64,000 bases of DNA from Thiorhodococcus drewsii AZ1. Its GTDB lineage: Bacteria > Pseudomonadota > Gammaproteobacteria > Chromatiales > Chromatiaceae. Below the pieces are notes generated by a model that was not told the origin of the DNA, made no database searches, and saw nothing but the letters and a program-made list of their open reading frames with translations. The stretch's first letter is position 1. Each line of letters opens with the position of its first letter. Shown in pieces: positions 1 to 64,000 of the stretch. The stretch covers positions 194,001-258,000 of the forward strand of contig NZ_AFWT01000001.1 in assembly GCF_000224065.1 (NCBI RefSeq), read 5' to 3'. Made by a program: the position numbers and the translations under genes.

Positions 1-2
1 GT

Positions 3-872
3 CAGCGGCGCACTTTGGCGTTACCGGATCGGCTGCGGGTCTTTCCCAACTTCTCCGAGATCAGCCGCTACACCCTCCTGGCCACGCACGACCAGCTGGC
101 CCAGCTCGGGGTGAGGCGGTTACAGCGGCGCGGCGTCGGTGCCGAGTTCCATCAGTTGCGCGAGTACCGCCAGGGTGACAGTCTGCGCCAGGTCGACTGG
201 AAGGCGACCTCGCGGATGCGCAAGCTGATCTCGCGCGAATATGAGGACGCGCGCGACCAGCGGCTGGTTTTTCTGCTCGATTGCGGTCGTCGCATGCGTC
301 ACCAGGACGCCGGACGCGGTCATCTCGACGAGGCGCTGAATGCGCTGCTCCTGTTGGCCTATGTCGCGGTGCGGCAGGGTGATGCGGTCGGTCTCATGAC
401 CTACGGCGGCGTGCGGCGCTGGTTCGCTCCGCGCAAGGAGCCGTCCACCATCAACCGCCTGCTCGAAGCGGTTTACGATCTACAGCCGACCCTGGAGGCG
501 TCCGACCCGCACTCGGCCGCGCGCGAGTTGCTTCAGGCGGTTCCGCGCCGCGCCCTGGTCGTCATCGTCACCAACAGTCGCGACGAGGATCAGGGCGAAC
601 TGGAGCAGGCGGCCGCATTGCTGCGCCGACGTCATCTGGTGGTGGTCGCAGATCTGCGCGAGTCCGTTCTGGATCGCTCCTTGGAGCGGCCGATTCGGGA
701 TCTGAAGGACGCGCTGCAATTCCATTCGGTCCAGGATTGGCTCGGTGAGCGTGCCCGCCATCAGGAGCGGCTGCGTCACATCGGGGTTCAGGCGCTGGAT
801 CTTCTTCCGTCTCAGCTGCCCATCGCGCTCGTCAATCGCTATCTCGCCATCAAGCGTTCCGGCGCGCTCTGA
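3..872 (+). CDS. DUF58 domain protein, 5' end cut off by window
   Basis: The reading frame is open from the window edge, so the true start lies outside. A TTG at 15 is in frame but is probably not the start, because DUF58 proteins usually have an N-terminal membrane segment and about 430 residues. The visible part has the core DUF58 signature: a GxEFHQLREYRQGDSLRQVDW block (residues counted from the TTG 41-61) followed by a vWA-like fold with LVFLLDCGRRMR. DUF58 proteins are commonly encoded beside MoxR AAA ATPases and are thought to work with them in protein maturation or stress resistance; such a partner would lie upstream. It is followed by a 90 bp gap before the next plus-strand gene. Family is clear; function is not established. 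Confidence 0.88.
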   Translation, partial: QRRTLALPDRLRVFPNFSEISRYTLLATHDQLAQLGVRRLQRRGVGAEFHQLREYRQGDSLRQVDWKATSRMRKLISREYEDARDQRLVFLLDCGRRMRHQDAGRGHLDEALNALLLLAYVAVRQGDAVGLMTYGGVRRWFAPRKEPSTINRLLEAVYDLQPTLEASDPHSAARELLQAVPRRALVVIVTNSRDEDQGELEQAAALLRRRHLVVVADLRESVLDRSLERPIRDLKDALQFHSVQDWLGERARHQERLRHIGVQALDLLPSQLPIALVNRYLAIKRSGAL

Positions 873-961
873 TTTTCGGCTTCGGCGGCCGCTGGATTCC
901 TCTCCTGACATGCCCTAGCCTAGCGTGGCTAGAGCAACGCCACCCAACTAGGATTTCTCTC

Positions 962-2470
962 ATGCGTAAGCTATTGGGAGCGGTCGCGCTCCTCGCGTCC
1001 GCCAATCTCCAGGCCGCAATCCCCGCGACGCCGGTGATGACGGTCTACCAGTTCAACGGCCCGGACGGGCTGCCCTATTACGATGCCGACCGTTTCGCCC
1101 GTTCTGGCACCTCCAGGCCCGCAGGTACCCTGTTCCAAGGGACCTCGGTCATCCCCTGTCTCATGATCCGCGACGGCGAGCCCCTGACCGACAAGAGCGG
1201 TACGCCCTATGTCGGCTTCGAGGTCGTTGTGGATCCGCGCCGGGCCACGCGCTCGGCGATCGATCTCTTCAAGCGTACGGTCGCAAAACGTCAATCGCTC
1301 AAGGTCGAAAATCATCATTGTTCGTCCCGGGTCAAGAATGTCATCAGCGTCCGCAACCTCTATGCCCTGGAAAAGGCGCCCTTCTTCGATCCGCCGCGTT
1401 CGGGTCGGGGGCGTGGCGAGCGCGGAGTCAGCGAGCTGGACCGGATCGTGCGCTCCTTTCATGCCTCCAGCGATTGCGAGGACGTCAACGCTCGCCTGAC
1501 CCAGCGACGCGAGGCACTGGAGCGGGCTTGGAACGCCTTCATCGGCAAGCACTCGGAGCTTGGATCCCTGACCACGCTCGCGCGCGCCAAGCACCTGGAT
1601 TACGCGATGCGCACCGCGCTTTACGAGGGGCACATCGGTCGTGGATGCAGCGCCTACGGTGCCTGCGAGCGCAACATCATCGTCCTGTCCATCCGTAACC
1701 GTGCGGTCGGTCAGTGCTACTCGGGGCGGGGTTGCGATTTCCCGGGCGATTTCCAGGGGGTTTCCTCCAAGCCTTCGCAATACAACATCTGGGACGAGTA
1801 CCTGACCCAGATCTCCGGCCTGACGTCCTGCTATCTCCGTCCCGACCTGGCCGGTAACGACTATTACGCCAAGATGCAGGCCATGTATGCCCAGACGGTT
1901 CCGGACGCCGAGCGCATCCTCTATGGGAACGACTCCGATCTGCGCGAGATCTTTCCGGGCAACAGCCTCTCAAACCTGAAGGAGATGCGGCATTACTACC
2001 ATGCCCCGGCCATGGGCAAGTGCTTCCCGAATCACGACCGTGTCGAGTACATGTCCGGCGCCGTGGCGCGCAAGGGGCGCGATTTCGCCCTCATCGCCAA
2101 CACCCGGATCCAGGTCGGCGCCAAGCGCGGCGACGGTTATCTGTTCAAGGAGTTCTTCTTCGACGAGAAGCCCGATCGGGATGTGGTGCGCACCGAGAAC
2201 CGCTATCCGGGCTTCGTGGTCGATGGGCGTAAGGTTTCTCTGCGGATGCCCAGCTCCTGCCCGGCCTATGGCATTCCACCGGGTTGTCGCTTTGGCTCAG
2301 TCGGCCGCTATCGTAAGGTCCCGAACTGGCTCCACGATGGTCGTCCGATCGAGATCAACTGCCGACTGTCCGATCGGGGCGAGTCCTGTCGTGGTGGCGG
2401 CAAGCAAGTCCGCGTTTCGGTTGGCGGGACCTGCGACAAGGAGATGCGTCCGGTGACCGGGGTGCGTTGA
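962..2470 (+). CDS. Secreted cysteine-rich protein of unknown function
   Basis: 502 residues, not recognised. The start is an ATG followed by a clear Sec signal peptide (MRKLLGAVALLASANLQA, cleavage near residue 18-19), so the protein is exported. The mature part has 14 cysteines, an even number, many in local pairs (GCSAYGAC, CYSGRGC, CPAYGIPPGC), which suggests a periplasmic or extracellular protein held by disulfides. No transmembrane helix, lipobox or repeat is visible after the signal. A helical stretch with charged residues lies near residues 175-215. Base use resembles the neighbours, so there is no sign of recent transfer. It is convergent with the ArsR gene and stands alone as a transcription unit. 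I cannot assign an activity. Confidence 0.8.
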   Translation: MRKLLGAVALLASANLQAAIPATPVMTVYQFNGPDGLPYYDADRFARSGTSRPAGTLFQGTSVIPCLMIRDGEPLTDKSGTPYVGFEVVVDPRRATRSAIDLFKRTVAKRQSLKVENHHCSSRVKNVISVRNLYALEKAPFFDPPRSGRGRGERGVSELDRIVRSFHASSDCEDVNARLTQRREALERAWNAFIGKHSELGSLTTLARAKHLDYAMRTALYEGHIGRGCSAYGACERNIIVLSIRNRAVGQCYSGRGCDFPGDFQGVSSKPSQYNIWDEYLTQISGLTSCYLRPDLAGNDYYAKMQAMYAQTVPDAERILYGNDSDLREIFPGNSLSNLKEMRHYYHAPAMGKCFPNHDRVEYMSGAVARKGRDFALIANTRIQVGAKRGDGYLFKEFFFDEKPDRDVVRTENRYPGFVVDGRKVSLRMPSSCPAYGIPPGCRFGSVGRYRKVPNWLHDGRPIEINCRLSDRGESCRGGGKQVRVSVGGTCDKEMRPVTGVR

Positions 2471-2492
2471 GGCTGGACGCGTGATTGGAGCA

Positions 2493-2568
2493 GCAAAGAC
2501 GCGAAGGACGCGAGGGAGCGCGTGGTTTCGCCAATCATGGAGTGACTGGCGTTCTTCGCGCTCTTTGC
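2493..2568. repeat. Imperfect inverted repeat between convergent genes
   Basis: GCAAAGACGCGAAG at 2493-2506 is the reverse complement of CTTCGCGCTCTTTGC at 2554-2568 apart from one inserted C. It lies between the convergent ends of the secreted-protein gene and the arsR gene, so it may act as a transcript end. A further copy of the right arm, CTTCGCGTCTTTGC, occurs at 38283-38296 before gatB, which suggests a dispersed intergenic element. Confidence 0.5.
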
Positions 2569-2599
2569 GGCTCGCTGTTTTCTGTCCGGATCGGCTGTT

Positions 2600-2932
2600 T
2601 CAGATCCGGTCGTCGAGGTTGGCGGGGCAGAGCACCTCGCGCATGATGCCGATCAGCTCCAGCAACTGGGGGTTGCGGATTCGGTAGTAGATGCGGTTTG
2701 CCTCCTTGCGCGCGACGACGATGTTCTTGTTCCTCAGCTGTTCCAGATGCTGAGAGATGTTGCTCTGCGAGGTTCCCGTGCGCTCGACGATTTCGCCGAC
2801 CGACAATTCGTTCTTGCCGAGCGAGCAGAGGATCTTCCAGCGCAGTGGATGCGCCATCGCCTTGAGGGCGTTGGCGGTCAGTGTCGTGTCTTCCTCGTCC
2901 GAGAGGTCCTGTTGGCGTTCCTCGGTCATCAT
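2600..2932 (-). CDS. ArsR-family repressor with SqrR/BigR-like cysteine pair
   Basis: 110 residues forming one ArsR winged helix: helices around 20-55, the recognition helix in TGTSQSNISQHLEQLR (53-67) and a beta wing at 70-85. Cysteines stand at positions 36 (ILCSLG) and 102 (VLCPAN), 66 residues apart. That spacing is the one known for the persulfide-sensing pair of SqrR (C41/C107) and BigR (C42/C108). The metal-binding CxC of classical ArsR is absent. I infer a reactive-sulfur or redox sensor rather than a metal sensor, which would suit a sulfide oxidiser. The start overlaps the stop of the upstream response-regulator gene by ATGA, so the two are translated together. Family sure; ligand inferred. 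Confidence 0.85.
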   Translation of the reverse strand: MMTEERQQDLSDEEDTTLTANALKAMAHPLRWKILCSLGKNELSVGEIVERTGTSQSNISQHLEQLRNKNIVVARKEANRIYYRIRNPQLLELIGIMREVLCPANLDDRI

Positions 2933-3822
2933 CCATTCTCCTGTGAAGCTTCATGCGCGGTCCGCTGAGGGATTGGGTCCGCGTCTTGTTCGATTCTGAC
3001 GTAACCCGTCATGTCTTTTGCAATGCAAATGATATCGCTGATGTCGCCCTCGGCGTCCTTGATGGCGGTTCTGGAGAAGAGGATCGGTACGCGCCGGCCA
3101 TCGCGGGCGATGAATCGCGCCTCGATCTTGTTCAGCGCGCCGGTGCGGATCAGCGCCTCCAGCCAGATCCCCATGAAGGCTCCGGCCTGTTCGTCGCCCT
3201 CCTCCTCGAAGACGTCGCCGATCGACATACCGCGCAGATCCTCCGCGCTGTAGTCCAGCATGCGTGAGGCCGCCGGGTTGGTCAGCGTGATGACGCCCGC
3301 TGGATCCAAGACCAGCAGTGCCTCGCCCATGTGGGAGACGATGTTCTCCAGATACTGGCGCGCCTCGGCGAGTTCTTGAGTGCGCTCCTCGACCTTGTGC
3401 TCCAGGACGCGATTCAGGTCCCGCTCCTTGGCGATCAGTCTGAAGTAGGTGCTGATCTTGTTGATCAGCTGATTGTCTTCGATCGGCTTGAGCAGATAGT
3501 CCGCCGCGCCCACCGCGAATCCGCGCTGCTGGAACTCCTCCGATTTGAAGGCCGCAGTGAGGAAGATGATGGGGATGTCGCGGGTGCGCTTACGCAGTTT
3601 GAGCAGGGATGCGGTCTGGAAGCCGTCCATCTCCGGCATCTGGACGTCGAGGATGATGAGGTCGATGTCCGGGTGCTGATGGGTCAGATCGATCGCATCC
3701 TGGCCCGAGATCGCCTCCAGCACCTGAACGTCCATGTGGGTCTCGATCAGGGTGCGTAGGGTGAAGAGATTGTTGGCGTGATCGTCGACGATCAGGAGCT
3801 TGAATCCGGCATAGCGACTCAT
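2929..3822 (-). CDS. Response regulator with PAS output domain
   Basis: 297 residues. An N-terminal receiver (about 7-125) has the acidic pair DD at 13-14, the phosphoacceptor Asp59 in LIILDVQMPEMDG, and Lys in LLKPIE. A coiled coil (about 128-160, KERDLNRVLEHKVEERTQELAEA) leads to a PAS domain (about 160-270). There is no kinase, GGDEF or DNA-binding output, so it probably acts by protein contact or as an adaptor in a multi-step relay. It follows the hybrid kinase gene by 56 bp and overlaps the arsR gene by 4 nt, forming a three-gene unit. The partner is most likely the upstream kinase. Confidence 0.88.
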   Translation of the reverse strand: MSRYAGFKLLIVDDHANNLFTLRTLIETHMDVQVLEAISGQDAIDLTHQHPDIDLIILDVQMPEMDGFQTASLLKLRKRTRDIPIIFLTAAFKSEEFQQRGFAVGAADYLLKPIEDNQLINKISTYFRLIAKERDLNRVLEHKVEERTQELAEARQYLENIVSHMGEALLVLDPAGVITLTNPAASRMLDYSAEDLRGMSIGDVFEEEGDEQAGAFMGIWLEALIRTGALNKIEARFIARDGRRVPILFSRTAIKDAEGDISDIICIAKDMTGYVRIEQDADPIPQRTAHEASQENG

Positions 3823-3878
3823 TGCGTCCCCCTGTTTCGCTTCTTGTGAGCGCTCGATTCCATACCTCCGGTCCGCGG

Positions 3879-6254
3879 TTACCCTGTGGGCCGGTCAGGC
3901 TCCTCGGCCGGTTCGGACTCCTTCGTCAGGTCGTTCAGCAGGACTGCGAGCTGGGCCGGATCGATGGGTTTGGAGATGAGGTTGACCGCGCCGATGCCCG
4001 GGCAGCCATCGAGCTGGAGATCCGACCCGGGATCATGAAGGACGGCCACCGCAGGCGGAGATCCCTCTGTCTGATCCAGCAAAGCGCGGATCGTATCACA
4101 GGTCATCTCGGCGGACATCTGGGCCGCCAGCAGCACCAGCCGGCAGCCTTCCGACTCCTCCTGCAGGGTCTCCAGCGCCTCGTCCAGATCGACGGCGGTC
4201 TGGACACGCAGCCCGCGGTGGGTGAGCTCGGAGGTGAGTTGCACCAGTGTCTTGACGTCTCGCTCGATGACCAGCACCCAACCCTGTTGCGGATCCGTCG
4301 CGGTCTGGGTGTCGATCGAAGGGCTGTCCTCCGTGCCCATGTCCTCGGAGTTGGCTGAAGCGGGTGGCATGTGGTGATTGATGCAGGCATCGGTCGATTT
4401 GGTCGGCGTCGCCTCCGGGTAGAGCGGCATCGCCAGGGTGAAGCGCGCGCCGGCCCCCTGGGTGCTCTCGACCTCGATGGTGCCGCCGAGGAGTCCTGCC
4501 AGCTCGCGACTGATCGAGAGTCCCAGTCCGGTGCCGCCATAGCGACGGCGCGTGGATCCGTCCGCCTGCTGGAAGGCCTCGAAGATGATCTCCTGCTTGT
4601 CAGCGGGAATACCAATGCCGGTGTCGGTGACGCACAGCGCGAGCGGTCGGGTTGCGTCCTCGTGGACCTCGACGCTGACATCGACATGGCCCCGGTCGGT
4701 GAACTTGACCGCGTTGGACAGGAAGTTCTTGAGGATTTGGCGCAGTTTGTCGCGATCGGTGTAGAGCCGGGTCGGGGCGTTCGGTTCGACGGTGAGCGTC
4801 AGTTCCACGGGCTTGTCGGTCAGCAGTGGGGCGACCATCTCGATCAGTTCTTCGAGCATGGGCCGGACATCGACCCAGTCGAGCTTGATGCTGACATGCC
4901 CGGCCTCGATGCGTGAGATGTCGAGGATGTTGTCGATCATGGCGCGCAGATCCCGGCTGGCCTCGTGGATCACCTGCGCCTGGCGCCGCTGGGTCGGATT
5001 CAGCCCGCCCGTCTCCGAGCCCAGCATCTTGGAGAGCAGCAGGATGGAGTTGAGCGGCGTGCGCAGCTCGTGGCTGACGTTGGCCAGGAATTGGGACTTG
5101 TAGCGATTGGAGCGTTCCAGCTCACGGGTATGCGCCTGGGCGGCCTGAAGATGCTCGGCGTGGGTTTCGGCCAATGCGGTGAGCTGTCTGGCCAGCTCGC
5201 GGATCTCGCGCGGTCCGTGCCAGCTGAAGCGCAGTGGACGCCCCTCTCGCAGGATGAGGCCGATGCCTCCGGTGAGCTCCTGTCCGAAGTGCTCCAGCCG
5301 CGCGGCGATCCAGCGCGCCAGGACCATCACCACCACGACCAGCACGAAGATGATGGAGAGCACGCGCAGCATGAGCGCGTTGCGAAAGGCGTCGATCGGT
5401 GAGGGGTCCACCGGGCGTCCGACCCAGAGTGGGACACCGTCCTCGGTCATGAACATGGGCACCCAGAGCATCTGGCGCCCCTGCGGGCCTTTCCAGAGCG
5501 CCAGCTTGCCCTCGGCGAAAATCTCGGCCAGTCCGGGGAAGTTTTCGAACGCCTCGGGTTCGCCGCTCGCCGGCTGACCTGGACGCAGATAGCTTCCGCT
5601 CTGATCGACCCAGAGCGTGTCGCGATAGAACTGGGCCAGACCGCCGACATCGATGGTGAGTGCGACGATTCCACGCGCGTTCGTGGGGGCCTTCTCGTTA
5701 CCGATAGGGCTCACCAGATTCAGCGTCATCAGTTGGCGCGGATCCTCGGTGCTCGGGTCGATGCGGATTGGGCTGACGATGACCGCGCCTGGCTGCAACT
5801 CCTGGCCTGCGGCCAGAAACTGGCGGTTGGGCGTATGGCTCAGACGCTCGGTGGCACGCCATTGATCGGTGTGCGGATCGCTCTCCAGCCAGAAGCGTTC
5901 CTTACCGTCCGCGCTGATGAAGAGGATCTGGATGAGGTCGCGTTGGCCGGCCAGGATCTGATTGATCCAGGTCGTATAGCGCAGACGTGCGGCCTCGATT
6001 TGGTCCGACTCGCCCTGTGCGCCGAGGATGAGTCCGGGCTCGGGTAGCTTGGCCAGCAAGCGGATCATCTCGTGACGGCTGGCCAGGTGCTGGTCGAGGT
6101 CGCGGAAGTCGGCTCGCAGGTTCTGCAGATAGGCCCGCTGGTAGAAGAGCGTCGTGCGTTCCAGCACCAGCGGCAGATTGATGACGACGGCCAGAATCAG
6201 CGGCGTGAGGCCGAAGACCAGCAGAAAAACCAGGATGTAGGCGCGCAGCTTCAC
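3879..6254 (-). CDS. Membrane hybrid histidine kinase with degenerate receiver
   Basis: 791 residues. A transmembrane helix at about 6-30, a periplasmic sensor of about 260 residues resembling a double Cache fold, and a second helix at about 292-318 are followed by a linker and coiled coil, HisKA with phosphoacceptor His395 (NVSHELRTPLNS), and an HATPase domain with N-box (NFLSNAVKF), G1 (DTGIGIP) and G2 (GGTGLGLS) motifs. The C-terminal receiver (about 658-780) has LVLLAAQM where LVLLDxxM is expected, so the phosphoacceptor Asp is Ala710; the conserved Lys remains. It is therefore a pseudoreceiver. First gene of a unit with the PAS regulator and ArsR repressor. Ligand unknown. Confidence 0.9.
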   Translation of the reverse strand: MKLRAYILVFLLVFGLTPLILAVVINLPLVLERTTLFYQRAYLQNLRADFRDLDQHLASRHEMIRLLAKLPEPGLILGAQGESDQIEAARLRYTTWINQILAGQRDLIQILFISADGKERFWLESDPHTDQWRATERLSHTPNRQFLAAGQELQPGAVIVSPIRIDPSTEDPRQLMTLNLVSPIGNEKAPTNARGIVALTIDVGGLAQFYRDTLWVDQSGSYLRPGQPASGEPEAFENFPGLAEIFAEGKLALWKGPQGRQMLWVPMFMTEDGVPLWVGRPVDPSPIDAFRNALMLRVLSIIFVLVVVVMVLARWIAARLEHFGQELTGGIGLILREGRPLRFSWHGPREIRELARQLTALAETHAEHLQAAQAHTRELERSNRYKSQFLANVSHELRTPLNSILLLSKMLGSETGGLNPTQRRQAQVIHEASRDLRAMIDNILDISRIEAGHVSIKLDWVDVRPMLEELIEMVAPLLTDKPVELTLTVEPNAPTRLYTDRDKLRQILKNFLSNAVKFTDRGHVDVSVEVHEDATRPLALCVTDTGIGIPADKQEIIFEAFQQADGSTRRRYGGTGLGLSISRELAGLLGGTIEVESTQGAGARFTLAMPLYPEATPTKSTDACINHHMPPASANSEDMGTEDSPSIDTQTATDPQQGWVLVIERDVKTLVQLTSELTHRGLRVQTAVDLDEALETLQEESEGCRLVLLAAQMSAEMTCDTIRALLDQTEGSPPAVAVLHDPGSDLQLDGCPGIGAVNLISKPIDPAQLAVLLNDLTKESEPAEEPDRPTG

Positions 6255-6282
6255 GCCAGACCTGGGTGCCGTCGCGGCGTCC

Positions 6283-6747
6283 TCACAGGGCGCGGATCAG
6301 ATCGAGGATCCGCGCTGCATGGCCCTTCGGCTTGATGTCGTAGAGCGCATGGCGGATCAGTCCGTCCTTATCCACCACGAAGGTCGAGCGCATGATGCCC
6401 ATGCGTTTTTCGCCGTGAGCCTCCTTTTCGCGCCAGACACCGTAGGCCTCGCAGGTTTCCCCGTCGGTGTCGGCCAACAGCTGCACGCTCAGACCGTGCT
6501 TGTCGCGGAAGGCGCCGTGGCTGGCGCAGGAGTCCTTGCTGATACCGATGATCTCGGTGTTGGCGGCCTCGAAGTCGTCCTGCAGGTCGGAGAATTCGAG
6601 CGCTTCCATGGTGCAGCCGGGGGTGTCGTCCTTCGGATAGAAGTAGATGACACAATGGCGGCGATGCGTGAGGTCTTCCAGGCTCACCCGCTCCATGTCT
6701 GCGTTCGGCAATGAAAAGAGGGGGGCTTGATCGCCTGGTTGAAGCAT
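6283..6747 (-). CDS. bcp: Thiol peroxidase, Bcp/PrxQ-type peroxiredoxin
   Basis: 154 residues, the normal length for the Bcp family. The peroxidatic cysteine lies in the YPKDDTPGCTMEALEF segment, and a second Cys five residues on is absent, as in the subset of Bcp that resolves through another cysteine (Cys in SKDSCASHGAF is a candidate). It reduces hydrogen peroxide and organic hydroperoxides in the cytoplasm with thioredoxin. The gene lies between two sensor kinase genes on the same strand, 55 bp after the EnvZ-like kinase and 28 bp before the hybrid kinase, so it may be read with one of them. Confidence 0.93.
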   Translation of the reverse strand: MLQPGDQAPLFSLPNADMERVSLEDLTHRRHCVIYFYPKDDTPGCTMEALEFSDLQDDFEAANTEIIGISKDSCASHGAFRDKHGLSVQLLADTDGETCEAYGVWREKEAHGEKRMGIMRSTFVVDKDGLIRHALYDIKPKGHAARILDLIRAL

Positions 6748-6802
6748 CGAGTAAGGCTCCCGTCATTGGTGGATGTCGAGCGGGAATGTAGGCATCGCTT
6801 GG

Positions 6803-8149
6803 CTAGCCGTCAACTGTTGCGCCAGAGGACGCATCGGCGCGGCCCCCATCGACCACTCGGATGCTGGCGATGGTGCCGCCTCCGGGTCGCAGCCCGAGCC
6901 GCAACTCCATATGGTTGTCCTGGGCCAGCTGATGTGCGACGGCGAGCCCCAGTCCGCTGCCGCCCGCTCGTCGGCTGCGCGAGAGCTCCAGCCGGTAATA
7001 GGAACTCCGTATCGCCTCCCGCTCGGCCAGGGGGATGCCAGGGCCGCGATCCAGGACCGACACCCTGGGGGATGGAGGCCCTCGGTCGAGTCTGACTTCG
7101 ACCAGACCCGAACTGTAGGTTAGTGCGTTCTCGACTAGATTTCCCAGAATGCGTCGCAGCGCCAGGGTATCGACTCGGCATGGGCACGGGTTCCCTCTGT
7201 GCCAGAGGACGCGAGCGCGTCCGGCGGTCACGTCCTCGACGATGGCGTTCAGATCGATCTCTTCGCGGCGTCCGGCGCCGAGGCTTTTGCCGAACTCGAT
7301 CGCCTGGGTGATGAGTGCGTTCATCTCTTCGATGTCGCGTTCCATGCGAGCGACCAGCGAGGGCGGTCTGTCCGCCGGAAGCATGGCGACGGCGAGTCGC
7401 AGTCGTGTCAAGGGGGTTCGAAGGTCGTGTGAGATTCCGGTGAGCAGCAGTGTCCGGTTGGCGAGCAGCTCACGGATCTGACGGTCGGTTTCGTTGAATT
7501 GGCGGGCGAGGTTGGCGAGCTCGGCCGGACCGGTCTCCGGAAGCGGATGCGGAGATAGGCCGAAGGCGACCTGCTCGGCCGCCTCGGAGAGTCGCTTGAG
7601 CGGTGAGGCCAGACGTCCGGCCAGAACGATAGTCGTGCCTAGAATCAGCAGAACGGCGAGGGCGACGATGACCATCAGGCCCTGAAGCGGTCGGGTTCCG
7701 AGCCGGCCGCGCGGAAAGCCGGTCCAGAGAATCTGTCCCTCGACGTCGATTTCGACCCAAAACCAGCGGTCGCCGTTCGCCAGGCTGGTGATCATTTCGG
7801 CCGGACGACCGAGTCGCTCCGAGAGCGCCTCCTCCACCAATGACTGATAGGGGAAGAAATAGCGATGGACATCCGCGACAGGTCGTTCTTCGGCGAGCCG
7901 GATCTGGTATTCCCCGGCCAGTTTGGCCCGGTAGTCCTCGCGTAAATGGGGCGGGAGCTGCTGTAGCGTGCGTGCCGACAGCACCATGATGCTTGCCAGA
8001 TCGGTGGCCGAGCGTTGTGCCACCGGGACCAAGGCGTAGATGGCGATGACGCCGAAGGTGATGATGGCATAGAGCCCGAAGGTGAAAATGAGCGTCAGCA
8101 GCGCGCGGCCGAACAGGGTTCCGGGAACCAGTCGTCGGCGACGGCTCAT
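6803..8149 (-). CDS. EnvZ-like sensor histidine kinase
   Basis: 448 residues with EnvZ architecture: a membrane helix at about 18-42, a periplasmic loop to about 155, a second helix at about 156-178, HAMP, then HisKA with His241 in LTGISHDLRTPLTRLRL, which is close to the EnvZ motif, and an HATPase domain (NLVENALTYS, DRGPGIP, GGSGLGLAV). It should autophosphorylate and pass phosphate to the regulator encoded just upstream, with which it overlaps by ATGA. The stimulus may be osmotic or acidic as in EnvZ, but that is not shown by the sequence. I do not assign the symbol envZ because several paralogues of this type exist in related bacteria. Confidence 0.9.
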   Translation of the reverse strand: MSRRRRLVPGTLFGRALLTLIFTFGLYAIITFGVIAIYALVPVAQRSATDLASIMVLSARTLQQLPPHLREDYRAKLAGEYQIRLAEERPVADVHRYFFPYQSLVEEALSERLGRPAEMITSLANGDRWFWVEIDVEGQILWTGFPRGRLGTRPLQGLMVIVALAVLLILGTTIVLAGRLASPLKRLSEAAEQVAFGLSPHPLPETGPAELANLARQFNETDRQIRELLANRTLLLTGISHDLRTPLTRLRLAVAMLPADRPPSLVARMERDIEEMNALITQAIEFGKSLGAGRREEIDLNAIVEDVTAGRARVLWHRGNPCPCRVDTLALRRILGNLVENALTYSSGLVEVRLDRGPPSPRVSVLDRGPGIPLAEREAIRSSYYRLELSRSRRAGGSGLGLAVAHQLAQDNHMELRLGLRPGGGTIASIRVVDGGRADASSGATVDG

Positions 8150-8862
8150 GCGTCTCCCATGGGCGTGAACATATAGCCCTTGCCCCAGATGGTGCGGATG
8201 TAGCGAGGATGCTTGGTCTCGGGCTCGATCTTGGCCCGCAGCCGAGCGATCTGGACGTCGATGCTGCGGTCGAACGGCGAGCGTTCGTAGCCCTTGAGCA
8301 GGTCGAGTAGGCGGTCGCGATCCAGGACTCGGTCGGGATGTTCGGCGAGTACGCGCAAAAGCTCGAATTCGCCGCTGGTCAGTCCGACCGGCTGGTCGTT
8401 GCGGCGCAGTTCGTATTGGTCCGGGTCGAGCCGATAGGGTCCGAATTGAATGACCTCGTGATCCGGCGTCCGCTCGGCGCGCTCGCTCGGGCGGTTGCGG
8501 CGCATGACGGCGCGGATGCGGGCGAGCAGTTCACGTGGATTGAATGGCTTGGACAGATAGTCGTCGGCGCCGACTTCGAGTCCGACGATGCGGTCGACGT
8601 CGTCTCCGCGCGCCGACAGCATGATGATCGGCAGGTCGATCTTGGTGCGCAGTCGACGGGTTAGCGTCAGCCCGTCCTCGCCAGGAAGCATGAGGTCCAG
8701 AATGATGAGGTCGGTCTCATGTAGGGCGAGCCAGGCGTCCATGGCGTGCCCATCCTCTGCGGACGCGACGTCGAACCCTTCTTGCGCCAGGTAATCGCTC
8801 AACAGGGCGCGTAAGCCAGGGTCGTCGTCGACAATGAGGATTCGCTGGGGCGTGTCGGACAT
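8146..8862 (-). CDS. OmpR-family response regulator
   Basis: 238 residues from the ATG at 8862 (MSDTPQRILIVDDD). A longer version from a TTG at 8916 is unlikely, since the extra 18 residues are not family-like. The receiver has DDD at 12-14, Asp56 in LIILDLMLPGEDG and Lys in LSKPFNP. The winged-helix DNA-binding domain (about 135-235) ends with the typical RTIWGKGYMFTP. It should bind direct repeats upstream of its targets; a candidate autoregulatory site lies at 8912-8927. It forms a two-gene operon with the kinase gene through an ATGA overlap. Confidence 0.92.
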   Translation of the reverse strand: MSDTPQRILIVDDDPGLRALLSDYLAQEGFDVASAEDGHAMDAWLALHETDLIILDLMLPGEDGLTLTRRLRTKIDLPIIMLSARGDDVDRIVGLEVGADDYLSKPFNPRELLARIRAVMRRNRPSERAERTPDHEVIQFGPYRLDPDQYELRRNDQPVGLTSGEFELLRVLAEHPDRVLDRDRLLDLLKGYERSPFDRSIDVQIARLRAKIEPETKHPRYIRTIWGKGYMFTPMGDA

Positions 8863-8911
8863 GTCGTGGGCGCGTTCCGGAGAGGCCGAGAAGGAGGGCG
8901 TGAGTCTTGGA

Positions 8912-8927
8912 TACAACTTGTTACAAC
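8912..8927 (-). promoter_or_regulatory. Candidate operator: two GTTGTA direct repeats
   Basis: On the minus strand two GTTGTA hexamers start exactly 10 bp apart (complement TACAAC at 8912-8917 and 8922-8927), 50-65 bp before the response-regulator start codon. OmpR-family dimers bind tandem half-sites one helical turn apart, so this is a plausible autoregulation site. No other support. Confidence 0.4.
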
Positions 8928-9085
8928 ATTAGCAGATACCGAAATACTCTGTTAATGCTCTTTCGCCATGATGGAGGCAGACCCATGAAACCATGGTCGT
9001 CCCAGATGGCCTGATTTGCTGCACAGGTTCGTGTTCGGAGGGTCAAGGAGCTGTTTTTCCACCCACGGATTATGGAGACGAACGC

Positions 9086-9241
9086 ATGAGTTTCGATGCC
9101 TTGACTATCTTGGGAATCTTGTCCGCTATCCTCTGCGGTGGTTTTCTGGTCGCACTGGTGAACCGTAACGACGCCAGTGCGCGTTCCGCCCGGCGTTTGT
9201 CCGATTCAAAGGACGGGAGTCCAGTCGAATCCCGTCCGTGA
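9086..9241 (+). CDS. Small single-pass membrane protein
   Basis: 51 residues from an ATG preceded by GGAG at good spacing (9075-9078). One hydrophobic helix (LTILGILSAILCGGFLVALV, about 6-25) is followed by a polar, positively charged tail rich in Arg, Ser and Asp, so the tail is probably cytoplasmic. An upstream in-frame GTG at 8993 would add 31 unlikely residues. It stands alone between the OmpR-like operon (divergent) and the TPR gene. I do not recognise a family, and no function can be given. Confidence 0.6.
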   Translation: MSFDALTILGILSAILCGGFLVALVNRNDASARSARRLSDSKDGSPVESRP

Positions 9242-9413
9242 CAGGATTCGGCAAACCGAGCAGTAAGCAGCCTAGCAGCAAGCAGTTGGGTCGTCGCGGC
9301 AGTTGCACACCCTGCCGTCGCGGCCTCTTTTTCGCGAGCGAACGATGGTTTGACAGGCGTCGATCGGATTTCTAGGATCGCTCGATCCTCATACCTTTTT
9401 GTGATATCCGCTC

Positions 9414-9971
9414 ATGCCCAGACTTTCGCCGCTGCACTGGATTGCGCTCGTCGTCTTTCTCTTCTTCTACGGTTTCACCGTTTTTGCACTGACCCGCGAC
9501 TATTATCTGCGCCACCCTTCTCGGCCGGTGGCCGCCCAAGGCGCGACCGCCACGTCTGGCTCCATGCCCAAGGTCGCGACCAGCGCCATTCCCGAGACCA
9601 TCACCGAGACCAACCCCGAGCTTCTGCATCAGCGCGCCGACGAGCTCTTCATGCAGCGGCACTATGCCGAGGCGGCGCGTGTCTACCAGCGGATTCTCGA
9701 ACTGAATCCGGACGACGCCGAGGCCCATAACGACCTTGGACTGGCGCTTCACTATACCGGCGATACCGCCGGTGCCATCGCCCATCTCAAGGTAGCCGTC
9801 GCCAAGGGGCCACAGCTTCAACGTCCTTGGCTGACCCTGGGATTCGTCAATCTGCAGGCCGGCAATCGGGACGAGGCCCAGAAGGCGCTTGAGCAGGCCC
9901 GAGACCTGGATCCCGACAGCAACATCGGCAAGGAGGCTCAGCGCCTGCTTGGGGTTCTACAGGGCTCCTGA
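9414..9971 (+). CDS. Membrane-anchored TPR protein
   Basis: 185 residues. An N-terminal hydrophobic segment (about 9-27, IALVVFLFFYGFTVFALT) works as an anchor, a Ser/Ala/Thr-rich linker follows, and three TPR units fill about 68-175 (AEAARVYQRILELNPDDAEAH; AIAHLKVAVAKGP; AQKALEQARDLDPDS). Such proteins serve as scaffolds for envelope complexes; the partner is not visible here. It is convergent with the methyltransferase gene, leaving only 22 bp between the two stops. Confidence 0.85.
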   Translation: MPRLSPLHWIALVVFLFFYGFTVFALTRDYYLRHPSRPVAAQGATATSGSMPKVATSAIPETITETNPELLHQRADELFMQRHYAEAARVYQRILELNPDDAEAHNDLGLALHYTGDTAGAIAHLKVAVAKGPQLQRPWLTLGFVNLQAGNRDEAQKALEQARDLDPDSNIGKEAQRLLGVLQGS

Positions 9972-9993
9972 ACCGGGTCGCACGCGTCTTCTG

Positions 9994-10581
9994 TCAGCGC
10001 AGCGCCAGGGCCACTGTGTAGTGTGGCCCCTGCTTGAGCTTGTCGTAGTTGCCGAAGACCTCGGTCAGGTTGCGCTTCATGTACTGCCGCAGTCCGTTGA
10101 CGGTCACCAGGTACAGTCGACCGCCCGGCTTGAGGCGCGCATGGGCGTCGTGCAGCAGCAGTGAGAGGAGTTCCTTGCCGACCTTGGCCGGGATGTTGCT
10201 CGCGATCAGATCGAACCTGCGTTCTGGCTCGATTTGGTCGAAACCGTTGCTGAGCTGGGCCTCGGCATGGTCGAGCCGGTTGAGTCGCGCGTTGCGGTTG
10301 GCGTAGTCGACCGCGACGAAGTCCTTGTCGACCATCAGGGTTCGACCCTGAGAGGCCATGGCCGCCAGGGTCAGACCGACCGGACCGTATCCGCACCCCA
10401 GGTCCAGACAGTCGGCGTCGGGCGCGACCTCGATGTAGCTGAGCAGGAGCCGGGTTCCCTCGTCGATCTCGCGTGGAGAGAAGATGCCCCAGGTGCTCTG
10501 GAAGTTCAGGATGCGTCCGCCAAGTTCGGCGGAAAAATGGATGTCTCGACGCAGTCCGTCGAGTTGTTCGGGTGTCAGCAT
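9994..10581 (-). CDS. Class I SAM-dependent methyltransferase, small (MTS) type
   Basis: 195 residues. The N-terminal part carries the FQSTWGIFSPREIDEGTRLLL segment typical of the RsmC/RlmG-like MTS domain, followed by the SAM site CLDLGCGYGPVGL (58-70), acidic loop VDKDF, and motif IV as SNIPAKVG. In rRNA methyltransferases motif IV is NPPY or NPPF, so the NIPA form suggests a changed target. It lacks the N-terminal domain of RsmC. Substrate unknown; an RNA or small molecule is possible. Convergent with the TPR gene and divergent from the hupK-like gene. Confidence 0.82.
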   Translation of the reverse strand: MLTPEQLDGLRRDIHFSAELGGRILNFQSTWGIFSPREIDEGTRLLLSYIEVAPDADCLDLGCGYGPVGLTLAAMASQGRTLMVDKDFVAVDYANRNARLNRLDHAEAQLSNGFDQIEPERRFDLIASNIPAKVGKELLSLLLHDAHARLKPGGRLYLVTVNGLRQYMKRNLTEVFGNYDKLKQGPHYTVALALR

Positions 10582-10699
10582 GATGAGGCGGCGAATGGCT
10601 CGGGGTTGGGGAGTCGGAAGGAATGGTTGAAACGTCGATCGCGGCCTGGTCGCGGCGTGAAGCCTTGAATTCGATCCAGCGAGCGTTAGCTAGACAAGC

Positions 10700-11875
10700 A
10701 TGTCCGATCCGGCCGGAAGGCTCAACATCCAGTTAAGGCGAACCCCCCATGGGTTCGCGTGCGACATCGCCTCGACCCGCCCGGTCGCCGCGTCCGGGCT
10801 CTTTCGCGGTCGCGCCCCGACCGAAACCGCCTCCCTGCTCCCGCTGCTCTATTCCATCTGCGCCAAGGCGCAGGCGTCGGCCTGTGTCGGCGCGCTGGAC
10901 CACGCCTGTGGCATGGATCCGGATCCCGAGGCGAGACGTCTGCGTCAGTCCCTGGTAGCGGCCGAGACGGTGCGCGAGCATCTATGGCGGATCCTGCTCG
11001 ATTGGCCCCTGCTGTTGGACGAGGAGCCCGACCGTCACGCCATGATCGGCACCCAGTCCCTGGTCAAGCGGATCTTCGGCGCGCTGGATTCCGATGGCGT
11101 GTTGTTGTCGCCCGGATGCGAGAAACCGACCTCGTCTCGGTCCGCCTTGGCAGAGGCGGCCTCGGCACTCGCGGATCTGACGGCCGAGCGTGTCCTGGGT
11201 CTGGCCCCGGACGCTTGGCTGGAGCGCGTGACGACACTGGGCGCGTTCGACGATTGGTGTCGTTCGGTCGAGACTCCGGCGGCACGCCTGTTGGCCGATC
11301 TGCACGATTCGGGCGATGGTCGGCTCGGACATACGGAGGCATCCCCGCTGCCCGATCTCGACGATGGGACGCTTGCGGCCGAGCTGCGCGGCCCTGAAGC
11401 GGCGGCCTTCGTCGCTCGACCCCACTGGCGCGGCGTCCCGCGCGAGACCACCCCGCTGACGCGATACGCCGACAGCGCCTTGGTGAGCGCCCTGGTCGCC
11501 GATCAGGGGCGGGGGATCCTGGCGCGGCTCGTGGCCCAAATCCTGGAGACGGTGTCGCTGCTTCGCGCGATACGGACGGACGAGTTGGACGCGGGCTCGA
11601 CGGCGCCGTCCGATACGCTGCTTCCCGCCGGGGTCGGGCTTGGTCGGGCCGATGCGGCGCGCGGTCTGCTCGTGCATCTCGCCGAGGTGGATCGGGGACG
11701 GGTCGCCGAGTACCGCATCCTGGCCCCGACCGAGTGGAATTTTCACCCCGATGGCGTTCTGTCGTCCGCGCTCGCGACGCTGCCGGACGCCGAGGAGACT
11801 CTCCTGCGACGACGTGTTCAACTTTTGGTCATGGCAATCGATCCTTGCGTCGCCTTCGATCTCGTGATCCCGTAG
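10700..11875 (+). CDS. HupK-like hydrogenase maturation protein
   Basis: 391 residues, related to the large subunit of [NiFe] hydrogenase but without the four metal-binding cysteines in CxxC pairs: only SICAKAQASAC (about 53-63) recalls the first site. This is the pattern of HupK, a protein needed for hydrogenase assembly, thought to act as a scaffold during Fe(CN)2CO delivery with HypC and HypD. The position directly upstream of hypC and hypD, 50 bp away and on the same strand, supports this role. Sequence match is moderate, so I leave the symbol empty; a different large-subunit-like chaperone is possible. Confidence 0.68.
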   Translation: MSDPAGRLNIQLRRTPHGFACDIASTRPVAASGLFRGRAPTETASLLPLLYSICAKAQASACVGALDHACGMDPDPEARRLRQSLVAAETVREHLWRILLDWPLLLDEEPDRHAMIGTQSLVKRIFGALDSDGVLLSPGCEKPTSSRSALAEAASALADLTAERVLGLAPDAWLERVTTLGAFDDWCRSVETPAARLLADLHDSGDGRLGHTEASPLPDLDDGTLAAELRGPEAAAFVARPHWRGVPRETTPLTRYADSALVSALVADQGRGILARLVAQILETVSLLRAIRTDELDAGSTAPSDTLLPAGVGLGRADAARGLLVHLAEVDRGRVAEYRILAPTEWNFHPDGVLSSALATLPDAEETLLRRRVQLLVMAIDPCVAFDLVIP

Positions 11876-11925
11876 GTGCTCGCAGCCATCCCTTTTCATT
11901 CACGATTTCCAGCCGAGGCATCCCC

Positions 11926-12201
11926 ATGTGTCTAGCCATCCCAGCCGAAATTATTGAGGTCGACCCGGACAGCGACACCGCGCAGGTCGCGCTCGGCGGC
12001 GTGGTCAAGGAGATCTCGCTCGCACTGGTCACGGACGTGACCGTCGGTGACTATGTCCTGGTGCATGTGGGTTATGCACTGAACAAGATCAGTCAGGACG
12101 AGGCCGAGCACACCTTGGCGCTGATTCGCGAGATCGGCATGCTGCAGGATGAGTCGGGTGCCTCCGATGCGTCAGACGCGGGCGCGGGGCGTTCGGCATG
12201 A
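11926..12201 (+). CDS. hypC: Hydrogenase maturation chaperone HypC
   Basis: 91 residues beginning MCLAIPA; Cys2 is the conserved residue that binds the Fe(CN)2CO unit and the hydrogenase large-subunit precursor. The OB-like fold region runs to about 75 and ends in a disordered Asp/Ala/Ser tail. It works in the cytoplasm with HypD, and hands the iron unit to the large subunit. The stop overlaps the hypD start by ATGA, so both are made together. An in-frame upstream extension to 11734 lies inside the previous gene and is rejected. Confidence 0.95.
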   Translation: MCLAIPAEIIEVDPDSDTAQVALGGVVKEISLALVTDVTVGDYVLVHVGYALNKISQDEAEHTLALIREIGMLQDESGASDASDAGAGRSA

Positions 12202-13337
12202 AGTACGTCGACGAATTCCGCGATCAACACTTGGCCCGCCAGTTGGCGAGTGCCATCGCCTCGGCGGCCCGTTCGGACCGCGAATATCGGCTGATGGAGT
12301 TCTGCGGCGGCCACACCCACGCCATCTTTCGCTACGGCGTCCAGCATCTGATGCCGCCCAACGTCCGCTTCATCCATGGTCCGGGCTGCCCTGTCTGCGT
12401 CCTGCCCATGGCGCGCATTGATCAGGCGATCGCGCTCGCCACCGAGCATGGCGTGACCCTCTGCACCTATGGCGATCTGATGCGCGTTCCGGCGAGCGAG
12501 CGCAAGAGCCTGCTCAAGGCCAAGGCCGGGGGTGCGGATGTCCGCATGATCTACTCCACCCAGGACGCGCTGCGCATCGCTCGTGACAACCCGGAGCGTC
12601 AGGTCGTTCTCTTCGCCATTGGGTTCGAGACCACCACGCCACCGACGGCGGTTGCCATCAAGGTGGCACGCGCCGAGGGGCTCGCGAATTTCTCGGTCTT
12701 CTGCAATCACGTCCGGACCCCGGCCGCGTTGCGGACCATCCTGGCCACGGCCGGGCCGGATGGCGTGCGGCTCGACGGCATCCTGGGTCCGTCGCATGTG
12801 AGTACCCTGATCGGGAGTCGGCCCTATACCTTCGTGCCGCGCGAATTCGGCGTGCCGGTGGTGATCGCGGGCTTCGAGCCGCTGGACGTGATGCAGTCCA
12901 CGCTGATGCTGATCGATCAGATCAACGATGGGCGACATGAGGTCGAGAATCAGTATGCGCGCGCCGTCACCGAGGGCGGGAATCCCAAGGCATTGGCCCT
13001 GATGGACGAGGTGTTCCAGGTGCGCGAGCGTTTCGAGTGGCGAGGGCTCGGTGAGTTGCCCAACAGCGCACTGGCATTGTCCGAAGACTATGCCGATCTC
13101 GACGCCGAGCGGCGTTTTCCGGTAGAGGTCCCCGAATCCAAGGAGGCGCGCGGCTGCGAATGCCCGGCCATCCTGCGCGGAGTCAAGGCGCCGACCGACT
13201 GCCGTCTGTTTGGGACCATCTGCACCCCGGATAATCCAATGGGGTCTTGTATGGTGTCGTCTGAGGGTGCCTGCGCTGCCTATTGGAGCTACGGGCGTTT
13301 TAGAGAGCCTAAGCCGTCCCCTTCGGTCGTGGCCTAG
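12198..13337 (+). CDS. hypD: Hydrogenase maturation protein HypD
   Basis: 379 residues, full family length. It shows the CGGHTH motif (about 35-40), GPGCPVC (about 64-70) with the cysteines that carry the iron ligand unit, and a C-terminal cluster of cysteines (CECPAIL, DCRLFG, ICTPDNPMGSC) for the [4Fe-4S] centre. With HypC it assembles Fe(CN)2CO of the [NiFe] active site using cyanide from HypE/HypF. Last gene of the hupK-like-hypC-hypD unit; hypE lies 36 kb away, and hypA, hypB and hypF are not in the window. Confidence 0.97.
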   Translation: MKYVDEFRDQHLARQLASAIASAARSDREYRLMEFCGGHTHAIFRYGVQHLMPPNVRFIHGPGCPVCVLPMARIDQAIALATEHGVTLCTYGDLMRVPASERKSLLKAKAGGADVRMIYSTQDALRIARDNPERQVVLFAIGFETTTPPTAVAIKVARAEGLANFSVFCNHVRTPAALRTILATAGPDGVRLDGILGPSHVSTLIGSRPYTFVPREFGVPVVIAGFEPLDVMQSTLMLIDQINDGRHEVENQYARAVTEGGNPKALALMDEVFQVRERFEWRGLGELPNSALALSEDYADLDAERRFPVEVPESKEARGCECPAILRGVKAPTDCRLFGTICTPDNPMGSCMVSSEGACAAYWSYGRFREPKPSPSVVA

Positions 13338-13348
13338 AGCCTGTTTTT

Positions 13349-13383
13349 CCCTCGTCCCCAAGCGCCGAGCTTGGGGACGAGGG
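13349..13383. repeat. Perfect 15 bp stem-loop between convergent genes
   Basis: Stem 13349-13363 pairs perfectly with 13369-13383 around a GCCGA loop, between the ends of hypD and glgP. Neither strand has a T-run after the stem (the T-run at 13343-13347 lies before it on the plus strand), so it is not a classical intrinsic terminator, though it may still shield 3' ends. Palindromes reading CTCGTCCCCAAGC...GCTTGGGGACGAG look like a dispersed intergenic repeat. Confidence 0.55.
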
Positions 13384-13394
13384 GTAGGGTCGCG

Positions 13395-15896
13395 TTAGCG
13401 GCTCGGTTGGATGGTTGGAAGGTGCCAGATGTCCTGGTTGTATTCGGCGATGGTGCGGTCCGAGGAGAAATAGCCGCTGCTGGCCGCGTTGAGGATGCTC
13501 ATGCGCAGCCAGCGTTCGCGATCCCGATAGGTTGCGGCGGCCTGTTCCTGGGCCTCGACATAGCTGGCGAAGTCCGCCGCCGTCATCCAAGGGTCGTGCG
13601 GGTTGCGGATCGAGTGGATGATGGCGTCGAAGATGCCAGGCTCGAACTGATTGAAGTGCCCGCATTCCAGCAGAGTGACGACGTTGCGCAGGGTCGGATC
13701 CGAGGCGATGATGCCGTTGGGGTCATAGTGGTTCCGCAACGATTCGACCCCGGCGGCCGTCAGCCCGAACAGGAAGAAGTTCTCCTCGCCCACCTGTTCG
13801 CGGATCTCGATGTTGGCGCCGTCCAGTGTGCCGATGGTCACGGCCCCGTTCATCATGAACTTCATGTTTCCGGTGCCGGACGCCTCCTTGCCGGCGGTTG
13901 AGATCTGTTCAGACAGATCGGTTCCGGGTGCGATCACCTCCATCAGCGAGACGCGATAGTCCGGGATGAAGGCGACCCGCAGCAGACCCTCGGTGGCCGG
14001 ATCCTTGTTGACTACCTTCGCTACATTGTTGATGAGCTTGATGATCTGCTTGGCCATCACGTAGCCGGGCGCGGCCTTGCCGCCGAAGAGGACGCAACGG
14101 GGTGTCCAGTCCTGAGTGTCGCCCTGCTTGATTCGGCTGTAGAGATGGATGACGTGCAGGATGTTGAGCAGCTGACGCTTGTATTCGTGGATACGTTTGA
14201 CCTGGACGTCGAACATGGCATCGACCGGGAGGTCGACCCGGCAGATCTCGGCGACCTGATCGGCGAGGCGCTGCTTGTTCTCCCGCTTGATCGCATGCCA
14301 GCGTTCGCGGAAGGAGGCGTCGTCGGCATGGGGGGCGAGGCGGGACAGCTGGTCGAGATTGCACACCCAGTCGCTGCCGATGGTCTCGTCGAGGAGACCG
14401 CGCAACCCCGGGTTGCATTGGGCGAGCCAACGACGCGGCGTGACCCCGTTGGTCTTATTGTTGAACTTGTGCGGCCAGAGTTCGTGGAAATCTCTGAAGA
14501 GACCCTCGACCAAGAGTTGCGAGTGCAGCGCTGCGACCCCGTTGATCGAATAGCTGCCGACAATGGCCAGATAGGCCATGCGGACCTGGGGATCGTCTCC
14601 CTCCTCGATCAGCGACATGCGCCGCAGACGGTCGGTGTCGCCCGGCCAGTGCTGCGAGACCTCGTCCAGGAAGCGGGCGTTGATCTCGTAGATGATCTCC
14701 AGGATGCGGGGTAGGAGCAGTTGGAACAGCCGCACCGGCCAGCGCTCCAGCGCCTCGGGCAGCAGGGTGTGGTTGGTGTAGGCCATGGTGTGGCTGGTGA
14801 TCGCCCAGGCCTCGTCCCACTCAAGATGCTGTTCGTCGATCAGCTGGCGCATCAGCTCCGCCACCGAGACCGCCGGATGGGTGTCGTTGAGCTGGAAGCT
14901 GTTCAGTTCGGCGAATTGGCTGAAATCGCGCCCGTGCAGTCGGATCCAGTCGCGCAGCACGTCCTTGATGCTGGCGCTGGCGAGGAAGAACTGCTGGCGC
15001 AGGCGCAATTCCTTGCCGTTCTCGCTCGCGTCGTTGGGATAGAGCACCATGGTGATGTGCTCGGCGTCGTTCTTCTGGGCAACCGATTCCGGATAGCTGC
15101 CGGCATTGAATTCACCCAGGTCGAACTCGTCGGTGGCCGCCGCCTTCCACAAGCGCAGGGTGTTGACCGTGTTGTTGCGATAGCCCGGCACTGGGATGTC
15201 GTAGGGGACCGCCAGCACGTCGTGGGTGTCCACCCAGCGTATCGCGAGCCGTCCGCTATGGTCTTTATAGGACTCGGTCCGGCCGTAGAACTGGATGCGT
15301 TGGGTGAACTCCGGGCGTTCTTGCTCCCAGGGATTACCGTCGCGCAGCCAATGGTCCGGTTCCTCGATTTGAGCGCCCTTCTCGATCAGCTGACGGAACA
15401 TGCCGTATTCGTAGCGTAGGCCGTAGCCCCGCACCGGCAGTTGCAGGGTTGCACAGGAGTCGAGGAAACAGGCCGCGAGCCGACCGAGGCCGCCGTTGCC
15501 GAGCCCGGGGTCGGGTTCGTTCGATGCGATCTCTTCGAGGACCCGGCCCAATTGATAGAGTCCCTGCTCGGCGGCCTGGTTCAGATTCAGGTTGAGCATG
15601 GCGTTCGACAGGGCGCGTCCCATCAGAAATTCCAGGGACAGGTAATAGGTACGCTTGCACTTGGAGTCGTCGTAGGCTCGGCGCGTCTGATTCCAACGTT
15701 CCATCAGACGGTCGCGCAGGGTCATCGCCAGCGCCTTGTAGGGGTAGTAGGCCGACTGGCAGTCTTGGTCGCGTCCGAATGTATAGGCGTAGTAACGACT
15801 GAAACCCTCCGCGATGCCGTCGGCGTCCATCGGTAGCGGCGGAAGGTCGAGGTGAGCGTTCGAGGGGTTCTGGGGTGAATTGGTCAGAGAAGACAT
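13395..15896 (-). CDS. glgP: Glycogen phosphorylase
   Basis: 833 residues, normal for bacterial alpha-glucan phosphorylases. The pyridoxal-phosphate lysine is in EASGTGNMKFMMNGA, with the downstream TIGTLDGANIEI block, and the N-terminal part has NGGLGRLAACFLDS and the RYEYGMF segment. It releases glucose-1-phosphate from stored glycogen, which purple sulfur bacteria burn in darkness. It is a single-gene unit here, with no glgA/B/C/X neighbours, and converges with hypD. Confidence 0.97.
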   Translation of the reverse strand: MSSLTNSPQNPSNAHLDLPPLPMDADGIAEGFSRYYAYTFGRDQDCQSAYYPYKALAMTLRDRLMERWNQTRRAYDDSKCKRTYYLSLEFLMGRALSNAMLNLNLNQAAEQGLYQLGRVLEEIASNEPDPGLGNGGLGRLAACFLDSCATLQLPVRGYGLRYEYGMFRQLIEKGAQIEEPDHWLRDGNPWEQERPEFTQRIQFYGRTESYKDHSGRLAIRWVDTHDVLAVPYDIPVPGYRNNTVNTLRLWKAAATDEFDLGEFNAGSYPESVAQKNDAEHITMVLYPNDASENGKELRLRQQFFLASASIKDVLRDWIRLHGRDFSQFAELNSFQLNDTHPAVSVAELMRQLIDEQHLEWDEAWAITSHTMAYTNHTLLPEALERWPVRLFQLLLPRILEIIYEINARFLDEVSQHWPGDTDRLRRMSLIEEGDDPQVRMAYLAIVGSYSINGVAALHSQLLVEGLFRDFHELWPHKFNNKTNGVTPRRWLAQCNPGLRGLLDETIGSDWVCNLDQLSRLAPHADDASFRERWHAIKRENKQRLADQVAEICRVDLPVDAMFDVQVKRIHEYKRQLLNILHVIHLYSRIKQGDTQDWTPRCVLFGGKAAPGYVMAKQIIKLINNVAKVVNKDPATEGLLRVAFIPDYRVSLMEVIAPGTDLSEQISTAGKEASGTGNMKFMMNGAVTIGTLDGANIEIREQVGEENFFLFGLTAAGVESLRNHYDPNGIIASDPTLRNVVTLLECGHFNQFEPGIFDAIIHSIRNPHDPWMTAADFASYVEAQEQAAATYRDRERWLRMSILNAASSGYFSSDRTIAEYNQDIWHLPTIQPSR

Positions 15897-15992
15897 GCGC
15901 CGGGAATCCTTCTGTGTTCGTGGGGAACGTCAGCCGATGATACGCGTTTCGGGTGACAGGAGAGGGTATGCCGCCAGCGGCGACTTCATCCT

Positions 15993-16295
15993 TTATTTTG
16001 TTCTTCTTTTCACCGACCTCAAGGTACCCATGGGGGAGCGTTCGACCTGGAAGACCTGGCGCAACTGCTTGAGCAGCTCGATTTGTTCATCCTGCGGCGA
16101 GACCATGAGCGCGGTGAAGGCTGCCCGCCATTGGGCCAGATATTCGCGATCCTCGTGTGATTCGGTGTAGTTCATGACCGCCGTGCAGTAGTCGGCGGCC
16201 CTCAAATAGTCCTTGAAGGGGGCCTCGCTCGGTACGAGCAGCGGGGCGATGAGCTGTCGTGCGCGGGGCGAGGCGGTGAGCTTGGTGACGGGCAT
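15993..16295 (-). CDS. Small hypothetical protein
   Basis: 100 residues, soluble, mostly helical, with many Arg and Lys, and no signal peptide or cysteine motif (one Cys at 37). The segment AADYCTAVMNYTESHEDREYLAQWRAAFTALM looks like a compact helical core. Not recognised. It follows the DUF2939 gene by 48 bp on the same strand and precedes glgP by 96 bp, so it may belong to either unit. Confidence 0.6.
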   Translation of the reverse strand: MPVTKLTASPRARQLIAPLLVPSEAPFKDYLRAADYCTAVMNYTESHEDREYLAQWRAAFTALMVSPQDEQIELLKQLRQVFQVERSPMGTLRSVKRRTK

Positions 16296-16343
16296 GCGAG
16301 GCTTCCAGGATCCGTGTGTCGCCCGATGGGATGGGCTTCGCTG

Positions 16344-16895
16344 TCAGTAATAAAGCATGACGACCCGCCAGCCAAGCCCCTGAAGATGCATTCGCATAAT
16401 CACGGGGTCGGCATCCTTCGATCCGATACGGACGTCGAAATCGCGCGGCCCCCGAAAGAAGGCGTAGCTCAGGGCAGAGAGAATGCCTTGGTTTGCCGGT
16501 GATCTTGCGTTGATCTGGTTGCGCATCCAGTCGAGTGTGACGCGTTCGTCGAGGAGCAGGTCTGGGCCGCTCTGGCGCAGCCCTGCTTCGAGCCAGGCGA
16601 TGAAGGTTTCGGACACTGGACCGATGTCGCTCTCTCGATTCTTGTTCAAACGGTGTCCTATCTGCTCGCGCACGGCCTCCAAGTCGACCAGCTCGGAGAA
16701 TGTCCGGCGGTCTCCGTCGACGAGCGCTCGGTCCAGCCGCCACAGCGTGGCGTAGGGCCAGGCGGCGAATATGAGCAGCAGCGCTAGGGCGGCCAGCGAC
16801 CAGCGCTTCAGTGGGCGCTTCCAGCGCTTCCAGCGCCTCCAGGCCTGCGGCCAGTTGAGGCGTGGCATGCCTGGCGTGGGGCGTGCGCGTCGCAT
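16344..16895 (-). CDS. DUF2939 family membrane-anchored protein
   Basis: 183 residues from the ATG at 16895, where GGTGA precedes at usable distance. A basic N-terminus (WRRWKRWKRPLKRW) leads to one transmembrane helix (ALALLLIFAAWPYATLW) and a periplasmic DUF2939 domain with the family pattern of alternating LDRALVDGDRRTFSELVDLEAVREQI. Function of DUF2939 is unknown. Starts at 16973 (overlapping the ABC-F gene) and 16868 are also possible. Encoded 26 bp after the ABC-F gene. Confidence 0.7.
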   Translation of the reverse strand: MRRARPTPGMPRLNWPQAWRRWKRWKRPLKRWSLAALALLLIFAAWPYATLWRLDRALVDGDRRTFSELVDLEAVREQIGHRLNKNRESDIGPVSETFIAWLEAGLRQSGPDLLLDERVTLDWMRNQINARSPANQGILSALSYAFFRGPRDFDVRIGSKDADPVIMRMHLQGLGWRVVMLYY

Positions 16896-16921
16896 GATCT
16901 GTTTCACCGACGGGGGCCTCC

Positions 16922-18823
16922 TCAGCCAAGCTCGCTCTGTAGCCGCTCGATCGATTCGCCGACCTCCAGCCAATCCTCCTCAGCGGCCTCCAGGTCGGCC
17001 GCGACCTGGCGCTGTTCGGCCAGCATTTGCAGCAGCCGATCCTTGTTCTCGGCCTCGTAGAGTTCGGGGGCGCTCAGTGACTGTTCGAGTTCATCGCGAC
17101 GCGACTGCAGCGCGCTCATGCGGCGGTCCAGCTCACGCTCGCGGTTGCGCAGCGGTTGCAGCGCCTTGCGGACCTCGGCGGCTTGACGTCGCTGTTGCTT
17201 GCGCTCATTGCCGTCGCGGGTTTGTGTTTCCGCGTCCGATTGCCGGCTGGCCGTGTCATGTCCTGCCAACCAGGCGGGATAGTCGTCCAGATCGCCATCG
17301 AATGGCGCCACCTGACCGTCGTCCACCAGCAGCAGCGTATCGCTGGTGACCCGCAGCAGATGCCGGTCGTGCGAGACCAGGACCAGCGCGCCATCGAAAT
17401 CCTGCAGCGCCTCGCTCAACGCCTGACGCATCTCCAGGTCGAGGTGATTGGTCGGCTCGTCGAGCAACAGCAGATTGGGACGCTGACGGATGATGAGGGC
17501 GAGCACCAGCCGCGCCTTCTCGCCGCCCGAGAGTGGTGCGACGGGCTCCAGCGCGCGGTCGCCGGCAAAGCCGAATCCGCCCAGATAGTTGCGTAGCGTC
17601 TGCTCGGTCGCCTCGGGATCCAGCCGCCGCAGATGGTCGAGCGGGGTGTCTTGCGGGCGTAACTGGTCGAGCTGGTGCTGGGCGAAATAGCCGATCTTCA
17701 GGTCCTGGGCACACTCGCAGCGGCCGGATTGGAGCGCCAGTTCGCCGGCCAGGACCTTGATGAAGGTCGATTTTCCGGCGCCGTTGCGTCCCAGCAGTCC
17801 GATGCGTTCTCCAGGTTCCAGGCTCAGTCGGACCCCGGACAGGATGGAGCGATCACCATAACCGACCGCCGCCTGGTCGAGCCGCATCAGCGGGCGCGGC
17901 AGGTTGAGCGCGGGTTCGAATCCGAAGCGGAACGGCGAGTCGACGTGTGCCGGAGCGATCAGCTCCATGCGCTCCAGCGCCTTGAGTCGGCTCTGGGCCT
18001 GGCGCGCCTTGCTCGCCTTGGCGCGGAAGCGCTCGACGAAGCTATGCATGTGGGCGATTTCGCGCTGCTGGCGTGCGTAGGCCGACTGTTGCTGGGACAG
18101 TCGCTCGGCCCGTTGGCGTTCGAAGGCCGAGTAGTTGCCGGGGTAATGGTTCAGCCTTTGATGCTCCAGATGGAGGATGTGGCTGGCGACGGCGTCCAGG
18201 AAGTCGCGGTCGTGCGAGATGAGCACGAGCGTGCCCGGGTATGACTTGAGCCAGCCTTCGAGCCAGATGACCGCGTCCAGGTCCAAGTGGTTGGTCGGTT
18301 CGTCGAGCAACAGCAGATCGGATCGACACATGAGGGTGCGCGCCAGCGCCAGGCGCATCCGCCATCCGCCCGAGTAGCTGTTGACCGCCCGACGCTCGTC
18401 GCCCGACGCGAAGCCCAGTCCGTGCAGCAGGCGGGCGGCGCGGCTTTCGGCATCGTAACCGCCGATGGACTCGAAGCGACCGAGCAGTTCGCCGTGACGG
18501 AGACCCTCCCCTGCGGCATCGGCCGCCGCCAGGTCGCGCTCGATCTCACGCAGCTCACGATCGCCGTCCAGCACGAAATCGATCGCCGAACGCTCGGTGT
18601 CGGGCGTGTGCTGGGCGACGTGCGCGATCTCCCAGCCAGAGGGAATGGAGACCTCTCCTGTATCGGCGTGCAGGTTGCCGAGAAGTAGGGCGAAGAGGCT
18701 CGATTTGCCGCAGCCGTTCGATCCCACCAGACCGACCTTTTGGCCGGGATAGATGGTGACCGAGGCACTCTCCAGTAGGAGGTTGGGACCGCGACGGAAG
18801 CTCAGATCTTGGAGTTGAAGCAT
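16922..18823 (-). CDS. ABC-F ATPase, YheS-like
   Basis: 633 residues from the ATG at 18823 (MLQLQDLSFRRG). Two ABC modules lie in tandem without membrane domains: Walker A GSNGCGKSS and signature YSGGWRMRLALAR in the first, GRNGAGKST and LSGGEKARLVLA in the second, joined by the charged ABC-F linker (about 240-310). A coiled coil fills the C-terminal 90 residues. ABC-F proteins act on the ribosome, easing stalled or difficult translation. A 63-residue upstream extension in frame is rejected because it overlaps the next gene and has no ABC-F likeness. Confidence 0.93.
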   Translation of the reverse strand: MLQLQDLSFRRGPNLLLESASVTIYPGQKVGLVGSNGCGKSSLFALLLGNLHADTGEVSIPSGWEIAHVAQHTPDTERSAIDFVLDGDRELREIERDLAAADAAGEGLRHGELLGRFESIGGYDAESRAARLLHGLGFASGDERRAVNSYSGGWRMRLALARTLMCRSDLLLLDEPTNHLDLDAVIWLEGWLKSYPGTLVLISHDRDFLDAVASHILHLEHQRLNHYPGNYSAFERQRAERLSQQQSAYARQQREIAHMHSFVERFRAKASKARQAQSRLKALERMELIAPAHVDSPFRFGFEPALNLPRPLMRLDQAAVGYGDRSILSGVRLSLEPGERIGLLGRNGAGKSTFIKVLAGELALQSGRCECAQDLKIGYFAQHQLDQLRPQDTPLDHLRRLDPEATEQTLRNYLGGFGFAGDRALEPVAPLSGGEKARLVLALIIRQRPNLLLLDEPTNHLDLEMRQALSEALQDFDGALVLVSHDRHLLRVTSDTLLLVDDGQVAPFDGDLDDYPAWLAGHDTASRQSDAETQTRDGNERKQQRRQAAEVRKALQPLRNRERELDRRMSALQSRRDELEQSLSAPELYEAENKDRLLQMLAEQRQVAADLEAAEEDWLEVGESIERLQSELG

Positions 18824-18914
18824 GATGATCTGCTGGTGGTGCGGTGTTGAACCGCGACGTTTGCACGAAAAAGGGTGGGGTACTGGGGGCCGAGTGTTGC
18901 GCGCGTGGCTCGGT

Positions 18915-20438
18915 TCATCCGTCGGCGGATGCACCGCGATCCAGCCGTCGATAGCCAATTGCCTCGCCGAGGTGCACCTGGGTGATGGTCGGTGCGCCCT
19001 GCAGATCGGCAATGGTGCGTGCGACCTTGAGGATTCGATGATACGCCCGCGCGGACAGCGCGAGACGCGTCAGTGCCTGCTCCATCAGCCGTTGGCAGGC
19101 GTCGTCCAATACGCAGTCGCGCTCGACCTCGCGAGGAGCCAGGAGTGCGTTCGAACGGCCCGCGCGGGCGAGCTGACGCGCGCGCGCGGCGGCGACACGC
19201 CCACGCACGAGGGCCGAGTCTTCGGGTTCGGCCGGAGCCGATCCGGTCAGATGGGAAATCTCCAGGCGCGGAACCTCCACATGCATGTCGATCCGGTCGA
19301 GCAAGGGGCCAGAGATCCGTGCGCGATAGCGCGCGATCTGTTCCTTCGAGCAGCGACAGCGTCCGGTCCGATCCCCGAGATAGCCGCACGGACAGGGGTT
19401 CATGGCAGCCACCAGTTGGAACTGGGCTGGAAAGCGTGCCTGGCGGGCTGCGCGCGCAATGTCGATCGAGCCCGACTCCAACGGCTGCCGGAGTACCTCC
19501 AGCACCTTACGGTCGAACTCGGGCAGTTCGTCGAGAAAGAGCACGCCATGATGCGCTAGCGAGATCTCGCCCGGGCGCGGATTGCTGCCTCCGCCGACCA
19601 GCGCGACGCCGGATGCCGTGTGGTGTGGCGATCGAAAGGGTCGCCGATTCCAGTCGACCGGGTCGAACGGGGCGCGTTCGCTGACCGAGCGGATGGAGGC
19701 CGTCTCTAGCGCCTCGGACTCGGTGAGCGGCGGTAGCAGCCCCGGCAGGCGGTTGGCCAGCATCGATTTACCCGATCCCGGTGGTCCCAGCATCAATAGG
19801 TGATGCTGTCCTGCCGCCGCGACCTCCAGGGCGCGCTTGGCCTGTTCCTGTCCGCGCACCTCTGCGAGATCCGGGTAGCCCGGGTCGTCGGTGGGTGAAG
19901 GTTCAGCTCGATAGGTTGCGAGCGTCTGGCCATTGTTGAGGTGATCGCAGACCTCCAGCAGATGGCGTGCCGGGCGCAGGGTCAGTCCGCCAACGAGTGC
20001 CGCTTCGGCGGCGTTGGCGAGCGGCAGGACGAGTTCGCGTCCCGCGTCCCGTGCCGCGAGGGCGGCCGGGAGTACACCCGCGATGGGGCGCAGCTCGCCC
20101 GAAAGGGCCAACTCGCCGACGAACTCATGCCGATCGAGCGCGTCTGCGGCGATCTGTCCCGATGCGCCGAGAATACCAAGCGCGATCGGCAGATCGAACC
20201 GCCCCCCCTCCTTCGGCAGATCGGCTGGGGCCAGATTGATGGTCACGCGACCATCGGGGAACTGGAACCGTCCGTTGAGCAGGGCGCCGCGCACGCGGTC
20301 CTTGCTCTCCTTCACCGCCAGTTCGGGCAGGCCGACCATCGACAGCGACGGCAGACCGTGCGTGAGGTGGACCTCGACCGTCACCTGGGGCGCGTGGATG
20401 CCGACCCGGGCGCGGCTATGGAGGACGCAGAGGGCCAA
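18915..20438 (-). CDS. YifB/ComM family Mg-chelatase-like AAA+ ATPase
   Basis: 507 residues. An N-terminal Lon-protease-like S5 fold (about 1-170) precedes an AAA+ domain with Walker A GPPGSGKSMLANRLPGLLPPL (about 216-236), Walker B FLDELPEF, and the family CPCGYLGDRTGRCRCS cysteine segment. The orthologue ComM is a branch-migration helicase that extends D-loops in natural transformation. It follows ubiK on the same strand by 16 bp, an arrangement seen in many gammaproteobacteria. Confidence 0.93.
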   Translation of the reverse strand: MALCVLHSRARVGIHAPQVTVEVHLTHGLPSLSMVGLPELAVKESKDRVRGALLNGRFQFPDGRVTINLAPADLPKEGGRFDLPIALGILGASGQIAADALDRHEFVGELALSGELRPIAGVLPAALAARDAGRELVLPLANAAEAALVGGLTLRPARHLLEVCDHLNNGQTLATYRAEPSPTDDPGYPDLAEVRGQEQAKRALEVAAAGQHHLLMLGPPGSGKSMLANRLPGLLPPLTESEALETASIRSVSERAPFDPVDWNRRPFRSPHHTASGVALVGGGSNPRPGEISLAHHGVLFLDELPEFDRKVLEVLRQPLESGSIDIARAARQARFPAQFQLVAAMNPCPCGYLGDRTGRCRCSKEQIARYRARISGPLLDRIDMHVEVPRLEISHLTGSAPAEPEDSALVRGRVAAARARQLARAGRSNALLAPREVERDCVLDDACQRLMEQALTRLALSARAYHRILKVARTIADLQGAPTITQVHLGEAIGYRRLDRGASADG

Positions 20439-20454
20439 GTCGCCTCGCGCGCAG

Positions 20455-20721
20455 TCAGTGGCTGTCCGGCCGATTGGCCGCGAGCGTTTGCTCGAGCGCG
20501 GCCACCTGGGCCTCCAGCTTGGAGATCTTGGCGCGCGACCGGGCCAGCACGGCGGTCTGGACGTCGAATTCCTCGCGCGTCACCAGGTCCAGTCGTGCGA
20601 GTCCTGACTCGACCGAGGTGCGGACGTTGCGATTGATATCTTCGTGCAACATCTGCAGCCCTTTCGGCATGGCCGAGGACAGGCGGTTAACCAGGTCCTC
20701 GAAGTGTTTTGGATCCAACAT
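20455..20721 (-). CDS. ubiK: Ubiquinone biosynthesis accessory factor UbiK
   Basis: 88 residues, the BMFP/YqiC family. The N-terminal amphipathic helix (FEDLVNRLSSAMPKGLQMLHEDINRNVR) and C-terminal coiled coil (LARSRAKISKLEAQVAALEQTL) match UbiK, which forms a trimer with UbiJ and brings late ubiquinone precursors and lipids to the Ubi complex. The start has the family MLDPK beginning. It is divergent from the nitrogen block; the 406 bp gap between them holds the NtrC and sigma-54 sites described below and nothing else I can identify. Confidence 0.93.
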   Translation of the reverse strand: MLDPKHFEDLVNRLSSAMPKGLQMLHEDINRNVRTSVESGLARLDLVTREEFDVQTAVLARSRAKISKLEAQVAALEQTLAANRPDSH

Positions 20722-20926
20722 AGGAATGACCTCTCCGGGGGGCCGATAAGGCCCATGAATCGATTTTGAGTGACTTCCGTCCAGGGCGCGCGCGGATCAG
20801 GCCGACTGGATGCCCGGCGCCCTGTGCGAGGGGATTGAGTGTCCATTATAGGGACCCGGGGTTGCGGCGTCTGCGCCTAGAGAATCGCCTCTTTTTGGTG
20901 CTCGGCTGGAGTTGGTCGTGCCTCGG

Positions 20927-20943
20927 TGCATTATTTTGGTGCG
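20927..20943 (+). promoter_or_regulatory. Candidate NtrC enhancer site
   Basis: TGCATTATTTTGGTGCG resembles the NtrC consensus TGCACC-N5-GGTGCA, with both outer halves kept. Its centre lies about 100 bp before the start point predicted from the sigma-54 element at 21008, the usual enhancer distance. A weaker GGTGC half-site lies 40 bp further upstream (20897-20901). Confidence 0.5.
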
Positions 20944-21007
20944 TTCGTCTGTTGTGGCTTTGGTACATGAGGTCGAAAACGTCGCGTCTCCACCAAAAAT
21001 ATGCTTC

Positions 21008-21023
21008 TGGCATGCTACCTGCA
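21008..21023 (+). promoter_or_regulatory. Sigma-54 promoter of porin-glnK-amtB
   Basis: TGGCATGCTACCTGCA has the -24 TGGCA and -12 TGCA blocks with exact spacing (GG to GC 12 bp). Transcription should start near 21034, giving a leader of about 94 nt before the porin ATG. It accounts for nitrogen control of the whole block. Confidence 0.75.
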
Positions 21024-21127
21024 ATTGACGGCATTACGACATCAGGGGCGGCCGGGTTTTTCCGGGCTCTGGCTTGCCTTACCGACATCCTCGAACGCTG
21101 CCCGGATCATCGAGAGGTAGAGACCCA

Positions 21128-21856
21128 ATGAACCCAAATCGTATCCGCGCCACCGCTGTCATCGGCGCGTTGGCCATGAGTGCCGGCGCTTTCCAGGCCG
21201 CTCAGGCCGAGGATCCCAACTCGGTCAGTGCAAACATCGGCGTGGTCAGCAACTACCTCTGGCGTGGCCAGACCCAGACCGACAATCAGGCGGCGGTCCA
21301 GGGCGGGCTCGACTATGCGCATGCCAGCGGTTTCTCGGCCGGGACCTGGGTGTCCAACGTCGATTTCGGCGACGGCGACGAGACCAACTACGAGCTCGAT
21401 CTCTACACCGGCTTCGGCGGTGCCATCAACGATGACATGAGCTACGCGCTCAGTCTCATCTACTACGCCTATCCGGATGCTCGCGATTCCGACTTCGCCG
21501 AAGTCGGTGCCAGCGGCACCTTCAAGTGGATCACTGCGGGCGTCTCGTACACCTTCTATGGTCAGGCCGACGACGCCAGTGGCGTGCCCGACGACGAGGC
21601 AAACTATATCCAAGGCGACCTCTACTACCACATCAGCGCGGATGTGGATCTGCCGTATCAGCTCGCACTCAGCGTTCGCGGCGGCTACTACGACTTCAAG
21701 TACAACGACGGTGGCAACGACTACGCCCACTGGGGTGCTTCCATCAGCCGTGACGCCGGCGATTTCGGCACCTTCAGCCTGAACTACGACCAGATCGGTC
21801 GTGACACCTACGACGAGGATCCGAAGTTCTGGGTCGGTTGGAACAAGGAATTCTGA
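21128..21856 (+). CDS. TorF-family putative outer-membrane porin
   Basis: 242 residues from the ATG at 21128. A signal peptide (cleavage after AFQAAQA, about residue 26) precedes a protein of amphipathic beta strands ending in an aromatic residue (WVGWNKEF), the outer-membrane signature. VSANIGVVSNYLWRGQTQTD at the mature N-terminus marks the TorF/TIGR02001 family. The genes glnK and amtB follow at 73 bp, so it probably lets ammonium or a small nitrogen compound through the outer membrane. Substrate is inferred from context only. Confidence 0.88.
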   Translation: MNPNRIRATAVIGALAMSAGAFQAAQAEDPNSVSANIGVVSNYLWRGQTQTDNQAAVQGGLDYAHASGFSAGTWVSNVDFGDGDETNYELDLYTGFGGAINDDMSYALSLIYYAYPDARDSDFAEVGASGTFKWITAGVSYTFYGQADDASGVPDDEANYIQGDLYYHISADVDLPYQLALSVRGGYYDFKYNDGGNDYAHWGASISRDAGDFGTFSLNYDQIGRDTYDEDPKFWVGWNKEF

Positions 21857-21923
21857 TCAGGGCGCAACCGCGCGATTCGAAATCTGGCCAGGGATGCTCG
21901 ATCCTGGTCCAACTAGGAGCTAA

Positions 21924-22268
<345 letters not shown>

Positions 22269-22289
22269 TACGGATTGGGAGACGTAACG

Positions 22290-23603
22290 GTGAAATCGAA
22301 TCGCAACCTGAGCCTCGCAAAGCCGCTGTCCGCCGTTTTGCTGACCTTCATGCCCTTGTTGGCCTTCGCCCAGGACGAGCCGGCGCTGAGCAGTGGCGAC
22401 ACCGCATGGATGTTGACCGCGACCGCCCTGGTGCTCTTCATGACCATCCCGGGTCTTTCGCTCTTCTACGCCGGTCTGGTGCGTTCCAAGAACGTGCTGT
22501 CCGTGCTCATGCAATGCTTCGCCATCACCTGCATGATGAGCATCCTCTGGGCGGTCTATGCCTATAGCATGACCTTCACCGACGGTGGATCCATGAACGC
22601 CTGGGTCGGCAGCCTGGAGAAGATGTTCCTCTCCGGGGTCACGGTCGATGCCATGTCCGGGAGCATTCCCGAGTCGGTCTTCATGACCTTCCAGATGACC
22701 TTCGCCGTCATCACCCCGGCGCTGATCGTCGGTGCCTTCGCCGAGCGCATGAAGTTTTCCGCCATGCTCATCTTCATGGCACTCTGGGTGACCCTGGTCT
22801 ATGCCCCCATCGCCCACTGGGTCTGGGGCGGCGGCTGGGTCGGTGAGATGGGCGCGCTGGACTTCGCCGGCGGTACCGTCGTTCACATCAACGCGGGCAT
22901 TGCCGCGCTCATGGCCGCGCTGGTGCTCGGCAAGCGCAAGGGCTATCCGACCACCGCCATGCCTCCGCACAACCTGGGCCTGACCGTGATGGGCGCCTCC
23001 ATGCTGTGGGTCGGCTGGTTCGGTTTCAACGCGGGTTCCGAGCTGGCCGCCGACGGCACCGCCGGCATGGCCATGGCGGTCACTCAGCTCGCCACTGCCG
23101 CTGCGGCTCTGACCTGGATGTTCGCCGAGTGGATCAGCCACGGTAAGCCGTCCGTCCTGGGCATCGCCACCGGCGCGGTTGCCGGTCTGGTCGCCATCAC
23201 CCCCGCCTCCGGCACTGCCGGCCCCATGGGTGCTATCGTCATCGGCTTCGCCGGCGCGCTCTTCGCCTTCATCGCCTCGACCAAGGTCAAGCACTGGCTC
23301 GGCTATGACGACTCGCTCGATGTCTGGGGCGTGCACGGCGTTGCCGGTGTCGTCGGCGCCATCCTGACCGGCGTCTTCGCCGATGCCAGCCTGGGTGGCT
23401 CGGGTCTTGCGGAGGGTATGACCATCGGTGGTCAGGTCTGGATCCAGTTCCTGTCGGTTATGGCGACCCTGGTCTACGGCGGCGGCGTCAGCCTTGTCAT
23501 CCTGCTGATCCTCAAGGCCACCATCGGCCTGCGCGTGACCGAGGAGCAGGAGACCGAGGGTCTCGACCTCTCGCAGCACGACGAGCGCGGCTACATCCTT
23601 TGA
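22290..23603 (+). CDS. amtB: Ammonium transporter AmtB (first copy)
   Basis: 437 residues from a GTG at 22290 with GGGAG at 22277-22281; a TTG at 22275 is less likely. A signal peptide (LTFMPLLAFAQ) precedes eleven membrane helices. The twin-histidine pore is seen in GTVVHINAGIAAL and VWGVHGVAGVVGA, and the GlnK-binding C-terminus in GLRVTEEQETEGLDLSQH. It conducts ammonium across the inner membrane. Directly after glnK, and ended by a strong terminator at 23634. Confidence 0.96.
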   Translation: MKSNRNLSLAKPLSAVLLTFMPLLAFAQDEPALSSGDTAWMLTATALVLFMTIPGLSLFYAGLVRSKNVLSVLMQCFAITCMMSILWAVYAYSMTFTDGGSMNAWVGSLEKMFLSGVTVDAMSGSIPESVFMTFQMTFAVITPALIVGAFAERMKFSAMLIFMALWVTLVYAPIAHWVWGGGWVGEMGALDFAGGTVVHINAGIAALMAALVLGKRKGYPTTAMPPHNLGLTVMGASMLWVGWFGFNAGSELAADGTAGMAMAVTQLATAAAALTWMFAEWISHGKPSVLGIATGAVAGLVAITPASGTAGPMGAIVIGFAGALFAFIASTKVKHWLGYDDSLDVWGVHGVAGVVGAILTGVFADASLGGSGLAEGMTIGGQVWIQFLSVMATLVYGGGVSLVILLILKATIGLRVTEEQETEGLDLSQHDERGYIL

Positions 23604-23633
23604 TGTGACGCACATGTCCGCTGTGTGACCTGA

Positions 23634-23669
23634 GTGGCGATCGAGTATCCTCGATCGCCACTTTTTTTT
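23634..23669 (+). terminator. Strong intrinsic terminator after first amtB
   Basis: A perfect 12 bp stem (23634-23645 with 23650-23661), TATC loop and eight Ts (23662-23669). It separates the porin-glnK-amtB transcript from the second amtB gene, which must then have its own promoter or depend on read-through. Confidence 0.92.
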
Positions 23670-23801
23670 GGGCGGCCGTCAGCGCGGGGCAGGGCACGCG
23701 GTTTACCCGGTCGCGGGCGGACGGACATGCCCTGTTCGTTGGGCGGCATCCTCATCACGCAAGGCGTTCCGGCAAACCGATCACACCGACGGGAGACATC
23801 C

Positions 23802-25055
23802 GTGGAAGCGACCATTCAGCTCACCTACGCGCTCGACACCTTCTATTTCCTGGTCACGGGGGCCTTGGTCATGTGGATGGCCGCCGGCTTCGCCATGCTC
23901 GAAGCGGGGCTGGTCCGGGCCAAGAACACCGCCGAGATCCTCACCAAGAACTTCGCGCTCTTCGCGATCGCCTGCATCATGTATATGCTGGTCGGTTACG
24001 GAATCATGTATCCGTCGGAGGGAAACGGGTTGATTCCGGTCGTCGATTTGGGCTTCATGTTCGGTGGCGATCATGCTTTGGCCGATGTCGCTGCCGGCGG
24101 CATCAATCACGCCAAGATGTCCGATTTCTTCTTCCAGGTCGTCTTCGTCGCAACCGCCATGTCCATCGTCTCGGGCGCCGTGGCGGAGCGGATGAAGCTC
24201 TGGTCCTTTCTGCTCTTCGCCGTGGTCTTGACCGCCTTCATCTATCCGGTCCAGGGCTATTGGAAATGGGGCGGCGGCTGGCTGCAGGAGTTGGGGTTCA
24301 ACGACTTCGCCGGATCCGGCGTGGTCCATCTGTGCGGCGCCTCGGCCGCCCTGGCCGGTGTTCTGCTGCTGGGCGCCCGCAGGGGCAAATACGGCAAAGA
24401 CGGCTCCATCAACGCGATTCCGGGTGCCAATCTGCCGCTGGCGACGCTCGGCACCTTCGTGCTCTGGCTCGGCTGGTTCGGCTTCAATGGCGGTTCTCAG
24501 CTGGCGTTGACCGGATTCGAGAATACCAATGCCGTGGCGGCGGTGTTCGTCAACACCAACATGGCTGCGGCCGGCGGGACCTTGCTGGGCCTCGTCACGG
24601 CCCGGTTGCTGTTCGGCAAGGCGGATCTGACCATGGCGCTCAACGGGGCGCTGGCCGGTCTGGTCGCCATCACGGCCGAGCCGCTCACCCCGTCGCCATT
24701 GCTCGCCACCGCCATCGGCGGAATCGGCGGGATTTTGGTCGTTTTCGCCATCGTCGCGCTCGACAAGCTGCGTATCGACGATCCGGTCGGGGCCATTTCG
24801 GTCCACGGCGTAGTGGGCATGTGGGGGTTGATGGCCGTTCCACTCACCAATGATGAGGCGAGCTTCGCCGCTCAGGCCATCGGACTCGGCGCCATCCTGG
24901 GATGGGTCTTCACGACCTCGCTGATCGCCTGGCTCATCATCCGTCTGACACTCGGGCTGCGGGTCACCGAGGACGAGGAATACGCGGGGGTGGATCTCGC
25001 CGAGTGCGGGCTGGAGGCCTATCCGGAATTCGTGGGCTCGCGCCGTCCGACCTGA
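23802..25055 (+). CDS. Ammonium transporter (second copy)
   Basis: 417 residues from a GTG at 23802 with GGGAG at 23791-23795; the longer frame from 23634 runs through the terminator and is rejected. No signal peptide, which sets it apart from the first copy. The pore histidines are in SGVVHLCGASAAL and AISVHGVVGMWG. C-terminus GLRVTEDEEYAGVDLAECGLEAYPEF keeps the GlnK-binding region. It is clearly diverged from the neighbour rather than a recent duplicate. Followed by cowN, so it may serve nitrogen fixation or ammonium sensing. No convincing promoter was found in the 130 bp before it. Confidence 0.94.
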   Translation: MEATIQLTYALDTFYFLVTGALVMWMAAGFAMLEAGLVRAKNTAEILTKNFALFAIACIMYMLVGYGIMYPSEGNGLIPVVDLGFMFGGDHALADVAAGGINHAKMSDFFFQVVFVATAMSIVSGAVAERMKLWSFLLFAVVLTAFIYPVQGYWKWGGGWLQELGFNDFAGSGVVHLCGASAALAGVLLLGARRGKYGKDGSINAIPGANLPLATLGTFVLWLGWFGFNGGSQLALTGFENTNAVAAVFVNTNMAAAGGTLLGLVTARLLFGKADLTMALNGALAGLVAITAEPLTPSPLLATAIGGIGGILVVFAIVALDKLRIDDPVGAISVHGVVGMWGLMAVPLTNDEASFAAQAIGLGAILGWVFTTSLIAWLIIRLTLGLRVTEDEEYAGVDLAECGLEAYPEFVGSRRPT

Positions 25056-25111
25056 TCTATCGTGTTGCGGGCGGCGTCAGCGGATGCCGCCCTCATGCTT
25101 TCGTTCCATTC

Positions 25112-25127
25112 TGGCAAATATCCTGCA
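25112..25127 (+). promoter_or_regulatory. Sigma-54 promoter of cowN
   Basis: TGGCAAATATCCTGCA carries TGGCA and TGCA at the exact sigma-54 spacing. The start point would be near 25138, about 145 nt before the cowN start codon. I did not find a convincing NifA site (TGT-N10-ACA) in the intergenic part; it could lie inside the end of the amtB copy. Confidence 0.68.
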
Positions 25128-25284
25128 TGCCTCACCTGTGTCGAGCCATCCTGGTTTGGCAGCATCCATAAATTACATCTAAATCAGCTGTTTGCATTGT
25201 CTGCCCGCCGATCGAAATGGACGCGTCGCGGGGGCCTTTGTCGGGTCTCTGACATGACAGCTTCCAAAGGAAGAGGTATCCGAA

Positions 25285-25575
25285 GTGCAACCCACCGCCG
25301 CAAAAGCCGATCGCTATATCAGTTTCGAGGGGATCGAGTGTGACGATTTCGCGCGCCAGGTCGTGAGCTACATCCGCGACTGTATCGCAGAGGGGCAGAA
25401 CCCCTCGGATTGGCAAGCCTATTTCGAGCGGAAACTGGTCGAGATCGCCGGGATCGGTCAGGACGAACTCTTCTTCGTCGGCAGTCAGGTCAACTATATC
25501 CGCGAGCTGTTCGAGCACCACGAGCATGCCGATGGCTTGGCCCTGCTCGACAAGATTGAGGACGAGTGCTGCTGA
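25285..25575 (+). CDS. cowN: N2-fixation sustaining protein CowN
   Basis: 96 residues from a GTG preceded by GAGG. It matches the CowN family: RYISFEGIECDDFAR at the start, then YFERKLVEIAGIGQDELFFVGSQVNYIRELFEHHEH and the ending ALLDKIEDECC. CowN protects nitrogenase from carbon monoxide and lets cells fix nitrogen when CO is present. Presence of the gene argues that the organism is a diazotroph. It is preceded by a good sigma-54 promoter and converges with lipB, with 6 bp between the stops. Confidence 0.92.
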   Translation: MQPTAAKADRYISFEGIECDDFARQVVSYIRDCIAEGQNPSDWQAYFERKLVEIAGIGQDELFFVGSQVNYIRELFEHHEHADGLALLDKIEDECC

Positions 25576-25581
25576 GCGCAC

Positions 25582-26256
25582 TCACTTCATGCGGATCTGG
25601 CTCAGCATGCGCAGATTGAAGACCTTGCCGAGGGTTTCGATCAGTGTGTTGCCGGCGTCCGCGACCGAGACCCCGGACGCCAGGTCCGAGACCTGGGTCA
25701 TCGCCAGTCCGGCATAGCCGCAGGGATTGATGCGCCGGAAGGGCTCCAGGTCCATGGCCACGTTCAGTGCGAGTCCGTGATAGCTGCAGCCGTTGCGGAC
25801 TCTCAGTCCCAGCGAGGCGATCTTGGCGCCCGCTACGTAGACCCCAGGCGCATCCTGGCGCCGAGCGGCATCGATCCCGTAGGTATCGAGCAGATCGATG
25901 ACCGACTCCTCCAGCAAATTCACCAACCGCTTGACGCCGAACCCGATGCGTCTGAGATCGAGCAGCAGATAGGCGACCAGCTGTCCCGGACCGTGGTAGG
26001 TGACCTGTCCGCCGCGATCGACCTGGATGACAGGAATGTCGCCGGGATCAAGCAGATGCTCGCGTCGTCCGGCCTGGCCCAGCGTGAAGACCGGCGGATG
26101 TTCGAGCAGCCAGATTTCGTCCAGCGTCTCCCGGTCGCGATCGTCGGTGAAGCGGCGCATCGCTTCCAGCGTTGCGCTGTAGTCCTGGAGTCCGGGCAGT
26201 CGCCGGAGCAGGAACGGATGCGGCGCGATGGCCTGTGCCTCCGTCACAGCGCCCAT
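25582..26256 (-). CDS. lipB: Octanoyltransferase LipB
   Basis: 224 residues, normal length. Signature [23 protein letters not shown] (about 80-102), lysine in [20 protein letters not shown] and the catalytic cysteine in RINPCGYAG are all present. It moves octanoyl from acyl-carrier protein to lipoyl domains of pyruvate and 2-oxoglutarate dehydrogenases and the glycine cleavage H protein. Its start overlaps the end of the ybeD gene by 13 nt. Last gene of the elongation cluster; lipA is not in the window. Confidence 0.96.
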
Positions 26257-26519
26257 ACCACCAGTTCGTGGGCCGTGAGTTCGCCATAGATGGCGTCGAG
26301 CTGAGGCTTGCTATGGGCCTCGATCACCACCGTGACCGCAATCCACTTGCCGCCCCGGCTGGGTCGGGTGCTCATGTGTTCGGGTTCGAAGCCTGGCGCG
26401 TGCCGGCTCAGGATTTCGGCCACCGCCGACTCCAGTCCACTCTCGGCCTTACCCATCGCCTTGATCGGGAAGCGGCAGGGGAACTCGAGTAGGGTCTCCT
26501 CGGTTTCAGATTCGGCCAT
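26244..26519 (-). CDS. ybeD: YbeD/DUF493 regulatory protein
   Basis: 91 residues from the ATG at 26519 ([23 protein letters not shown]), the family start; a longer frame to 26606 is rejected. The fold is ACT-like, with [13 protein letters not shown] and the [26 protein letters not shown] segment of DUF493. It overlaps both neighbours, by 14 nt with dat and 13 nt with lipB, so expression is coupled to lipB as in E. coli. Role unknown; proposed to be an allosteric regulator of lipoate synthesis. Confidence 0.92.
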
Positions 26520-27366
26520 TGCGCACCTGCGTCTTGTAGTCTTGATAGAGTGCGTCCATGCGTTGCCACATCGGCCCAGGGCGCCCGCTACCAACCGCTT
26601 GGCCATCCAGCCGAGTGACCGGAAGGACCTCTCGGGTCGAGCTGCTCAGCCAGATCTCGTCTGCCTGTCTCAGGTCCTCGATCGGGAAGGGTTCCTCGCG
26701 GAAATGCATACCGTGCCCCTCGGCCAGCGTCAGTGCCAGCTGGCGCGTGATCCCAGGCAGCAGCAGATGACCCGTGGGCGGGGTGACCAGATTGCCATCG
26801 CGCACCATGAAGACGTTGGAGACCGCGCCCTCGGTCACCATGCCATCGCGCACCATGATGGTTTCTAGCGCGCCGGCCTCTTCGGCCTCGCGGCGCATCA
26901 TGACCGCCGCGATCAACGAGATGGATTTGATCTCGCCACGCAGCCAGCGGATATCGGGGCGCGTGATGCAGGCGACCCCGTGGGTCGCGATCTCGGGTTT
27001 GCGTGGTTTGAGCGGTTTGGCGACGGCCATGACCGTCGGCTCCACGCCGTCGGCGCAGAGATGATCGCGTTCGGGCGCGACGCCGCGCGTCACCTGCAGA
27101 TAGATCGACTGATCCGGCGCGGGCGGCGTACCGATGAGCCGCTCGAATACCGAACGCCATTCCTCGCGGGTGAGCGGATTCGCGATCCCGGTGGCGGCGA
27201 GACTCGCGTCCAGACGGTCGAGATGGGGGTCGAGTCGCAGACAGTGACCGCCGTAGCTCGGGATCACCTCGTAGACGCCGTCTCCGAAGAGAAACCCCCG
27301 GTCCATGACCGAGACCTTGGCCTGATCGGAGGGCAGGAATTGACCGTTGAGATAGATTTCGTTCAC
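26506..27366 (-). CDS. dat: D-amino acid aminotransferase, class IV PLP enzyme
   Basis: 286 residues. The class IV fold shows MDRGFLFGDGVYEVIPSYGG near the start, the PLP lysine in LRGEIKSISLIAAV (about 145), and ALETIMVRDGMVTEGAVSNVFMV (about 165). It interconverts D-alanine and D-glutamate, which feed peptidoglycan, and this suits its place next to the carboxypeptidase gene. A branched-chain or aminodeoxychorismate enzyme is the alternative, but the R/Y pattern at the carboxylate site and the neighbours favour Dat. Confidence 0.88.
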   Translation of the reverse strand: MNEIYLNGQFLPSDQAKVSVMDRGFLFGDGVYEVIPSYGGHCLRLDPHLDRLDASLAATGIANPLTREEWRSVFERLIGTPPAPDQSIYLQVTRGVAPERDHLCADGVEPTVMAVAKPLKPRKPEIATHGVACITRPDIRWLRGEIKSISLIAAVMMRREAEEAGALETIMVRDGMVTEGAVSNVFMVRDGNLVTPPTGHLLLPGITRQLALTLAEGHGMHFREEPFPIEDLRQADEIWLSSSTREVLPVTRLDGQAVGSGRPGPMWQRMDALYQDYKTQVRNGRI

Positions 27367-27404
27367 TGGGGATACCGCATGGGTGCGATTGGCTTAGGCC
27401 GATC

Positions 27405-28547
27405 TCAGAACATCTGCAAGACGCTGTCTTTGGCCTTGCGCCAGAGACCGCCCTCGGGCATCTCCTGGAGCGCGACCAGGGGCACCCGGACGATCTCATT
27501 CTCGCCCAGGGTGACCACCACGTCGCCGATGCGCGCGCCCTGGGCGATGGGCGCCTTCAGCTGCTCGTTGGATTTCTCCAGATGGGCACTCAGCTTGTTA
27601 TAGGCGCCTCGCGGAATGGTCGCGACGACATCCGTCGCGGGTCCAACCGGCAGCATTTCCTGTTCTCCGAACCAGACGCGCAGGTTCTCGATCGGCTGGT
27701 TGGCCGGGTAGAGCTGATGGCTCTCGAAATAGCGGAAGCCGTAGTTCAGGAGCGCCAGACTCGCCTGGGCGCGTGCGTTGGGACTCGTGGTGCCCATCAC
27801 TACCGACACCAGTCGCATGTCGTCGCGTTTGGCCGAGCCGACCAGGCAGTAGCCGGCCGCATTGGTATGGCCGGTCTTGACACCGTCGGCGGAGGGATCG
27901 CGTTTCAGCAGGGGATTGCGGTTGGGTTGGGTGATGTCGTTGTAGGTGAACTCGCGGGTTCCGTACCAGGGGTAGTACTGGGGAAATTCGCGGATCAGGG
28001 CCATGGTGACCTTGGCCAAATCGCGCGCGGTGGTATGCAGGTCGGGATCCGGCAGGCCGTTGGGGTTGGTGAAGTGACTGTTCGTCATACCCAGCCGCTT
28101 GGCGTTCGCGTTCATCAGTTTGGCGAAGGACTCGGTCGTGCCAGAGACATGCTCGGCGAGGGCGACGCTGGCGTCGTTGCCGGATTGGATGATCATGCCC
28201 TTGAGCAGATCCTCGACGCTCACCAGCGTGCCGACCTCGATGAACATGCGCGAGCCCCCGGTTCGCCACGCCTTCTCGCTGACCATGACCTGATCGGTCA
28301 GGTTGATGCGCCCGGCCTCGATCTCGCGGAAGATCACGTAGGCGGTCATGATTTTGGTCAGGCTGGCGGGTTCGAGCAATTCGTCGGCGTTCCGCTCGGC
28401 CAGCACCTTGCCACTGTTGAAATCGAGCAGGATGTAGCCCTTCGCGGGCACTTCGGGTGCCATAGGAGTCGAGGTCGCGGCCATGCCCGAGAGCGGTAGC
28501 AGGCAAATGAAAAACGACAACAGCTTAAGCTTCAATGCTGATTTCAT
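27405..28547 (-). CDS. dacA: D-alanyl-D-alanine carboxypeptidase, PBP5/6 type
   Basis: 380 residues with a signal peptide (cleavage near residue 23), then the penicillin-binding motifs ASLTKIM (active Ser), SGNDAS and KTGHT. The C-terminal domain ends in an amphipathic helix (GLWRKAKDSVLQMF) that tethers it to the inner membrane. It removes the last D-Ala of peptide stems in the periplasm and sets crosslinking. Encoded 81 bp after rlpA and 38 bp before dat. Confidence 0.95.
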   Translation of the reverse strand: MKSALKLKLLSFFICLLPLSGMAATSTPMAPEVPAKGYILLDFNSGKVLAERNADELLEPASLTKIMTAYVIFREIEAGRINLTDQVMVSEKAWRTGGSRMFIEVGTLVSVEDLLKGMIIQSGNDASVALAEHVSGTTESFAKLMNANAKRLGMTNSHFTNPNGLPDPDLHTTARDLAKVTMALIREFPQYYPWYGTREFTYNDITQPNRNPLLKRDPSADGVKTGHTNAAGYCLVGSAKRDDMRLVSVVMGTTSPNARAQASLALLNYGFRYFESHQLYPANQPIENLRVWFGEQEMLPVGPATDVVATIPRGAYNKLSAHLEKSNEQLKAPIAQGARIGDVVVTLGENEIVRVPLVALQEMPEGGLWRKAKDSVLQMF

Positions 28548-28628
28548 GGGCGATCCGGGGGTTGGTATGGCGGGAAAATACGGGGCTATTCTAACGCTCC
28601 GACTAGGGGTTTGGCATCCGGGGCGGCG

Positions 28629-29579
28629 TCAGTTGCCGATCCAGTGCGGCGATTCGAGCCCGAGACTGGTGATTTGCTGGGCCAGCCGGTTCGCGTCGTG
28701 CGCTGAAGGGATGGGGCCGATGCGCACTCGGTACAAAGGAGGGCCGTCTGACTGCGGGCTCAGTATGCGGATCTTCTCGGTGACCAACTGGCTGGTGAGG
28801 CGTGTGCGCAATTTCTCGGCATTCTTGGGATCGCCGAAGGCGCCGATCTGCAGATAAAGCGGTTGCCTGGTGCCGCGCGAAGCGGTTGTCTTGGTCTGGC
28901 TCGTCGGTGGCCGGCGTGTCGTCGAGACCTTCGTAGGCTTGGGCGTTGCGGCTTGCTCGGCCAGGAAGGGACCTCGATCGGAGTCGCGGTCCGATTTCGG
29001 GTGTCTCGGGTCGATGGCACGCACCTCGACCATCGCGGTTCCCTTCTTCGTTACGCCCAGCTTGACCGCCGCCGTGTAGGAGAGATCGATGATGCGCGAC
29101 CCATGGAAGGGGCCACGGTCGTTGATACGGACCACGACGCTACGTCCATTCTCCGTATTGGTGACGCGGGCGTAGGTCGGTAATGGCAATGTCTTGTGGG
29201 CGGCGGTCATGGCGTGCATGTCGTAGATTTCGCCCGAGCTGGTCTTGCGTCCGTGGAAGGGCTCGCCGTACCAGGAGGCGAGGCCGCGCTCGACGTGACC
29301 AAGGCTGTTGCGGAGGGGGAAGAAACGCTTGCCGTGGACTACGTAGGACTCTGGATTGCCGGACTTGGCGAGCGGCTCGACCTTGGGAACGGCATCGGGG
29401 ATACGGGCGATCTCGGGTGGGATCTCGTCGCCGTCGACCAGCTCGCCCTTGCTGGCACATCCGCCGAGCGTGGCAAGGATCGTGAGGCCGAGTAGCCAGA
29501 GCGTGAGTCCCGATCCGAATCGGCTAGCGGCGCTTTTCCTCACCGGGTTTCGCTGTATGGCGATTGCGATGTCTTGCAT
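28629..29579 (-). CDS. rlpA: Septal ring lytic transglycosylase RlpA, lipoprotein
   Basis: 316 residues from the ATG at 29579; a GTG at 29603 would add eight residues. It has a lipobox (TLGGC, Cys near 41), the double-psi beta-barrel catalytic domain (GLASWYGEPFHGRKTSSGEIYDMHAMTAAHKTLPLP; ARVTNTENGRSVVVRINDRGPF), and a C-terminal SPOR domain (about 240-316) that binds denuded glycan at the septum. Bound to the outer membrane. It follows mltB by 26 bp. Confidence 0.95.
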   Translation of the reverse strand: MQDIAIAIQRNPVRKSAASRFGSGLTLWLLGLTILATLGGCASKGELVDGDEIPPEIARIPDAVPKVEPLAKSGNPESYVVHGKRFFPLRNSLGHVERGLASWYGEPFHGRKTSSGEIYDMHAMTAAHKTLPLPTYARVTNTENGRSVVVRINDRGPFHGSRIIDLSYTAAVKLGVTKKGTAMVEVRAIDPRHPKSDRDSDRGPFLAEQAATPKPTKVSTTRRPPTSQTKTTASRGTRQPLYLQIGAFGDPKNAEKLRTRLTSQLVTEKIRILSPQSDGPPLYRVRIGPIPSAHDANRLAQQITSLGLESPHWIGN

Positions 29580-29605
29580 CCTGGTCTCTTTCGGTCGTGG
29601 CACGA

Positions 29606-30625
29606 TCAGGATCCGTCGAGATGGCGGGCGCGGATCGACTCGCTCAGTTGGTGCACGGCCATTGCGTACAGATTGCTGTGGTTGTAGCGGGTGATGACGT
29701 AGAAATTTGTGAGTCCGATCCAGTATTCATCGCCATCCTCGCCATGTCGGCCGTCCCCATCGAGTCGCAACAGGGTCAGCGGCGTCTCCGCTGGCAATGT
29801 GGCGTCCCATTCGACCCCGGCGTTGCTGAGTGCTCCGGCGGTCAGGTTGGGGGCGAGCGGGGCCTTCTCGGCGATCGCCAACGTTTGCGGCGAATCCTGT
29901 GGTGATCGGGCCGGGTAGGCGACGGCCTCGCCGGAGCGCCAGCCATGTTGGCTGAAATAGTTGGCGACGCTGCCGATGACGTCGGCGTCGCTGTTCCAGA
30001 GATCGCGCCGTCCATCCCCATCGAAATCGACGGCGTAGGCACGATAGCTCGATGCGATGAACTGGGGCTTGCCCATGGCACCGGCATAGGATCCGACCGC
30101 GCGGAGCGGATCGATCTCTTCCTCTCGGGTCAGCCGCAGGAAATCCTCCAGTTCTCCACGGAAGAAGTCCGCGCGCGGCGGATAGGCGAATCCGAGCGTG
30201 CTTAGGGCGTCGAGCACCGGATAGGTGCCCACATTGGCCCCATAGTTGGTTTCGACTCCGATGATGGCGACGATGATTTCCTGCTTGACCCCGAAGGTGG
30301 CCTCGGCGCGCTCCAGTGTCGCTGCGTTCTCGCGCCAGAAGCGTGCGCCACCGCGAATGCGTTCGGGGGTGATGAATATCTTGCGGTAGTCGCGCCAGGG
30401 CTTGGCCTCGTAGGGGCGCTGGATGGCGTCGATGATGCTCTGGCGGTAGCTGGCCTGGGACAGCAGGCCCCGAAGCGTCTCGGCGTCGAATCCCTGCTCG
30501 CCGTCCATGTCGGCGACGAAGCGTTCGATGCCCGTCCGGTAGGCGTCGGGTGGCTCGGCGCTCGCGGCGAAGGAAAATCCTATGGCCAGTGCAATTCCAG
30601 CGACTGTCTTGCAACGCGGGGACAT
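29606..30625 (-). CDS. mltB: Lytic murein transglycosylase B
   Basis: 339 residues from the ATG at 30625, with GGAG five bases before it. A signal peptide ends near AASA; there is no lipobox Cys, unlike E. coli MltB, so this is probably a soluble periplasmic form. The catalytic Glu is in IIGVETNYGANVGTYPVLDAL, and GSYAGAMGKPQFIASSYRAYAVDFDGDG is the substrate-groove block of family 3. It cleaves glycan strands to 1,6-anhydromuramyl ends. Between rodA (64 bp) and rlpA. Confidence 0.93.
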   Translation of the reverse strand: MSPRCKTVAGIALAIGFSFAASAEPPDAYRTGIERFVADMDGEQGFDAETLRGLLSQASYRQSIIDAIQRPYEAKPWRDYRKIFITPERIRGGARFWRENAATLERAEATFGVKQEIIVAIIGVETNYGANVGTYPVLDALSTLGFAYPPRADFFRGELEDFLRLTREEEIDPLRAVGSYAGAMGKPQFIASSYRAYAVDFDGDGRRDLWNSDADVIGSVANYFSQHGWRSGEAVAYPARSPQDSPQTLAIAEKAPLAPNLTAGALSNAGVEWDATLPAETPLTLLRLDGDGRHGEDGDEYWIGLTNFYVITRYNHSNLYAMAVHQLSESIRARHLDGS

Positions 30626-30689
30626 GAGGGCTCCAGGCAAGGCGCGATTCTAGAATTCACTCGCAGTATATGTGCAAGGCGATGCAAAT

Positions 30690-31826
30690 TCAGCGCGATT
30701 GCGTCCGTTTATGGGTCTCGATCGACATGAGTATCCCGAATCCGGCCAGCAGCGTCACCATCGAGGTTCCGCCGTAGCTGATGAGCGGCAGGGGCACCCC
30801 GACCACCGGCAATAGACCCGAGACCATCCCGGTGTTGACGAAGACATAGACGAAAAAGACGAGCGTCAATCCGCCAGCCAGAAGTCGGCCGAAGTTGTCC
30901 TGGGCCTGGACCGCGATGAAGAGGCCGCGCAGGACGATGAAGAGATAGAGCGCCAAAAGGGCCAGGATGCCAGAGAATCCGAACTCCTCGCCGATGACGG
31001 CGAAGATGAAGTCGGTATGGCGTTCGGGCAGGAATTCGAGATGGGATTGGGTGCCGTTGAGCCAGCCTTTGCCCGAGATGCCTCCGGAGCCGATGGCGAT
31101 CTGCGATTGGATGATGTGGTAGCCGGTACCCAGGGGGTCGGACTGAGGATCGAGGAAGGTCAGCACGCGCGCCCGCTGATAGTCGTGCATCCCGAACCAC
31201 ACCAGGGGGGCGATGGCGGCGGCCAGGAGCGCGAATCCCAGGATCATGCGCCAGCTCAGTCCGGCCACAAAGAGCACCAGGATTCCGGCGCTGGCGACCA
31301 GCAGCGAGGTGCCCAGATCGGGTTGTTTGGCGATCAGCACGACCGGAATCAGGGTCAGGGCGAGCGCCAACAGGACGTTCGTCGGTCGCGGCGGCAGGGG
31401 TCGCGAGGAGAGCAGCCAGGCCAGGGTCATGGGAACGGCCAGCTTGAGCACTTCCGAGGGTTGAAAGCGGAACACCCCGAGATCGAGCCAGCGTTGCGCG
31501 CCCTTGCCGATCTCGCCGACGATGAGGACGGCCAGCAGCATGAGGACCCCGGCCACGTAGAGTCCGGGCGACCAGCGACGGAGCGTTTCTGGTGAGATCT
31601 GGGCGATGGCGACCATGATGCCGAAGGCGAGCCCCAGTCGGGCGAGCTGGCGCTCGATGAGGCCCGCGTTCTGATCTCCGGCGCTGTAGAGCACGACCAG
31701 GCCGAAGCCGCAAAGCGCCAGCAGGGCGACCAATAGGGTAAGGTCGATGTGCAGACGTCGGAAAAGCCCGACATCCGGTATTGCGGTGTCGGCGCCGAGT
31801 CGCGACGAAACGGGTTTAATCGCCAC
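30690..31826 (-). CDS. rodA: SEDS glycosyltransferase RodA
   Basis: 378 residues with about ten membrane helices. The SEDS core is visible as AIGSGGISGKGWLNGTQSHLEFLPERHTDFIFAVIGEEFGFSG and the end block VSGLLPVVGVPLPLISYGGTSM. It polymerises glycan strands of the lateral wall together with PBP2, whose gene overlaps it by 11 nt. Confidence 0.97.
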   Translation of the reverse strand: MAIKPVSSRLGADTAIPDVGLFRRLHIDLTLLVALLALCGFGLVVLYSAGDQNAGLIERQLARLGLAFGIMVAIAQISPETLRRWSPGLYVAGVLMLLAVLIVGEIGKGAQRWLDLGVFRFQPSEVLKLAVPMTLAWLLSSRPLPPRPTNVLLALALTLIPVVLIAKQPDLGTSLLVASAGILVLFVAGLSWRMILGFALLAAAIAPLVWFGMHDYQRARVLTFLDPQSDPLGTGYHIIQSQIAIGSGGISGKGWLNGTQSHLEFLPERHTDFIFAVIGEEFGFSGILALLALYLFIVLRGLFIAVQAQDNFGRLLAGGLTLVFFVYVFVNTGMVSGLLPVVGVPLPLISYGGTSMVTLLAGFGILMSIETHKRTQSR

Positions 31827-33687
31827 CTTCGGCGTCTCCGGATGTCGTCAGGCGCGAGCCGCCCAGGAGGACGTCCATGACCTGCCGTGCGATGGGCGCG
31901 GCGACGGAGCCTCCGTGTCCGCCGTTCTCGACCATCACCGCTATCGCGATGCGCGGATCCTCTACCGGAGCGAAGGCGATGAAGAGCGCATGGTCGCGCA
32001 TGTGCTCCGGCACCTTCGAGCCCTGGTAGGACTCCTTCTGCCCGATGCTGAAGACCTGTGCGGTACCGGTTTTGCCCGCGATCCGGTACTCCTTCGATCG
32101 GATACGCTTGGCCGTGCCTCGCGGGCTCTCGACCACCAGGCTCATGTCCTTGATGAGTTCGTCCCAATTGTTTGGCTCTCCGGCATCGATCTGTCGCGAC
32201 ACCACTGGAAACTCATCCTCGCGTGTCTCTCCCGGCAGACGCTTGGCACGCGCCATACGCGGCTCGATATAGTGACCGCTATTGGCCATGGCGGCCGTGG
32301 CCACGGCAAGCTGAACCGGTGTCGCCAGGAAGGCCCCTTGGCCGATGCCGACGATGAGCGTTTCGCCCGGATACCAGGGTTTATGGCGCACCCGCTCCTT
32401 CCACTCGGGCGAGGGCAGCAGTCCGGGCAATTCGCCCGAGATGTCGATGCCGCTGCGCTGCCCGAAGCCGAACTCGCTCAGGAACTCGTGCAGTCGTCGG
32501 ATTCCCATGTGGTTGGCGAGCGCATAGAAATAGACATCGCAAGACTGCACGATCGCCTGCTGTAGGTTGGTGCTTCCGTGCCCGCCGCGTCGCCAGCAGC
32601 GAAACTTATGGCTCTGGCCAGGGAGCGAGAAATAGCCGGGGCAGAAGGTATTTTTTTCGGGCGAGGTCATGCCGGTCGCCAGTCCGCCGAGTCCGATGAA
32701 GGGCTTGACTGTCGAACCGGGCGGATACTGACCGCGCACCGCGCGGTTATAGAGCGGCTTGTCCGGGGCGTAGAGCAGTGCGTCGTAATCCTTCTGGCTG
32801 ATTCCCTGCACGAAGAGATTGGGGTCGTAGCTCGGGTTGCTGACCAGCGCCAGCACGCCGCCGTTGCGCGGATCGATGGCGACCACCGAGCCCTTGAATT
32901 CCCCGAGCGCCTCGGTCGCGGCCCGCTGCAAGTCCATGTCGAGGTAGAGCAGCAGGTCCTGTCCGGGCACCGGCGGGGTGCTTTCGAGCGTGCGCAGGAT
33001 ACGTCCGCGCGCATTGACCTCGACCTGCTGATAGCCGACGCGTCCGTGCAGCACGTCCTCGTGCGCCTTTTCGACCCCGCCCTTGCCGATGAAGTTGGTG
33101 CCGGCGTAGTTGCCGGCGTCGATGTTGTTCAGGTCGCGCTCGTTGATACGTCCGACATAGCCGAGCGGATGCGCCGTCAGATCGGCGAGCGGGTAGGTGC
33201 GGATCAGCTCGGCATGCACCTCGACGCCTGGGAAGCGGTGGGCATCGACGGCGAAGCGCGCGACTTCGGTCGGAGTCAGGTTGAGTCGAATAGGCACGCC
33301 CTGAAAGCGCATACGCTGGCGCTTGAGTCGCTGGAAACGGGCGCGATCCTTGGCGTCGATCGGGATCAGTTCCGCGAGCGCCTCGATCGTTTCATCGAGG
33401 TTCGGGACCTTCTCGACCGTGATCTCAAGCGAGAAGCTCGGGTGGTTGTCGGCCAGCAGTCGCCCCTTGGCGTCGTAGATGAAGCCGCGCGTCGGTGGGA
33501 CCGGAAGGATCTTCACCCGGTTGCCCTTGGAGAGCACCGAGAAGTGTTCGTACTGCTGGATCTGTAGATGCGCCTGGCGTAGCAGCGTCACCCCCAGTCC
33601 GAGGGTCACCAGCACCCCGGCGACGATGGCTCGTGCCTTGACGATACGCTGATCGCGCTTGCGGTCCTCCAGGCTGCTTTCGAGCAT
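31816..33687 (-). CDS. mrdA: Penicillin-binding protein 2 (elongasome transpeptidase)
   Basis: 623 residues: a membrane anchor at about 20-42, the pedestal domain, then the transpeptidase with PGSTVKPF (active Ser), VQSCDVYF at the SxN position (here SCD, as in many PBP2), and KTGTAQ. It crosslinks new wall in the Rod complex. Starts 3 nt after mreD and overlaps rodA. Confidence 0.97.
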   Translation of the reverse strand: MLESSLEDRKRDQRIVKARAIVAGVLVTLGLGVTLLRQAHLQIQQYEHFSVLSKGNRVKILPVPPTRGFIYDAKGRLLADNHPSFSLEITVEKVPNLDETIEALAELIPIDAKDRARFQRLKRQRMRFQGVPIRLNLTPTEVARFAVDAHRFPGVEVHAELIRTYPLADLTAHPLGYVGRINERDLNNIDAGNYAGTNFIGKGGVEKAHEDVLHGRVGYQQVEVNARGRILRTLESTPPVPGQDLLLYLDMDLQRAATEALGEFKGSVVAIDPRNGGVLALVSNPSYDPNLFVQGISQKDYDALLYAPDKPLYNRAVRGQYPPGSTVKPFIGLGGLATGMTSPEKNTFCPGYFSLPGQSHKFRCWRRGGHGSTNLQQAIVQSCDVYFYALANHMGIRRLHEFLSEFGFGQRSGIDISGELPGLLPSPEWKERVRHKPWYPGETLIVGIGQGAFLATPVQLAVATAAMANSGHYIEPRMARAKRLPGETREDEFPVVSRQIDAGEPNNWDELIKDMSLVVESPRGTAKRIRSKEYRIAGKTGTAQVFSIGQKESYQGSKVPEHMRDHALFIAFAPVEDPRIAIAVMVENGGHGGSVAAPIARQVMDVLLGGSRLTTSGDAEGGD

Positions 33688-33690
33688 GGC

Positions 33691-34182
33691 TCAATCCGAT
33701 CCGATGCGCCGCCCGGTGATCCGCAGCACCAGGAACAGCCAGGGCCACACCAGCAGGCTGCCGAAGGTTGCGCTCCAATAGCTTAGTGGCGGCATGGGCT
33801 GGCCGGTGGCACCGATAACCCAGAGCGACAGCAGGCGCTCGACCAACAGCAGAACCCAGATGAAGAATGCCTGCTGCCAGAGCGGGAACAGCAGGATGCC
33901 CGAGCGTAGCATGCCTGTGAGATAGGCGACCACGGACAGACCAAGGGCGTGCTCGCCCAGCAGGGATCCGGTGAGGACATCCAGCGTCAATCCGGCGAAG
34001 AAGGCCCAGAAGACGCCGATGCGTTGCGGCATGGCCAAGCACCAGAAGATGATCGCCAGCGTGACCCATTGTGGACGGTAATCTCCGATCGACTCGGGCA
34101 GCGGCAGGATGGTCAGCAGCATCGCCAGGACCAGGCTCAGGACCACGGGCCAGAGCCTGAGCGGTCGCCTCGCGCGTTTCAC
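33691..34182 (-). CDS. mreD: Rod shape protein MreD
   Basis: 163 residues from a GTG at 34182 that overlaps the mreC stop (GTGA), which fixes the start; the longer frame to 34350 lies inside mreC. Five hydrophobic helices with few charges, and the family RPQWVTLAIIFWCLAMPQRIGVFWAFFAGLTLDVLTGSLLGEHAL region. It is the small membrane partner of MreC in the Rod complex. Confidence 0.93.
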   Translation of the reverse strand: MKRARRPLRLWPVVLSLVLAMLLTILPLPESIGDYRPQWVTLAIIFWCLAMPQRIGVFWAFFAGLTLDVLTGSLLGEHALGLSVVAYLTGMLRSGILLFPLWQQAFFIWVLLLVERLLSLWVIGATGQPMPPLSYWSATFGSLLVWPWLFLVLRITGRRIGSD

Positions 34183-35060
34183 TCGGCGCCTCGCCTTTTG
34201 GGCGGTGCACCGGCCAACGCCTTGGGTTGGGCCTGGTCGCCGAGGGTCCATACCAGCAGGACCTCGCGGCTGCGGTCGATCTTGGCCGTTGGTGCGGCGA
34301 TCACGGTCGTGAAGGGGTTCGCTGGATCTTGGCGGACCTTGGTGACGCACGCGACCGGATAGCCGGCAGGGAAGCGGCCGTCGAGGCCGGATGTGACGAG
34401 CAGATCGCCGACTCGGACGTCGGCGTTCTTGGGGATGTAGAGCAGCTCCAGTTCATCGCTCAGCCCGGTGCCTGCCGCGATGGTGCGCAGGCCGTTACGA
34501 TTGATCTCCACCGGGAGCGCGTGGTCCACGTCCGTGATGAGGAGCACGACCGATGAGAAGGGTGTGGCCTGGATCACCTGGCCCATGACGGCGTTCGCAT
34601 CCAGTACCGGTTGTCCGACGAAGACCCCGGATTTGGTTCCCTTGTTGACGACGACCTGCTGGCGATAGGGCGCCAGCTCGACTGCGCGAATCTCGGCAAT
34701 CAGGACCCGCTCCCCGACGTCGAGCGAGGAACCGAGCAGATCGCGCAGACGCGAGTTCTCGGCCTCCAGCGCCTCGAATTGCTGCAGCTGGGCCTTGAGC
34801 ACCAGATTCTCGCGATGCAGTCCATTGATGGTGTGGCGCAGCTCGCTGCCACTCGCCAGGAGGCCCTCGACCGTTTCGAGCAGCTGGGCCGGTTCGCTGG
34901 CCGCGATCAGCATCGGATGGATGGCGACCGAGACGGTGGAGCGGATCTGGTCGAGACGGTGATAGCGGTGGTCGGCGATGATCAGCCCAAAGGCGAGCAA
35001 CACCGCCGCGATGACGCGGAAGGTGGGAGAGGGTCCTTTGGCGAACAGGGGTTTGATGAT
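34179..35060 (-). CDS. mreC: Rod shape protein MreC, unusual start codon
   Basis: About 293 residues if started at the ATC at 35060. The peptide IIKPLFAKGPSPTFRVIAAVLLAFGLIIAD aligns with E. coli MKPIFSRGPSLQIR, but the codons at the conserved start are ATC ATC, with GAGGAAGGAC just before. The only ordinary start in frame, GTG at 35003, lies within the membrane helix and would remove the basic segment before it. The coiled coil (HRENLVLKAQLQQFEALEAENSRLRDLLG) and beta-domain (LPVEINRNGLRTIAAGTG, GDLLVTSGLDGRFPAGYPV) are complete. MreC organises PBP2 in the periplasm. End of coding overlaps mreD. Confidence 0.9.
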   Translation of the reverse strand: MIKPLFAKGPSPTFRVIAAVLLAFGLIIADHRYHRLDQIRSTVSVAIHPMLIAASEPAQLLETVEGLLASGSELRHTINGLHRENLVLKAQLQQFEALEAENSRLRDLLGSSLDVGERVLIAEIRAVELAPYRQQVVVNKGTKSGVFVGQPVLDANAVMGQVIQATPFSSVVLLITDVDHALPVEINRNGLRTIAAGTGLSDELELLYIPKNADVRVGDLLVTSGLDGRFPAGYPVACVTKVRQDPANPFTTVIAAPTAKIDRSREVLLVWTLGDQAQPKALAGAPPKRRGAE

Positions 35061-35145
35061 GTCCTTCCTCGACTCGGTCTCGGAACGAATGGGTGCTGTG
35101 AGGCTGCTGGCAGCTGGCTAGATGCCGTGCCGGCTCCCCCTCTTC

Positions 35146-36297
<1,152 letters not shown>

Positions 36298-36441
36298 CTA
36301 ACAACGCGGCTGAGGATCGGCAAGGAGGAGGGAGCGCGGCATACCAAATGGGTGGTGGCGTGCGGCGCCTGAGTGCGTGAGTTTTCGCCTTCCTCGGCCC
36401 TATGCTATTTTGACCGGATTTCAGCACACGGCAGGATCGCA

Positions 36442-36729
36442 ATGGCATTGGACCGTTCCGACATCGAGAAGATCGCCCATCTGGCACGTCTGGCGATCGC
36501 ACCCGAGCAGACCGAGCGTTACGCGTCGGATCTGAGCAACATCTTGGATCTGGTTGCCCAGATGGACGCCATCGACACCAGTCATGTCGAGCCCATGGCG
36601 CATCCATTGCACATGGCTCAGCGGCTGCGGCCCGATCAACCCACCGAATCGAACCAGCGCGAGCACTTCCAGTCCATCGCCCCGCTCACCGAAGACGGAC
36701 TCTATCTGGTTCCGAAGGTCATCGAATAA
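36442..36729 (+). CDS. gatC: Asp/Glu-tRNA amidotransferase subunit C
   Basis: 95 residues from the ATG at 36442 with AGGA upstream. Matches Gat[34 protein letters not shown] and the ending [12 protein letters not shown]. It wraps GatA and GatB and stabilises the complex that turns Glu-tRNA(Gln) or Asp-tRNA(Asn) into the amide form. The stop overlaps the gatA start (TAATG). Confidence 0.96.
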
Positions 36730-38183
36730 TGCAGAACAAATCGATCGCCCAATTGGCCGCCGACCTGCGGCTGCGCACCTACTCCAGCGTCGAACTGACC
36801 AAGCACTATCTGGAGCGTATCGCGCGGCTCGACCCGCGTCTGAACAGCTTCGTTACGGTCGCGGCCGACTCGGCCCTGGTCGCCGCCGAGCGCGCCGACC
36901 AGATGTTGAAGTCCGGCGAGGCCGGCCCGCTCACCGGCATCCCGATCGCCCATAAGGACATCTTCTGCACCCAGGGCATCAAGACCAGCTGCGGCTCGCG
37001 CATGCTCGACAACTTCGTCGCGCCCTATGACGCGACCGTCGTCGAGAAATTGGCCGCCGCTGGCGCCGTGGTGCTTGGCAAGACCAACATGGACGAATTC
37101 GCCATGGGGTCGAGCAACGAGACCAGTTTCTACGGACCGGTCAAGAATCCCTGGGACGAGACCAAGGTGCCCGGAGGCTCCTCGGGCGGTTCGGCGGCAG
37201 CCGTCGCCGCGCGTCTGTGCGCCGTTGCCACCGGGACCGACACTGGAGGCTCGATTCGTCAGCCGGCGGCGCTGTGCGGCATCACCGGCATCAAGCCCAC
37301 CTACGGGCGTTGCTCGCGCTGGGGCATGATCGCCTTCGCCTCCTCGCTCGACCAGGCTGGCGTCATGGCGCGCTCCGCCGCCGATGCGGCCTTCCTCCTC
37401 GACGAGATGGCCGGCTTCGACAGCCGCGATTCCACCAGTGCCAACGTCCCGGTGCCGGACTATGTCGATGCGCTCGACGACGGCATCAAGGGCCTGAAGA
37501 TCGGTCTGCCCAAGGAATACTTTGGGGACGGACTCGACAGCCGCGTCGCCGCCGTCATCCAGGATGCGATCAAGGAGTACGAGCGACTCGGTGCCGAGAT
37601 CGTCGAGATCAGTCTGCCCAACAGCCCGCTCTCGGTTCCCGTCTATTACGTGGTTGCGCCGGCCGAGTGCTCGTCCAACCTGGCCCGCTTCGATGGGGTG
37701 CGCTACGGGCATCGCTGCGAGAATCCGGAGGATCTCGAAGACCTCTACAAGCGCAGTCGCGCCGAAGGCTTCGGGGCCGAGGTTCAGCGTCGCATCATGA
37801 TCGGCGCCTACGTGCTGTCCGCCGGGTACTACGATGCCTATTACCTCAAGGCGCAGAAGATCCGTCATCTCATCGCCGACGATTTCAAGCGCGCCTTCGA
37901 GCAGGTCGACGTCATCATGGGACCCACCAGCCCCACCACGGCCTTTCCTATCGGCGACAAGATGGACGATCCGGTGTCCATGTACCTCAACGACATCTAC
38001 ACCATCGCCACCAACCTCGCGGGCCTGCCGGGGATGTCGATCCCTGTCGCGCCGGTCGACGGCATGCCGGTCGGATTGCAGATCATCGGCAACTATTTCG
38101 ACGAGGCCCGGTTGCTCAACGTCGCGCATCAGTTCCAGCACGCGACGCATTGGCACCAGGCTGCGCCGGCTGGGTTCGAGTAA
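36729..38183 (+). CDS. gatA: Asp/Glu-tRNA amidotransferase subunit A
   Basis: 484 residues of the amidase-signature family. The Lys-Ser-Ser triad is seen in IPIAHKDIF (Lys), [13 protein letters not shown] (Ser) and [24 protein letters not shown] (catalytic Ser). It releases ammonia from glutamine and feeds it to GatB. Coupled to gatC by a one-base overlap. Confidence 0.98.
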
Positions 38184-38199
38184 GGATTCATCGCTGTAG

Positions 38200-38247
38200 G
38201 GCGCAATAGCGCAGCCTATTGCGCCGTATGAATGCCGCTTCGGCGGC
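38200..38247. repeat. Two hairpins between gatA and gatB
   Basis: A perfect 10 bp stem GGCGCAATAG/CTATTGCGCC (38200-38209 with 38216-38225, loop CGCAGC) and a GCCGC-TTCG-GCGGC hairpin (38234-38247). The first looks like the dispersed palindrome family known from intergenic DNA of many proteobacteria. The gap also carries the CTTCGCGTCTTTGC motif at 38283-38296, shared with 2554-2568. No T-run follows, so read-through into gatB is expected. Confidence 0.6.
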
Positions 38248-38327
38248 TTCAATTCGGCCTTTCGACTCCATGCCTTGGCGCACTTCGCGTCTTTGCGGTT
38301 CATTTTCAGATTCAGGCAGGCCAAGCC

Positions 38328-39761
38328 ATGCAATGGGAAACCGTCATCGGTCTCGAGATCCATACCCAGCTCGCGACCCAATCCAAGATCTTTTCGGGTG
38401 CCCCGATCGCCTTCGGTGCCGAGCCCAACACCCAGGCATGCGCCATCGATCTGGGGCTGCCGGGCGTGCTGCCGGTGCTCAATGAGCAGGCGGTGACGTT
38501 TGCGGTGCGCTTCGGCAAGTCGATCGAGGCCGAGATCGCGCCGCGCTCCATCTTTGCGCGCAAGAATTACTTCTATCCGGACCTGCCGAAGGGCTATCAG
38601 ATCAGCCAGTACGAGTTACCGGTGGTCGGTAAAGGGCAGGTCGAGATCGTCCTCGACGACGGCACGGTCAAGACCATCGGCGTGACGCGCGCCCATCTGG
38701 AAGAGGATGCGGGCAAGTCGCTGCATGAGGATTTCCAGGGTTTCACCGGCATCGATCTCAATCGTGCCGGCACGCCGCTGCTGGAGATCGTCTCGGAGCC
38801 CGATATGCGTTCGCCGCAGGAGGCGGTGGCCTACGCCAAGAAGATCCATCAAATCGTGCGTTACATCGGTATCAGCGACGGCAACATGCAGGAAGGCTCC
38901 TTCCGTATGGACGCCAACGTCTCGGTGCGTCCGGTCGGTCAGGAGGCGTTCGGCACCCGTGCCGAGATCAAGAATGTCAACTCGTTCCGCTTCCTTGAGA
39001 AGGCGATCCAGTTCGAGGTCGAGCGTCAGATCGACCTGATCGAGGGCGGCGGCACCGTGGTCCAGGAGACCCGTCTCTATGATGCGGACAAGGACGAGAC
39101 GCGCTCGATGCGGACCAAGGAAGAGGCCAACGATTACCGCTATTTCCCCGATCCGGACCTGCTGCCGGTCGAAATCGACGCGGACTTCCTGGCGCGTGCG
39201 ATCGCGGATCTTCCAGAACTGCCGGACGCCAAGCGGGCGCGTTTCCAGGCCGACTATGGTCTGTCCGAGTACGACGCGGGTCTGCTGACCGCGAGCCGCG
39301 AACTGGCCGACTATTTCGAGACGGTCGCGCGCGACAGCGGCGAGCCCAAGCTGGCGGCGAACTGGGTCAGCGGGGAGCTGATGGCGGCCCTCAACAAGAC
39401 CGAGGTCGAGCTCGATGCGAGTCCGGTGAGTGCGTCCATGCTGGCTGGTCTGATTCGTCGCATCCAGGACGGGACCGTTTCGGGCAAGCTGGCCAAGCAG
39501 GTGTTCGAGGGGATGTGGAACGGCGGTGGCGACGCCGATCAGGTGATCGAGTCCCAGGGGCTCAAGCAGATCACGGACACGGGGGCCATTGAGGCCATGA
39601 TCGATGCCATCATCGCGGCCAATCCGGCCCAGGTGGAGCAGTATCGCTCGGGCAAGGACAAAATCTTCGGTTTCTTCGTCGGTCAGACGATGAAGCAGAG
39701 CGGCGGCAAGGCCAATCCGGCCCAGGTCAACGAGATCCTCAAGCGCAAGCTGCAGCGGTGA
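38328..39761 (+). CDS. gatB: Asp/Glu-tRNA amidotransferase subunit B
   Basis: 477 residues from the ATG at 38328 ([25 protein letters not shown]). The family blocks [22 protein letters not shown] and [21 protein letters not shown] are complete, as is the YqeY-like C-terminal domain. It activates the misacylated tRNA with ATP and adds ammonia from GatA. Unusually it is 144 bp from gatA, the gap holding palindromic repeats. Confidence 0.98.
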
Positions 39762-39815
39762 GGTCGGACCTGGATGCCGCAGCGATTTCGTCTGCGGCGT
39801 CCAGGTCACGAGTGC

Positions 39816-40673
39816 TCAGGGTGCGAACTTGTAGAGAACGTCGGTGAGTTGTCCGCGCCAGTAGGCGTGGCGACCCTCGGGCAGCATCCAGGCCGCCTCG
39901 GCACGTGTCGGGACACGGATCCCGGTGCGGGTCTCGTAGTCCCAGAAGCGGGCTTCCCAGGGCGTTTCGATCATGTCTCCATGATCGAAACGATGACGCG
40001 CCTTGGCCCGCACGCTGCGGATCATTCCGTTTTCGTCGAATTCGAAGACCAGCGACACGCAGTTGTCGCCGTCGGACAGGGTCGCCTGGGCCGATTCGTC
40101 GTCGATCGGTTCCCAGGTGACGCCCTGGCTGGGCAGCAGCTTGGTCGGGTACCAGGCCGCTTCGGCCAGGAAGCGCATGAGTTCGCCCTGCGCCATTCGG
40201 GGGCTGCCGCCTTGTTCGTTGACCTTGAACAGTCCGAGGACGGCAGCCTTCATGAGGCCTTCGCCGGCGATGTAGGCGTCGTGCACGAAGACTTGGACGC
40301 CGGGTGCGCGGCGGATGCGGGCGTCCCAGTCGAATCCCGGCCGGTGGGTACTGACGACCTGATTGGATCTGAATGGAGCCCAGCGTTCGCCATGCTCCGC
40401 CATGTTGAATTGGCCGACGTGGCCGAGTTCGGCGACCGCGATCAGGGGTTGTCCGGGCATGAGCACCGTATCGAAGAAACGCTGCACGGGTGGCGGCAGG
40501 CCCTCCAGTTCGTCGGGGCTGAAGACCCGGCTGGGCAGTTGGGATCGCGTGCCTTCGAGACGGTTGCGCAACAGGCTCGTTTCCGATTGCCAGCGTGTGA
40601 TCCCGTAGAGCAGGACCACGACCGGGACGAAGGTGAGGACGAAGAGCAGTGGTAGAACGACGCTGAGTAACAT
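39816..40673 (-). CDS. DUF6544/DUF6920-like membrane-anchored protein
   Basis: 285 residues from the ATG at 40673. An N-terminal hydrophobic helix (LLSVVLPLLFVLTFVPVVVLLYGI) is followed by a soluble domain with the pattern FDWDARIRRAPGVQVFVHDAYIAGEGLMKAAVLGLFKV and GELMRFLAEAAWYPTKLLPSQGVTWEPIDDESAQATL, which I match to the uncharacterised DUF6544-like family. Function unknown. It is convergent with gatB (54 bp) and divergent from the SLAC1 gene with 285 bp between, in which I see no clear site. Confidence 0.72.
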   Translation of the reverse strand: MLLSVVLPLLFVLTFVPVVVLLYGITRWQSETSLLRNRLEGTRSQLPSRVFSPDELEGLPPPVQRFFDTVLMPGQPLIAVAELGHVGQFNMAEHGERWAPFRSNQVVSTHRPGFDWDARIRRAPGVQVFVHDAYIAGEGLMKAAVLGLFKVNEQGGSPRMAQGELMRFLAEAAWYPTKLLPSQGVTWEPIDDESAQATLSDGDNCVSLVFEFDENGMIRSVRAKARHRFDHGDMIETPWEARFWDYETRTGIRVPTRAEAAWMLPEGRHAYWRGQLTDVLYKFAP

Positions 40674-40958
40674 AACCGCTCCTTGGATCGAATGACTGCT
40701 TGAGGCCGCATTCGAGCCGGCTGGGTCTGTGTCTGGTTTGAAAGCGGGCAGCCTAAAAGACGAAACGTTCGTCCGTCCAGTCCTCGACGCGATCCTTGGG
40801 GGTCGGTTTTGGCGCCCCGATCCGGGGTCGCGAATTCGCATGCAAGCCGCGCCTGCTCGGGATTACACTCTCGTCCATCATCCAGCCGTTTCGGATCGCT
40901 GGCGGCGTCGGCTCTATCGAGCGTCGCTCAGGCGGAGGGCGGCCGCATCGGAGTCAAC

Positions 40959-41930
40959 ATGACAGCGCAGATCGCCAGCCGTTCGAGGCTGGAACATTTC
41001 CCCATCGCCTTCTTCGCGATGGTGATGGGGTTGACCGGGCTCACCATCGGCTGGGAGAAGGCTCAGGTCATACTGGGACTCGAATGGCCGCTCGCCGATG
41101 GACTGCTCGTCTTTGCTGCGACTGTCTTTGTCCTGCTCGCGACCCTCTATCTGGGCAAGCTGCTGCTGCGCCGTGCGGCCGTACTCCAAGAGCTGCGGCA
41201 TCCGATCAAGCTCAATTTCTTTCCGACCATTTCCATCGGCCTGCTGTTGCTCGCAGCGGCCTTTCTCGACCGTCAGCCCTCGGTGAGTTTCGCGCTATGG
41301 GGTGCTGGCGCGTCGCTGCATCTGGCCTTGACCCTCTACATCATGAATGTCTGGATTCATCGCGAGCATTTTCAGGTCCACCACATGAATCCGGCCTGGT
41401 TCATTCCGGTGGTCGGAAATGCGCTGGTTCCGATTGCCGGGGTCGGTCTGGGGTTCGTCGAGGTCTCCTGGTTCTTCTTCAGCATCGGGATGCTGTTCTG
41501 GATCGTCCTGTTGTCGATTATCTTCAATCGGGTGCTGTTCCATCATCCGATCGAAGAGCGCCTGATGCCGACCCTGTTCATCCTGATCGCGCCGCCATCG
41601 GTTGGGTTCGTGGCCTACATGCAACTGGTTGAGGGGCTGGACAGCTTCGCTCGGGTGCTCTATTTCAGTGCGCTCTTCCTGACCCTGCTGCTTTTCACCC
41701 AGGCGCCGCGCTTTTTGCGCCTGAGTTTCTCGCTGACCTGGTGGGCCTACTCCTTCCCGCTCGCGGCCTTCAGCATTGCCAGTCTGGTGATGTTCGAGCG
41801 CACTGGCGTCGATTTTTACCGCTATCTCGGGGTCGGGATGCTCACCCTGTTGTCCGGCATCGTGCTGTGGCTTTTGGCCGCGACCGGGGTCGCGGTGCTC
41901 AAAGGCCGGGTTTGTCTCCCAGATCAATGA
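40959..41930 (+). CDS. SLAC1/TehA-family anion channel or transporter
   Basis: 323 residues from the ATG at 40959 with GGAG before it. Ten hydrophobic helices, with the family start LEHFPIAFFAMVMGLTGLTIGWEKA and the NPAWFIPVVGNALVPIAGVGLG block around the conserved pore. TehA/SLAC1 proteins carry small anions such as nitrate, chloride or organic acids, and some export sulfite. The substrate is not visible. The OmpA-like gene follows after 49 bp. Confidence 0.88.
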   Translation: MTAQIASRSRLEHFPIAFFAMVMGLTGLTIGWEKAQVILGLEWPLADGLLVFAATVFVLLATLYLGKLLLRRAAVLQELRHPIKLNFFPTISIGLLLLAAAFLDRQPSVSFALWGAGASLHLALTLYIMNVWIHREHFQVHHMNPAWFIPVVGNALVPIAGVGLGFVEVSWFFFSIGMLFWIVLLSIIFNRVLFHHPIEERLMPTLFILIAPPSVGFVAYMQLVEGLDSFARVLYFSALFLTLLLFTQAPRFLRLSFSLTWWAYSFPLAAFSIASLVMFERTGVDFYRYLGVGMLTLLSGIVLWLLAATGVAVLKGRVCLPDQ

Positions 41931-41979
41931 GCGCCAGCGCGGAAACCCCATTCATCCAAATGGGTCGACGGAAATCACT

Positions 41980-42792
41980 ATGTCCATGACCAATCGGCCA
42001 GCCAGATCGAGAACCCTGTTTGCGATCGGCTATCTTTTGCTGACCTTCTGTGCGGGGCTGCTGCTCGTCTATCGCGTTGATCATGGGCGGGGCACGGATG
42101 CCGAACCAGCGCGGTTTCCGGAGCCTGCTCGGCCCGAGATCGTCGAGCCGATGGCGAAGGTGACAGTGCCGCCCGCCGCCGCTTCCAGGAAGGATGGCGG
42201 GTCTGTTGCTTCCGACCCTTTTGGTGAGATGCAGCGGAGACTGCAGCGCCTGGAGGATGAAATGGCCTCGCTGCGGCGTCAGCAGACCGCTTCCTTCGAG
42301 CGCGAGCATGCGCTCATCCTTGAAGAGCTGACCTCCATCGCCAAGGCGCACCAGGATCGACTGAACCGAGCCCGCGCACTGTTGCGCGAGACCAAAGACA
42401 ATCAGGCCCGGTTGGACGCGGACCTCGCCTTCCTGCAGGCCCGTTACACGGAGGAGGGCTTGCGCGTCTCTGTGTCGGAGGCCGAGCTCGAGGCGGGGCC
42501 GGCGGGCGGCGTTTCCGAGCGCATCGCCCGGCTCGCGGATGTCCTTGCCCACAATCCGCGTCTGCGGCTGTCGTTGCGGGGGCGGGTCGATGGCGCTGGT
42601 TCAGCGTCGGGCGATCCGGTCGCGTTGGAGGCTGCCGCACGCGGGCTCCGCGATCGGCTGGTCGCCCAAGGGGGCGAGGCCGATCGGATCGAGCTGGAGA
42701 CGTTGGGCGAGGGCCGACCGAATGCCGGGGACTCGGTGTCCGAGGGGCGTGCGCGCGGTGTCTCGGTCGATGTCTATTTCATCTCGCCCTGA
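41980..42792 (+). CDS. Membrane-anchored coiled-coil protein with OmpA-like end
   Basis: 270 residues: one membrane helix (LFAIGYLLLTFCAGLLLVYRV), a Pro-rich linker, a long coiled coil (about 80-150, EMQRRLQRLEDEMASLRRQQ onward), then a C-terminal domain resembling OmpA (RLADVLAHNPRLRLSLRGRVDGAGSASGDPVALEAAARGLRDRL). The expected Asp and Arg that bind diaminopimelate are partly replaced, so peptidoglycan binding is uncertain. It may span the periplasm. Likely co-transcribed with the SLAC1 gene. Confidence 0.75.
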   Translation: MSMTNRPARSRTLFAIGYLLLTFCAGLLLVYRVDHGRGTDAEPARFPEPARPEIVEPMAKVTVPPAAASRKDGGSVASDPFGEMQRRLQRLEDEMASLRRQQTASFEREHALILEELTSIAKAHQDRLNRARALLRETKDNQARLDADLAFLQARYTEEGLRVSVSEAELEAGPAGGVSERIARLADVLAHNPRLRLSLRGRVDGAGSASGDPVALEAAARGLRDRLVAQGGEADRIELETLGEGRPNAGDSVSEGRARGVSVDVYFISP

Positions 42793-42912
42793 GCGGTGCC
42801 TCTGTTGGGCGGGTGTCAGAGGGGAAAAAACGCGAGCCCTGGTGGCGCGGGTCTTATGATCGTCGGCCCGGCTGTGGTTTAATGCCGCTTTAAGGCCGCA
42901 GACGATCAACCG

Positions 42913-43518
42913 ATGGCTTCCGAAATCTCCAGCCGCCAGGCTCGGATCGAACGCAATACCTTGGAGACCCAGATCCAGATCGAGATCGATCTCGACGGTA
43001 GCGGGTGCTCCCGTTTCCAAACCGGGGTTCCCTTCCTGGACCACATGTTGGATCAGGTCGCGCGCCATGGTCTGATCGATCTGGATATCCATGCCGTCGG
43101 CGATCTTCATATCGATGCGCATCATACGGTCGAGGACATCGGCATCACGCTCGGCCAGGCCTTGGCCAAGTCGCTGGGCGACAAGCGCGGGATCCGTCGC
43201 TACGGTCATGCCTACGTCCCCTTGGACGAGGCGCTGTCGCGCGTGGTGATCGATCTCTCGGGCCGCCCCGGGCTGGTCTACGAGGTCGACTTCAGTCGCG
43301 CCATGATCGGGGCCTTCGACGTGGATCTGTTCCAGGAGTTCTTCCACGGCCTGGTCAATCATGCCGGTATGACACTGCACATCGACAATCTGCGCGGCAC
43401 CAACGCCCACCACCAGGCCGAGACCATCTTCAAGGCCTTCGGGCGTGCGCTGCGCATGGCGGTGGAGCCCGATCCGCGCATGGCGGGCATGACGCCATCG
43501 ACCAAGGGGGCCTTGTAG
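42913..43518 (+). CDS. hisB: Imidazoleglycerol-phosphate dehydratase
   Basis: 201 residues, the monofunctional form without the N-terminal phosphatase of E. coli HisB. The metal-binding HHxxE motifs are seen in [10 protein letters not shown] and [17 protein letters not shown], with the [16 protein letters not shown] block near the start. It makes imidazole-acetol phosphate in histidine synthesis. In most relatives hisH follows; here hisA follows after 49 bp. Confidence 0.97.
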
Positions 43519-43567
43519 GCCCATCCACACTGATCCGATTTTTCACGAACCGCGAGAGACCCATCCG

Positions 43568-44311
43568 GTGCTGTTGATCCCCGCAATCGATTTGAAGGAC
43601 GGGCGCTGCGTGCGCCTGCGTCAAGGCCGCATGGACGACGAAACCATTTTTTCCGACGATCCGGTCGAGATGGCCGGTCGCTGGGTGCGCGAGGGCGCGC
43701 GTCGGCTGCATCTGGTCGACCTCAACGGTGCATTCGCCGGCGAGCCGGTGAACGGCGAGGCCATCCGTGGCATCGCGGCGGCCTATCCGGATCTGCCGAT
43801 CCAGGTCGGCGGGGGCATCCGCGACGAGGCCACCATCGAGGCCTATCTCAGTGCCGGCGTGTCCTACTGCATCATCGGCACCCAGGCGGTGAAGGAGCCC
43901 GAGTTCGTCGCCCGCGCCTGTCGCGCCTTCCCCGGGCATGTGATGGTCGGGCTGGACGCCAAGGACGGTCAGGTCGCCATCAAGGGCTGGGCCGAGATTA
44001 CCCCCTATCGGGTGGATGAACTGGCCAAGCGTTTCGAGGACGATGGCGTCTCGGCCATCGTCTATACGGACATCGGACGCGACGGCATGCTGAGCGGTCC
44101 CAATGTCGAGGCGACGCGCGCCCTGGCCGAGGCCATTCGTACGCCGGTGGTCGCTTCTGGAGGCATTACCGGTATCGAGGATATTCGGGCGCTCGCCGAG
44201 GCGGCTTCGAGCGGTATCTCTGCTGCTATCACCGGGCGCGCCATCTACGAGGGTACGCTCGATTTCGCCGAGGGTCAGCGGCTCGCCGACAGTCTCCGTC
44301 AGACCGGCTGA
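43568..44311 (+). CDS. hisA: ProFAR isomerase HisA
   Basis: 247 residues from a GTG at 43568 ([19 protein letters not shown]). The (beta/alpha)8 barrel has the catalytic Asp in AIDLKDG and in [12 protein letters not shown], and phosphate loops QVGGGIR and VVASGGITG. HisF is a close relative, but the [14 protein letters not shown] and length fit HisA. It opens the ribose ring of ProFAR. The genes hisH and hisF do not flank it, unlike the usual order. Confidence 0.96.
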
Positions 44312-44344
44312 GCCCACCTGCGATCGATCCCATCAGGAGCTTCC

Positions 44345-44746
44345 ATGAGCATGACTGACACCTGGCTCGATGCCATCAAATGGGACGCCGACGGGCTGGT
44401 TCCAGCCATCGCCCAGGAGGAGGGGACCGGGGTCATCCTGATGATGGCCTGGATGAATCGCGAGTCGCTATGTCTGACGCGCGAGACCGGTCACGCGGTC
44501 TATTGGTCGCGCTCGCGTGGGCGTCTATGGCACAAGGGCGAGGAATCGGGCCATCAGCAGATCGTGCGCGCGCTCCGTGTCGACTGCGATGGGGACGTCG
44601 TTTTGTTGCGGGTGGAACAGAAAGGCGGGATCGCCTGTCATACCGGGCGCCACACGTGTTTTTTCCGCGAACTGGATGCGAACGGCGACTGGGCGGAGGT
44701 TTCGCCCGTGCTCCAGGATCCGGATAGCATTTATCGCAACCCCTGA
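44345..44746 (+). CDS. hisI: Phosphoribosyl-AMP cyclohydrolase
   Basis: 133 residues, not fused to His[41 protein letters not shown] and the zinc cysteines in [10 protein letters not shown] and [16 protein letters not shown] are all present. It opens the adenine ring of PR-AMP. An ATG two codons later (44351) is also possible. The gene hisE follows after 16 bp. Confidence 0.97.
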
Positions 44747-44762
44747 TCGGAATCCTCAGAAT

Positions 44763-45080
44763 ATGACAGATGTCTTGACGCGCCTGGCCGAAGTCCTCGA
44801 AGAACGCAAGGCTGCGGACCCGGAGTCGTCCTATGTCGCGAAGCTCTATGCCAAGGGCTTGGACGCTATCCTCAAGAAGGTGGGCGAGGAGGCGACCGAG
44901 ACGGTGATGGCGGCCAAGGATGGGGTTCCTGATAAGATTGTGTACGAGGTCGCGGATCTCTGGTTCCACACTTTGGTACTCTTGGCCCATCAGCAACTGG
45001 GGCCGGAGGCGGTGCTGGCCGAGTTGGATCGCCGCTTCGGGTTGTCCGGCTTGGAGGAAAAGGCGAGTCGGACCAAGTAA
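44763..45080 (+). CDS. hisE: Phosphoribosyl-ATP diphosphatase
   Basis: 105 residues from the ATG at 44763. An all-helical MazG-like fold with [28 protein letters not shown] and [14 protein letters not shown] carries the acidic metal residues. It hydrolyses PR-ATP to PR-AMP. Last his gene; tatA follows after 186 bp of DNA in which I see no gene or clear signal. Confidence 0.96.
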
Positions 45081-45266
45081 ACTTGGATGCCTGTGGCGGT
45101 TCGAATCGCGAATAGAGTAGTATTACGCATTGGCTGCGGAACGCTTCGGTCGTCTCTGCGTGCCCGAACCCGCAAAAATGCGCCGGCGGGCGTGACCGAC
45201 CAGTCTTCCAAAATCGACACTGAACGACAATCGACCGCCGTTTGCCGGCTGGTCTGGAGATAAAGC

Positions 45267-45500
45267 ATGGGTGCGGGTGGAATCAGTATCTGGCAGCTTT
45301 TGATCATTCTGGTGATCGTGGTGTTGCTGTTCGGCACCAAGCGATTGAAGGGTATCGGCTCGGATCTTGGTAGTGCCGTCAAAGGTTTCCGCAGCGCCAT
45401 GTCTCAGCAGGACTCTGAGGAAGAGAGCGCCCCGCGTGCAGAGTCCTCGGTGCAGGGGGATTCCGCCAAGCCGAAGACCGAGGACAAACCTCACGTCTGA
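45267..45500 (+). CDS. tatA: Twin-arginine translocase subunit TatA
   Basis: 77 residues. Short N-terminal helix ([21 protein letters not shown]), the FG hinge, an amphipathic helix ([17 protein letters not shown]) and an acidic tail, all typical of TatA. It forms the pore for folded proteins, including exported [NiFe] hydrogenase. No tatB follows: the 233 bp before tatC contain no TatB-like frame. Confidence 0.95.
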
Positions 45501-45733
45501 GCACCTCTTGGAGCACGCGGGCATCGATCGGTTTAGGCCGTCGACGCCTACGGTGTCGCGATGAAGTCGTCTTTCCGGCGACGGTCGACGGAATGCCGTA
45601 TCCGGCACGATCGCCATCCGGCGATGGTTGCTGACCGGCGTCTCGTTCGATACTCCCGGCTGTTCCGGCCCACCGTCTAGCGCGTTCCAGAAGGTTCCGC
45701 GTCCACTGCTTCCTAATCGAAAGAGCGACACCC

Positions 45734-46888
45734 ATGCCCTCTGCGATGCAGCCCGACGATCCGGGCGCTGAACAGCCCTTCCTTTCCCATCTGGTCGAAT
45801 TGCGTGATCGCATGATCCGCATGTCGATCGCGGTCGGCCTGGTGGTGCTGTTGGTGTTTCCCTTCGCCAACGACCTCTACTCCTACGTAGCGGCACCCTT
45901 GCTGGCACAGCTTCCGGCCGGAAACACCATGATCGCCACTCAGGTGGCCTCCCCCTTCCTCACGCCGTTCAAGCTGGCGTTGGTTGGGGCCGTGTTTCTT
46001 TCCATGCCCTATCTGCTCTATCAGCTCTGGGCCTTCGTCGCGCCTGGGCTCTATCAGCATGAGAAGCGCCTGGCCGTGCCGCTGCTGATTTCGAGCATCC
46101 TGCTTTTCTACGTCGGTATGGCGTTCGCCTACTTCGTGGTGTTCCCGCTGGTCTTCGCATTCATGGCCGGGACTACGCCCGCCGGCGTCGAGATGATGAC
46201 CGACATCTCGTCCTATCTGGATTTCGTGCTGACGCTCTTCTTCGCCTTCGGTCTGGCGTTCGAGATTCCCATCGCGACCATCCTGCTGGTGGCCATCGGC
46301 GCCGTGACGCCTGATGTGCTCGCCAGCAAGCGGCCCTACGTCGTCGTCGGCGTCTTCGTTGTCGGCATGCTGCTGACCCCGCCCGACGTCATTTCTCAGA
46401 CCCTGCTGGCCCTGCCCATGTGGCTGCTGTTCGAGCTCGGAGTCTTCTTCTCGCGCATCCTGTTACGTCAGCGCGAGAAGGAGGGGCGGGGGCCGGGGCC
46501 GGACTCGGGTGGAGCCTTGACGACTCCCTCGGTGTCCACGTCTAAGCCTGGCGCGACCTCCGGGCCGGCGGCTGGCGGTGCGGGTCAGTCGGTTGCGGCC
46601 GGATCTTCCGAGGGCTGGCATCCTCTGAGCGAGGACGAAATGGAGGCCGAGCTCGACCTCATCGATGTCGCCGAGGGCGAATCCCGCGATCAGGACGCAC
46701 CCGTCGCCGCACCGGCTGCTGGCGGATCCGTCAATTCAATCGAGGAGAAGATTCGTCGCGCGAATCGGCTGCGAGAATTGGACAACGAGTTCGCCGCCCG
46801 CCAGGTGCTCTACGAGGTCTTGGAGGAAGGGGACGCGGATCAACGCCGGGTCGCGCGCAACATCCTGCTTCAGCTGGATCAAGGCTGA
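45734..46888 (+). CDS. tatC: TatC with long C-terminal extension
   Basis: 384 residues, about 130 more than normal. The core (1-250) has six helices and the [12 protein letters not shown] start, with the periplasmic [34 protein letters not shown] block that binds twin-arginine signals. Residues 257-300 are a Pro/Ala/Gly/Ser linker, then an acidic helix ([15 protein letters not shown]) and an end ([36 protein letters not shown]) that resembles the C-terminal domain of FimV. The tail is on the cytoplasmic side. Core function is certain, role of the tail unknown. Confidence 0.95.
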
Positions 46889-47034
46889 TTGGATGTGGCT
46901 CGACCCGTTGATGGCTATTTCGGTGCCCCAGGTCGCACTTTCGCCACCTGTTTCCTGAACCTATGTGCGTATTGCTGTTATCAATGTCTTTGCTGGGATA
47001 CTATCAATCGTCATTATTGGGCGAAAGGTAGGGT

Positions 47035-48018
47035 ATGACCGTGGGAGCTGGATCTCAGATTCATTACAAACAGAACCGGTTGAAACAACTGCGGGCGTTC
47101 TGTCATGCCGCGCGGACTGGTAGCGTCAGTGCCGCAGCGGAAAAGATCTTTCTCAGTCAGCCGACCGTGTCCCTGCAGATCCAGGCCTTGGAGCGTGAAT
47201 TCGGGACCGTGCTCTTCGAGCGCCGTGGACCGAAAATCAAGCTGACTCCAGAGGGCGATCTGCTGTTCCAGATGGCGGAGCCCCTCGTCGAGGGTATGGA
47301 TAAGCTCCATGAGACCTTCGCGACCCAATGTGGTCGCGTGGATCAGGGGGTGCTCAACATCGCCGCCGGCGAATCGACCATTCTCTATATCCTGCCCGAC
47401 CCAGTGCAGTCATTCGTCGACCAGTATCCGGGGATCGAGCTCAAGCTTCACAACGTGACCGGGCGCGATGGTCTGGCGATGTTGCGGGCGGATGAGGTGG
47501 ATCTTGCCGTGGGCTCCATGCTGGAGATCCCGGATGACATCACCTATCGGCCCTTCGTCACCTATCAGCCGACCCTGATCACGCCCAAGGACCATCCGCT
47601 CGCGGAAAAAAAGTCCGTCACCCTCGATGAGATCACGCCCTATGGGCTCATCCTGCCTCCGCGCCATCTGAGTACCTGGAGAATGGTGGATCTCGTCTTC
47701 AAGCAGCACAATCTCGGCTACCGGGTCACCATGGAAGCGGGTGGCTGGGAAGTCATCAAGAAATACGTCGAGCTTGGTCTAGGCATCTCGATCGTGACCG
47801 ACGTCTGTCTCACAGGTGACGAAAACCTGGGAGTCATCCCCATCGGACAGTATTTCCCCAAGCGCAGCTACGGTATTGTGCAACGCCGAGGGAAATTCCT
47901 GTCACCTCAGACCAAGTGTTTTATCAAGACGCTTGATCGGGCCTTTGCGGACCGGATCGTGGAGCCGCAACCCCAAACCGTCGGCGATGCCGAATGGGAA
48001 GATGCCTTTCTGGGCTGA
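47035..48018 (+). CDS. LysR-family transcriptional regulator, CysB-like
   Basis: 327 residues. A winged helix at about 15-75 (LRAFCHAARTGSVSAAAEKIFLSQPTVSLQIQALEREFG) and a periplasmic-binding-like effector domain from about 100. The shape of the effector domain and helix suggest the CysB/Cbl neighbourhood of LysR proteins, which respond to sulfur compounds, but this is only an impression. The target is not obvious: it is 146 bp after tatC and 200 bp before the XRE gene on the same strand, with no divergent gene. Confidence 0.88.
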   Translation: MTVGAGSQIHYKQNRLKQLRAFCHAARTGSVSAAAEKIFLSQPTVSLQIQALEREFGTVLFERRGPKIKLTPEGDLLFQMAEPLVEGMDKLHETFATQCGRVDQGVLNIAAGESTILYILPDPVQSFVDQYPGIELKLHNVTGRDGLAMLRADEVDLAVGSMLEIPDDITYRPFVTYQPTLITPKDHPLAEKKSVTLDEITPYGLILPPRHLSTWRMVDLVFKQHNLGYRVTMEAGGWEVIKKYVELGLGISIVTDVCLTGDENLGVIPIGQYFPKRSYGIVQRRGKFLSPQTKCFIKTLDRAFADRIVEPQPQTVGDAEWEDAFLG

Positions 48019-48099
48019 GAATCTCGGAAGTCATCTCTGAAGCCAACCACCGGAGACACGGATCGAGCGTTCCGTGTTTTGCGCCGGACGGCAAACCGA

Positions 48100-48155
48100 C
48101 GGTTAAGTTCCCGCATATCGGACGTGTGGCCTGCTTGCGCTGGCGAACTTAACCG
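48100..48155. promoter_or_regulatory. Inverted repeat upstream of XRE regulator
   Basis: CGGTTAAGTTC (48100-48110) and its exact complement GAACTTAACCG (48145-48155) are separated by 34 bp, in the 200 bp leader of the XRE gene. Nearer the gene, TTGTAC occurs twice (48163-48168 and 48176-48181). Either may be an operator for the LysR or XRE protein; nothing decides between them. Confidence 0.35.
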
Positions 48156-48218
48156 CCGCCTATTGTACTAACTCTTTGTACCACCAACGAAAGAAGGCTT
48201 TTTGAAACCTTACCTACT

Positions 48219-48596
48219 ATGGACCTGACAAAACAAATTGGCCAACGTCTGCGTGCGGCCCGGCAGGAGCAGAAGCTCAGTCTTTCTGACCTTTCCGGTC
48301 GTACCAACTCCCTCTCCAAGTCTCGCATCAGCAACTACGAGCAAGGAATTCGCCGGATGGGGCTAGAGGAGGCCCATGAGTTGTCGGTCGCCCTCGGAAC
48401 TGTAACGCCAACCTATCTGTTGTGCCTCGACGACAAGGATCCGCTGTCGCCGCAGGAGCGTCAGCTGGTGGAACTCTGCCGCCAGACCGACGATCGTGGA
48501 CGGGAGACGCTCATCAAGCTTGCCGAAGCTGAGGTCGTACTCGGCGTCGTGTCGGAGGAGCCCGTCAGCGAGGACTTCGAGGTTTCGGAGTCCTGA
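48219..48596 (+). CDS. XRE-family DNA-binding protein
   Basis: 125 residues. Helix-turn-helix of the Cro/C1 type at about 6-65 (IGQRLRAARQEQKLSLSDLSGRTNSLSKSRISNYEQGIRRMGLEEAHELSVAL). The rest is a helical, acidic tail (LVELCRQTDDRGRETLIKLAEAE) that may form dimers. No partner toxin or phage gene is nearby, so it is probably a chromosomal regulator. A good terminator follows at 48655. Confidence 0.87.
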   Translation: MDLTKQIGQRLRAARQEQKLSLSDLSGRTNSLSKSRISNYEQGIRRMGLEEAHELSVALGTVTPTYLLCLDDKDPLSPQERQLVELCRQTDDRGRETLIKLAEAEVVLGVVSEEPVSEDFEVSES

Positions 48597-48654
48597 TCTA
48601 GCGCGCGATTTCGGGCGCATCCGAGTGAGAAGCGTCTGGGACCGGCATCTGAAA

Positions 48655-48683
48655 ACACCCGTCGAGTCGACGGGTGTTTTTTT
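48655..48683 (+). terminator. Intrinsic terminator after XRE gene
   Basis: ACACCCGTC (48655-48663) pairs with GACGGGTGT (48669-48677) across a GAGTC loop, followed by a T-run to 48683. A shorter T-run on the other strand may let it also stop the convergent Cache gene. Confidence 0.88.
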
Positions 48684-48705
48684 GCCCTTTTTCCAGTCAA
48701 GGTGC

Positions 48706-49164
48706 TTATTTGTAGGCGCCCACACCGCAGAAGAAGCCGCCGTCGTTGGTCATGACGTAACTGGTCTTTTCGCGAATCTCATCCGAGCCCGGATAGGGCC
48801 ACTTGTAGTCGACCCAGCCTTCGCCGGAGGTTTTTGCGACCTCGATCATGTTCTTGAACAGGGTATCGCCGTATTTGTTGAAATCCAGCAGGTTCTTGCC
48901 GACCAGTTCGGGTTTCATGGCGTGCGAGAGCATGACGCCGTCCATATCCATGCAGAAGACGTAGAGATCCTTCTCCTTGAAGCCACCATCGTCCGCCGCG
49001 AAGGCGGCGAACGCCTTGTCCTGTCCCATCGTGTTGACGGCGGTTTGTGCCTTCTGTGACATGGCCTTGGCTTCGTCGGGGGTTGCCATCTCTCCGGCCA
49101 GGGCGAGGTTGAAGGTGCCGCACAGGAGCGCGCCGGCCGCAATAGCGGTCAATCTTGAGATCAT
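48706..49164 (-). CDS. Secreted single-Cache-domain protein
   Basis: 152 residues. A signal peptide (LTAIAAGALLCGTFNLALA, cleavage near 23) precedes a single Cache domain: DLYVFCMDMDGVMLSHAMKPELVGKNLLDFNKYG and GWVDYKWPYPGSDEIREKTSYVM are typical of sCache sensors. There is no membrane anchor or output domain, so it is a free periplasmic ligand-binding protein. It may hand a ligand to a chemoreceptor or kinase elsewhere. It stands alone, convergent with the XRE gene. Confidence 0.85.
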   Translation of the reverse strand: MISRLTAIAAGALLCGTFNLALAGEMATPDEAKAMSQKAQTAVNTMGQDKAFAAFAADDGGFKEKDLYVFCMDMDGVMLSHAMKPELVGKNLLDFNKYGDTLFKNMIEVAKTSGEGWVDYKWPYPGSDEIREKTSYVMTNDGGFFCGVGAYK

Positions 49165-49228
49165 GCCTGGTTCTCCTCGTCGTTCTTATGTGAGTTCTTT
49201 GATGCCCGAAGGCAGAGCGACCTTAGTA

Positions 49229-49255
49229 TAAAAACCGGGCCAGATCTAGCCCGGT
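49229..49255 (-). terminator. Intrinsic terminator downstream of hypE
   Basis: On the minus strand ACCGGGC...GCCCGGT (49249-49255 with 49234-49240) is followed by TTTTTA. It lies 112 bp past the hypE stop and before the Cache gene start. Confidence 0.75.
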
Positions 49256-49366
49256 GGGGACGCTCCGTGTCGGGGATGGGCGCATTGCTTCCCGCTATCT
49301 GGGTGCCGCAGACGTTTCGGAAACAGGGCCGCTACGAAAATCGGACAGCTGTTGTTGGACGATTCC

Positions 49367-50410
49367 TCAGCAGATACGCGGCAGCTGCTCGCCTGCGAGC
49401 CAGTCGACGATTCGGCTTCCGCCGAATCCTGTCTCCATTTGCACGAAGTGCAGATCGTCCTCGACAACCGCGCCGATGATCGCGGACTCAGAGCCCAGGG
49501 GGTGAGCGCGCATCGTTGCCAACAGATGTTCGGCGCGGTCGGCGGGACAGATGGCGATCAGCTTGCCTTCGTTGGCGACGTAAAGCGGGTCGAGTCCCAG
49601 CAGCTCGCAGGCCGCAGACACCTCCGCCTTGATCGGAATGCACTCCTCGCGGATCTGCATGCCCACGCCGGACTGGAACGCCAGTTCGTTCAAGGTCGTT
49701 GCCAGTCCACCTCGGGTCGGGTCGCGCAGACAGTGGATTTCGGGCACGCTGGCGACCATGGCTGCGACCAGATCGTGCAGGGCGGCCGTGTCGGAGTGGA
49801 TTTCGGTCGCAAATCCCAGATTCTCACGTTTCGAGAGGATGGAAACGCCGTGGTCGCCGATGCTGCCGCTGACCAGGATGGCGTCGCCTGGGCGTGCCAG
49901 GTCGCCGGATATCTGGATCCCGTCTGGTACCACGCCAATGCCTGTGGTGGTGATGAAGACGCCATCGCCCTTGCCGCGCTCGACGACCTTGGTGTCACCC
50001 GTGACGATCGGTACGCCGGCGGCCTTCGCCGCCTCGCCCATGCTCTGGACGATGCGGACCAGATCGTCCAGGGGGAACCCTTCTTCGATGATAAAGCCGG
50101 CGGACAGATAGAGCGGTCGGGCGCCGGCCATGGCGACGTCGTTGATGGTTCCGTGCACGGACAGACAGCCGATGTCGCCGCCGGGAAAGAACAGGGGAGA
50201 GATGACATGGCCGTCGGTGCTCATGACCAGTCTTCCGGCGGGCGGAGAGAACAGCGCCTGATCGTTGCCCTGGGCGAGTAGGCCGTTGTCGAGCGCGGCC
50301 TGGAAGACCTCTGCGATGAGTTGCGCTGTGGCTCGGCCGCCGGCGCCGTGACTCATGTCCACGGTGCCGCGTTTCAGGTCCAGTCGGAGAGGGAAGCGTC
50401 GGTCTGTCAT
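49367..50410 (-). CDS. hypE: Hydrogenase maturation protein HypE
   Basis: 347 residues from the ATG at 50410. The AIR-synthase fold shows MSHGAGGRATAQLI, DQALFSPPAGRLVMSTDGHVISPLFFPGGDIG and DPTRGGLATTLNELA. The very end is PRIC: the C-terminal Cys accepts the carbamoyl group from HypF and is dehydrated to thiocyanate, the source of cyanide for the [NiFe] site. It is separated by 36 kb from hypCD and not next to other hyp genes. Confidence 0.97.
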   Translation of the reverse strand: MTDRRFPLRLDLKRGTVDMSHGAGGRATAQLIAEVFQAALDNGLLAQGNDQALFSPPAGRLVMSTDGHVISPLFFPGGDIGCLSVHGTINDVAMAGARPLYLSAGFIIEEGFPLDDLVRIVQSMGEAAKAAGVPIVTGDTKVVERGKGDGVFITTTGIGVVPDGIQISGDLARPGDAILVSGSIGDHGVSILSKRENLGFATEIHSDTAALHDLVAAMVASVPEIHCLRDPTRGGLATTLNELAFQSGVGMQIREECIPIKAEVSAACELLGLDPLYVANEGKLIAICPADRAEHLLATMRAHPLGSESAIIGAVVEDDLHFVQMETGFGGSRIVDWLAGEQLPRIC

Positions 50411-50686
50411 GGGTGGAAATGTGTCGCCGTGGTCTGGGTGAAGGAGGCTCGCCAGTTCGGTCGTTCTGATCGAGCGCATGCGTTCGCCGTGGGGCGATGG
50501 TTCGGTTCAGGGGCCGCGTCGGGGTTTATGGTTTGAGCGATGGCCGTTCAAGGCGAGCGCTTCCTGTCGTCGAACGCGACGATCGCAATCTGCCAGCCGC
50601 TTCGCAACCGCGCAAGTCGAGTCCGGGAATCGGGGGCGCCGCTTGCTGGCATGATGCCTTTGGCGCGTTGGGGTCAAGACCTTCGG

Positions 50687-51640
50687 TCAGCCTTTCGGCT
50701 CGGCGATCACGCGGTTGCGTCCTTCGGATTTGGCGCGGTAGAGCAGTTGGTCGGCGCGCTGGATCAGGGATTCCGCCGTGTCGTCGGGCACGAGTTCCGT
50801 TACGCCGATGCTGGTCGAAATCCTGCATTCCTCTCCGCAGGGTCTCAGTGTGCCGATCTCTTTGCGCAGACGTTCTGCGGCGTCGGTCGCGGCGAGGAGC
50901 GGGGCGTCCTGCATGTAGAGAATGAATTCCTCGCCGCCGAAACGCCCGGGCAGGTCCGCGCTGCGAACCTTGGCGACCAGCAGTGCGGCGACCGCGATCA
51001 GAACTGCGTCGCCGCCGGTATGTCCGAACCGGTCGTTGATGCTCTTGAAGTGATCGAGATCCATCATCAGCAGCGACAGTTGGCGGTTGCGCGTCTGCGC
51101 GTGATCGATGCTCTGACGTAGCCGTTCCATGAAATAACGCCGATTGGCGATTCCGGTCAGCGGATCCGTGCGCGCCAGTTTTTCTGCGCGCGCGTTGGCC
51201 ATGAGCAGATCCTGATTGGTCTTGCGCAGATCCCGCACCAGTCTCGACATCTCGATCGCGAGGTGTCCCATCCGCTCGATGATGTCGCTGTCCTCGGCGT
51301 TGGCGAGTTCGCCGATGAGCAGCGCCCCGTCTCCAAGCTGGTAGGCATGGAACAGAAAGGTTTCGCCCGATCTGCGGTCGATCAGGACGTGCGTGATCGC
51401 CGTGCGTTGAGCGATACCGGCCTCGATATCCGGCGATTCACCGCTCGTGCTGGTGAAGAAGCTTGCGACCGTTTCACCGTCGGGCCGGTTGAAGCCGGCG
51501 AAACGTGAACGAAAGGCGATATTGGATTCTCGGATTCGGCCCTCCGCGTCCAGCTCGATGACGAGCAGGCGACCGGAGCTCATCACGTGGCGCTTCAGCG
51601 CCCACAAAAGATCCTTCTCGTGAGCATGGTCGAGATTCAT
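50687..51640 (-). CDS. Diguanylate cyclase, GGEEF with intact inhibitory site
   Basis: 317 residues from the ATG at 51640, which overlaps the stop of the cobalamin-protein gene by ATGA; a longer frame to 51970 runs through that gene and is rejected. A PAS-like N-terminal domain (about 10-115) and a coiled coil (about 120-155) lead to the GGDEF domain (about 157-315), with RFGGEEF at 233-239 and the I-site RSAD at 226-229, exactly five residues before GGEEF. It should make c-di-GMP from GTP with product inhibition. Input is probably supplied by the coupled protein. Confidence 0.93.
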   Translation of the reverse strand: MNLDHAHEKDLLWALKRHVMSSGRLLVIELDAEGRIRESNIAFRSRFAGFNRPDGETVASFFTSTSGESPDIEAGIAQRTAITHVLIDRRSGETFLFHAYQLGDGALLIGELANAEDSDIIERMGHLAIEMSRLVRDLRKTNQDLLMANARAEKLARTDPLTGIANRRYFMERLRQSIDHAQTRNRQLSLLMMDLDHFKSINDRFGHTGGDAVLIAVAALLVAKVRSADLPGRFGGEEFILYMQDAPLLAATDAAERLRKEIGTLRPCGEECRISTSIGVTELVPDDTAESLIQRADQLLYRAKSEGRNRVIAEPKG

Positions 51641-52776
51641 GCGGCGGAGGGCAGGGTGCGAGCCCAGTCGACAGCCGACTCGCAGTCCGGGAGTGAAAGG
51701 TCGGCGCCGAGCCATTCGGCCAGTGACGGTGCCGTGAGCAAGGCGCGGCCCCCGACCAGGATGTGGGTGTTCGAGTCCGCCGGGAGCGACGCGCGCAGAG
51801 TCTCGATGACCTTGCGTGCGATCGGAACGTTGCTGGGCAGGCTGATCGACAGGGCAACGAAGCGCGGGGAGACGCGCCGAGCCGCCTCGGTGATGCCCTC
51901 CAGCGTGGTGTCGCCCGGGAGCAGGGTGACGTTCCAGCCATCCAATTCGAGACAGGCCGAGACCATCCAAGCGCCCAGTTCATGGAACTCGTTGGTGACG
52001 GGGGCAACGATCGCCTCGCCTCGGTGGGCCGCCGGGAAGGGCTGGGCGTAATAGAGGGTCGATAGCATCAGATAGGCTGTGGATGTTGCCTGGTGCTCCA
52101 TGGCAATGGAGACGTCGCCGTTCTCCCAGCGCTCGCCGATCTCGAACATTGCGGGGTAGACGATGTATTGGAGCAATTTGGGAAAAGGCAAGCCGTTGTC
52201 CAGCAGACGATGGCAGTGCTCCAGTGCGTTGAGGTAATCGCCCGCGATCAATGATTCGAGAATCGCGGCATAGGCCTCGTGCAATTCCTGCGGAATTCCT
52301 GGTCCTTCGATGCGATAGGCCTCGGCGGCATGGATGATGTCTTGATGCGCACCGAGTATCCAGTCGTAGAGGTCGAGCAGGCAATGGGCCTCAAGCGCGG
52401 GCAATTGCGCCTGAATCGCTTCCTTCCAGGCCAGGTTCCGGGCGAGGAAATATTCGTAGGGAACGCCTTGCCCATGGTAGGCGTGGTAGGACCAGGACAG
52501 AACCTTGGCCAGGAGTTTGAAATCGTTCGTGCGAAGGATTCCCGCAATGAGCGCGGCGTGATTGCGGTGGTTGATTTCGAGCAGACGGAAGGGATTGCCG
52601 TTGAGAAAAGCGGCGATCTTCGGGTGGTGTGCCAGCCGGCTCGAAACCTGAGAGGCCAGTGCATCGGCGCGTTCGGCGTAAAGTTGCGCGGCGACCGGTG
52701 GACACGGGATCAGGGCCGCGATTCTGTTGGTGAGCGCGTTGGTCCGATCGGTGTTGATCGAGTTTTGAGTGGGCAT
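51637..52776 (-). CDS. Cobalamin-binding protein, CarH-like photosensor motifs
   Basis: 379 residues. An N-terminal all-helical domain (about 1-155) of unclear type, recalling globin-like RsbR sensor domains, is followed by a four-helix cap (about 165-245) with W217-x9-E227-H228 and a Rossmann B12-binding domain (about 252-375) with E263-x-H265-x-x-G268 and VGGRAL. Wx9EH and ExHxxG are the hallmarks of the adenosylcobalamin photoreceptors CarH/LitR, in which light breaks the Co-C bond. No DNA-binding domain is present; it overlaps the cyclase gene by 4 nt. Methionine-synthase or methyltransferase corrinoid proteins are alternatives, but they have DxHxxG. Confidence 0.88.
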   Translation of the reverse strand: MPTQNSINTDRTNALTNRIAALIPCPPVAAQLYAERADALASQVSSRLAHHPKIAAFLNGNPFRLLEINHRNHAALIAGILRTNDFKLLAKVLSWSYHAYHGQGVPYEYFLARNLAWKEAIQAQLPALEAHCLLDLYDWILGAHQDIIHAAEAYRIEGPGIPQELHEAYAAILESLIAGDYLNALEHCHRLLDNGLPFPKLLQYIVYPAMFEIGERWENGDVSIAMEHQATSTAYLMLSTLYYAQPFPAAHRGEAIVAPVTNEFHELGAWMVSACLELDGWNVTLLPGDTTLEGITEAARRVSPRFVALSISLPSNVPIARKVIETLRASLPADSNTHILVGGRALLTAPSLAEWLGADLSLPDCESAVDWARTLPSAA

Positions 52777-53214
52777 CGTAAACGCGGATCATACAGATGA
52801 GAGTTCATATGGGATCCCTCCAGCGGCGTGTCACGACGGCGCGACTACTGCGCAGCTCAATCCATTCGTTTCGTTTTGGCACATCCTGATGTCGCGGACC
52901 GGATGTCGGTCGAGCCAGCGGCATGATCCTTCCACGATCGGCTTCAAGTTTCGTTGCCGTGAGCGACCGCCAGCTTGCAATTATGCGCCGAGTTGTCGGA
53001 TCGCCAAAACCGTTGGTCCTATCATCCGGTTCCAACGGCGTCTTCCCGATGGTGCGAGGAATAGGCTGTTGTCCATGCTGGGAGGCTGGCTGGGATCCCC
53101 AAGTTGCAGTGGGCCACAGCGCCGCGAGGATAACGCAAGCCACTCCGGGCATGTTCTGTCCGGGAAACGCCGACGTACGTCGGCGATCCCAGGTTACATC
53201 CAATTTTTCGGCGA
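52777..53214. other. 438 bp intergenic region with palindrome
   Basis: No credible gene on either strand. An 18 bp perfect palindrome (CGCCGACGTACGTCGGCG, 53168-53185) is followed on the minus strand by TTTCCC, and may end thiC transcripts, although the T-run is short. The rest shows no riboswitch or clear promoter; a TATGAT-like hexamer lies just before the cobalamin-protein gene on the minus strand. Confidence 0.5.
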
Positions 53215-55116
<1,902 letters not shown>

Positions 55117-55324
55117 TCAATAACGAATCGGGCGCGTCATGGCGCCAGGGGCCCATCGGTGGCTCGTTAACTGCCGGATGTCGGGGCGGAGGCCAGGCGC
55201 GGCGAGCGGGCGGGGGAGAGTCGATCGGGCGGAACGCGCGAGGATGGCGGGGACGATGCCGTGCGGTCCGGCAACGATATGTCCCGCGATCCCGATCATC
55301 TGGGATGCGCGTCCGTCTGCTTTC

Positions 55325-55468
55325 CTGCGCCAGCATGACCCGGATCAGGTTCGAAGGGTCTTCTCTCAGCCCTGTATCGGTGCGCCTTCTCGCGAAAGGG
55401 TCGGCTGAACGTGGAATGTTCCGCCACCGACCATCCGCTGATGGCGGGTCGACACGGACACCCCCAGC
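55325..55468 (-). ncRNA. TPP riboswitch before thiC
   Basis: On the minus strand the THI-box parts are in order: GGGGGTGTCC at the 5' side, then CTGAGAGAAGACCCTTCGAA, then CCTGATCCGGGTCATGCTGG and GCGCAGGAAAGCA at the 3' side. These are the conserved P2/P4/P5 and ligand-binding segments. About 70 nt between the 5' part and CTGAGA form an enlarged, variable P3 arm. Leader of about 215 nt follows to the thiC start. It should lower thiC expression when thiamine pyrophosphate is plentiful. Confidence 0.93.
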
Positions 55469-55578
55469 AGTATGACGAGTTTTGAAACTAGCGAAAGGAG
55501 GCGGCGATTTCAACCGCAAATCGAGGCGTGTGATTTGCGAAACGGCAACGTGCACATCATGATGGGTTTGGGTGTGGC

Positions 55579-57696
55579 ATGACACTGACACAGGTTACCA
55601 AGGACATGAAACCGCCAGAGCAAGCGCAACCAGAGACGGCCATCCTCTTTCTGGGCATCGATTCCCAGCTCCTGCAGGAGCTGAAGCCCATGCTCGAGCC
55701 CAAGGGGCTGAGCCTGACGGACGTCGACGATCCAGAGGGTCTAGCCGCCCTGCGCGCCCGGATATCGCCGAGCGTTCTCGTCGTCGATCTTCCGTTCATC
55801 GGCGGGACCGAGAGACTTCCCGGCCTGATCTCCGGGTTGGTTTCGGAAGAAGGAGCCTGCCCGGTCGTGCTCTGTCTCTCCCGCCGCGAGCGTGGCGACG
55901 ACACCTTGGAGCGCCGTTTGGCGGCCTTGCGCGCCGGGGCCGACAGTTATCTGCCGCTGCCGGCTTCCTCGCGTCGACTGGCCGACCGCATCGTGCGCCT
56001 GAGTGGTGTCTTCGACAGCCGCCGATATCGGATCTTGGTTGTCGAGCCTCAAGCCGATCAAGCGAAGAATATCGCGATCACCATCGCTGGCGCGGGCATG
56101 GACGTGCTGGTAGTTGAGGATCCCATGAAGACCCTGGATCGGCTCCAGGCATTCCGGCCCAATCTGATTCTCATGAGTCAGGACATGCCAGCTGTCTCCG
56201 GGGCTGAACTGGCGGCCATCATCCGCGATCATGATATGTTTTTTGGGTTGCCTATCCTCTTTTTCTCCGCTGAGGACAATCTGTCGGGACAGTTGGATGC
56301 GCTTCGGGCGGGGGGCGATGGCTTCATTCCCAAACCGGTTCGTCGTCACCAACTGATCGCTGCGATCGAGCAGCGCGTGCGCGGATCTCGCTGGTTCCAC
56401 GATCGGCGCACCCTAGAGAACCGGCGCGAAAGCACCAAGGGGTTTCTGCCGCGCGATGTCTTTTTGCGCTATCTGGAGGTCTTCGTCGACTCGGGGAAGG
56501 TCGCGCGGGATGGTGTCGGGCTGGTGGTTTTGGGGCTCGATCAGCATGCGCGGGCCTTGGAGCGCCTGGGTATCGGCGGCTTCGAGCGCCTGCTGCGGCA
56601 GATGGAGGTGATGATCGCCCAGTGCATGGGACCCGATGAGGTTGCGGCTCGGCTGGACGAGCACCGTTACGGCGTACTCGCCTCGCGTCAGCAGCTCTCG
56701 GAGATCGAGTCCTTCGCCTCGGAGCTTTGCGCGCGCCTGTCCGAGGGGCTGGGGTTTCGCGGTGGCTCGAAGCTGACGGGTGTGACCGTCAGTATCGGCG
56801 TGGGGTTGCCGACGCCACCGCTGGAGGATGCGGGGACCTTACTCGCACGTGCCGAACAGGCGCTGAAGTGGGCCGATGAGGCCGGTGGCAACCAGTTTCG
56901 GTTGTGGTCGTCCACGGGCGGGCAGGACGAGGTGCCTGGAGGCTTCGGGGTGATTCGGCGATTGGTCAATGCCGCGCTCAATCACGATGGTCTCCTGCTG
57001 CTGCATCAACCCTTGGTTCCGGTCGCCAAACAGGGCGAAGAATTCTACGAGGCCCAGTTACGGCTCAAGACCCTGGATGGTGAGCTGGTGACGCCCACGG
57101 GGTTTCTCGCCTCGGCCGAGCGCGGTGGTCTGATGGTGCGGATCGATCGTTGGGTGCTGGCTCAGGCGCTGGAGGTGATGAACCAGCATCGCGCCAGTCA
57201 TCCCCGTATGCGCTTGCTGGTTCATCAGTCGGTCGAGACGCTGACCGCTCCAGACTGGTTTCCCTGGTTCCGCGAGCAGATCGTGCAGCGCAATCTGGTG
57301 CAGCTCTATCCAGTGCTTCAGTTCCAACTCGCCGATGTACGCCAGAATCGCTTGGAGGCCAAGTCGCTCATGGATCGACTGGGAACCTATGGCATCCATG
57401 CCTGTGTTGCCAACGTCATGGGCTCGCGGGAGGATCTCGCGCTCCTGCCGGGGCTTGGGGTCAAGTACGCCAAGCTCTCGATGCAAGTGCTCGCGCGGGG
57501 CGATCAATCCGAGCTGATGGGGCTCATTCAGGGGCTGCAAGAGCGCGGGGTGATCGTCATTGTGGCCGGTATCGACGATAAGGAGAGCCTGGAGCGTGTC
57601 TGGACCTGTCGCCCGGACTTCATCCAGGGTAGCTTCATTCAGTTGCCGGGGGCGGATCTGAATTTCGACTTCAGGCGAGCGACCGCCGAGGTTTGA
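55579..57696 (+). CDS. REC-REC-GGDEF-EAL protein with degenerate catalytic sites
   Basis: 705 residues. The first receiver (about 20-140) keeps Asp70 (VLVVDLPF) but lacks the conserved Lys; the second (about 150-268) has Ser200 in place of Asp (LILMSQDMP). The GGDEF domain (about 285-445) has RLDEHRYG instead of GGDEF, and the EAL domain (about 455-700) reads FYEAQLRL (EAQ, 491-493). It is therefore probably not a cyclase or phosphodiesterase but a c-di-GMP receptor or scaffold, like FimX or LapD. No signal or membrane helix, so cytoplasmic. Followed 11 bp later by a small unknown gene. Confidence 0.9.
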   Translation: MTLTQVTKDMKPPEQAQPETAILFLGIDSQLLQELKPMLEPKGLSLTDVDDPEGLAALRARISPSVLVVDLPFIGGTERLPGLISGLVSEEGACPVVLCLSRRERGDDTLERRLAALRAGADSYLPLPASSRRLADRIVRLSGVFDSRRYRILVVEPQADQAKNIAITIAGAGMDVLVVEDPMKTLDRLQAFRPNLILMSQDMPAVSGAELAAIIRDHDMFFGLPILFFSAEDNLSGQLDALRAGGDGFIPKPVRRHQLIAAIEQRVRGSRWFHDRRTLENRRESTKGFLPRDVFLRYLEVFVDSGKVARDGVGLVVLGLDQHARALERLGIGGFERLLRQMEVMIAQCMGPDEVAARLDEHRYGVLASRQQLSEIESFASELCARLSEGLGFRGGSKLTGVTVSIGVGLPTPPLEDAGTLLARAEQALKWADEAGGNQFRLWSSTGGQDEVPGGFGVIRRLVNAALNHDGLLLLHQPLVPVAKQGEEFYEAQLRLKTLDGELVTPTGFLASAERGGLMVRIDRWVLAQALEVMNQHRASHPRMRLLVHQSVETLTAPDWFPWFREQIVQRNLVQLYPVLQFQLADVRQNRLEAKSLMDRLGTYGIHACVANVMGSREDLALLPGLGVKYAKLSMQVLARGDQSELMGLIQGLQERGVIVIVAGIDDKESLERVWTCRPDFIQGSFIQLPGADLNFDFRRATAEV

Positions 57697-57707
57697 GGAT
57701 CGATTCC

Positions 57708-58310
57708 ATGGATAGATCCATGATTCTCGACGGAACGGACGCCACCTCAGCGGCGCACACGGGACGGCTGGTCCTGACGCCTTCCGATCCGCATGTCTGT
57801 CCCCATGCCCCACTGTTGATCGAGGCGTTGGTCGAGGAGGGCTTCATCGGCGAACGCTTGGGCGATGAAGGGGGCGCGTCCTTTCGCACCGGGCCGGGAT
57901 TCCTGAGTCTGGTGGCCTTTACCGGCTGCGCGGTTCAGATCCGCGATGTGCCGGGCTCACGAGGGCCCTTCTGTCACGTCCGCATCTCGTCCGCCTTCGA
58001 ACATCCGCGTCTGCTGTACGGGCGCAATACGCGTGCACCGCGCTGCAATGCGTGTCGGCATCGATTGGGCGATTGGCGCGATCATGTGAGGCATTGGATG
58101 TCCCATGCGCATGCGGGCGTGACCTGTCCGAGTTGCAGGGAAACGCGTCCGCCTTGGCTGTGGGATTGGAAGCAGCAGGGTGGATTCGGACGGTTCTTCG
58201 TCCTGATCGAGGAGGTGTTCCCGGGAGAGGCGACTCCCTCCCATGCGTTGCTCGACGTCCTGACCCGCGCGAGCGGGATGGGCTGGCGTCACTTCTATGT
58301 GCAGGATTAG
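57708..58310 (+). CDS. Hypothetical protein with zinc-ribbon cysteines
   Basis: 200 residues from the ATG at 57708. The C-terminal half has CNACRH (about 115) and CPSCRETRPPWLWDWKQ (about 140), a CxxC...CxxC pair likely to bind one zinc. The rest is not recognised. The close spacing to the REC-REC-GGDEF-EAL gene suggests a shared operon and perhaps a partner. The stop is followed at once by heptanucleotide repeats. Confidence 0.7.
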   Translation: MDRSMILDGTDATSAAHTGRLVLTPSDPHVCPHAPLLIEALVEEGFIGERLGDEGGASFRTGPGFLSLVAFTGCAVQIRDVPGSRGPFCHVRISSAFEHPRLLYGRNTRAPRCNACRHRLGDWRDHVRHWMSHAHAGVTCPSCRETRPPWLWDWKQQGGFGRFFVLIEEVFPGEATPSHALLDVLTRASGMGWRHFYVQD

Positions 58311-58340
58311 GCCGCCAGCCGCCAGCCGCCAGCCGCCAGC
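58311..58340. repeat. Heptanucleotide tandem repeat GCCGCCA
   Basis: Thirty bases of period seven (about 4.3 copies) directly after the stop of the upstream gene. The unit shares CCAGC with the complement of the larger array that follows, so both may come from one ancestor. Confidence 0.85.
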
Positions 58341-58349
58341 ACTATAATC

Positions 58350-58473
58350 TAGCTGGTAGCTGGTAGCTGGTAGCTGGTAGCTGGTAGCTGGTAGCTGGTA
58401 GCTGGTAGCTGGTAGCTGGTAGCTGGTAGCTGGTAGCTGGTAGCTGGTAGCTGGTAGCTGGTAGCTGGTAGCT
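58350..58473. repeat. Heptanucleotide tandem array TAGCTGG, about 17.7 copies
   Basis: 124 bp of perfect period-seven repeats, with no interruption, end 3 nt past the phaC stop codon. It lies in the 3' untranslated part of both convergent genes. The perfect copies indicate recent expansion or slippage. Not a CRISPR, since there are no spacers. Confidence 0.95.
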
Positions 58474-58476
58474 ACA

Positions 58477-59544
58477 TCAACCCCGTTCGTTCAGCCATTT
58501 GCCGATGGCGGGGGTGACTTCCTTCTGGGCCTTGCCGCTGACGTAGATGCCGATGTGCCCGCCGGGGAAGGCGAGTTCGGTGTAGTCCTTGGAGCTGATC
58601 AGAGACTTGAGCGGTTTGGATGCATCCGGCGGAACCAGGTGGTCCTGGAGCGCATAGATATTGAGCACCGGGCAGGTGATGTTTTTGAGGTTCACCTCCT
58701 GTCCGCCCAGCATGACGCCGCCTTCGATGAAGCCGTTCTTCTGGTAGAAATCCTTGGTGAACTGGCGGAAGGTCTCGCCGGCCTGATCCGGGCTGTCGAA
58801 GATCCACTTTTCCATGCGCAGGAAATTCTTCACCTTGTCCGGGTCGTCCAGCAGATCGACCATGTTGACGTACTTCTGGCCGGTCAGGCTGAAGGGCTTG
58901 AGCGACAGGAAGGTCCAGTTCAGCAATTCGCCCGGGATATTGCCCATGGTGTCGACGGCCAGATCGACGTCGATGTTCTGCACCCAGGAGGACAGCATGT
59001 TGTCCGGGGTCTGGAAGTCCACTGGCGTGACCATGGTCACCAGGTTGTTCACCTTCTCCGGGTGCATGGAGGTGTACATGAGGCTGAAGGCACCACCCTG
59101 GCAGATGCCGAGGATGTTGACTTTGTCGACGTCGTGCGTCTCGCGCAGATGGTCGACGCAGCGGTCGATATAGCCGTTGATGTAGTCGTCCAGGGTCAGG
59201 GCGCTGTCGGCCTGATCCGGATAACCCCAATCGATCAGATAGACATCCTGGCCTGTTGCGAGCAACCCCTTGATGGTGGAGCGGTTCTCCTGGATGTCGG
59301 TCATGTAGGGGCGGTTGACCAAGGCGTAGACGATCAGCAGGGGCGTTTCCTGCGTTTCGACGCCCTCGGGGGTCTCGTAGCGATAGAGGACTAGCTTGTC
59401 CTCGCTATAGACGGCTTGCTTAGGGCTGACTCCGGTGTCGATGGCCTCTGCGTTCAGCAGGTTCTCCATGCCCTGCCCGAGCTTGCGGCTGTAGTCGAAC
59501 ATCTCCTGGGCGAGCCTGTCCGGTCGGATATCGATGGGTAACAT
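58477..59544 (-). CDS. phaC: Class III PHA synthase, PhaC subunit
   Basis: 355 residues from the ATG at 59544 (MLPIDIRPDRLAQEM), the length of the Allochromatium vinosum enzyme; a frame reaching 59595 would add 17 residues. The lipase-like box GICQGG has the active Cys148, with the Asp in LQDHLVPPDA and the His in PGGHIGIYV. Class III enzymes need PhaE, encoded 56 bp upstream. It polymerises 3-hydroxybutyryl-CoA into storage granules. Confidence 0.98.
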   Translation of the reverse strand: MLPIDIRPDRLAQEMFDYSRKLGQGMENLLNAEAIDTGVSPKQAVYSEDKLVLYRYETPEGVETQETPLLIVYALVNRPYMTDIQENRSTIKGLLATGQDVYLIDWGYPDQADSALTLDDYINGYIDRCVDHLRETHDVDKVNILGICQGGAFSLMYTSMHPEKVNNLVTMVTPVDFQTPDNMLSSWVQNIDVDLAVDTMGNIPGELLNWTFLSLKPFSLTGQKYVNMVDLLDDPDKVKNFLRMEKWIFDSPDQAGETFRQFTKDFYQKNGFIEGGVMLGGQEVNLKNITCPVLNIYALQDHLVPPDASKPLKSLISSKDYTELAFPGGHIGIYVSGKAQKEVTPAIGKWLNERG

Positions 59545-59600
59545 GTGTGTGGTCCTCGCGGTGTTCGTCTCTGTTGCGGTGCCGGATATCGCCATTCAGC

Positions 59601-60686
59601 TCATTCGCTGGGCGTCGTCTTGGCGGTCGTCTTGCGGCGCGTGGTCGTCTTGGTGGCCGGGGCCGTGCTTTTGAGCGCCGTGGCCGGCTTTGCGGTTGCC
59701 ACCTTCGCGGGCGTCTTGCCGGCGAGTGCGTCGACCTGCTTCTCCAGCGCCCGCAGTCCCTGGGACAGCCGCTTGTTTTCGCGACGGGTCTCCTGGAGAC
59801 GATCCTGGAGGGTGCGTACCTCGCTGCGGGTGGGCATGTTCATGGCGCCGAGGTTCTCATCGACGATGAGCGCGAGGCGCTTCTTGAGGGCCATCTGAGC
59901 ATTGACCAGGCGTCCGTGGATCCGGGCGTACTCCGGGGTTGCGACCTCGTCGGCGTAGACGGATTCGCAGCAGCTCACCCAGTTGTCATAGAGTGCGCGG
60001 GCCGAGTCGATGGTCTTGCCGCTGTCGACGACGCCTTGGATGTAGTCGCCCATGCGCTCGACCGATTTCATGCCGAGCTTGGAGTAGAAGGCGCTGTATT
60101 CCTGGAGCGCGGACTGATACTCCATGGAGCTACGCATCAGCTCTTGATATTGGCCCTGTTCCTCGCGAGTGTAGCCGAGTCCGGGCGCGGAGAGCGCGCG
60201 GTCCAGATTGCCCTTGAAGCTCTCGTGCGGCATGTTGCGCAGCATGTCGCCAGGCATCGGCGACATGGAGGACACCATGCGCTGCCAGTTGTCGAGCGGC
60301 ATCTCCCAGAAGGACATCATGCGCTGTAGCGTGTTATCGCCGTCGTTCAGATTGCCCGAGAAACGCTGTTGCATGTCTTCCAGGGCCTTGGTCCAGAAGG
60401 TCATGCCGTTGGTGGCGGAGCCGTCGTTGGACTGGGTCGAGAAGGTCTCCGCCATGCGGAAGAACGTCTTGCCTTGCTCCATCATCTTCTCCATGAACGA
60501 CTTGGAGAGGTCGGGGGCTGCGGGGGCGAAGGCCTTCCACCAATGGTCGAGCGCACCCTCCCAGGGCGCGGTCATCTTGGCTTCGCCGTCGAGCCCCATC
60601 GCTTTGCGGCTCATGTCGGACCAACTGTCCCAATACTTGCGCTGGAGATCCATCCAGTCGTTGTTGAAAAAGCTGTCATTGCTCAT
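59601..60686 (-). CDS. phaE: Class III PHA synthase, PhaE subunit
   Basis: 361 residues from the ATG at 60686 with AGGAGG upstream; a much longer frame opposite phaA is a shadow. Begins MSNDSFFNNDWMDLQRKYWDSWSDM, typical of PhaE, and ends in a Lys/Ala/Thr-rich tail (KTTTRRKTTAKTT) that recalls histone H1, perhaps for DNA or granule binding. It has no catalytic motif, and activates PhaC and sets its processivity. Confidence 0.96.
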   Translation of the reverse strand: MSNDSFFNNDWMDLQRKYWDSWSDMSRKAMGLDGEAKMTAPWEGALDHWWKAFAPAAPDLSKSFMEKMMEQGKTFFRMAETFSTQSNDGSATNGMTFWTKALEDMQQRFSGNLNDGDNTLQRMMSFWEMPLDNWQRMVSSMSPMPGDMLRNMPHESFKGNLDRALSAPGLGYTREEQGQYQELMRSSMEYQSALQEYSAFYSKLGMKSVERMGDYIQGVVDSGKTIDSARALYDNWVSCCESVYADEVATPEYARIHGRLVNAQMALKKRLALIVDENLGAMNMPTRSEVRTLQDRLQETRRENKRLSQGLRALEKQVDALAGKTPAKVATAKPATALKSTAPATKTTTRRKTTAKTTPSE

Positions 60687-60734
60687 GCTTTTGCCCTCCT
60701 CGGGTTGGTATTGTGCAGACGTTAGCATGCCGAT

Positions 60735-60763
60735 TTGTGCACTGCAACAAAGGTGCGTAGAAT
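60735..60763 (+). promoter_or_regulatory. phaA promoter with candidate PhaR operator
   Basis: TTGTGC (60735-60740) and TAGAAT (60758-60763) are 17 bp apart, a fair sigma-70 match for phaA. TGCACTGCA (60738-60746) overlaps the -35 element and fits the TGC-N3-GCA core of PhaR sites. As the divergent phaE promoter must lie in the same 144 bp, one site could control both. Confidence 0.5.
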
Positions 60764-60830
60764 CCCGTTCAAATAGGCTTCGATCTATACTCGACCACTC
60801 CCCAATGATGCCAGAGAGGACATGCTTAAC

Positions 60831-62015
60831 ATGAGCGAGAACATCGTCATCGTCGATGCTGGACGCACCGCAATCGGAACCTTCGGAGGTTCCTTGTCGT
60901 CCCTTCCCGCGACCGAGCTGGGTACCACTGTGCTCAAGGCGCTGCTGGCGCGTACTGGAATTGCGCCCGACCAGATCGACGAGGTTATCCTCGGTCAGGT
61001 GCTGACTGCGGGTGTCGGCCAGAATCCCGCTCGACAGACGACCCTCAAGGCCGGTTTGCCACATGCGGTTCCGGCCATGACCATCAACAAGGTCTGCGGC
61101 AGCGGTCTCAAGGCCGTTCATCTGGCGATGCAGGCGGTCGCCTGTGGGGATGCCGACATCGTCATCGCCGGCGGCCAGGAGTGCATGAGCCAGTCCAGTC
61201 ATGTGTTGCCCCGCTCGCGCGATGGTCAGCGCATGGGCGACTGGAAGATGGTGGACACCATGATTGTCGACGGCCTCTGGGATGCCTTCAATCAGTATCA
61301 CATGGGTGTTACGGCTGAGAACATCGCCAAGCAATTCGGCTTCACCCGCGAGGCCCAGGATACCTTCGCCGCCGAGTCCCAGCAGAAGGCCGAGGCTGCG
61401 ATCAAGGCCGGTCGCTTCAAGGATGAGATCGTTCCCGTCTCCATTCCGCAGCGCAAGGGCGATCCGCTGGTGGTCGACACCGACGAATTCCCGCGCGCCG
61501 GGACCACGGCCGCGGGTCTGGGCAAGCTGCGTCCGGCCTTCGACAAGGAGGGCACCGTGACTGCGGGCAATGCCTCCGGCATCAACGATGGCGCCGCCAT
61601 GGTGGTGGTGATGAAGGAGTCCAAGGCGAAGGAGCTGGGTCTCAAGCCGATGGCGCGTATCGTCGCGTTCGCCAGCGCCGGCGTGGACCCAGCTATCATG
61701 GGCACCGGTCCCATCCCGGCCTCCACCAAGTGCCTTGAGAAGGCGGGCTGGACGCCGGCCGATCTGGACCTGATCGAGGCCAACGAGGCGTTCGCCGCTC
61801 AGGCCATGTCGGTCAACAAGGAGATGGGTTGGGATCTGAGCAAGGTGAACGTCAATGGCGGCGCCATCTCGCTCGGTCACCCGATCGGTGCCTCCGGCGC
61901 TCGCGTGCTGGTGACCCTGCTCCACGAGATGCAGCACCGCGATGCAAAGAAGGGTCTCGCGACCCTTTGTATCGGTGGTGGCCAGGGCGTCGCCCTCGCC
62001 GTCGAGCGTCTCTGA
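60831..62015 (+). CDS. phaA: Acetyl-CoA acetyltransferase (beta-ketothiolase) PhaA
   Basis: 394 residues from the ATG at 60831 ([16 protein letters not shown]), matching the A. vinosum length; an ATG at 60822 is three codons earlier. The acylated Cys is in [15 protein letters not shown], with His in [16 protein letters not shown] and the second Cys in [13 protein letters not shown]. It condenses two acetyl-CoA for PHA synthesis. It is divergent from phaEC; phaB is not in the window. Confidence 0.97.
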
Positions 62016-62023
62016 TCGCGGTG

Positions 62024-62110
62024 GTGGCGCGCCGAGTCATCGGCGCGCCACTCGTCGCCTTGCGTCACGAACGCGCCTCGTCGGCGACCGCCGACGAGGC
62101 GCGTTCGTGA
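62024..62110. repeat. Two large hairpins between phaA and phaR
   Basis: A 12 bp perfect stem (62024-62035 with 62040-62051, loop GTCA) is followed by a 22 bp perfect inverted repeat (62065-62086 with 62089-62110, two bases between). No T-run follows, so they may work as attenuators or in RNA processing rather than as simple terminators. Confidence 0.7.
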
Positions 62111-62157
62111 GTGGAGTACACTTGCATCATTCCTCGCCCACGCAGACCCAGGTGCCC

Positions 62158-62634
62158 ATGAACAGCGAGCGCATCATCAAGAAGTATCCGAACCGCCGCC
62201 TCTATGACACCGAGGTCAGTCGTTACATCACGCTGTCCGACGTGCGCGAGCTCGTCATGGGGCGTGTCAGCTTCAAGGTGGTCGATACCGCCAACGACAA
62301 CGACATCACCCGCTCGATTTTGCTGCAGATCATGCTGGAGGAGGAGGCCGGCGGCGAGCCGCTGTTCAGTGCCTCCATGCTGGCGCAGATCATCCGTTTT
62401 TACGGCGGCACGCTGCAGGGGATCTTCGCTCGCTATCTTGAAACCTCGCTCAATCTCTTCGCCAAGCAGCAGCAAGAGGTGACTCAGGCCTGGACCGATA
62501 CCCCGTTCGACACCGTGACGCGTCTGACCCAGAAGAACGTCGAGATCTGGGCCGAACTCCAGGACGATCTCCTGCGTGCCGCTGGATTCGGTCTTTCAGG
62601 CGAGCGCAAAAAGAAGGATGAGGATCCGTCCTGA
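62158..62634 (+). CDS. phaR: PHA synthesis repressor PhaR
   Basis: 158 residues from the ATG at 62158. The conserved N-terminal DNA-binding part reads [29 protein letters not shown], and the PHB accumulation regulatory domain follows (about 60-110). PhaR binds DNA and also PHA granules, thus freeing phasin and pha promoters when polymer forms. Same strand as phaA. Confidence 0.95.
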
Positions 62635-62819
62635 TCTGAGCCCTTCGGTTCATCCGTGACGTTTTGACTGCGTTCAGCCAAAAATGAGCTGCATCCGGGG
62701 CCAGCCCCGGAGCCATTGGCAACCGCGATCTCCGTGTGAACAGATCGGCGCTCGGCGTTTCCTCTTGGTCGTCAGGGCGATGCGTGCAAGGTTGGTACGG
62801 TGCTGGCCCGTTCTTTCCT

Positions 62820-63332
62820 TCACGCCATCTGAGTGTCCTCGACCAAGGCGGCGAGCTGATTGATTTCCTGCACCGACAGCACCCGCGCCTGGTCGAGCAC
62901 GATCACGAAGCGGTCTTGGGACTTCCACATGCCCTGGATGAAATCGACCCGGATCTTGGCGCCGAACTTCGGTGGCGGTTCCAGGTCGCTCGCCGGGATA
63001 TCGCTGACGGCGTTGACGCCATCGACCACGATGCCCATGTCCTGTACGCCCGTCTCCTCATGCAGTTCAACGATGACCACGCAGGTGCGCTCGCCGATGA
63101 CGGTGGGGGGCTCGCCGAAGCGCGCTGCCAGATCGATCACCGGCACCACCCTTCCGCGCAGGTTGATCACTCCTCGAATGAACTCCGGCATGCCAGGGAT
63201 AGGGGTCACACTGCCGTATTCGATGATCTCTTTGACCCCGAGCAGGGGGATGGCGAATGGTTCTCCGCGCAGATTGAAGATGAGGTACTGAGCCTTCTCC
63301 TGTCCGCTCTCGGTTGAGGTTTCACGTGTCAT
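62820..63332 (-). CDS. cheW: Chemotaxis coupling protein CheW
   Basis: 170 residues. The CheW fold shows YLIFNLRGEPFAIPLLGVKEII, the GVINLRGRVVPVIDLAARFG block and DRFVIVLDQARVLS. It links chemoreceptors to the kinase CheA. It follows the chemoreceptor gene by 9 bp on the same strand, and converges with phaR; no cheA lies in the window. Confidence 0.96.
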   Translation of the reverse strand: MTRETSTESGQEKAQYLIFNLRGEPFAIPLLGVKEIIEYGSVTPIPGMPEFIRGVINLRGRVVPVIDLAARFGEPPTVIGERTCVVIVELHEETGVQDMGIVVDGVNAVSDIPASDLEPPPKFGAKIRVDFIQGMWKSQDRFVIVLDQARVLSVQEINQLAALVEDTQMA

Positions 63333-63341
63333 GAGCGCCTC

Positions 63342-63998
63342 TCAGAACGGGATGAATTCTTCATTGCCCGATTTGTGCTCGTCCGCTCCGACGCGCAACG
63401 CGGGGGCGGATGCGGTCGAAGCCCTTGTTGGAGCCGGTTTCGTCACCATCGCGTGCGTGCCCGCGACCTGGAAGAAGTCCATCAGCTCTTGCAACTGCTT
63501 GGCTTGACCGGTCATCTCTTCGGCTGTGGCGGCCAGCTCCTCGCTTCCAGAGGCGGTGCTTTGGGTCGCCTGATTGACCTGGCTGACTGCACTGTTGATT
63601 TGGGACACTCCAGTCGTTTGCTCGTTGCTGGCCGCCGCGATTTCCTGGACCAGATCGGCCGTCTTGATGATGGAGGGAACCATCTCATCCAAGAGTTTTC
63701 CGGCACGCTCGGCACGGTCCACGCTGCTGCCGGCCAGATCGCCGATCTCCTGAGCCGCACTTTGGGAGCGCTCGGCCAGGTTGCGCACCTCCGCCGCGAC
63801 CACCGCAAATCCCTTGCCGTGCTCGCCCGCGCGGGCCGCCTCGATGGCCGCGTTGAAGGCCAGCAGATTGGTCTTGTAGGCGATGTCGTCGATGATCTTG
63901 ATCTTGACCGCAATCTCGCGCATTGCCTGCACGGTATCGCGCACCGCCGTGCCGCCTTCCTCCGCCTCCCGCGCGGCCTGGGTCGCGATTCCATTGGT
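63342..63998 (-). CDS. Methyl-accepting chemotaxis protein, 5' part outside window
   Basis: The reading frame is open to the window edge, so only the last 218 residues are seen. They hold the cytoplasmic signalling domain with the hairpin tip [37 protein letters not shown], and methylation-helix segments around. The ending GNEEFIPF is not the NWETF of receptors that bind CheR. An in-frame GTG at 63944 is internal and not a start. The sensor part is missing. Confidence 0.95.
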
Positions 63999-64000
63999 GA

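Follow-up and report, generated by a model that had tools for sequence, protein, structure and literature searches.

The window analysed here, a stretch of 64 000 nucleotides from the genome of Thiorhodococcus drewsii AZ1, contains on its minus strand two overlapping genes, referred to below as A and B. Gene A (51637-52776) encodes a protein of 379 residues, in which a predicted photoglobin-type globin domain is followed by a CarH-type cobalamin-binding domain (CBD), while gene B (50687-51640) encodes a protein of 317 residues composed of a conserved front (residues 1-150) and a diguanylate cyclase. The stop codon of A and the start codon of B share the four nucleotides ATGA (51637-51640, minus strand). 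A Pfam scan assigned B12-binding_2 (residues 171-241, E 8.9e-11) and B12-binding (residues 255-359, E 1.3e-15) to A, matched no family to residues 1-155 of A, and assigned GGDEF (residues 156-310, E 7.8e-44) to B.

The GGDEF domain of B (50711-51175, minus strand) carries the GGEEF active site at residues 235-239, separated by five residues from an intact RxxD inhibitory site (RSAD, residues 226-229); a preliminary description of this DNA was therefore right about the overlap and about the type of cyclase. The same description called the front of B (51191-51640, minus strand) PAS-like, which was not borne out: the front gave no significant match in Pfam or the PDB, and the best PAS matches, seen in relatives, had E-values of 0.08-0.14. 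The front ends in a coiled-coil-like segment and is the piece shared by partners of differing output (see below).

No cobalamin riboswitch or other RNA element was found at the pair, promoter and terminator scans around it returned nothing informative, no methyltransferase gene was present among the neighbouring genes checked, and a search of viral contigs for relatives returned none. Upstream of the nearby gene thiC there is a TPP riboswitch (55305-55475, minus strand; Rfam RF00059, 57.4 bits), and beyond thiC, on the plus strand (55579-57696), lies a gene for a response-regulator/weak GGDEF/EAL protein, in which EAQ replaces the EAL motif and which is possibly a c-di-GMP receptor or a degenerate enzyme; a homologue is also found near the A-B pair of a Thiocystis MAG (L032). 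A gene downstream of the pair (48706-49164, minus strand) encodes a small protein that has a Cache domain and apparently a signal peptide; among the loci checked, it occurs near the pair elsewhere only in Imhoffiella purpurea.

The cobalamin-binding and globin-like domains of A

The CBD of A consists of a helical cap (residues 171-241; 52054-52266, minus strand) with the motif GERW217-x9-E227-H228, and of a Rossmann domain (residues 255-359; 51700-52014, minus strand) with the motif N262-E-F-H265-E-L-G268, where His265 is predicted to be the lower axial ligand of cobalt. Residues W217, E227, H228, E263, H265 and G268 are all at the expected places, as the preliminary description had it (W217-x9-EH and E263-x-H-x-x-G). 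Of these, W217, E227, H228 and H265 correspond to W131, E141, H142 and H177 of CarH, which have been reported to be key for adenosylcobalamin (AdoCbl) binding (PMC11796333). In an alignment of 45 related CBDs, that of Thermus CarH among them, 44 have the same W/E/H/H set at the corresponding columns, the remaining one having R in place of H228, whereas MetH from the same genome, which is the one enzymatic corrinoid protein in the alignment, has F/V/V at the W/E/H columns. The view that these motifs set A apart from enzymatic corrinoid proteins thus holds against this control.

In a sequence search of solved structures, the nearest were SasPcob (E 3.6e-17), the CBD of CtMerR (1.1e-16), AbDPcob (2.7e-12) and CarH (about 2e-10), all ranking above the corrinoid enzymes. 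A Foldseek search with the model of the cobalamin domain (pLDDT 90.5) ranked the CBD of CtMerR highest together with SasPcob, followed by a mixture of corrinoid proteins and CarH, and among NCBIfam models the CarH model was the best match to A (4e-13), followed by MtgC (7.5e-11). These data support a CBD of the CarH/LitR rather than of the methyltransferase type, and place it nearer to photoreceptors than to the corrinoid proteins of methyltransferases. The kinship with CarH proposed at the outset is therefore correct as to the type of CBD, although the closest published relatives are the photocobilins. In the CBD tree, the A proteins of Chromatiaceae form one group, with low support (63/32).

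It should be noted that, of the four SignatureFinder motifs of light-responsive CBDs, namely GxxW, EH, GxxH and GxxxP (PMC11796333), the A protein of the window keeps the first two, while GxxH is changed to NxxH (N262) and GxxxP is lost (P287/T291). GxxxP is kept in several relatives with the architecture of A. With two signature motifs changed, A might be missed by a strict motif filter.

The N-terminal domain (residues 1-155; 52312-52776, minus strand) takes the place of a DNA-binding domain, of which, in agreement with the preliminary description, there is no sign (no HTH was found). It had been described as an unassigned helical domain of about 155 residues, which is true as far as Pfam is concerned, but proved too modest, in that both a structural model and a profile comparison point to a globin fold. 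Residues H70, H73, W95, Y109, W117, Y137 and W139 are invariant in the set A2. A search of the PDB with the sequence profile of the domain gave no match, so that the fold was resolved only by folding and profile comparison. The model, built from 14 aligned sequences (pLDDT 91.6), was closest in Foldseek to the globin domains of the cyclases DosC and BpeGReg, to allophycocyanins and to smURFP, with E-values of 0.004-0.1, probabilities near 1 and TM-scores of about 0.55-0.63 (0.69-0.74 for smURFP by target length); because none of these matches passes an E-value of 0.001, the assignment is a fold-level one. Independently of the model, the profile of the domain matches in hhalign photoglobin-type domains (94%, E 1.5e-7), among them those found at the C-terminus of Streptomyces CBD proteins, which have the CBD-then-globin layout of SasPcob, and a related N-terminal domain from Azospirillum thermophilum matches Pfam Phycobilisome (3.7e-9). 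According to the model and the profiles, therefore, the N-terminal domain of A is a photoglobin-type globin fold; joined to a CarH-type CBD in one protein, it makes A a photoglobin-cobalamin protein of the 'photocobilin' kind, with the globin domain first.

The alignment shows a conserved D-x25-W pair, with the spacing of Asp270 and Trp296, the bilin contacts of SasPcob (PMC10979010). By alignment and spacing, and not by structure, A keeps the Trp (W95) and has Asn69 in place of the Asp. At the same place AbPcob, which binds biliverdin poorly, has a His (PMC10979010). Bilin binding by A is thus possible, yet the residue at the Asp position gives no sign of it. Nor do the sequences point to ordinary heme binding, since no invariant His is present in the helix around W95, which we took to be the globin F helix; this weighs against A as a light-independent sensor (see below).

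Conservation of the pair and exchange of the output

Full-length A is present in 17 of 210 genomes of the same order, and in all 17 it is followed, in the same orientation, by an orthologue of B that either overlaps it or lies nearby; the two genes overlap or abut in most of the pairs inspected. The flanking genes (thiC, a hypE-like gene and others) are not retained beyond the two nearest relatives, while A and B stay together. The source genome (5.5 Mb) contains 72 GGDEF domains, from which a chance adjacency of about 1-2% per case can be roughly estimated, against the 17 of 17 observed. The conserved coupling of A to a diguanylate cyclase is thus supported, and the adjacency noticed at a single locus extends across the order and, as described below, to Ilyobacter. 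In one of the 17 genomes (G049), placed in the same genus as the genome of the window, the match scores of A and B equal those of the Imhoffiella purpurea locus. Three further genomes have broken or truncated copies of A: in one it is split by about 2 kb, perhaps by an insertion (G073:C1:870783-873930), and in two it is truncated beside remnants of B (G138:C1:2138980-2139420 and G166:C53:13911-14135).

All the sampled homologues of A but two are in Chromatiaceae. The same overlapping pair, annotated as a cobalamin-dependent protein and a GGDEF protein, is present in Ilyobacter polytropus (Fusobacteriota). The gene after A in an Elusimicrobia MAG encodes a 208-residue protein with a B-like front, a Cys-containing end and no GGDEF domain; here a C-x2-C-x-K-I-R-D-D box stands in the place of GGDEF (L038:4602-5228). 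In four other genomes (G028, G035, G193 and G654), the CBD and the globin domain are encoded by two genes that cluster with the gene of a signalling partner, which is a histidine kinase in G028, G193 and G654 and a GGDEF protein in G035; the kinases match the end of the B front with E-values of about 1e-6, and the GGDEF protein matches it weakly (E 0.008).

The globin domain also heads PAS-histidine kinases in other genomes (G066, and, by length and sequence, G104 and G124). Proteins of about 690-790 residues headed by the globin-like domain and having no cobalamin domain were found at four loci (L076 in G066, L060 in G150, L079 in G104 and L078 in G124); where checked they are PAS-histidine kinases, a sensor-kinase architecture unfamiliar to us.

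Judged from these gene arrangements, the sensor parts stay and the output is exchanged, so that the outputs of the partners look swappable. A broader reading, which we advance tentatively and hold to be rather less probable than its negation, is that these loci make up a split modular class, where a photoglobin-cobalamin sensor, encoded by one gene or two, would work in trans upon a partner whose front is a dedicated, previously undescribed receiver and whose effector is swapped (cyclase, histidine kinase or Cys-rich box), responding to light in phototrophs and to another cobalamin-linked signal in anaerobes.

Proposed mechanism and alternative readings

The sequence anatomy of the two proteins, the conservation of the motifs, the globin fold of the model, the coupling of A to B and the swapping of outputs are the basis on which A and B are read as a split photoreceptor-effector system, where the AdoCbl or light state of A probably sets the activity of B through the B front. 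We infer that A would bind AdoCbl in its CBD, with His265 below the cobalt and the adenosyl group surrounded by Trp217, Glu227 and His228. Green light would change the helices of the cap and the interface between A subunits, as would any other process that removes the adenosyl group, while the photoglobin domain would pack on the CBD and tune it, perhaps by means of biliverdin or a different bilin. In one of its two states, dark with AdoCbl bound or photolysed, A would contact the B front, which is the natural candidate for the contact site, and the contact would alter the dimerization of the GGDEF domain, raising or lowering c-di-GMP and consequently affecting attachment or motility. A role of the predicted system in linking light or AdoCbl to c-di-GMP, as originally suggested, is therefore plausible.

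As for the signal, light is favoured because the carriers are mostly Chromatiaceae, a family composed mostly of phototrophs, and because the source genome has a heme oxygenase gene (L067, G000:C122:801-1328), a possible source of biliverdin, divergent from a bacteriophytochrome gene. In the order, heme oxygenase co-occurs with the N-terminal domain (18 of 26 genomes, compared with 40 of 184; Fisher p 2.5e-6, uncorrected for shared ancestry), but for that reason lends the bilin weak support; it was not detected in four of the 17 genomes with full-length A, the same-genus G049 among them.

An alternative that deserves some weight, although we consider it unlikely, is that A senses the availability of AdoCbl, or the redox or oxygen state, and controls B independently of light, which would not be the natural signal. 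Ilyobacter polytropus is a fermentative anaerobe, in which light sensing is not obvious, and its copy of the pair, together with the two altered signature motifs of A, speaks for cofactor or redox sensing; in addition, the oxygen-sensing globin-coupled cyclases DosC and BpeGReg are among the top fold neighbours of the globin domain. In view of the Ilyobacter copy, placing the system 'in a phototroph', as was done initially, fits most carriers and is not general. Against a light-independent sensor, the adenosyl-contacting Trp and Glu are fully conserved, the CBD groups with photochemically verified CBDs, and the homologues come, with the two exceptions mentioned, from the mostly phototrophic Chromatiaceae.

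It is improbable that A acts on something else, such as a transcription factor or another partner, and that B is merely co-transcribed. A has no output domain, and AerR-type CBD proteins act on other partners, as AerR does on CrtJ (PMC5362033); yet the coupling of A to B is consistent across phyla while the flanks change, one partner, that of the Elusimicrobia MAG, keeps the front of B alone, and in other operons of CBD and globin genes the signalling partner has a segment resembling the front. Finally, a role of A as the corrinoid carrier of a methyltransferase, which would share the two Pfam domains and suit the second-best NCBIfam match, MtgC, can be rejected with hardly any reservation, given the better score of the CarH model, the photoreceptors as best structure matches, the W-x9-EH motif absent from MetH, and neighbouring genes that, where checked, include no methyltransferase.

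Comparison with known systems

The closest known systems are the photocobilins SasPcob and AbDPcob (Zhang et al., 2024; PMC10979010), in which a CarH-type CBD is likewise joined to a globin-like domain, and which share with the role inferred for A and B the theme of diguanylate cyclase control, both within the AbDPcob fusion and, for AbDGC, in trans. Illumination increases the apparent turnover of AbDPcob, as a cyclase, by more than 10-fold, and photocobilin domains supplied separately (AbPcob or SasPcob) change the activity of AbDGC in trans, apparently through protein contact; the effect of lit SasPcob is activation in the presence of biliverdin and apparent inhibition in its absence (PMC10979010). 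By analogy, the A-B pair looks like a naturally occurring case of such control in trans. It differs in that the globin domain precedes the CBD, an Asn aligns with the bilin Asp, and the cyclase, which has a conserved front of its own, is encoded separately in the operon. A photocobilin group with a C-terminal CBD was noted by the same authors and left uncharacterized (PMC10979010).

A also resembles photoglobin, described as a non-heme globin that serves in signal transduction and is either fused to B12-binding domains or associated with them (Schneider et al., 2022, Comput Struct Biotechnol J, as cited in PMC10979010), in that it combines the two kinds of domain. The 2022 survey may already list the architecture or the operon of A, which makes priority uncertain; it reportedly used gene neighbourhoods.

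With CarH/LitR (Thermus thermophilus CarH, 5C8D), A shares the CBD fold and the W/E/H/H ligands, but it has a globin domain instead of the MerR DNA-binding domain, and is paired with a cyclase. AerR/PpaA (R. capsulatus AerR, 7TE2) is similarly a B12 photoreceptor without a DNA-binding domain of its own that acts on a partner protein; unlike A, it has no globin domain, and its partner is CrtJ, not a cyclase. The BBAG-2 clusters (Rockwell et al., 2023; PMC10151467) contain separate globin and B12-binding genes, like the split relatives L070, L073 and L074, but carry a bilin reductase where the latter carry a signalling output.

The preliminary description knew of B12 photosensing from CarH and AerR, and not of this pairing. 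In principle this pairing has a precedent, as the coupling of B12, light and c-di-GMP as such is already known, both from the AbDPcob fusion and from the trans action of AbPcob and SasPcob on AbDGC (PMC10979010). Novelty seems to lie in the split of sensor and cyclase with the globin domain placed first, in the deep conservation of the overlapping genes, and in the exchange of outputs behind a front that is shared. In purple sulfur bacteria, the system would make attachment or motility depend on light or on the state of cobalamin, its swappable partners could serve as optogenetic parts, and the anaerobic copy in Ilyobacter makes the question of light versus cofactor sensing testable. While trans control has so far been seen, in the publications considered, only on mixing separately purified photocobilin and cyclase domains (PMC10979010), A and B would constitute a natural system of two proteins, with a B12 photoreceptor controlling a c-di-GMP enzyme in trans.
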